A stretch of 27,763 nt of DNA from a virus. The position numbers were made by a program, and so were the translations under genes. The stretch lies in the IMG/VR virus record IMGVR_UViG_3300010354_010220, positions 1-27,763 of that record; one strand, given 5' to 3'. The notes below the pieces were generated by a model. It was not told the DNA's origin. It did not search any database and saw only the letters and a program-made list of their open reading frames with translations. Positions 1 through 27,763 of this stretch are shown here, one piece after another (within the stretch, counting starts at the first letter, position 1; each line of letters starts with the position of its first letter).

Positions 1-2
1 AG

Positions 3-446
3 AAAATAGGTCGTAAACGTATAGTAATGGATAGGATCAACGATGAACCATACCTTGAGAGATATTATCTTTTCCTTAAAGATCGTAAAAAATTTCCCTT
101 TAATATATTCCTTCATCGGTTTCTTAAGTCAGATCCCGATGATGTGCATGATCATCCATGGCCTTACGCCACACTAATTCTAAAAGGTGGCTATTGGGAA
201 TGGCAACCTATCTTTGATAGTAAAGGTAAGAAAATTGCGGAAACATCTACATGGAGAGGTGTAGGAAGTTTTCGTACTTGTGGCGCTAATAGCTATCATC
301 GTATTGAGCTTGATCCTAGCGTAGATTGCTGGACATTGTTCATGCCTGGCCCTCAGACACGTGACTGGGGTTTCTTAAGAAAAAATAAATGGGTTCAGCA
401 CGAACAATATCTAAATGACCGATACAACGAAAAACACTCAATCTAA
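3..446 (+). CDS. Cupin-like conserved phage protein, probably 5' partial
   Basis: The reading frame is open to the left edge of the window, and the residues before the first ATG (position 27) look like part of the protein, so the true start is probably upstream. Counting from that ATG there are 139 residues. An HDHPW motif at 41-45, a Gly-Gly turn at 54-55 and a His at 91 in a beta-rich context resemble the metal-binding histidines of a small cupin-fold protein. No catalytic function can be assigned. It overlaps the next gene by 32 nt, so the two are probably translated together. The cupin assignment rests on motif spacing only. Confidence 0.6.
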   Translation, partial: KIGRKRIVMDRINDEPYLERYYLFLKDRKKFPFNIFLHRFLKSDPDDVHDHPWPYATLILKGGYWEWQPIFDSKGKKIAETSTWRGVGSFRTCGANSYHRIELDPSVDCWTLFMPGPQTRDWGFLRKNKWVQHEQYLNDRYNEKHSI

Positions 447-915
447 TATTGCCAAAGGGCGGCATAGCAAAGATGCAACCATTGGTGAAATAGATGTTGC
501 ATTTATTAATCATAATGTAAGTGAATATCCCGTAACAGTAGGTGCAGTAAGCTTTGCTCCTGTTCCCGTAGAAAAAGAAAAAGACATTTCCTTAAATGTT
601 GCAAGAGAACATGCTAAACAAGAATACGAGCGAATCATGGAAATGGTTCGTATTCTACAAGAGCAAGCAAAACAGCTGATGGATAGAGTAGATGCTACTG
701 AATTGGTGCACTCTGCAGAATATAGTTTTATCACTACACATAATAGACAATATCATATATACTTTAACACCTTGCATAATAAAAATGTTCTTGGAGTGAT
801 TGGCCCCGATGATTGGTATGCAGGTCAACCCACCCATTACAACTATATTGCATCAGTCCGTAAAAAGGGAGATTCGACATGGGAGTATGTAGATGAAAAT
901 AGCACTAGTAACTGA
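415..915 (+). CDS. DUF2452 (C1orf50-like) protein
   Basis: A 166-residue protein of unknown function. The order of features matches the DUF2452 family, which includes human C1orf50: an N-terminal N-V-S-x-Y/P-V segment around residues 34-40, a helical stretch with LQEQAKQLMD near 80-90, then beta strands ending in GPDDWYAGQP and a final W-E-Y. The middle helix is probably amphipathic. The gene overlaps the upstream cupin-like gene and, by 23 nt, the downstream gp47 gene, placing it in the recombination operon. Family membership is from my memory of the family pattern; the function is unknown in phages and in eukaryotes. Confidence 0.7.
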   Translation: MTDTTKNTQSNIAKGRHSKDATIGEIDVAFINHNVSEYPVTVGAVSFAPVPVEKEKDISLNVAREHAKQEYERIMEMVRILQEQAKQLMDRVDATELVHSAEYSFITTHNRQYHIYFNTLHNKNVLGVIGPDDWYAGQPTHYNYIASVRKKGDSTWEYVDENSTSN

Positions 916-1948
916 TACTCATTTCGGAGCAAGATCTGATTCGCAACAATTCGACGCATACTTTAAAAAATTCTATGAAGAGATTTTCTTTCCTACTCTT
1001 GAAGAAAGAAACATAAAAGAAATATTCCACTTGGGTGATACCTTTGATCGTAGAAAGTATATAAATTTTAATTCTCTACGATCTTGTCGCCAGTATTTCT
1101 TTGATGTAATAGCAAACAAAGGTATGGAAATGACAATGATTGCTGGCAATCACGATACATTTTTCAAGAATACTAATGATGTAAATTCAATTGATCTTTT
1201 ACTTGGCGAATATAATTGTATTAGAACAATACAAGGTCCCAAAGAGTTAGACTATGACAACATTAAAATTCTAGTGTTGCCTTGGTTGTGTGCTGATAAT
1301 TTTACCGAATCAATGGAGTTGGTTAAAAAGACCAGTGCAACTGTTTGCTTTGGGCACCTCGAACTTGCAGGCTTCTCTATGTTCAAAGGACAAGAATCGC
1401 ATGAAGGTATGGATCCTACAGACTTTAAAAAGTTTCAATTAGTATGTTCTGGCCATTACCATCATAGACACGGCAAAGGCAATGTTCAATATCTAGGTAA
1501 CCCTTACCAAATGAACTGGTCTGACTTTGAGGACGTACGAGGATTTCATATCTTTGATACTAATACTTTAGAACTAGAATTTATTCCTAATCCGTTTACT
1601 ATGTTTGAGAAGTATTACTACGATGATGAAAAAGAAGATCCTTTGACAATAGACTTAGATGCCTTCGCAAACAAATTGCTTAAGGTAATTGTAGTAAACA
1701 AAAAAGACTTCTATCGGTTTGATAAATTTATAGAATCAATCTATAAAATCAATCCTATTGAACTAAAAATTATTGAGGATTTTTCTGAGTTTGAATCTGA
1801 GGCAATAGATGATAATTTAAACCTAGAAGATACAATGACATTATTAACTAATTATGTGGATAGTGTAGAAACAGATGTAGATAAAGATAGATTAAAAACA
1901 ATTCTAAAAACTCTATATGTCGAGGCTCAACACTACGAGGAAGCATGA
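893..1948 (+). CDS. 47: Recombination endonuclease subunit gp47 (Mre11/SbcD-like)
   Basis: Metal-dependent nuclease subunit that partners gp46 to resect DNA ends for recombination-dependent replication. All calcineurin-like phosphoesterase motifs are present: DTH at residues 8-10, GD at 48-49, GNHD at 85-88, GH at 154-155 and GHYHH at 187-191. At 351 residues it is close to T4 gp47 (about 340). The ATG at 893 has a GGGAG Shine-Dalgarno at 881-885. The stop overlaps the gp46 start by 4 nt (ATGA), the usual arrangement for an obligate complex. Nothing is missing from the active site. Confidence 0.96.
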   Translation: MKIALVTDTHFGARSDSQQFDAYFKKFYEEIFFPTLEERNIKEIFHLGDTFDRRKYINFNSLRSCRQYFFDVIANKGMEMTMIAGNHDTFFKNTNDVNSIDLLLGEYNCIRTIQGPKELDYDNIKILVLPWLCADNFTESMELVKKTSATVCFGHLELAGFSMFKGQESHEGMDPTDFKKFQLVCSGHYHHRHGKGNVQYLGNPYQMNWSDFEDVRGFHIFDTNTLELEFIPNPFTMFEKYYYDDEKEDPLTIDLDAFANKLLKVIVVNKKDFYRFDKFIESIYKINPIELKIIEDFSEFESEAIDDNLNLEDTMTLLTNYVDSVETDVDKDRLKTILKTLYVEAQHYEEA

Positions 1949-3657
1949 TAAGATTTAACAATATTAAATGGAAGAACTTTCTATCTACCGGTGGTCAATT
2001 TACTGAGGTAAAATTAGATAAAACAACTACCACTTTAATTGTGGGGGAAAACGGTGCAGGTAAAAGTACTGTACTTGATGCGATATGTTTTGTTCTATTC
2101 AACAAGCCATTTAGAAGCATAAACAAGCCTCAGTTGATGAACAGCATTAACGGCAAAGGCTTAGAAGTACATATTGAATTTTCTATCGGACAAAAAGACT
2201 ATAAGATTATACGAGGCATTAAGCCTGGTATTTTTGAGATATATGCTAACGGTGTTCTGATGAATCAGGATGCTGCGGCTAAAGACTATCAAAAATATCT
2301 TGAAGATAGTATTCTAAAGCTCAACTATAAATCATTTACTCAAATTGTAATTCTAGGTAGTGCATCATTCACTCCTTTTATGCAATTGCCATTGGGTCAT
2401 AGACGAGAGATTATTGAGGACATTCTAGATATTCAAATCTTTACTGTTATGAATAGTGTGTTGAAGGATAAACACACTGAGCTTAAAGCAAAGGTTACTG
2501 AAATAAACAATAACATAGAGCTAGGTAAAACTAAAGTTAAATTGCAGCAACAATATATTGCAACCCTTGAAACTGATAAACAGAAAAAGGTAGATGATGT
2601 ACAAAAACGAATATCTGAAACGTCTGCAGAAATTACACAATTGTCTAATTCTGTCGGGGTCGAACAAAGTACTATCGCCAACCTACAATCCTCTATACAG
2701 GATGCAGGTGAGAAACGTAACAAGCGTGAGGAAATGGCAACTCTCATTAAGAAACTTACCTCAAGAATTAAGACTCAGGAAGAACATATACATTTCTACA
2801 ACGACCACGACGTTTGTCCTACATGCAATCAAGGCTTGGACGATTCCCTTAAAGGGACAGCAGTACAAACACATACGGGAAAGATCAAGGAAATTGAAAC
2901 TGCAATTACCGACTTATCCGCACAAGTATCAGCAATTGAAGCAAGACTTGATGAAATTGCTAGTATCGAAACAAAAATATCTGAACATAACCGCAATGTC
3001 ATTGAGCTCAACACTAGAATCATTGCCAGTCAAACTTACCTTCAGAAGCTCAATGCGGAATTGTTATCCGATGACCAGAACACAACTAATATTGACGATG
3101 AAAAGGGCAAGCTCAAAACACTTGCAAAAGAAGTAGTTGCTCTTGCTAATGAGAAAACAAAGATAACTGAAGAGAAACATTATCTAGACATTGCAAGTGT
3201 TCTACTTAAAGATACAGGCATTAAGACCAAGATCATCAAACAATATTTGCCTGTAGTTAATAAGCTTGTGAATAAGTATTTGCAGGCAATGGATTTCTTT
3301 TGTCATTTTGAATTAGATGAAACATTCAATGAAACAATTAAATCAAGACATCGTGACGAGTTTTCTTATGCATCATTTAGTGAGGGTGAAAAGCAACGTA
3401 TTGATTTAGCATTGCTCTTTACCTGGCGAACAATTGCTAAGATGAAAAATTGTGCTAGCACAAATTTATTGTTACTAGATGAAGTGTTTGATTCATCTCT
3501 TGATATTAATGGTACAGACTATGTGATGAATCTGATAAATACTTTAGGTGACGAAACCAATGTATTTGTTATTAGTCACAAGGGCGATCAATTGTTTGAC
3601 AAATTTAGAAGTGTCATTAAATTTGAAAAGCATCAGAATTTTTCAAGAATTGTTTGA
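1945..3657 (+). CDS. 46: Recombination endonuclease subunit gp46 (Rad50/SbcC-like ATPase)
   Basis: SMC-like ATPase of the gp46/gp47 end-processing complex. Walker A is GENGAGKST at residues 34-42. Long heptad-rich coiled-coil segments flank a zinc hook CPTC at 291-294. The ABC signature SEGE lies at 479-482 and Walker B LLLLDE ends at 512-513, followed by an H-loop VISHK near 533. The length of 570 residues fits T4 gp46 (560). The start overlaps gp47 by 4 nt and is preceded by a GAGGAAG sequence at 1937-1943. All nucleotide-binding and hook residues look intact. Confidence 0.96.
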   Translation: MIRFNNIKWKNFLSTGGQFTEVKLDKTTTTLIVGENGAGKSTVLDAICFVLFNKPFRSINKPQLMNSINGKGLEVHIEFSIGQKDYKIIRGIKPGIFEIYANGVLMNQDAAAKDYQKYLEDSILKLNYKSFTQIVILGSASFTPFMQLPLGHRREIIEDILDIQIFTVMNSVLKDKHTELKAKVTEINNNIELGKTKVKLQQQYIATLETDKQKKVDDVQKRISETSAEITQLSNSVGVEQSTIANLQSSIQDAGEKRNKREEMATLIKKLTSRIKTQEEHIHFYNDHDVCPTCNQGLDDSLKGTAVQTHTGKIKEIETAITDLSAQVSAIEARLDEIASIETKISEHNRNVIELNTRIIASQTYLQKLNAELLSDDQNTTNIDDEKGKLKTLAKEVVALANEKTKITEEKHYLDIASVLLKDTGIKTKIIKQYLPVVNKLVNKYLQAMDFFCHFELDETFNETIKSRHRDEFSYASFSEGEKQRIDLALLFTWRTIAKMKNCASTNLLLLDEVFDSSLDINGTDYVMNLINTLGDETNVFVISHKGDQLFDKFRSVIKFEKHQNFSRIV

Positions 3658-3665
3658 GGACTTTT

Positions 3666-4256
3666 ATGGCTAGCCGAACCGCATGGGAATTAACAACCCA
3701 CAAAGTAAATACATATGCATATTACAATAACGTATTTGATGATATGCTTGAAAATATTTTAATGCATGGAGATAGTTTGTATCTGTCTAACGCAACAGTT
3801 GGCGGTAAAGAAGACTATATAGATGACTCCAAGATTAGAAAAACTAAGGTTGCGTGGATAGATGGTAGTAAAGAAACTGCTCCTCTTTTTGCAAGATTAA
3901 CAAACATCATAAATATTGCGAATAAAGATTGGTTTAATGTTGATCTTACATCCATAGAACAATTACAGTATACGGTATATGAAAAAGGCGACTTCTATGA
4001 CCAGCACATAGATCATATGTATGAAGAGGTAGGCTCACTTACGAGAAAACTTAGTTTTGTACTACAATTATCAGACCCCTCTGATTATGACGGAGGAAAT
4101 ACTGAGTTGATAGCAGGCCCAGAACCACATAGTATACCTAAAGAAAAAGGAACAATAACTTTTTTCCCATCTTATGTCTTGCATAAGGTTACACCTATTA
4201 CAAGGGGAACTCGCAAAGCTTTAGTAGGATGGGTTAGAGGACCTAAATGGAAGTAA
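3666..4256 (+). CDS. 2OG-Fe(II) oxygenase, prolyl-4-hydroxylase-like
   Basis: Probable iron- and 2-oxoglutarate-dependent hydroxylase. The HxD iron ligands are H114 and D116, the distal His is H173 in VLHKV, and the basic 2OG-binding residue lies in RGTRKALVGW near the C terminus. I chose the ATG at 3666 (196 residues) rather than the TTG at 3654 because GAGGA at 3656-3660 is correctly spaced for it. It follows gp46 with an 8-nt gap. Oxygenases of this type are common in marine T4-like phages; the substrate, protein or nucleic acid, is unknown. Confidence 0.85.
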   Translation: MASRTAWELTTHKVNTYAYYNNVFDDMLENILMHGDSLYLSNATVGGKEDYIDDSKIRKTKVAWIDGSKETAPLFARLTNIINIANKDWFNVDLTSIEQLQYTVYEKGDFYDQHIDHMYEEVGSLTRKLSFVLQLSDPSDYDGGNTELIAGPEPHSIPKEKGTITFFPSYVLHKVTPITRGTRKALVGWVRGPKWK

Positions 4257-4257
4257 T

Positions 4258-4533
4258 ATGGCATTAAAAATACCTAACGAATATTTAGATACAGATAACG
4301 ATTTTGGTTTTACTGCTGTACATGAATCAGATGTAGCAGATCCATTATTAAATGAAGTCAAAAGTACTGCGGATACAGAATTCAAACAAAAGTTGCAGAG
4401 TTTGGAAAAAATGATTATGCCGCTTTTGGTTAATTTGATGAAGAATCCGGATAAAGAGTACATACACTGGCCAAATAGAGTTGGCCAAATTGAAAAGCAA
4501 ATTGAAAAAATTCTGGCAATAACCCGTAACTAA
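4258..4533 (+). CDS. Conserved small phage protein of unknown function
   Basis: A 91-residue protein I recognise only as a recurrent hypothetical of marine T4-like phages. It has a disordered acidic N-terminal half with DFGF at 15-18, then a helical region ending in WPNRVGQIEKQIEKI. There are no catalytic motifs, signal peptide or membrane segment. It starts 1 nt after the oxygenase stop, so it is translationally coupled. It is the last gene before the 4549 promoter. The helical C terminus suggests a protein-protein contact, which is inference. Confidence 0.7.
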   Translation: MALKIPNEYLDTDNDFGFTAVHESDVADPLLNEVKSTADTEFKQKLQSLEKMIMPLLVNLMKNPDKEYIHWPNRVGQIEKQIEKILAITRN

Positions 4534-4548
4534 TGGATAAGATGGGGC

Positions 4549-4577
4549 TTGACAGCTGGTACTAAAGGTGTTATAAT
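4549..4577 (+). promoter_or_regulatory. Perfect sigma70 promoter with extended -10, upstream of the CobT-like gene
   Basis: TTGACA at 4549-4554, a 17-nt spacer, and TATAAT at 4572-4577. TG at 4569-4570 gives an extended -10. Transcription should start near 4584, leaving a 5' leader of about 19 nt that contains AGGAG at 4592-4596. The spacer end AAAGGTGT is shared with the promoter at 6831. Both hexamers match the consensus at every position. Confidence 0.88.
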
Positions 4578-4602
4578 AATGAAACACACACAGGAGTATT
4601 AG

Positions 4603-6834
4603 ATGTCAACTCAACAGAAATCTATTCTAGCTAAGCTGCTCGCAACTGAGAACATTTCAGTTCAGCATCGCAACTCTATGACAGCTTATTTTGACCCTAA
4701 GAACAGGGTCATGGTATTGCCTGTCTGGAAAGATATGTCCGATAACCTACACGACTTACTTCTAGGTCATGAAACAGGACATGCACTCTACACCCCACCT
4801 GATGGCTGGCATGATAGTGTCAAAGATTCCTCACGTAGAGGTTTCAAGACCTACTTGAATGTGGTCGAAGACATTCGTATTGAAAAGCTAATCCAAAAGA
4901 AGTATCCCGGATTGAAAGCATGCTTTACCAAAGGTTATTCTGATCTTATGGAAAGAGACTTCTTTGGTGTTAAAGAACTTGACATTCAATCCCTGCCATT
5001 CATTGATCGAATCAACCTGCATTTTAAGGTTGGTTCGTATCTAAACATTCAGTTCACAGACAAAGAACAAGCTATCATCGATCGTTTGGACAAAGTTTTT
5101 TCCTGGGATGAAGTAGTTAAGATGGCAACCGAGCTTTATAATGCTCGCAAAGATGAACTCTCAAAATTTGAACAACTAATGCAGGATTTTGAATTTGATG
5201 AGTATTTAAATGAATATGAAGATGATTGGGATGACGATCTCGATGCTGAAGATGACGACTCTACAGAAAATGGGGATGAAGGTAAGCGAAAGAAATATGA
5301 GAATTTTGACGGCGAAGCAGATGACCCCGAATCTATCACTGATCGAAACTTTAGGAGCCGCGAAAAAGAATTGATTGATGATTCTGTTAAGCCATATCAT
5401 TATGTAGATTGTCCAAAAGCTAATCTAAGGAACATCATTGTTCCTTATAAGAATTTGAAATTCAACTACAATAATTTCCGCTACCCTGTTGAAATGTATA
5501 GAGATGACGAAGCAGCTAACATCATTGAGAATGGTAAGACTGCTCTGATGAAAAGATTCTTGGATACGAATAAAAAGTATATTTCTTATTTGGTTAAAGA
5601 ATTTGAGATGCGTCGTAATGCAAGGCAATTTGCCCGTGCAAGCATTTCTAAGACAGGTCAACTAGATATTAAGAAAGCATATTCATATAGGATCAACGAA
5701 GACTTGTTCAAACGTATGACGGTTGTTCCGAATGGTAAATCGCATGGTTTGGTAATGTTTATTGATTACTCAGGATCAATGACTGACAATATTGTGGCTA
5801 CGGTTGAGCAAACTCTAATCCTTGCTACATTCTGCAGAAAGGTAAATATTCCTTTCCGAGTATATGCCTTTACTGATCTTACTGTGTCGCCAGAAACAGC
5901 TGCAAAAGAACTTGGATACAATGATGTATTAGAGTATGAACAATATATGACTTCATATTATAGATATGCTCGAAGCAATAAAGTGCATGAGAAATATGCA
6001 AAGTTCTCAGAAAATAATAATGAGCTTTACCTTACGTCGAGTCATTTTAAACTGCGAGAATATTTGTCTAGTGAAATGACTGGTATTGAATTTAAGAACG
6101 CTGCAAAGTATTGGTTGCTTGTAGCTAATCTGATGCAAAATACTAGTTACAGTTTTAGGAAAGTAGAAAACAAAATTCCTAATGATTTGTATCATTTTAG
6201 AAATTCTAGTTATGAAAGTCTAAACGGCACTCCTTTGAATGAAGCAGTGATATCTTCAATTGATATTGTAAAAGAATTCAAAGAGCAGTATCGGCTAGAT
6301 GTAGTAAACACTGTATTTTTAACTGACGGTGATGGTAACGAATCGCCTGACAAGGTTGATGATGGCGCTATTCGAAGGATTGCTCCTTATGGTGAACGAG
6401 ATATCAACATCGTGGTTCGAGATGCAGAAACAAACCTTACAGGCAAATCCTCTCCTCGAACTCCTATTACGATTGCTCTTTTGCGTTTACTCAAAGCAAA
6501 GACCAAAAGTAATGTAATTGGATTTTTCTTAATTGGTACTTATAGTCCTAAGCGAGCAATTCAGAAGAAAGCTGATGACAGCGGATGTCCTATTATTAAT
6601 CTAGATGAAACACTGAAGAATTTCCGTAAGAATAAGTTCTTTATGCTTAATGATGTTGGCTATGATGACTATTACATTATTCCTGGAGGTGAAGATCTTA
6701 GAATTGAAGAAGATGTTCTTGATGTCAATGACGGTGCATCTAAAAACGAAATCAAACGAGCTTTTTTGAAAATGCAAAAGGGCAAGATTGTAAACCGTGT
6801 GCTTTTGAATAGATTTGTGGAAAAAATCTCTTGA
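4603..6834 (+). CDS. cobT: CobT-like protein with HEXXH zincin motif and VWA/MIDAS domain
   Basis: A 743-residue protein related to the CobT subunit of aerobic cobaltochelatase, widespread in marine T4-like phages. The N-terminal domain has HETGH at residues 56-60 with a Glu-containing helix VEDIRIE at 88-94, which resembles a gluzincin metallopeptidase site. A very acidic linker runs from about 185 to 230. The C-terminal von Willebrand A domain has DYSGS at 388-392 and TDGD at 574-577, the MIDAS ligands. It has its own perfect promoter and an AGGAG Shine-Dalgarno. The neighbouring AAA+ protein is the expected partner. No CobN-like chelatase is present here, so a cobalamin role is doubtful; an AAA+-driven remodelling or proteolytic role is my inference. 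Confidence 0.85.
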   Translation: MSTQQKSILAKLLATENISVQHRNSMTAYFDPKNRVMVLPVWKDMSDNLHDLLLGHETGHALYTPPDGWHDSVKDSSRRGFKTYLNVVEDIRIEKLIQKKYPGLKACFTKGYSDLMERDFFGVKELDIQSLPFIDRINLHFKVGSYLNIQFTDKEQAIIDRLDKVFSWDEVVKMATELYNARKDELSKFEQLMQDFEFDEYLNEYEDDWDDDLDAEDDDSTENGDEGKRKKYENFDGEADDPESITDRNFRSREKELIDDSVKPYHYVDCPKANLRNIIVPYKNLKFNYNNFRYPVEMYRDDEAANIIENGKTALMKRFLDTNKKYISYLVKEFEMRRNARQFARASISKTGQLDIKKAYSYRINEDLFKRMTVVPNGKSHGLVMFIDYSGSMTDNIVATVEQTLILATFCRKVNIPFRVYAFTDLTVSPETAAKELGYNDVLEYEQYMTSYYRYARSNKVHEKYAKFSENNNELYLTSSHFKLREYLSSEMTGIEFKNAAKYWLLVANLMQNTSYSFRKVENKIPNDLYHFRNSSYESLNGTPLNEAVISSIDIVKEFKEQYRLDVVNTVFLTDGDGNESPDKVDDGAIRRIAPYGERDINIVVRDAETNLTGKSSPRTPITIALLRLLKAKTKSNVIGFFLIGTYSPKRAIQKKADDSGCPIINLDETLKNFRKNKFFMLNDVGYDDYYIIPGGEDLRIEEDVLDVNDGASKNEIKRAFLKMQKGKIVNRVLLNRFVEKIS

Positions 6835-6859
6835 CACGGATCGAAAAAGGTGTTATAAT
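6831..6859 (+). promoter_or_regulatory. Perfect sigma70 promoter with extended -10, upstream of the CobS-like gene
   Basis: TTGACA at 6831-6836, a 17-nt spacer, and TATAAT at 6854-6859, with TG at 6851-6852 as an extended -10. The -35 hexamer contains the TGA stop codon (6832-6834) of the upstream gene. The last eight spacer bases, AAAGGTGT, and the flanking bases match the promoter at 4549. The predicted start is near 6866, about 30 nt before the ATG. Confidence 0.88.
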
Positions 6860-6895
6860 TAATTATGATTTGTCCTCAACCTGGAGTTTTATATT

Positions 6896-8059
6896 ATGTC
6901 TAAGTCCCATTACTCTGCAGAACAGCGTAAGGAATTGATCTCTAAACTGATTGAGCATTTTGGTAATCAGGTTATCAAAGATCAAATTCTTGAATTTTGT
7001 GATGAGCGTAATCTTCCTAACCCTCACTTTTTGGTATCGTGTAAAGATATCAAGGTAGGAAAGATTTACAATTTGGATTGGTTTTATGGTGGAAAAGAAA
7101 CGGTGAATGATACTATGGAAGAACTTCTCCCGGCTATGCAAAATACTACGACAATGAAACCCAAACGACTTGTCGTCGACATTGACAATACTGTTCCTGA
7201 CAAGGATGTGACGTATGTTCCTTTTGGCTTCTTTAAGCCGTTGGAACAGATCATCAAGTCTAAAATCTTTTTCTCAACCTTTGTTACTGGATTGTCGGGT
7301 AACGGCAAGACCACAATGGTTGAACAAGTTTGTGCTAAGGCTAAGCGTGAGTGTATTCGTGTTAATATTAGTATTGAAACAGATGAAGAAGATCTAATTG
7401 GTGGTAACACTTTGCAGGATGGTAACATTGTTTATCGTGAAGGTCCTGTTCTTACAGCAATGCGACGAGGCGCAATTCTTTTGATTGACGAAATTGATCG
7501 TGGTTCAAATAAATTGATGTGCTTGCAGAGTGTGTTAGAAGGCAAGCCATATTTCAATAAGAAAACTGGCGAAGTTATTCATCCTGCTCCCGGCTTTAAT
7601 GTTATTGCAACTGCTAACACTAAGGGTCGTGGTACAGAAGATGGTCGGTTTATTGCAGCACAGATTTTGGATGAGGCATTCCTGGAACGTTTCTCAATTA
7701 CTGTGGAACAAGAGTATCCTTCAGTTGCAATTGAGAAAAAGATTGTTCTCAATAAAATGGAAGCCTATGGTAAGCTAGATTCGGATTTTGCAGATAAGCT
7801 TATTGCTTGGGCTGACATCATTCGTAAAACCTTCGAAGAAGGTGGCGTTGATGAAATTATCAGTACTCGACGTCTTGTGAATATTGTTCAAGCATATTCG
7901 ATTTTTAATGATCGCTTGCAGGCAATTCAATACTGTATCAATCGATTTGACGAAGATACTAAGACAGCATTCTTGGATTTGTATAATAAAATGAATGTTA
8001 CTGAATCGACTTCAGACGTAAAGGCGGCTCATCCCCATGATGAGGAAATTCCGTTTTAA
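6896..8059 (+). CDS. cobS: CobS/MoxR-type AAA+ ATPase
   Basis: A 387-residue AAA+ ATPase of the CobS/MoxR group. Walker A is GLSGNGKT at residues 132-139. Walker B, LLIDEID, has its Asp and Glu at 198-199. It is followed by the sensor region ATANTKGRG, and FLERF carries an arginine-finger-like Arg. The first 100 residues form a separate N-terminal domain. ATPases of this group pair with VWA proteins such as the CobT-like product directly upstream, and here each of the two genes has its own promoter. The start at 6896 is supported by TGGAG at 6882-6886. A UUCG hairpin follows the stop. The remodelling target is unknown. Confidence 0.9.
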   Translation: MSKSHYSAEQRKELISKLIEHFGNQVIKDQILEFCDERNLPNPHFLVSCKDIKVGKIYNLDWFYGGKETVNDTMEELLPAMQNTTTMKPKRLVVDIDNTVPDKDVTYVPFGFFKPLEQIIKSKIFFSTFVTGLSGNGKTTMVEQVCAKAKRECIRVNISIETDEEDLIGGNTLQDGNIVYREGPVLTAMRRGAILLIDEIDRGSNKLMCLQSVLEGKPYFNKKTGEVIHPAPGFNVIATANTKGRGTEDGRFIAAQILDEAFLERFSITVEQEYPSVAIEKKIVLNKMEAYGKLDSDFADKLIAWADIIRKTFEEGGVDEIISTRRLVNIVQAYSIFNDRLQAIQYCINRFDEDTKTAFLDLYNKMNVTESTSDVKAAHPHDEEIPF

Positions 8060-8076
8060 CAATTTTTAAATAGGAC

Positions 8077-8094
8077 AGGGCGCTTCGGCGCCCT
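8077..8094 (+). terminator. UUCG hairpin after the CobS-like gene
   Basis: A perfect 7-bp stem AGGGCGC/GCGCCCT closes a TTCG tetraloop in the very stable C(UUCG)G context. T4 terminators often use this loop. The downstream sequence ACACCTTTG is only weakly T-rich, so termination may be partial, letting the CobS promoter feed the sugar operon. The hairpin could also stabilise the 3' end of the mRNA. Confidence 0.6.
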
Positions 8095-8104
8095 ACACCT
8101 TTGT

Positions 8105-8941
8105 ATGCACACTAATGAAATAACGCACGACGAATTTATTCCTAGATGGTATGGCAGACTAGGCAATAACATACAGCAGATATCCAATGGGATATTTTAT
8201 TGTAGAGAGAATGGAATTCACTTTACATCTCCAGAACAGCCTATGATTAAGCGCATTGATATATTCTTCGGTGACAATCAATATAAAATTCCTGCAGGCA
8301 GTAACAACTGGTTCTATCACTTTGAACCAGAATACTCAGACTTTACGACTGACATAGAAAAGTTGAACCGTGATCGTAAGTATATCTGCGAGAATTACAT
8401 ACTAAAGAATATTAAGGTCAATCAAAACAATTTGAATGACCCTTTGCCATATCAAACTTGTGTGGCACATATTAGAGCAGGTGATGTATATTCTCACTCT
8501 ACACATCCTGCTTATGCACAGAATCCTTTTATGTTCTATATGGAAGTGTATAGACAATTCAATGGCAATGTTATATTTGTTTCTGAGGATGCAACTAACC
8601 CTATCGCATATGCATTAAAGCAACATGGCATAAATGTTAATGTACTTTCTTTAGAACAGACTTATGAGCTTCTGTTGCGTGCTCAAAATATTGCAACATC
8701 GGGTGTAGGCACATTTGCTATTTCGGCAGCATTTTGTTCTAGGAATATTAAACGATTATACTGCACCAATCTTTATCTGAAGAACACACTGAATCCGGAG
8801 ATGTTAAAAGAGCATCTTGAAGTGAATATGATGGACGTCGACGGCAATAAATATATTAGAGTAGGTGAATGGCGTTACACGCAGGAATCCGTCGACAAGG
8901 TTATTAATTACAGCGAAGATATATCATTCAGGAGACTATAA
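8105..8941 (+). CDS. Putative fucosyltransferase-like glycosyltransferase (GT11/O-FucT type)
   Basis: A 278-residue protein that opens the sugar operon. GRLGNN at 17-22 resembles the GRLGN signature of GT11 alpha-1,2-fucosyltransferases. HIRAGD at 122-127 resembles the GDP-fucose-binding HxRRxD motif of that superfamily, with the second Arg replaced by Ala. The late segment [12 protein letters not shown] fits the nucleotide-binding end of a GT-B fold. The two genes that follow belong to GDP-fucose synthesis, which supports a GDP-6-deoxyhexose donor. The ATG has no clear Shine-Dalgarno and lies 10 nt after a stable hairpin. The exact family and linkage are uncertain. Confidence 0.6.
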
Positions 8942-8942
8942 T

Positions 8943-9956
8943 ATGTCAAACAAAGTTGCCCTTATTACGGGCATTACCGGACAAGACGGTTCTTATCTTG
9001 CAGAGCTACTTCTCGAAAAAGGTTACATGGTACATGGTATCATTCGTAGAAGCTCGTCTATTAATACTAAGCGTATAGATCACATCTACAGCAATCCTAA
9101 ATTAAAATTACATTATGGTGATGTAACTGATTCTCTATCTTTAATGAACATCATCAAAAAATATAAGCCACAGGAAATTTATAATTTGGCAGCACAAAGT
9201 CATGTTGCTGTTTCATTTGAAACTCCTGAATATACAGGCATGGTTGATGCATTAGGTACACTTAAAATTCTTGAGGTTGTACGTCTTTTGGATATGCAAC
9301 ATAGTGTAAAAATCTATCAGGCATCTACATCTGAACTATATGGTTTGGTTCAGGAAATCCCACAAAAAGAAACAACGCCTTTTTATCCTAGATCTCCTTA
9401 TGGCGTAGCAAAGCTCTATGGATATTGGATCGTTAAGAACTATCGTGAATCTTATAATATGTTTGCCTGCTCAGGCATTCTATTTAATCACGAGTCACCT
9501 CGCCGAGGACATAACTTTGTCACTAAGAAAATTGTTAATGGTTTAGAAGCAGTTAGTGCTGGTAGACAAGATTGTTTATATCTCGGCAATCTAAATTCTC
9601 TGCGTGACTGGGGTCACGCTAAAGACTACGTTGAAGCAATGTGGTTGATGCTACAACAGGATAAGCCTGAAGATTATGTTATTGCTACAGGTGAACAATA
9701 TTCTGTTAGAGAATTTGTTGAGCGTTGTGCTCCATACTACGGATTAAAAATTCGTTGGGAAGGACAAGGTTTGGATGAGGTAGGTATTGATACAGGTAGC
9801 GGCAAGGTTATTGTCCGTGTTGATCCTAAGTACTTCCGTCCTGCTGAAGTAGAAACTCTTTTAGGCGATTCGTCAAAAGCTAGGAGTGTCCTAGGTTGGA
9901 AGCCTAAGCATTCCTTTGACGATCTCGTAAGAGATATGTGCATGAATTTCGATTGA
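8943..9956 (+). CDS. gmd: GDP-mannose 4,6-dehydratase
   Basis: Converts GDP-D-mannose to GDP-4-keto-6-deoxy-D-mannose, the branch point to GDP-fucose, GDP-colitose and related sugars. It is a short-chain dehydrogenase with GITGQDG (NADP-binding) near the N terminus, the STSELYG motif, and catalytic YxxxK in [16 protein letters not shown] is typical of the family. I chose the ATG at 8943 (337 residues) because AGGAG at 8930-8934 precedes it and [10 protein letters not shown] is the normal family N terminus; an upstream in-frame start at 8865 would lie deep in the preceding gene. The protein looks complete. Confidence 0.95.
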
Positions 9957-9963
9957 GGATAAA

Positions 9964-10896
9964 ATGGAAAAGAACAGTAAAATTTTTGTTGCCGGTCACA
10001 ATGGTCTTGTGGGTTCTGCTATAGTTAGATAACTAAATGCAGAAGGATATACAAATCTTATTCTCAGATCAAAAGGTGAATTGGATTTGCGAGACCAGCG
10101 TGCAGTTAAAAACTTCTTTAGTACAGAACTTCCTGAATATGTATTTTTAGCTGCAGCTAAAGTCGGCGGCATCAATTGGAACTGGACTAATCCTGGCGAA
10201 TTTATTTACGACAATCTACAAATTCAAACGAACGTTATAGATGCAGCTTATAGAAACGGAGCCAAGAAGTTATTGTTTCTAGGTTCAGCCTGCATCTATC
10301 CCAAGGTTACCCCTCAACCTATTAAGGAAGAATATCTTCTTACTGCTCCACTTGAGCCTACGAATGAGGGGTACGCATTAGCGAAAATTACTGGTTTAAG
10401 AATGTGTGAATATTACAGACGCCAGTATGGATTTAACGCAATTAGTTGTATGCCCGCAAACCTGTATGGCCCGAATGATAACTTCATTCCAGAACACGGC
10501 CATGTAATACCTGGTATTATTAACAAAATGCACAATGCTATGAAGAATGGTGAAGATAGTATTGAATGCTGGGGCGATGGTACTCCTACACGAGAGTTTT
10601 TATATGTAGATGATTTAGCAGACGCTTGCTTTTGGCTAATGCAAAACTACAACGAAAAAGAATTCCTTAATGTAGGTAGCGATGAAGAACTTACAATTAA
10701 AGACTTGGTCAATAAGTTAACTAAAGAATTTGGTTTTACCGGCAAGGTTGTATGGAACACCGATAAGCCTAACGGTACTCCTAGACGCAAAATGGACAAC
10801 AGTAAACTAAAAGCTCTTGGTTGGTCTGCTAAGGTTAATTTTGACGAAGGCCTAAAGCGAACAATTGATTGGTATAAAAAGGAACATGTACTATGA
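9964..10896 (+). pseudogene. fcl: GDP-L-fucose synthase with an in-frame TAA at codon 23
   Basis: Encodes a GDP-4-keto-6-deoxymannose 3,5-epimerase/4-reductase of normal length (about 310 codons). It starts at an ATG with GAGGA at 9955-9959 and begins VAGHNGLVGSAI, the Rossmann NADPH-binding loop. Codon 23 (10030-10032) is TAA, and the frame then continues intact. Counting through the stop, the catalytic Ser108, Cys110, Tyr137 and Lys141 are all present, matching E. coli S107/C109/Y136/K140. No in-frame ATG lies shortly after the stop, and a later restart would lose the NADPH-binding loop. TAA is a normal stop elsewhere here, so general recoding is excluded. This is a recent nonsense mutation, a sequencing error or a readthrough site. 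Confidence 0.9.
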
Positions 10897-12065
10897 GCAG
10901 ATGGCCTTTAATGGGTGAGACAATCACCTTTACCGACAGACTTAAAATGGCTCATTTTGCCTTAACGGCAAAGAAGTTTACCTTCGGTGATAAGGTAAAA
11001 GAATTTGAAAAAGAATGGAGTAATTGGCTAGGCGCTAAGCATTCACTATTTGTTTCTTCTGGCAGTACAGCAAACTTTTTATTGGTTGCTGCTGTCATGG
11101 AATTATATAATCTAAAGCGAGGTGATAAGGTATTGTTACCTGCTTGCACCTGGATGACCAATGTTGCTCCTATTATACAATTAGGGCTTGAACCAGTATT
11201 CTGCGATATTAATTTAGATGATTTTAGTTTCGATATTGAAGAAGCTAGAAATATTGCGAAACATCACGATATAAAGATGATATTCGTAACACATCTACTT
11301 GGCTTTTCTGCTCCTAATGAACAGCTTCGAAAAATATTCCCTGATGCTTTAATGATAGATGATGTATGCGAATCGCATGGTTGTACTGATTATGACGGTG
11401 TTAAAAGAGGTTCAGATAGTTTAGGCGGAACATTTAGCTTTTATTTTGGACACCATATGTCTACAATTGAGGGCGGAATGGTTTCTACAAATGATACAGA
11501 TCTCTATGACATCATGAAAATGAAAAGAAGTCATGGTATGGCAAGAGAGTCTATCAAGTTTCAAGATTACGCAAACCTATATCCTGAAATAGATAAGCAA
11601 TTCTTATTTGTTACTGATGGTTACAATTTTAGAAACCATGAGATATGTGCCGTGCTTGGATTGTCGCAATTGAAAAGATTGGATGATATGATTTTTATTC
11701 GTAATAGAAATCATAGATTATTTAAAGAAATTATAGACAAATATCCTAATCTATTTTATAATATTAAAAATCCTGGAACTAATAGTAGTTTCTGTTTTCC
11801 CTTTATCTGCAAGTCAAAAGAAATTATGCTTGCAATGAAGGAAGAATTTGTTAAGTATGGTATTGAGTATAGACCAGTTGTTGCGGGCAATCTTCTGGCT
11901 CAACCATTCTTAAGAGATTATAGTATAGAAACAGAAAAAGAAGATACTAACGCAGACATAGTTCAGCGACAGGGTGTTTATATCGGTAACAATCATTTTG
12001 TTACTGTTAAGGATATGGAATTTTTAGATACAGTCGTAGGGGCAATAAATGACAAATTTCGGTGA
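10893..12065 (+). CDS. colD: ColD-like PLP-dependent GDP-4-keto-6-deoxymannose 3-dehydratase
   Basis: A 390-residue member of the DegT/DnrJ/EryC1/StrS PLP family. The catalytic Lys of the aminotransferases is replaced by His: the motif is FSFYFGHH, with His at 187-188, followed by STIEGG. This substitution marks the sugar 3-dehydratases; E. coli ColD uses His188 and is about the same length. The related E1/RfbH enzymes are longer and carry an Fe-S cluster. ColD acts on the product of GMD, encoded two genes upstream, on the way to GDP-L-colitose. The start overlaps the fcl stop by 4 nt. A plain aminotransferase such as perosamine synthase is less likely because the Lys is missing. Confidence 0.75.
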   Translation: MSRWPLMGETITFTDRLKMAHFALTAKKFTFGDKVKEFEKEWSNWLGAKHSLFVSSGSTANFLLVAAVMELYNLKRGDKVLLPACTWMTNVAPIIQLGLEPVFCDINLDDFSFDIEEARNIAKHHDIKMIFVTHLLGFSAPNEQLRKIFPDALMIDDVCESHGCTDYDGVKRGSDSLGGTFSFYFGHHMSTIEGGMVSTNDTDLYDIMKMKRSHGMARESIKFQDYANLYPEIDKQFLFVTDGYNFRNHEICAVLGLSQLKRLDDMIFIRNRNHRLFKEIIDKYPNLFYNIKNPGTNSSFCFPFICKSKEIMLAMKEEFVKYGIEYRPVVAGNLLAQPFLRDYSIETEKEDTNADIVQRQGVYIGNNHFVTVKDMEFLDTVVGAINDKFR

Positions 12066-12399
12066 TAGTATAGAATCAATTATTAAACAAACTGTAGATA
12101 GAGTATTAGCTGAGGGCGATATGCCTGACTCTACATATGTAGAAACAGATAACCTAGCAGAAGTTATTGAGAAGCTAGCAATTATTCATATTAGAATGTG
12201 GATGTTGGAAGATGCTTGTCAGGTAGCTAAAACGGATGAAGAACTAGCTGACCTAAAGCGCAAAGTAGATATTTGCTTTAAAGTAAAACGTCCTCGCTAC
12301 GTTCAAGCAATTAACCTAATGGTAGATGATGCGATTAAGCGCAATAGATCATTACGTGAAGATTCAGTAAAATTATACAAAGGAATAGACAATGGCTAA
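12049..12399 (+). CDS. DUF4254-like small protein
   Basis: A 116-residue helical protein. Trp51 and the Glu54-Asp55 pair in an RMWMLEDA segment, followed by LKRKVD and then a basic helix, resemble the W..ED...KR.ID pattern of DUF4254 proteins, which are found in polysaccharide clusters. It overlaps the ColD-like gene by 17 nt and the next gene by 8 nt. No catalytic motif, signal peptide or membrane segment is visible. It may be a structural partner of one of the glycosyltransferases; that is inference from position. Confidence 0.5.
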   Translation: MTNFGDSIESIIKQTVDRVLAEGDMPDSTYVETDNLAEVIEKLAIIHIRMWMLEDACQVAKTDEELADLKRKVDICFKVKRPRYVQAINLMVDDAIKRNRSLREDSVKLYKGIDNG

Positions 12400-13375
12400 A
12401 ATAGTATTCTTTAATCATTATCATCGAGGTGATTTGCTAACACACAAAGAGTTTGCTAAGCAACTAAAACAAGTTCTCGGACCACAGGGCGTTGAATTTG
12501 AATACATGCATTTTAACCATCCTAAGCTGACACGAGACATTGATATTCCTTTGGTAGGTGAACCTAGTAATCTAGATCCTAAGACCCCTTTCTATCAGAC
12601 AGAAGATACGTTGTATGTTAATACATGGATCGGATGCTTCTGGGATATTTTCTGTGCACATGGCGGTATTAATATGAACTCGCTATGGCATCAGTGGGAA
12701 AAGATTTATCAGACAATCAATGAATGTTTTGAGACAGATATTAAACTAAGCCAACGTAAAGAAGATTATCTTCCTAAGATTGATTTTACAGTATTCAATG
12801 TATCTAATATTGATAGCTATCTTAAAGAAAATAAAGAGTTTAAAAAGATTCTAATCTGTAATGGTGCACCTAAATCAGGACAGTCCTTTGCTGATAATAT
12901 GAAACAGTTTGTAGAACCTCTATCAGAAGAGTTTCCAAGCATTCATTTTATTATGACTGAGAAGTTTAGTACAGATAGACCTAATATTAAATTCACTGAT
13001 GATATTGTAGGTGACACCGAAGTAGTAGATAAGCGTGCACCTTGGGAAGATCGAGAAGTTAATAACTGCGATGTTCAAGAGATTTCTTATCTAAGTGAAA
13101 ATTGTGATGCTATTGTCGGCAAGAATTCTGGCCCATATGTATTCTGCGAAACATATAACAACTATATGGATCCTAAAAAGAAGTTTCTTTCCTATAATGT
13201 AAGCTGGGGCATTGGTAAGCCATTGACCGAAACAATGTCAAATGGTTTGTCATTAAAGGCTTCTTATAAGATTCAGCCTGTTGAAGGTCCAGCTAAAGGA
13301 GATCTAAACAATCTAACGGCTGACGATATTGCAAACATTAATAATTCTTTACATAGTTTGGCGGAGAGTCTATGA
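12392..13375 (+). CDS. Putative GT-B-type glycosyltransferase or related protein
   Basis: A 327-residue protein without a family I can name firmly. The N terminus MAKIVFFNHYHRGD and the late segment CDAIVGKNSGPYVFCET look like the two Rossmann halves of a GT-B enzyme, the second resembling the donor-site loop of heptosyltransferase-like proteins. The central segment KKILICNGAPKSGQSF begins the second half, near residue 152. It overlaps both neighbours by 4-8 nt within the sugar operon. A transferase role rests on fold-like features and context only. Confidence 0.45.
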   Translation: MAKIVFFNHYHRGDLLTHKEFAKQLKQVLGPQGVEFEYMHFNHPKLTRDIDIPLVGEPSNLDPKTPFYQTEDTLYVNTWIGCFWDIFCAHGGINMNSLWHQWEKIYQTINECFETDIKLSQRKEDYLPKIDFTVFNVSNIDSYLKENKEFKKILICNGAPKSGQSFADNMKQFVEPLSEEFPSIHFIMTEKFSTDRPNIKFTDDIVGDTEVVDKRAPWEDREVNNCDVQEISYLSENCDAIVGKNSGPYVFCETYNNYMDPKKKFLSYNVSWGIGKPLTETMSNGLSLKASYKIQPVEGPAKGDLNNLTADDIANINNSLHSLAESL

Positions 13376-14247
13376 AAAAATTGAAACTAGGATTTGCTGA
13401 TACGCACGAACATCTTGCACAATTCTTTTACAGTTTACTTGCTAACAGATATGATGTAGAGATTGATAACGACAATCCCGATTATCTAATTTTCGGCGAT
13501 GACAATTTTGGCACAACTAATAAAAAATTCTCTAAAAAGGATTGCGTAAAGATTTTTTATACTGGAGAGAATCGTCGTCCTGCAGATTATGATTGTCATT
13601 ATGCAATAACATTTGACCATGTCTACAGCAATTGGCATTATCGTTTGCCACTATTTGTTGTGTATATGTGGGCATTGGAAAATATTCATAACTTAAATTA
13701 TGGTTTCTATCATATTCTAGGTGAGCACAACCCACAACTTAAAACAGACTTTTGTTCTTTCGTAGTATCAAATCCCGGATGCCAAGAACGTAATGACTTC
13801 TTTAAGAAGTTGCATGCCATTAAGCCTGTTAACAGTGCAGGTAAATTATATAACAACGTCAGTGCAAAATTAGATGGCGAACAAGCAAAGATCGATTTCC
13901 TTGCTAAGCGCAAATTTAATATTTGTTTTGAATCAGGTTCACATCCCGGTTATGTAACTGAGAAGATTCTACATGCATTCTATGCGCAGACTGTTCCTAT
14001 TTACTGGGGAAGTCCTACAATCAATGCAGACTTTAACCATCAAGCATTTGTTAATGTTCATGACTTCGATAACATGGATCAAGTTGTTGATTATGTAATG
14101 TTGCTTGATTCCAATGAAGATCTTTATAATAGATTGCTAGCCGCTCCTAAATTATCAAGCAATGTTCCTAAAGATTATATGCTATTGAATAATTTCTTAA
14201 ATTGGTTTGACGCAGTTGTTTATAATAGAATTGATGCCAGAGAATAA
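13372..14247 (+). CDS. GT10 alpha-1,3/4-fucosyltransferase
   Basis: A 291-residue enzyme with the unmistakable GT10 signature: FNICFESG, then GYVTEK at 193-198, followed by VPIYWGSP and FNHQAFVNVHDF. GT10 enzymes transfer L-fucose from GDP-fucose to an acceptor sugar, and some accept GDP-colitose-like analogues. The length fits short bacterial members without the C-terminal heptad repeats of Helicobacter enzymes. The start overlaps the upstream gene by 4 nt and the stop shares one base with the next ATG. With GMD and the fucose synthase remnant it forms a consistent fucosylation module. The acceptor is unknown. Confidence 0.9.
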   Translation: MKKLKLGFADTHEHLAQFFYSLLANRYDVEIDNDNPDYLIFGDDNFGTTNKKFSKKDCVKIFYTGENRRPADYDCHYAITFDHVYSNWHYRLPLFVVYMWALENIHNLNYGFYHILGEHNPQLKTDFCSFVVSNPGCQERNDFFKKLHAIKPVNSAGKLYNNVSAKLDGEQAKIDFLAKRKFNICFESGSHPGYVTEKILHAFYAQTVPIYWGSPTINADFNHQAFVNVHDFDNMDQVVDYVMLLDSNEDLYNRLLAAPKLSSNVPKDYMLLNNFLNWFDAVVYNRIDARE

Positions 14248-14951
14248 TGAAGATACAAACATTCATATTCAATTGGAGAGGACAGTACGAGAAGACTATC
14301 GAAAAAGAAATGCAATTAAATGCTATAGGTGTAACACCAATAGTAATTAATAGTGACGATGAGAACAAAGAGGATCGTTGGCATAATATTGGAGAGGAAA
14401 GTTATTTCACTGCTCAGTTTCTAAAAGCTATCGAGTTATTCGATGGCGATGTACTGTTCCATATTCAAGGTGATGCATCGTATGATAATTGGAGACAATT
14501 ATATGAGGACGCTAAAAAATATTATGAGATAACAGACTGGGGAATCTATGCACCTAACGTAGATTATACCTGGTACGATTCTACAAGAACTGATATTCAT
14601 TCTATAGACTTTCCTGTAGACCAACTTAAGATTGTTGCTAACACAGATTGCACTTGCTGGTTCATCCATAAAGATGTTATTAATTGGTACAAAGAGTTAA
14701 AGCTAGATTTTGGTAAGTATAAAATGGGCTGGTGCTGGGATATAGTATTTCCTGCACTTTGTTTCATACATCAAAGACCAGTTGTCCGAGATTATGCTCA
14801 CACTATTGAACATCCTAGAGGAACTAATTATAATACAGATCAAGCAGAAAGAGAAATGTGGGATCTGTTTAATTCATTGCCTGTAGACTTAAAACAAGCA
14901 TTTGGTTATATTAAGGGTCACCGAGAAAAATTAGCCAGTTACTATAAATGA
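14247..14951 (+). CDS. Putative glycosyltransferase (GT-A-like)
   Basis: A 234-residue protein of the sugar operon. It starts with a beta strand, IQTFIFNWRGQ, followed by a segment that could bind a nucleotide sugar, and has DVLFHIQGDAS, where GDAS may stand in for a DXD metal site. Two tryptophans flank the CTCWFIHKDV segment, which looks like an acceptor loop. I know similar phage and bacterial hypothetical proteins only as unnamed transferases. The TAATG junction with the fucosyltransferase and the ATGA junction downstream show tight coupling. Confidence 0.5.
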   Translation: MKIQTFIFNWRGQYEKTIEKEMQLNAIGVTPIVINSDDENKEDRWHNIGEESYFTAQFLKAIELFDGDVLFHIQGDASYDNWRQLYEDAKKYYEITDWGIYAPNVDYTWYDSTRTDIHSIDFPVDQLKIVANTDCTCWFIHKDVINWYKELKLDFGKYKMGWCWDIVFPALCFIHQRPVVRDYAHTIEHPRGTNYNTDQAEREMWDLFNSLPVDLKQAFGYIKGHREKLASYYK

Positions 14952-15586
14952 AAAAGATTATTGCATTTAGTTTATGGGGAAACGATCCTAAGTATTGTGT
15001 AGGCGCAATTAGAAATGCGCAGCTTGCTCAGGTTCATTTTCCAGATTGGGAATGCTGGTTTTACCATGACAGTAGTGTCCCCTTATCCTACATCAAGGCT
15101 TTAGATGCCTTTAGTAATTCTAAGACTATTAAGATCGCAGATGAAAGTATCTTTGGTGCATTCTGGAGATTCTTCTCAATGCAAAAGGATACTATAGTAT
15201 TGTCACGTGATACTGATTCTAGATTATCTAATAGAGAAGCAGTTATAGTAGATGACTGGCTAAAGAAAGACACTAAACTATGCGTAATTCGAGACCATAT
15301 AAATCATTATGAGTTTCCTATACTTGCAGGTATGTGGGGAATAAAAGATGGTCTATGTGAATCACTACATAAGAAGATGCCTAGGTATTGGGGAACACAT
15401 CAATACTTAATGGATCAATATTACTTGAGAGATGATGTTTGGCCTCAACTACGCAATAATGCAAGTGAATATGGTCTTAAAGAAACGATATGGATGAGGG
15501 ATTCTTATAAAGACATTGGCAAAGACTTTATAGGTCAGACATATGATGCAAATGAAATGCCGGTATATGATGGAGCATTATCTTGA
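14948..15586 (+). CDS. Putative glycosyltransferase with DXD motif
   Basis: A 212-residue protein starting KKIIAFSLWGNDPKY. The motif SRDTDSR, with DTD at 88-90, is a likely nucleotide-sugar and metal-binding DXD site. ILAGMWGIKDG further on resembles the acceptor region of small GT-A transferases found in phage and bacterial glycan clusters. The donor sugar cannot be told. It overlaps the preceding gene by 4 nt (ATGA) and the next by 4 nt (TTGA). Confidence 0.6.
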   Translation: MKKIIAFSLWGNDPKYCVGAIRNAQLAQVHFPDWECWFYHDSSVPLSYIKALDAFSNSKTIKIADESIFGAFWRFFSMQKDTIVLSRDTDSRLSNREAVIVDDWLKKDTKLCVIRDHINHYEFPILAGMWGIKDGLCESLHKKMPRYWGTHQYLMDQYYLRDDVWPQLRNNASEYGLKETIWMRDSYKDIGKDFIGQTYDANEMPVYDGALS

Positions 15587-16323
15587 GTAAAAGCGTTACA
15601 ATTATTACACCGACAACAGGTGCAGATTATCTAGCTAAGAATTTAGAATCTGTTAAGAATCAGACATACGATAATGTAAAACATCTTGTGGTTGTAGATG
15701 GGCCACAGTTTGTAGCAAAAGTTACATCTAGTCTATTCTTTTCCCCGGGTGCAACTGTTTTAACTTTGCCTGAAAATACGGGGCATAGTCAGTATAATGG
15801 TCATAGAATTTACGGAGGATTATCTTTTCTCTGTAATAGTGATTATGTAATGTTTCTAGATGAAGACAATTGGATTGATCCTAACCATGTAGAATCTCTT
15901 ATTAATGTTGCGGAAAATAATGATTGGGCATTTTCACTTAGAAAAATTGTAGACAAAGATGACAACTTCATCTGCAATGATGATTGTGAAAATCTAGGCT
16001 TGTGGCCTACTTGTATTAGTGACAAAGAACTATTTGTCGACGTAGGCGCATACTTCTTACCTACACCTCTTGCTGTTCAACTTGCTCCTATTTGGTATAG
16101 ACGTGCAAGGCATCCTGACGATCAACCTGAAGTAGATAGAGCAATGATGCAAACTCTATTGCAGTATGATTTTAAGTATGACACCAATGGCGAGTATACA
16201 TTGAATTATAGAGTAGGCAATAGAGCAGATTCAGTGCAGGCTAATTTCTTCCTTTGGGGCAATCAACAAACACAGAATAGATATCCTAACGGTAACTATC
16301 CTTGGAGAAAGAAGAATGCGTGA
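15583..16323 (+). CDS. Family 2 glycosyltransferase
   Basis: A 246-residue GT-A enzyme. The start SVTIITPTTG and the segment ESVKNQTYDNVKHLVVVDG are typical GT2 N-terminal strands. The metal-binding DED is at 93-95 in FLDEDNW. The start is a TTG at 15583, overlapping the upstream TGA as TTGA; GGAG at 15572-15575 is well placed for it, and no ATG lies nearby in frame. It probably adds one residue to the glycan built by this operon. Confidence 0.8.
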   Translation: MSKSVTIITPTTGADYLAKNLESVKNQTYDNVKHLVVVDGPQFVAKVTSSLFFSPGATVLTLPENTGHSQYNGHRIYGGLSFLCNSDYVMFLDEDNWIDPNHVESLINVAENNDWAFSLRKIVDKDDNFICNDDCENLGLWPTCISDKELFVDVGAYFLPTPLAVQLAPIWYRRARHPDDQPEVDRAMMQTLLQYDFKYDTNGEYTLNYRVGNRADSVQANFFLWGNQQTQNRYPNGNYPWRKKNA

Positions 16324-17014
16324 TAAGATTATTGTTCTAACTCATTTAGGGTTAGGTGATATGATTTGTTGCTATAGTATAGTTAAGGCAGTACTTGATA
16401 GTGTTGCTCATACTGTTATTGTGCCTTGCAAAGAAAAGTATGTTAATTCTTTAAAGCATCTTTATTCCAGCGAAACAAAGATAGTTCTTTTATCAATGGC
16501 AGTCCCTGACAATAATATTGGCTCAGAATTAGCAACTGTTTTAAATTATGGTCAGCAAAATAATGTTGACATAATCCAAATAGGATTTAACAATATTCAA
16601 AATCCTTTTCATTATAAACATTTCTTTGAACAAGTATCAGTTCCCTATCAGTCAAGCTGGGAAAGATTTCCTGATTTTCAATCTACTCCCCAATCCAAGC
16701 AATTATATGATTCACTAGAGAATAAAGATTATGCTCTAGTTATAAACACTAATTCTTATGGTTCTTATGATCTAAAGATAGATACTGATTTACCTCAATT
16801 AAAAATGTATGATGCTAATTTAGGATTAGGTATTTTTGATTGGCTGGATGTAATTAAAAATGCAAAAGAGATACATAGTGTTGGCACTGGACCATTTCAC
16901 CTTATTGACAGAATAAAGAAGTTTAATTATAATTGTAAATTATATTTTCATAATGTACGGCAAGATTATCACACCGTTGACACACATTGGGATTGGACTT
17001 TAATTGACTACTAA
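16316..17014 (+). CDS. GT9-like (heptosyltransferase-fold) protein
   Basis: A 232-residue protein. VLTHLGLGDMICCYSIVKA at residues 7-25 matches the N-terminal loop of the ADP-heptose transferase (GT9) fold. EIHSVGTGPFHLIDRI near the C terminus matches the donor-binding segment in which a Ser/Thr-G-P-x-H-L pattern is common. At 232 residues it is shorter than typical GT9 enzymes (about 320-350), so part of the central region is reduced. The heptose-kinase-like gene next door makes a heptose-related donor conceivable. Confidence 0.6.
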   Translation: MRDKIIVLTHLGLGDMICCYSIVKAVLDSVAHTVIVPCKEKYVNSLKHLYSSETKIVLLSMAVPDNNIGSELATVLNYGQQNNVDIIQIGFNNIQNPFHYKHFFEQVSVPYQSSWERFPDFQSTPQSKQLYDSLENKDYALVINTNSYGSYDLKIDTDLPQLKMYDANLGLGIFDWLDVIKNAKEIHSVGTGPFHLIDRIKKFNYNCKLYFHNVRQDYHTVDTHWDWTLIDY

Positions 17015-17933
17015 AAAGCATTTGGTTATCGGTGATCTAATATTAGATAGATTTATCTACGGTCACGCTAATAGAATTTCTGCAGAAGCACCTACCTTGG
17101 TATTAGATGTAGATAAAGAAATTGATATGCTCGGTGGAGCATATAATGTCGCAGCACATATTGCTCATTTAGGACATCAATGTAATTTCGCAAGTGTTGT
17201 AGGCAAAGACTTTGAAGATATCTATCCTACATTTAATGATAAGTTTCATCCCAATACAAGTCTATTGCTATTAGCTGAATTAGAAAGACATACATCGGTA
17301 AAGACCAGACTTATTTCTGAGTATAAGAATACGCATTTACTAAGATTTGATTATGAAACGGTAAAAGATATCTCTGAAAATAATCAGCAAAGCATTGTGC
17401 AGTTCTTAAATAATCCTGAGGAGTTCGATGCTATTCTTTTGATTGATTATAAGAAGGGTGTTATTACTAAGAATCTTGCTGAGAAGGTTATTGAAATCGC
17501 TAACAGTAAAAGCATTCCTGTATTCGTTGATACTAAGCGAGATGATCTAAGTTGGTTTAGAAATGCTACTATTATTAAACCAAACAAATATGAGTTTGAA
17601 AAGATTAGACTGCGATATGCTCCAGATTGTAGCATGGAAGATGCGTGTGGTGTTATTTGCGAAAAACTAAACATTTCCAATATTGTTATCACCGCAGGTA
17701 ATGAAGGTATTTTTGCTTATAACATACAGAACAAATTAGTTCATTATAAAGCAGAGAAAGTAGAAGCTAAAGAATTAAGCGGGGCAGGTGATTCTGTTCT
17801 TGCAGTTTTAAGTTATTGTTTATCTGAAGGTTATAGTTTTGAATCAGCTGTTGTGTTTGCAAATAAACTAGCAGCAAAATTTGTATCATCAGGAATACAA
17901 TATAGGGCAAAAAAAGAAGATCTATTTGGTTGA
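17004..17933 (+). CDS. PfkB-family sugar kinase, heptose-7-phosphate kinase (HldE N-domain) type
   Basis: A 309-residue ribokinase-fold protein closest to the kinase domain of HldE/HldA, which phosphorylates D-glycero-D-manno-heptose 7-phosphate at C1. Visible motifs are GDLILDRFIYG, RISAEAP, GGAYN at 44-48, DYKKGV and GAGDS with catalytic Asp263. The cytidylyl/adenylyltransferase domain of bifunctional HldE is absent. The start must be the TTG at 17004 (GGA at 16995-16997), since no ATG lies upstream of the conserved N terminus. It overlaps the previous gene by 11 nt. No other heptose-pathway gene is in the window, so the real substrate may differ. Confidence 0.8.
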   Translation: MTTKKHLVIGDLILDRFIYGHANRISAEAPTLVLDVDKEIDMLGGAYNVAAHIAHLGHQCNFASVVGKDFEDIYPTFNDKFHPNTSLLLLAELERHTSVKTRLISEYKNTHLLRFDYETVKDISENNQQSIVQFLNNPEEFDAILLIDYKKGVITKNLAEKVIEIANSKSIPVFVDTKRDDLSWFRNATIIKPNKYEFEKIRLRYAPDCSMEDACGVICEKLNISNIVITAGNEGIFAYNIQNKLVHYKAEKVEAKELSGAGDSVLAVLSYCLSEGYSFESAVVFANKLAAKFVSSGIQYRAKKEDLFG

Positions 17934-17939
17934 GGTAAC

Positions 17940-20090
17940 ATGGAAAATTTTAAAGCAGCAGTATTACGAGAACACTTTAAACCATTAAGTGTTGAAACAT
18001 TCAAAGCAGAAGAACCAGGTGAAGGCCAAGTTCTTGTTAAGATGATATCCGCAGGACTATGCGGAGCACAACTAAATGAGATTACTGCAGTTAAAGGTAT
18101 TGATAAGTATCTTCCTCATTTTATGGGACACGAAGGTTTCGGTAAAGTAATATCTGTAGGTGATAAAGTAACCAAAGTTAAAAAAGGTGATTATGTTGTC
18201 CTACATTGGAGAAAGGGTAAAGGGTGTGATTGCTTTGGCGGCAAATACTTTTCTGATCTCGGCATTGTAGGTTCAGGTCCAGTAACAACATTCGCAGAAC
18301 AAACTATTGTTGCAGAAAATAGAGTTACACCTGTAGATTATACTAAGAAACTTGCTAATCTATATCCTTTAACAGGATGCGCTTTATCTACTGCATATGG
18401 TATCGTAAAGAATAACATTAATTATAAAGGCAAAGTTCTTATTACAGGCGCAGGCGGTCTTGGATTATCTATTGCATTTTGGTTAAAAGTATTTAATGTT
18501 TCCTGTACTCTAATTGATTTGGATGAGGAGAAGAGAGATATTGCAGAAACGTTCGGCGCAAAATTTGAATCAATAGAAAAATATACTAAAATTTTAGAAG
18601 AACATTCTAAGGTTGACCATTGTATTGATACTACCGGAAGCGTAGATGTTATATCTAAACTGTTTAACCTATTAGATAAGAATGGTTCTTTGATATTAGT
18701 AGGTCAGCCAAGAGTAGGACAAACACTTACACTTAATAACCCTCTTGCATTTTTTGATGGTAAGAAGATCTTCAGTTCCGACGGTGGAGACTTTAATCCT
18801 GACAGAGATATGGGCGACATTATATTTTATTTAGAAAAGCATTTTGAGCTAGCAAATAAATTAATTACTCATACTATTAAATTAGATGAAATTAATAAGG
18901 GGTTTGATTTAATGCGAGCTAACAAGACAGGAAGAATTATTATTAACTTTGAGGACAATAAATTACCTTTTCTATTCCATCTATCGGGCGGAAATGAAAA
19001 AGAGCTAATAGAAATTTTTAAAGATATTAAAGAAGGCGACTATGTTATTTCTAACCATCGTAGTCACTATCATGCACTATTGCATGGAATTCCTCCTGAG
19101 GTTGTAGAAGATAGAATTCTAAATGGTCGTAGTATGTTTATCTATGATCGTGAACGTAACTTCTTCTGTTCTGCAATTATCGGTGGTACACCTGCTATTG
19201 CTGCAGGTATTGCTTGGGCATTAAAGCGCAAAGGATCAACACAAAAGGTTTGGTGTTTCATCGGCGACGGTACAGAAGATAATGGTCATACCTATGAAGC
19301 AATTCGTTATGTGGATGGTTGGGACTTGCCTTGTAAATTTGTTATTGAAAATAACAATCGCTCTGTGGAAGCATCTAATGAAGAGCGTTGGGGTAAGCAA
19401 GCAGACTATGTTTGGAATTCTCCTTCAGTTGTTAAGTATCATTACAACATCACATATCCTCATGCTAGAAAACCTGGTATGATTGATCTGTCTAAAGCAG
19501 TTAAGAAAACGGATGATGAGTATTTCCCGAAACTGCCTGAAATCTCATATCCTGATTTTGAACTGTCTAACCTAAGCTACAAAGAAGCAGCAACAAAGGT
19601 TATGACAGATCTAGGAAACGAAGGGACAATCTTTGTTGGTTATAATGTTAACAATGCTCCTGGCGGTAACGCAATGGGAACACTGAAAAATGTCCCTGAC
19701 AATCAAAAGCTAGAAACACCTGTTGCAGAAAACCTCATGGCAGGTCTTTGTATCGGTATGAGCTTTGAGGGATTCAAACCTGTTCTGTACATCGAGCGGC
19801 ATGATTTTATTCTAGTTGCAATGGATGCTATTGTAAACCATATTGATAAGATTGAAAGAATCTCTCACGGTGAATATAAGGTCCCTGTAATTGTTAGAGC
19901 AGTTACTGCAGACGCAGGTCCTTTCTATTCAGGTATTACACATACTCAAGACTTTACTAATATGTTTAGAGCTGCTGTTAGTATTCCCGTATATGATCCT
20001 GTTACCGGAAATGATTTTGAAGAAGCATACAAGAAGGCAAGATTCAGCGGAAGACCTGCAATTATTGTTGAACGTAAATCTAGATACTGA
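17940..20090 (+). CDS. Fusion: medium-chain dehydrogenase plus TPP-dependent E1/transketolase-like enzyme
   Basis: A 716-residue three-part protein. Residues 1 to about 335 form a zinc-type medium-chain dehydrogenase with GLCG, GHEG (His64, Glu65) and the NAD-binding GAGGLG from 170. Residues from about 345 to 545 are an E1-alpha-like TPP-binding domain with the exact GDG-X26-NN motif (GDG at 442-444, NN at 471-472). The remainder is an E1-beta-like pyrimidine domain with a probable catalytic Glu597 in VAEN. The usual transketolase C-terminal domain is absent; the protein ends after RPAIIVE. It probably makes or rearranges an unusual sugar by C-C bond chemistry and redox; the substrate is unknown. 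It starts 6 nt after the kinase gene, with a GAGG Shine-Dalgarno. Confidence 0.85.
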   Translation: MENFKAAVLREHFKPLSVETFKAEEPGEGQVLVKMISAGLCGAQLNEITAVKGIDKYLPHFMGHEGFGKVISVGDKVTKVKKGDYVVLHWRKGKGCDCFGGKYFSDLGIVGSGPVTTFAEQTIVAENRVTPVDYTKKLANLYPLTGCALSTAYGIVKNNINYKGKVLITGAGGLGLSIAFWLKVFNVSCTLIDLDEEKRDIAETFGAKFESIEKYTKILEEHSKVDHCIDTTGSVDVISKLFNLLDKNGSLILVGQPRVGQTLTLNNPLAFFDGKKIFSSDGGDFNPDRDMGDIIFYLEKHFELANKLITHTIKLDEINKGFDLMRANKTGRIIINFEDNKLPFLFHLSGGNEKELIEIFKDIKEGDYVISNHRSHYHALLHGIPPEVVEDRILNGRSMFIYDRERNFFCSAIIGGTPAIAAGIAWALKRKGSTQKVWCFIGDGTEDNGHTYEAIRYVDGWDLPCKFVIENNNRSVEASNEERWGKQADYVWNSPSVVKYHYNITYPHARKPGMIDLSKAVKKTDDEYFPKLPEISYPDFELSNLSYKEAATKVMTDLGNEGTIFVGYNVNNAPGGNAMGTLKNVPDNQKLETPVAENLMAGLCIGMSFEGFKPVLYIERHDFILVAMDAIVNHIDKIERISHGEYKVPVIVRAVTADAGPFYSGITHTQDFTNMFRAAVSIPVYDPVTGNDFEEAYKKARFSGRPAIIVERKSRY

Positions 20091-20923
20091 TGGAACACTT
20101 TTATAAACCAGACGGTAATTTTGAGTATATCAGATACAATAGTTTACCTGCACTGGCAGAGCATATTATAGATCATTCCCCAGCTTACTATGAAGGCTGG
20201 GGAGTACAATGCCAACATAAAAAGTCAGTAGGTTTGGGTAAGGTGGAACCGTATCAAATTATATTTGTAAATGCTGATCTATTAGAAGCATCATTGCCAA
20301 TGTTACAAGGAATAGATGTACCTTTTCATTTGTTAACAGGTAATGCTGATAAGCTTTTGTCTCCCGCCATAATCAATGGCGTTATGAAAACACAGTTCGT
20401 CACTTGGACTGGTCATAACTTTCCGAAGATTGACGAACGCTTTCTACAAATACCTATGGGATTTACAGAACTAGGACCTAAAAGACCTAATAGTTTTACC
20501 GACTATATTGATTTGCCTGAAGCTAAACTTATTCCTATAGCAGTTACTCCTTTTGGTATCACACATGGCAGCAGACACGATCTAGATAACTTTTATGGAA
20601 CAGGTATTTTAAATTTAAAAGATAGAATGGATTATACAGAGTTTTTAACTATTCTATCTATTTCAAAGTATTCTATCTGCCCTAGAGGAAACGCTTTAGA
20701 TTCCCATAGGTTTGTAGAATCAATAGTATGTAATAGCATACCTATTGTTAAGACTTCCGACCTTGATCCTGTATATAAGGAAATGGGAGGCATTATAGTC
20801 AATGACTGGGAAGAGGCAAAGGACTATAATAAGTTACCTCAGCATAAACTAAATCGTGATGTGGTAACTGTTGGTTATTGGAAAAATAGATTATATGAAC
20901 ACATGAAACAATTTGAGGTGTAA
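20090..20923 (+). CDS. Exostosin-like putative glycosyltransferase
   Basis: A 277-residue protein closing the sugar operon. The C-terminal segment YSICPRGNALDSHR (CPRG at 197-200), followed by FVESIVCNSIPIV, matches the donor-binding region of exostosin/GT47-like enzymes, in which a CPRG-type turn precedes a helix and an IPVI strand. The N-terminal half is poorly conserved. The start shares one base with the upstream stop (TGATG). A strong hairpin lies inside the coding sequence at 20177-20203. Confidence 0.6.
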   Translation: MEHFYKPDGNFEYIRYNSLPALAEHIIDHSPAYYEGWGVQCQHKKSVGLGKVEPYQIIFVNADLLEASLPMLQGIDVPFHLLTGNADKLLSPAIINGVMKTQFVTWTGHNFPKIDERFLQIPMGFTELGPKRPNSFTDYIDLPEAKLIPIAVTPFGITHGSRHDLDNFYGTGILNLKDRMDYTEFLTILSISKYSICPRGNALDSHRFVESIVCNSIPIVKTSDLDPVYKEMGGIIVNDWEEAKDYNKLPQHKLNRDVVTVGYWKNRLYEHMKQFEV

Positions 20924-20924
20924 A

Positions 20925-21248
20925 ATGATTGATTACAAATACAATGAGGATGCTCTTATAAAAGAATTTAAAGAGTATATTGACAAGACATATAATGAAC
21001 ACTATTCTTTAAATAAATTCCAAGCTACAGAATTTATTATTGACAGCGGGCACGGTATAGGCTTTACCGCAGGCAATGTCATGAAATATGTTCAAAGGTA
21101 CGGAAAGAAAGCCGGAAGGAATAGACAAGACATACTAAAGGTGTTACACTATGCTTTAATGATGCTTTATGTTCATGACACAGAACAGCAACACGCAGTT
21201 CCTGATATTGAAGACCTACAGCATCTGGATGATCGTTTTGATGATTAA
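20925..21248 (+). CDS. DUF3310 phage protein
   Basis: A 107-residue protein of the DUF3310 family, common in phages. Its core reads FQATEFII, then AGNVMKYVQRYGKK, then DILKVLHYA. DUF3310 proteins are sometimes labelled nucleotide kinases, but no P-loop is visible here. I chose the ATG at 20925 rather than a TTG at 20913, because GAGGTG at 20914-20919 fits the ATG. A promoter-like sequence for gp45 lies inside its 3' half at 21122-21150. Confidence 0.8.
   Translation: MIDYKYNEDALIKEFKEYIDKTYNEHYSLNKFQATEFIIDSGHGIGFTAGNVMKYVQRYGKKAGRNRQDILKVLHYALMMLYVHDTEQQHAVPDIEDLQHLDDRFDD
21122..21150 (+). promoter_or_regulatory. Candidate promoter for the gp45 gene inside the DUF3310 gene
   Basis: TAGACA (5 of 6 to consensus) at 21122-21127, a 17-nt spacer, then TACACT (4 of 6) at 21145-21150. 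The spacer ends TACTAAAGGTGT, 12 bases identical to the end of the spacer of the 4549 promoter and in the same register. It lies about 110 nt before gp45. It is within coding sequence and its -10 is weaker, so it may be weak or a coincidence. Confidence 0.4.
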
Positions 21249-21260
21249 TAAGGAAATATT

Positions 21261-21920
21261 ATGCAAATTTGTAAAGAAACAATTGACGTATTGAAGAACT
21301 TTGCTGCAATAAACAGCAACATTCTAATCCGCAAGGGCAAGACTCTTTCCACTATTAGTACCGCAAAGAACATCTTTGCTAAGGCTACTGTAGCAGAAGA
21401 CTTTCCTGAGGAAGTCGCAGTATATGATTTGAACTCATTGTTGGCTTTGCTAACCTTGATGGAAAACCAAAATGTAGAGTTTGGTGAAAAGAGTTTAACC
21501 ATATCTAAAGATAATGGTAAGTTTGAGTACTTCTATTCTAGCCCCAGTGTTATTGTAGCAGCACCAGATAAGAACATCGAGATTGATGAATATTATAAGT
21601 TTGATCTTACAGCTGAAGATGTTAACATGATTATGAAGGCAGCGGCGATTACGGCAGCACCTACAATCTCCGTTATCTCTGCTAAAGGTAAGGTTACTGT
21701 AGTTATCGGTGATAAGAAAAACGATACAGCAAATTCTTATCGCAAAGTAATTGGCGATTCTACAACTGAAGACTTTGAATGTCATATGGCAGTAGAGAAT
21801 TTTAAAGTTGTTCCCGACGCTTATAATGTAACTATCTCTAAGAAGAAAGCATTTTTCTTCAAGAATGCGACTAAGCCAATGGAATACTTTATCGCAATGG
21901 AACCTGATTCTGTAGTATGA
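21261..21920 (+). CDS. 45: Sliding clamp gp45
   Basis: DNA polymerase processivity clamp; in T4 it also activates late transcription. At 219 residues it is close to T4 gp45 (228). It shares the T4 start pattern (LKNFAAINSNILIRKG) and the YDLNSLLALLTL segment, with a C-terminal FFFKNATKPMEYFIAMEPDS strand. AAGGAAA precedes the ATG. The gene opens the replication module together with gp44 and gp62. The stop overlaps the next gene as ATGA. Confidence 0.93.
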   Translation: MQICKETIDVLKNFAAINSNILIRKGKTLSTISTAKNIFAKATVAEDFPEEVAVYDLNSLLALLTLMENQNVEFGEKSLTISKDNGKFEYFYSSPSVIVAAPDKNIEIDEYYKFDLTAEDVNMIMKAAAITAAPTISVISAKGKVTVVIGDKKNDTANSYRKVIGDSTTEDFECHMAVENFKVVPDAYNVTISKKKAFFFKNATKPMEYFIAMEPDSVV

Positions 21921-22270
21921 ACGATACCTCTCGCAGAACCTTCGTTAAGAGCCTAGGTATACTAGGTCTTTTAGGTGCAGGTGTTCAGGGATATAAAGAA
22001 GTAAAAGAACGGATTGTTTATAAGCAAGATGAGATTCCAACTAAAGAATTGGAAAAACAACTTGAAGGTAAACCCGTTCTTATGTTGACTGCTAAGTATG
22101 GTGAAGAACTTCCTCCACCTACATATAGTTTTAATGGCAACCCTTATATTGTTTTAAGTAATAGTAAACAATATAAACCTGGAACAGAAAAAGATGTTTC
22201 TGTAAGAATTGTACCAGGGCCAGATGGTAAACTATATGTCAAAGAAAATGATACTTGGCGCAAAATGTAA
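21917..22270 (+). CDS. Small protein with twin-arginine (Tat) signal
   Basis: A 117-residue protein. The N terminus carries SRRTFVK at residues 5-11, a near-perfect Tat consensus, followed by the hydrophobic stretch LGILGLLGAGV. The mature part is hydrophilic, with GEELPPPTYSFNG and a C-terminal beta-rich GPDGKLYVKENDTWRKM, and no cofactor motif I recognise. It overlaps the gp45 stop by 4 nt and precedes gp44 by 12 nt, so it is co-expressed with the replisome. If exported it would reach the periplasm; alternatively it is a membrane-anchored protein with a chance RR. The function is unknown. Confidence 0.65.
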   Translation: MNDTSRRTFVKSLGILGLLGAGVQGYKEVKERIVYKQDEIPTKELEKQLEGKPVLMLTAKYGEELPPPTYSFNGNPYIVLSNSKQYKPGTEKDVSVRIVPGPDGKLYVKENDTWRKM

Positions 22271-22282
22271 TATGAGGTTATT

Positions 22283-23224
22283 ATGGATTATCGTGAAAAT
22301 GAATTTTTGTGGGTTGAGAAATATCGCCCCCGCAAACTAGAGGATTGTATTCTTCCTGCAGATCAAAAGACTATATTCCAAGAAATGCTCACAAAGGGTG
22401 AGATTCAGAATATGCTTTTGTGTGGAGGTGCAGGTATGGGTAAGACAACTGTTGCCCGAGCATTGTGTGAAGAACTACAAACAGATTATATTATCATTAA
22501 CGGATCTGAAGAATCAGGCATTGATGTTCTTCGCACAAAGATCAAGCAGTTTGCATCTACGGTTTCTTTTAGTGGCAAACCAAAGGTTGTTATTTTAGAT
22601 GAGGCAGATTATCTAAATCCAAACTCTACACAACCTGCACTAAGAGCATTTATCGAAGAGTTTTCATCAAACTGTAGATTTATTCTTACTTGTAACTTTA
22701 AGAATCGTATCATTCCTCCTCTGCATTCTAGAACTGCGGTTGTAGAATTTAAATTACCTAAGACAGAAAAGCCTGCAATTGCTGCAGCGTTTATGAAACG
22801 GGTATGCGAGATTCTTAAGATAGAAAAGATCGAGGCAGATAAAAAGGTTATCAGCGGTGTAATCAATAAACACTTTCCTGACTATCGTCGTATTCTTAAT
22901 GAGCTTCAGCGTTATAGTTCTTCGGGTAGAATTGACGAGGGTATCTTTGTTAACCTAGGTGAATCCAATATGCAAGAACTTGTCTCTTGTCTAAGAGAGG
23001 GTGATTGGAAAAAGATGCGTACCTGGGTTGTTAATAATATTGACAACGATCCTCAGACAATCTTCAGAAAAATCTATGAGGTATTACCCGAGCATGTCAA
23101 ACAAGTACCACAACTAGTATTGTTGCTTGCAGACTATCAATATAAATCTGCTTTCTGTGCAGATCAAGAAATTAATTTGGTGGCATGTCTTACAGAGATT
23201 ATGGCATCTATGGAGTTCAAATGA
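22283..23224 (+). CDS. 44: Clamp loader large subunit gp44
   Basis: AAA+ ATPase that, with gp62, loads the gp45 clamp on primer-template DNA. Walker A is GGAGMGKT at residues 48-55. Walker B, VVILDEAD, has Asp106-Glu107. Sensor 1 is TCNFKNRI, and an SRT arginine finger follows (HSRTAVVEF). The N-terminal LWVEKYRPRKLEDCIL is the hallmark start of RFC-type loaders. At 313 residues it agrees with T4 gp44 (319). Its stop overlaps the next gene as ATGA. Unlike T4, gp62 does not follow directly. Confidence 0.95.
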   Translation: MDYRENEFLWVEKYRPRKLEDCILPADQKTIFQEMLTKGEIQNMLLCGGAGMGKTTVARALCEELQTDYIIINGSEESGIDVLRTKIKQFASTVSFSGKPKVVILDEADYLNPNSTQPALRAFIEEFSSNCRFILTCNFKNRIIPPLHSRTAVVEFKLPKTEKPAIAAAFMKRVCEILKIEKIEADKKVISGVINKHFPDYRRILNELQRYSSSGRIDEGIFVNLGESNMQELVSCLREGDWKKMRTWVVNNIDNDPQTIFRKIYEVLPEHVKQVPQLVLLLADYQYKSAFCADQEINLVACLTEIMASMEFK

Positions 23225-23502
23225 GATATATTAAGATTGCAGGAGTAACATACACTATCGAATTTCTAGGTAACGATGCTATGGGCGGCAATATTGGTTT
23301 AGCTGATTTTGACAATCAACGTATCATGATTAATGATGGTGCTACAGAACAAACTAAACAGATCGCAATTGTTCACGAAGTACTACATATTCTAGATAAA
23401 GCATATAATCTAAAATTAACTGAGGAACAAGTTAAATATACTGCACATGCAATATTAGCATTATACAAGGATAATGAAACAATGGACTTGTTTAATGAAT
23501 GA
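23221..23502 (+). CDS. Small zinc-metallopeptidase-like protein (ImmA/IrrE type)
   Basis: A 93-residue protein beginning RYIKIAGVTYTIEF, with HEVLH at residues 52-56 as the zinc-binding HEXXH. A downstream helix, TEEQVKYTAHAIL, carries a Glu that could be a further ligand. This compact form is common in phages. ImmA/IrrE peptidases cleave repressors or toxins, but without a partner here its target is unknown. I chose the ATG at 23221 because it overlaps the gp44 stop; the longer in-frame start at 23185 lies inside gp44. Confidence 0.75.
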   Translation: MRYIKIAGVTYTIEFLGNDAMGGNIGLADFDNQRIMINDGATEQTKQIAIVHEVLHILDKAYNLKLTEEQVKYTAHAILALYKDNETMDLFNE

Positions 23503-23782
23503 TATATTACGTGATATATTTGATTGGATAAAAGATGATTGGCGCTCTAACCCCTTTAGGTTTACTGTTGAGTTGCTTGCTTGGGCTTTTAGCATTGGGT
23601 GTAGCATCACTATGGCTGTCACTGTCCCGACACCGCCGCTTCTTGCGCTTTACCCTATTTGGATTGCTGGTTGTGCTATGTATGCTTGGGCCGCTTGGAC
23701 TCGTAAGTCGTTTGGGATGCTCGCTAATTATATACTGTTAACAACTATTGATAGTGTAGGTTTAGTAAGGATGTTAATGTGA
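23495..23782 (+). CDS. Conserved two-helix membrane protein
   Basis: A 95-residue protein with a short charged N terminus (MNDILRDIFDWIKDDW), a hydrophobic helix at roughly 24-44, a proline-rich turn (VPTPPLL), and a second helix ending in YAWAAWTRKSFGMLANY. I recognise the pattern as a recurrent membrane protein of marine T4-like phages with no assigned role. The ATG at 23495 overlaps the previous gene by 8 nt; an earlier in-frame ATG at 23474 would extend it with residues unlike the family start. It could act at the inner membrane, but holin function is only a guess. Confidence 0.7.
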   Translation: MNDILRDIFDWIKDDWRSNPFRFTVELLAWAFSIGCSITMAVTVPTPPLLALYPIWIAGCAMYAWAAWTRKSFGMLANYILLTTIDSVGLVRMLM

Positions 23783-23937
23783 GTAAATGGTGGAGGATAT
23801 GGGCAAAGGCAATAGGTGAAAAAAGCGGGTCAACGGATTGTGAAGCTGATAGAATTGCTGGTGTTCGCACTATTATTGTTTTGTCCTATATTATTACAAA
23901 TATTTTTATTATTGCTGGCGTGATTCGCCATTGGTGA
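23779..23937 (+). CDS. 52-residue membrane protein with a GTG start
   Basis: A short gene starting at GTG 23779, which overlaps the preceding TGA, and ending at TGA 23937. The product begins MSKWWRIWAKAIGEK, continues with a Cys/Asp-containing linker to RIAGVRTIIVLSYIITN, and ends FIIAGVIRHW; the second half is one transmembrane helix. I recall similar small proteins (WWRxWAKAxGEK...AGVIRHW) beside the same two-helix protein in other marine phages, which supports a real gene. The function is unknown. Confidence 0.7.
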   Translation: MSKWWRIWAKAIGEKSGSTDCEADRIAGVRTIIVLSYIITNIFIIAGVIRHW

Positions 23938-23945
23938 GGTAAACT

Positions 23946-24578
23946 ATGTTAGATCCGGTAACAGAAGAGATGGAGCAAAATATTTCAAATGCTCTAGATA
24001 AAATATTTAAAGATTTTAAATTCGAAAATAATTTTAAATATCCAATATTAATTGGCAAGTTGCATTCTGAATTAATACGTGAAATAGATGGTATGGTAGA
24101 GCATTGCAATGCTATTAAAAATCACCCATTATCCTTTTTACGTGAGCATAAAAATTATGGAAAAAACACATATCAAGTATCTGTACCCTCTCCTTTAATA
24201 GATGGCTCTTTTATATTTGCATTTTTAACATATATGGGAGAATATTTTATTAATAAAACTAGAAATTATTCTTATAGTAACTTGAGAAGAAGAGTCGGTT
24301 TACGAAAAATAGATAAGCACTATGATGGATATGATTTTTGGTTAAATTATTCAAATATTGGCGATAGTAACCCTAGACACAATCATTCAGGATTACTATC
24401 TGGAGTAATATATGTTAAGAATGATTCGAAAGAAAAGACTATATTTGAGGATGGCTTTGAGTATTGTGGGGATAAAGGTGATATAATTATGTTCCCGTCA
24501 GAATATTTTCATCAAGTAAATAAGAAAACAAGCGACGTTGAAAGAATAACAATTGCATTTAATCTAGAGGCCTTATGA
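23946..24578 (+). CDS. Second 2OG-Fe(II) oxygenase (TIGR02466-like)
   Basis: A 210-residue protein. RHNHSGLLSGVIYVKND contains two histidines (145 and 147), and FPSEYFHQV supplies a third (His189); an Arg in ERITIAFN near the end would bind 2-oxoglutarate. This is the pattern of the 2OG-Fe(II) oxygenase-5 (TIGR02466) family, in which H-x-H replaces the usual HxD. It has a GAGGT Shine-Dalgarno. The coding sequence is visibly more A+T-rich than gp44 and gp62 around it, suggesting separate acquisition. The substrate is unknown. Confidence 0.75.
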   Translation: MLDPVTEEMEQNISNALDKIFKDFKFENNFKYPILIGKLHSELIREIDGMVEHCNAIKNHPLSFLREHKNYGKNTYQVSVPSPLIDGSFIFAFLTYMGEYFINKTRNYSYSNLRRRVGLRKIDKHYDGYDFWLNYSNIGDSNPRHNHSGLLSGVIYVKNDSKEKTIFEDGFEYCGDKGDIIMFPSEYFHQVNKKTSDVERITIAFNLEAL

Positions 24579-25018
24579 GTTTGTTTGGAGAACCAGAAAA
24601 GAAAATAGAAGAAGTGTCGTTTAAGGCACCTGCGATATCGCCTTTTGATTTTATTAACGCAATACATTACAGTAAGGATAATTTAATAGTCGACGATTGG
24701 TCTGAGAAACAGTATAATCCCTATATCATTAATAAAGGATTATCCTATGGTCACGATACCGTCATTCCTGCAAATGAGATGAATTCTAGACCTCATTTGG
24801 ATAAAATGCTTCAATTTCAATTTCTTATAAATATTATTAGGCCACGAAAACGATTTAATAAATGGATCAAGGCTGAGAAAATCGATGATTTGGAGATTGT
24901 AAAAGAATACTATGGCTACAGCACAGACAAAGCCAAACAAGTACTCCCACTCTTGAATTCGTCGATTATAGATGAAATGAAAAAAAGAATAACAAAAGGT
25001 GGTAGGAATGAGTACTGA
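24575..25018 (+). CDS. 62: Clamp loader small subunit gp62
   Basis: Non-ATPase partner of gp44 in the clamp loader. The protein (147 residues) is shorter than T4 gp62 (187) but matches the marine T4-like form. It starts MSLFGEPEK and continues SPFDFINAI, YNPYIINKGLSYG and a conserved basic helix RKRFNKWIK. It ends with KEYYGYSTDKAKQVLPLL. It overlaps the oxygenase stop as ATGA and the RegA start by 11 nt. Identification rests on these segments and on its place just before regA, as in T4. Confidence 0.85.
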   Translation: MSLFGEPEKKIEEVSFKAPAISPFDFINAIHYSKDNLIVDDWSEKQYNPYIINKGLSYGHDTVIPANEMNSRPHLDKMLQFQFLINIIRPRKRFNKWIKAEKIDDLEIVKEYYGYSTDKAKQVLPLLNSSIIDEMKKRITKGGRNEY

Positions 25019-25442
25019 TATAATCAACATTAACTTTCCAGGGTATAATCCTTTAGAGGTTATACTGTCTGAACCTGACGATTTTTTAAAGGTACGAGAA
25101 ACCCTAACTAGAATAGGTGTGGCCTCTAGAAAAGATAAAATTTTATATCAATCATGTCATATTCTGCATAAGCAGGGCAGATATTTTATCGTACATTTTA
25201 AAGAACTATTTGCGCTAGATGGTAAGTCCGCAGATCTAACAGACAACGATTTACAACGTAGAAATACTATTTCAAAATTGTTAGTAGATTGGGGATTGGT
25301 TAAAATTAACAATCCTCAGTTATTCCAAGATTATGCTCCTCTTTCACAAATCAAAGTAATTTCTCACAAGGAAAAAGATGAGTGGAAATTGGAAACAAAG
25401 TATAATATTGGTAAGAAAAAATTAACTACTAGCACTAAATAA
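25008..25442 (+). CDS. regA: RegA translational repressor
   Basis: RNA-binding protein that represses early phage mRNAs by occupying their initiation regions. The sequence tracks T4 RegA closely: PDDFLKVRETLTRIGVASRKDKILYQSCHIL, broken here at about 20 residues as FLKVRETLTR and DKILYQSCHIL, then RYFIVHFKELF and KDEWKLETKYNIG. I chose the ATG at 25008 (144 residues), with AAGGTG at 24996-25001, over a GTG three codons earlier. The stop at 25440-25442 is followed directly by the structured leader. DNA polymerase gene 43, which follows regA in T4, does not follow here. Confidence 0.94.
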   Translation: MSTDIININFPGYNPLEVILSEPDDFLKVRETLTRIGVASRKDKILYQSCHILHKQGRYFIVHFKELFALDGKSADLTDNDLQRRNTISKLLVDWGLVKINNPQLFQDYAPLSQIKVISHKEKDEWKLETKYNIGKKKLTTSTK

Positions 25443-25460
25443 TTATATCCCCGGGATGGG

Positions 25461-25547
25461 AACGTAAAGACTCTACTACCTTAGGAGCGTCTAACGCTGG
25501 CACAACGATATGGTGCCCCTGTATTCAGTAAGCAGGATATTAGTAGA
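25461..25547 (+). promoter_or_regulatory. Structured 5' leader RNA with nested helices
   Basis: This noncoding stretch can fold into a multi-helix junction. An outer helix pairs TCTACTA (25472-25478) with TAGTAGA (25541-25547). Inside it three hairpins abut with no unpaired base between them: 25486-25490 with 25494-25498, 25499-25503 with 25513-25517, and 25518-25521 with 25533-25536. A further 6-bp pairing, AACGTA (25461-25466) with TACGTT (25561-25566), would close the whole. The outer helix is mutually exclusive with the terminator at 25543. I match it to no riboswitch family I know. It could be a riboswitch-like attenuator or a processed small RNA. Confidence 0.5.
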
Positions 25548-25568
25548 TGCCTTCGGGATCTACGTTTT
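25543..25568 (+). terminator. UUCG hairpin with U-tract in the leader
   Basis: GTAGAT (25543-25548) pairs with ATCTAC (25558-25563); inside, CC/GG closes a TTCG loop with one bulged G. A T-tract follows at 25565-25568. This has the form of an intrinsic terminator. Its 5' arm is shared with the outer helix of the leader fold, so the two structures compete. The T-tract is short, so termination may be incomplete. Confidence 0.55.
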
Positions 25569-25595
25569 AATTACTCGCTTTAATAGGAGAAAACT

Positions 25596-25820
25596 ATGCT
25601 ATCATTTGTTAATAACGCAATCGACACCGTTCAAGGTGCAAAGACCCAGTTCATCAAGACATTCGTCACCAACGATGAACTTAAGAAACCCCTTCAAACT
25701 TATGTAGATGCTCAGGCTGCTTTTGCTAAGAAAGTTGTCGCAGAAACAAATACCTTCCTCACAACCGTAGGTATGTCTGCTTATAACTTCGACGCCAAAA
25801 AAGCATTTGCTAAGCAATAA
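25596..25820 (+). CDS. Small phasin-like protein
   Basis: A 74-residue, almost entirely helical protein. The central part, LQTYVDAQAAFAKKVV, resembles phasin-family helices, and the C terminus ends in FDAKKAFAKQ. It begins at ATG 25596 with AGGAGA at 25585-25590. Codon choice is richer in C-ending codons (TTC, ATC, ACC, GTC) than in surrounding genes, as expected for a strongly expressed protein. It precedes hsp20 with a 10-nt gap. Phasins coat granules in bacteria; in a phage it may act as a small chaperone or scaffold, which is inference. It is not clearly homologous to a named family. Confidence 0.6.
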   Translation: MLSFVNNAIDTVQGAKTQFIKTFVTNDELKKPLQTYVDAQAAFAKKVVAETNTFLTTVGMSAYNFDAKKAFAKQ

Positions 25821-25830
25821 GGAGGTTATT

Positions 25831-26355
25831 ATGGGTAACGGTCTAACACTAGGCAATATTGCTTTCGGTCCAGCATTCAAGGACATCGACAAATTCTTTG
25901 TAGGGTTCGACGATCAATTTAATCGTCTTGCTAAAATGCATGATGAAATTACAAAGAACATTCCTAACTATCCTCCATACAATATCAAGAAAACCGGCGA
26001 GAACACTTATGTTATCGAATTGGCTGTTGCTGGTTTTGCTAAGCAGGATATTGAAATCACTCTTGAAGATGGCAAGATGATTATCAAGGGCAATGTAGAG
26101 AATAATGAAGATGAAAACTTCTTATTCAAGGGTATTGCTAACAGAGCATTTACTCGTACATTTGCTTTGGAAGATACTGTCGAAGTTAAAGACGCAGCTA
26201 TGATTAATGGCATGTTGCGTGTATTCTTGGAACGCATTATTCCTGAGCATAAGAAGCCAAAGAAGATCGAAGTCAAAGACGAGACTTCCGATATCAAACC
26301 TAAAAAAGTTAAACAGCAACTTCTTACAGAAGACCCACAAGGTCGAGACCTGTAA
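25831..26355 (+). CDS. hsp20: Hsp20-family small heat shock protein
   Basis: A 174-residue chaperone with an alpha-crystallin domain: PPYNIKKTGENTYVIELAVAG, split as PPYNIKKTGE and TYVIELAVAGF, then DIEITLEDGKMIIKG, FTRTFALEDTVEV and GMLRVFLER. It follows the IbpA-like plan, with an N-terminal arm of about 45 residues and a Lys-rich C-terminal tail. The ATG at 25831 has a full AAGGAGGT Shine-Dalgarno at 25819-25826, the strongest in the window. Codons resemble those of the small gene before it. Phage Hsp20 proteins are common in marine T4-like phages and probably protect folding during infection or assembly. Confidence 0.93.
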   Translation: MGNGLTLGNIAFGPAFKDIDKFFVGFDDQFNRLAKMHDEITKNIPNYPPYNIKKTGENTYVIELAVAGFAKQDIEITLEDGKMIIKGNVENNEDENFLFKGIANRAFTRTFALEDTVEVKDAAMINGMLRVFLERIIPEHKKPKKIEVKDETSDIKPKKVKQQLLTEDPQGRDL

Positions 26356-26358
26356 TTA

Positions 26359-26378
26359 ATGGGGGCGCTAGCCCCCAT
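26359..26378 (+). terminator. GC-rich hairpin after hsp20
   Basis: A perfect 8-bp stem, ATGGGGGC with GCCCCCAT, around a GCTA loop lies 4 nt after the hsp20 stop. There is no clear T-tract after it, so it may act as a weak terminator or protect the 3' end of a stable hsp20 mRNA. Confidence 0.6.
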
Positions 26379-26402
26379 CTGTCCACAAGACAAAGGAAAC
26401 AT

Positions 26403-26606
26403 ATGTTAAACGAAACTAAATACGATGCCTTGTATGCACTCGGCGGCATAGAAGTTCCATCTATAAAAACAGACTTTTGGGGTTGGGTTAAAAGAACATT
26501 TACACCTAGCTATCAAAGTGAAATAGAACATTATCTTTCTGATTGCAAAGATCACGCAGATCTAAATAGAAAGATGGCCCTACTGATACATAGAGGTATG
26601 ATATGA
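26403..26606 (+). CDS. Small conserved protein, DUF3563-like
   Basis: A 67-residue protein. The second half, SEIEHYLSDCKDHADLNRKM, resembles the E.YLS...D..DLE.R pattern of DUF3563 proteins. The first half contains DFWGWVKRTFTPSY. AAGGAAA precedes the ATG. Its stop overlaps the next small gene by 4 nt (ATGA). No function is known; the family link is weak. Confidence 0.55.
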   Translation: MLNETKYDALYALGGIEVPSIKTDFWGWVKRTFTPSYQSEIEHYLSDCKDHADLNRKMALLIHRGMI

Positions 26607-26701
26607 TCAAAAAAGCATTGACCTCTATTTGGAACTTCATTATAATTTGGGGTGAGATTACTTATAATGCTCGCAAACAAAAAATAAGATATTGGTATTA
26701 A
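26603..26701 (+). CDS. 32-residue small protein
   Basis: A short frame that starts at ATG 26603, overlapping the upstream TGA, and ends at TAA 26701. It encodes MIKKALTSIWNFIIIWGEI, then TYNARKQKIRYWY. One amphipathic or membrane helix is followed by a basic, aromatic tail. The ATGA coupling and the W...E..Y.AR...WY pattern, which I associate with other small marine-phage proteins, favour a real gene. A promoter-like sequence is embedded in it. Confidence 0.5.
   Translation: MIKKALTSIWNFIIIWGEITYNARKQKIRYWY
26618..26646 (+). promoter_or_regulatory. Candidate sigma70 promoter upstream of the Sm-like gene
   Basis: TTGACC (5 of 6) at 26618-26623, a 17-nt spacer and a perfect TATAAT at 26641-26646. 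It would start transcription near 26653, about 60 nt before the Sm-like gene. The spacer does not share the AAAGGTGT element and there is no extended -10. It lies inside the 32-residue gene. Confidence 0.5.
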
Positions 26702-26715
26702 TATAAAGGAATTGT

Positions 26716-27048
26716 ATGATTAAAGCTTTTAAACTTGTGACAGGCGAAGAGATCGTTGGTAAAATTACAGAAAAAGGCGATGAGATTCTTGTAGAGAATC
26801 CATGTGCTATGATGTTGATTAGTTCTAAGTCTACACCTGACAAGCATTCTATGGCATTAGTTCCCTATGCTGGATATGCTAAAGACCATGAGATTGTTGT
26901 AAAGAATGAGCATATTGTTTGGTCTGCAGATTTAGCAGACGATGTCTTTAATCAATACAATTCTATTTTCGGCTCAGGTATTCAAATTGTATCTGGACCG
27001 GACACAATGTCACCTAGCGTTTCTCAACTGAACGTAGTAGGTGTTTAA
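26716..27048 (+). CDS. Sm-like (LSM-fold) phage protein
   Basis: A 110-residue protein of five or six predicted strands. It starts IKAFKLVTGEEIVGKITE, then VENPCAMML and ALVPYAGY, the layout of the Sm-like proteins often seen in marine T4-like phages. An RNA-binding role would suit a phage with RegA-style post-transcriptional control, but no RNA-contact residues can be confirmed. AAGGAA at 26706-26711 precedes the ATG at 26716. It ends at 27048, abutting the minus-strand gene's stop at 27049. Confidence 0.65.
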   Translation: MIKAFKLVTGEEIVGKITEKGDEILVENPCAMMLISSKSTPDKHSMALVPYAGYAKDHEIVVKNEHIVWSADLADDVFNQYNSIFGSGIQIVSGPDTMSPSVSQLNVVGV

Positions 27049-27615
27049 TTATTTTATCTTAGCCCCTGCGGGTAGGACTAGTTTTAGGTATAGCATATAT
27101 TCTACGCATCCCCAGAATATTAGTCCTACTACCGCAATTGCTATTGCACACATTCCCATATCCATTAGGAATTGCTTTTTCTCTATCCATGCTTTCTCAC
27201 GTAAGAATTGAAGACGTAGTTCTTCGGCTTCGGCGTCTTCCTGCGCTTTACGAAGAATGTTTCTTTGCTTAATCATAGCATGCCATACGTCAGCATTGCC
27301 TGACCATATAAACAATTCATACAATTCATATTGAGCCCTCTGCAGTTGCCTTTCTTTATATACTATATCGAAGGCTTCTGCAGTGAGTTCGTTTAATGAT
27401 TTCTTTTGTTTTTTGCCAGTGTTGGTTTTAGCTTGTCGCTCAACGAACTGGGCTTTTCTTGCGGCGTGTTCTACGACCGTTTGATGGGTGAAAAAATCTA
27501 GTACCTTATCGGAGATTTCACTTACATCTTTACCCAGGGCCAAGACTTCTTTAATGCCTTTGACCGCTGCTTGGGCACCTGCAAATGCAATCCCGATAGA
27601 TACCGGATCAATCAC
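27049..27615 (-). CDS. Coiled-coil membrane-anchored conserved phage protein
   Basis: A 188-residue minus-strand protein. It starts at GTG (27615) with MIDPVSIGIAFAGAQAAVKGI, a conserved phage N terminus (about residues 1-21, small-residue-rich helix). The middle is a long charged helix rich in Gln, Glu and Arg, likely coiled coil (about 85-150). One transmembrane segment lies at roughly 155-177. I recall proteins with this start and layout in other marine T4-like phages, but not a proven role. It lies 1 nt after the stop of the partial gene upstream on the same strand. Confidence 0.7.
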   Translation of the reverse strand: MIDPVSIGIAFAGAQAAVKGIKEVLALGKDVSEISDKVLDFFTHQTVVEHAARKAQFVERQAKTNTGKKQKKSLNELTAEAFDIVYKERQLQRAQYELYELFIWSGNADVWHAMIKQRNILRKAQEDAEAEELRLQFLREKAWIEKKQFLMDMGMCAIAIAVVGLIFWGCVEYMLYLKLVLPAGAKIK

Positions 27616-27616
27616 G

Positions 27617-27763
27617 TTACAACCATAGTAACAATCCTTGGCTGCTTAGTAATATACCTGCCCCTGCGACTACAAATGAGCCCCAGAACAAAGGCATACT
27701 AACTGCCAAGATACTAGCTGACAATAAAACGATTGCTAACTGATATGCCGTGTTTGCATATCC
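27617..27763 (-). CDS. C-terminal fragment of a membrane protein (runs off the window)
   Basis: The minus strand is open from the right edge to a TAA at 27619-27617, giving 48 residues. They are mostly hydrophobic, with two probable membrane segments (AYQLAIVLLSASILAVSM and FVVAGAGILLSSQGLLLWL). The next minus-strand gene starts 1 nt later, so the two form an operon. Too little is visible to name it. Confidence 0.6.
   Translation of the reverse strand, partial: GYANTAYQLAIVLLSASILAVSMPLFWGSFVVAGAGILLSSQGLLLWL

Follow-up and report, generated by a model that had tools for sequence, protein, structure and literature searches.

The 153-nt leader behind regA in this phage fragment is very probably the 5′ UTR of a late operon (a gene for a 74-aa protein followed by hsp20), which ends in a ROSE-type RNA thermometer and has an independent pseudoknot module upstream of it. 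By structure, the 3′ part of the leader (25543-25589) is a two-hairpin ROSE-type thermometer. We rate the leader as a ROSE-type variant in a phage: ROSE itself is known, and the setting on phage hsp20 is new in the open literature searched.

Gene Organization and Promoter

The window, i.e., the whole stretch of 27,763 nt that was analysed, is a fragment of a T4-like phage with gp46/47-, clamp-, and regA-type genes. The regA gene stops at 25442, and the gene for the 74-aa protein starts at 25596. The 153-nt gap between them had been described in the original prediction as a noncoding leader; the gap is real, and it is noncoding. The following features border the leader:

25435..25441, + strand: T4-type late promoter element CTAAATA, which overlaps the end of regA and resembles the consensus TATAAATA
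25596..25820, + strand: open reading frame of the 74-aa protein, the first gene after the leader and the one directly controlled in our proposal
25831..26355, + strand: hsp20, IbpA-like, with its own Shine-Dalgarno (SD) sequence AAGGAGG (PF00011, E 3.5e-17; phrog_432)

The 74-aa protein has 18 relatives in IMG/VR and no match in the named phage collection. It matched no Pfam or PHROGs family above the cut-off, and its earlier label "phasin-like", in the sense of a true phasin, found no support. The promoter-like element had been missed in the original prediction. The sequence TATAAATA was present within 300 nt upstream of ROSE hairpin I (described below) in 76 of 173 relative leaders, as compared with a background of 2.4%, and the relaxed form NTAAATA in 139 of 173 (background 15%). 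The spacing between the element and hairpin I clusters at about 10-20 nt in leaders with the thermometer only, or at about 100-120 nt in leaders that also bear the module. Because of this element and its two preferred distances in relatives, we infer that late transcription probably starts about 10 nt past the promoter-like element and covers the whole leader.

A tRNA search of the window was negative. The window gave no Rfam match at the gathering score, and at E values up to 10 the leader gave only chance matches. The calculated folding energy of the leader is no better than that of shuffled sequence (z -0.56), and its minimum free energy structure is a mixture of real and unreal helices. 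Since folding energy alone does not beat shuffles, the evidence presented below is comparative. The 13-mer TAAGCAGGATATT occurs twice in the window, in the leader (25529-25541) and within hsp20 (26040-26052), probably by chance.

The ROSE-Type Element

The 3′ part of the leader contains two hairpins:

25543..25563, + strand: ROSE hairpin I, GTAGAT-(G bulge at 25549)-CC-TTCG-GG-ATCTAC, supported by covariation
25574..25589, + strand: ROSE hairpin II, composed of the anti-SD strand CTC-G-CT (25574-25579), a loop, and the SD AGGAG (25585-25589), supported by conservation and by covariance model R1

For hairpin I, 50 distinct sequences were compared. In this set, 92.5% of the cells were paired, against 62.5% after shuffling, and six pairs showed two-sided changes. 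The covariation value was 0.703, as compared with 0.172 for shuffled sequences and 0.05-0.14 (maximum 0.144) for slid controls. Among 190 leaders, which have 96 different outer stems, the bulged G was retained in 188. Hairpin II, which masks the SD, had escaped the original prediction, yet it is conserved: CTCGCT-N2-10-AGGAG is nearly invariant ahead of phage hsp20. Nearly all relatives share the same leader ending, which consists of the pattern stem-G-CC-NNNN-GG-stem, a linker, CTCGCT-N2-10-AGGAG, and the start codon.

The defining traits of ROSE elements were found in this arrangement. At 25574-25589, the SD is paired with a strand of the U(U/C)GCU type with a bulged G; a further stable hairpin, hairpin I, lies 5′ of the SD hairpin; and the element resides in the 5′ UTR of a small heat-shock gene (69 of 69 matches of model R1, of which four are cut by contig ends, and 13 of 13 named records). 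The positive control, E. coli ibpA, was recognized as ROSE_2 with 100.4 bits, and its core TCTCGCTGATTTCAGGAG has the same anti-SD and SD as TACTCGCTTTAATAGGAG of the window. In permissive mode, Rfam ROSE_3 was detected in the homologous leader L016 (36.6 bits, E 7e-4) and in the cyanophage-type leader L104 (28.9 bits). The ROSE_3 alignment of L016 shows the same two hairpins with one bulged G each. The gathering threshold of ROSE_3 (RF02523), 43 bits, was not reached by the best relative (36.6 bits), and the window had no ROSE_3 match even at E 10; the window and the phage set stay below the Rfam gathering score for every ROSE family.

Distribution of the ROSE-Type Element

We gathered 98 IMG/VR loci by means of the 74-aa protein and RegA, and later scans added more. 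Covariance model R1 was built from 18 sequences with the window left out. In the 27.8-kb window, it gave a single match, at 25541-25591 (43.4 bits, E 3e-9). In 93 related phage loci, 69 matches were obtained, of which 41 lie directly before hsp20 and 23 before a small gene followed by hsp20; of the rest, one precedes a small cysteine-rich gene followed by hsp20, and four are cut off by contig ends. Directly before hsp20, the element was also found in all 13 named phage records tested, among them P-SSM2, P-SSM4, S-SM1, S-SM2, S-SSM7, S-RIM2, S-CAM1, S-SCSM1, S-P4, and S-CRM01. A pattern scan of IMG/VR that was independent of the proteins again placed matches with both hairpins at hsp20 or at a small gene plus hsp20; its remaining matches were chance hits in GC-rich contigs. 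Against E. coli ibpA, R1 scored only 6.2 bits.

Predicted Thermosensing

The calculated energy of hairpin II is -3.8 kcal/mol at 25 °C and -1.8 kcal/mol at 42 °C. In silico, the mean accessibility of the SD in 58 distinct phage elements is 0.14 at 25 °C and 0.27 at 50 °C, as compared with 0.39 and 0.48, respectively, in shuffled leaders. In the same calculation, the known E. coli element rises only from 0.10 to 0.32. These modelled values agree with masking of the SD and fall short of proving a switch. When longer stretches were folded by nearest-neighbour energies, little or no opening with temperature was predicted, and RNAfold temperature scans were set aside as a proof of thermosensing because their outcome depends on the stretch folded.

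We propose the following mechanism. Hairpin I would serve as a stable folding scaffold. Hairpin II would mask the Shine-Dalgarno sequence by means of the imperfect CUC(G)CU strand, so that translation would stay low at normal temperature. Warming would open hairpin II and free the SD of the first gene, and the chaperone operon would then be translated when proteins misfold. In the window, the SD that is masked is that of the 74-aa gene, and since a separate SD precedes hsp20, control of the latter would need translational coupling there. At the 5′ end of the transcript, upstream of the thermometer, would stand the independent pseudoknotted two-hairpin module, whose most likely role is to protect or position the 5′ end of the RNA.

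The 5′ Hairpins and the Pseudoknot Module

The part of the leader upstream of the thermometer contains the following features:

25448..25461, + strand: 5′-terminal hairpin TCCC-N6-GGGA, followed by ACGT; sequence conserved in many relatives, structure recognized by eye
25470..25487, + strand: hairpin P, a CTC/GAG stem with the conserved loop ACTACCTTA, paired in 11 of 11 aligned leaders
25496..25499, + strand: 5′ strand of the pseudoknot helix, GCUG, which pairs with 25526-25529 (CAGU in the loop of hairpin B)
25499..25517, + strand: hairpin A, 5 bp with a single bulged G in its 3′ strand, one closing pair, and the loop ACGATA, supported by covariation
25518..25536, + strand: hairpin B, 5 bp, with the loop ATT-CAGU-AA, which carries the 3′ pseudoknot strand (25526-25529), supported by covariation

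The sequence (T)CCC..GGGATGGGAACGT of the 5′-terminal hairpin is conserved in many relatives. In other leaders, the stem of hairpin P is TCCC/GGGA, CTCC/GGGG, CTTC/GAAG, or ATTC/GAAT. A pairing between its loop CCUUA and the UAAAG linker, seen by eye, was dropped because the linker varies (UUUUG in L217). Five hsp20 leaders that do not contain the two-hairpin module (L012, L019, L029, L031, and L032) have other H-type pseudoknots of 6-7 bp, recognized by eye, between the 5′ hairpin and the thermometer (e.g., TGTGAGG/CCTCACA).

In the module (25496-25536), a pseudoknot links two hairpins that directly abut, and each of the three helices shows compensatory changes; the pseudoknot itself had been missed in the original prediction. 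Two-sided changes were found in five of the six pairs of hairpin A (99.4% of cells paired), a result that was repeated on a wider set, and in three of the five pairs of hairpin B (100% of cells paired). Across both sets, 97-100% of the cells of the two hairpins are paired. For the module as a whole, in 30 sequences, the corresponding value is 99.8%, with nine pairs showing two-sided changes and a covariation of 0.466, against 0.144 for shuffled sequences and at most 0.086 for slid controls.

A wider search required the C and G of one pseudoknot pair and the closing GTAA and left the neighbouring pair free. This free pair was standard in 111 of 113 module instances (UA in 53, GC in 46, CG in 10, and AU in 2). 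Some of the loci had been retrieved with hairpin B patterns; this raises the number of loci and has no bearing on the pairing of the free positions. The two unpaired cases look unrelated. After shuffling, the free pair was standard in 46% of cases on average and in 60% at most, and two module architectures arose by chance in 7.5 Mb of shuffled sequence. Covariance model R2, built from 19 sequences that include the window, gave one match in the window, at 25492-25538 (71.6 bits). The module matched no Rfam family, manA included, and no description of its pseudoknot fold was found in Rfam or in the open literature. We regard it as a candidate new RNA family.

The Module in Other Genomic Settings

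The module is not restricted to hsp20 leaders. In 22 contigs with phage tRNA clusters (e.g., L134 at 5703-5765 and L355-L375), it follows a sigma70-like promoter, and the pseudoknot there is compensated (UCCG/CGGU). It also occurs directly after stop codons, often at a distance of 5 nt, and is then followed by an intrinsic terminator (L384, L391, L400, L405, L411, L414, L416, L432, L456, and L487). Judged by their C-termini, many of the proteins encoded upstream of these stop codons appear to be PstS-like, and others appear porin-like. We take the module-bearing contigs for phages, given that one module match is on a contig of 41 kb that encodes about 30 tRNAs and another on a contig of 250 kb. 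When bacterial genomes were scanned with one form of hairpin B, five matches were obtained, none of which had the remainder of the module; this negative is a weak one.

Our guess is that a role at RNA ends, in stability or processing, such as that of a 5′-end stabiliser, fits these settings best. On balance, we favour the view that the module represents an undescribed RNA family of tailed phages, a portable end element that would shield or define transcript ends (the 5′ ends of the hsp20 mRNA and of tRNA clusters, and positions behind pstS-like and porin-like stop codons) and that in hsp20 leaders is joined to a thermometer kept in the core of T4-like cyanophages.

Several other RNAs were noticed in the course of these scans. 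The unrelated phage contigs L457, L466, L492, and L396 contain module-like pseudoknots (ACAG/CUGU, GCCG/CGGU), either at the borders of genes or a short distance ahead of start codons. The tRNA clusters contain tRNA-like RNAs with a long end helix, GCGGUG/CACCGC, followed by UCCA (L363 at about 5715-5790, with similar ones in L356, L361, L362, and L365), which were called by neither ARAGORN nor Rfam. A permuted tmRNA (RF04321, 93 bits) is present on the minus strand of phage contig L384 (4319-4679).

Alternative Explanations

The original prediction pointed correctly to a conserved structured leader of a small gene/hsp20 operon, probably regulatory, and to some of its hairpins, but the switch between antiterminator and terminator forms that it proposed is scarcely credible. 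All of its pairings can be drawn in this one sequence, but several are not kept across relatives. The outer helix TCTACTA/TAGTAGA (25472-25478 with 25541-25547) has seven of seven pairs in the window and one to five of seven in ten relatives. As it is broken in all ten, even in those with an identical 5′ strand, we consider it a one-sequence coincidence. The second pairing (25461-25466 with 25561-25566), supposed to hide the T-tract, has six of six pairs in the window and two to four of six in the same number of relatives, and no mutually exclusive alternative pairing of the kind expected for an attenuator is kept among the ten. From the series of three abutting hairpins, the second (25499-25517) and the third (25518-25536) proved real. 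The first (AGCGT/ACGCT, 25486-25498) has three pairs that never break and inner pairs that are broken in most relatives; no two-sided change was seen, and hence covariation does not support it. Across homologues, compensatory changes were thus obtained for hairpins I, A, and B and for neither the outer helix, the first hairpin, nor the T-tract-hiding pairing.

The hairpin described as a UUCG terminator is likewise real and strongly covarying (25543-25563), but it is ROSE hairpin I and not a terminator. At least five Ts in the eight bases after it, as a switch would have them, occur in 72 of 173 relatives, whereas 83 of 173, cyanophages in particular, have at most three. In the window, only four Ts follow, and the terminator scan does not list the hairpin; a GC-rich hairpin with a direct T-run is not kept among relatives. 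Moreover, the SD of the gene is located 16 nt further downstream, within a conserved hairpin. The statement that the leader belongs to no known family holds for the middle pseudoknot module, which has no Rfam match, but not for the ROSE-like 3′ part, for which ROSE_3 (RF02523) is the nearest Rfam family. A stand-alone phage small RNA ending inside the leader would suit the promoter-like element directly upstream, but it is highly improbable, given that no conserved terminator lies between promoter and SD and that the structure continues into the SD and start codon in every relative. It is also unlikely that the module is the ligand-binding aptamer of a riboswitch whose expression platform would be the ROSE hairpins. 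The module is compact and pseudoknotted, some letters of its loops are conserved (ACGNNA, GUAA), and in hsp20 leaders it always lies directly upstream of the SD-masking element; however, the same module is also present between stop codons and terminators and at the start of tRNA clusters, with no common regulated pathway evident, hairpin A of the tRNA-cluster form does not have the ACG loop, and many phages have ROSE without the module. No riboswitch class of Rfam matches the module or the leader.

A further possibility, to which we give distinctly less than even weight, is that the leader is chiefly a landing site for phage Hsp20: free Hsp20 would putatively bind its own 5′ UTR and repress translation until misfolded proteins titrate it away. 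There is a precedent in E. coli, where IbpA acts through its own 5′ UTR to repress its translation, for which it requires Arg93, a residue that IbpB does not have (PMC10474464). Hsp20 of the window scores 277 against E. coli IbpA and 212 against IbpB, and the equivalent of Arg93 is kept. The fetched loci encode about 176 phage Hsp20 sequences, and all but one of these keep the Arg; the sole exception (Lys) is phage C48C1, which has the lowest thermometer score of the 13 (13.7 bits). Against this, of the second basic pair that is required (R97/K98), only one half is present (R, T), and the Arg could be retained for the fold. Because phage Hsp20 keeps the Arg that E. coli IbpA needs for leader binding, autoregulation through the leader is plausible. 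It is compatible with the thermometer, and temperature would then be one of several inputs.

Relation to Known Systems

ROSE elements are well known in bacteria. The phage copies share with ROSE_3 (RF02523) the bulged G before CC..GG in hairpin I, the CUC-(G)-CU/AGGAG pairing of hairpin II, and the position at the start codon of a small heat-shock protein (sHsp) gene. They differ from it in their scores (at most 36.6 bits against the cut-off of 43), in stems and loops that are AT-richer and shorter, in the late phage promoter, and in the pseudoknot module or small extra gene that often stands in front. With ROSE_2 of E. coli ibpA (RF01832), they have the identical anti-SD/SD core TCTCGCT..AGGAG in common, whereas the E. 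coli element is longer, has more 5′ structure, and is otherwise unrelated in sequence. In Pseudomonas ibpA, a two-hairpin ROSE form is sufficient, and hairpin II melts while hairpin I does not (PMC3669281). This short ROSE-like element resembles that of the phages in its two-hairpin plan, its anti-SD of the U(U/C)GCU type, and its sHsp gene; its melting was demonstrated experimentally and it works with a heat-shock sigma factor, whereas the phage element is a predicted thermometer with a late-type promoter.

The RNA thermometers described in phages are those of lambda cIII, the fourU element of SPbeta blyA, and the fourU element of a Caudoviricetes sigma70 gene (PMC11182007, PMC10586365). They are also located in phage mRNAs, but they are not of the ROSE type and not on hsp20. 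Our survey covered the open literature; it yielded these three phage thermometers only, none of the ROSE type (PMC11182007), and the cyanophage sHsp papers found there contain no mention of a thermometer and no account of hsp20 control.

T4-like cyanophages have hsp20 among their core genes (PMC3037559). If our reading is true, some of the most abundant aquatic viruses would share the translational heat control of proteobacterial ibpA, driven in their case by a late promoter and possibly combined with feedback by Hsp20. It raises the question of whether warming of infected cells switches on the phage chaperone at the level of translation. In S-PM2d, a putative Pho box, ATTCAAACTCGCTTAAATA, was reported 31 nt before hsp20 (PMC10976474). 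The published letters contain the ROSE anti-SD strand ACTCGCT, and the assignment therefore merits a second look; a ROSE-type thermometer is an alternative reading of the Pho box proposed for S-PM2 hsp20 (PMC10976474).

The pseudoknot module, a candidate RNA family with several genomic settings, was also compared with manA RNA (RF01745), which is found in cyanophage leaders, including those of ibpA-type genes (PMC2864571). Both are structured cyanophage RNAs near chaperone and phosphate genes, and manA lies right behind a pstS-like gene in P-SSM4, but the structure of manA is different and much larger. We rejected the identification of the module as manA: there was no manA match in the window or in 15 of 15 IMG/VR records, and R2 does not match manA. 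The sole match in the manA search of 19 records was P-SSM4 (L510 at 1501-1686, P-SSM4 164829-165014), where manA scores 184 bits and starts within 20 nt of the stop codon of the PstS-like gene.
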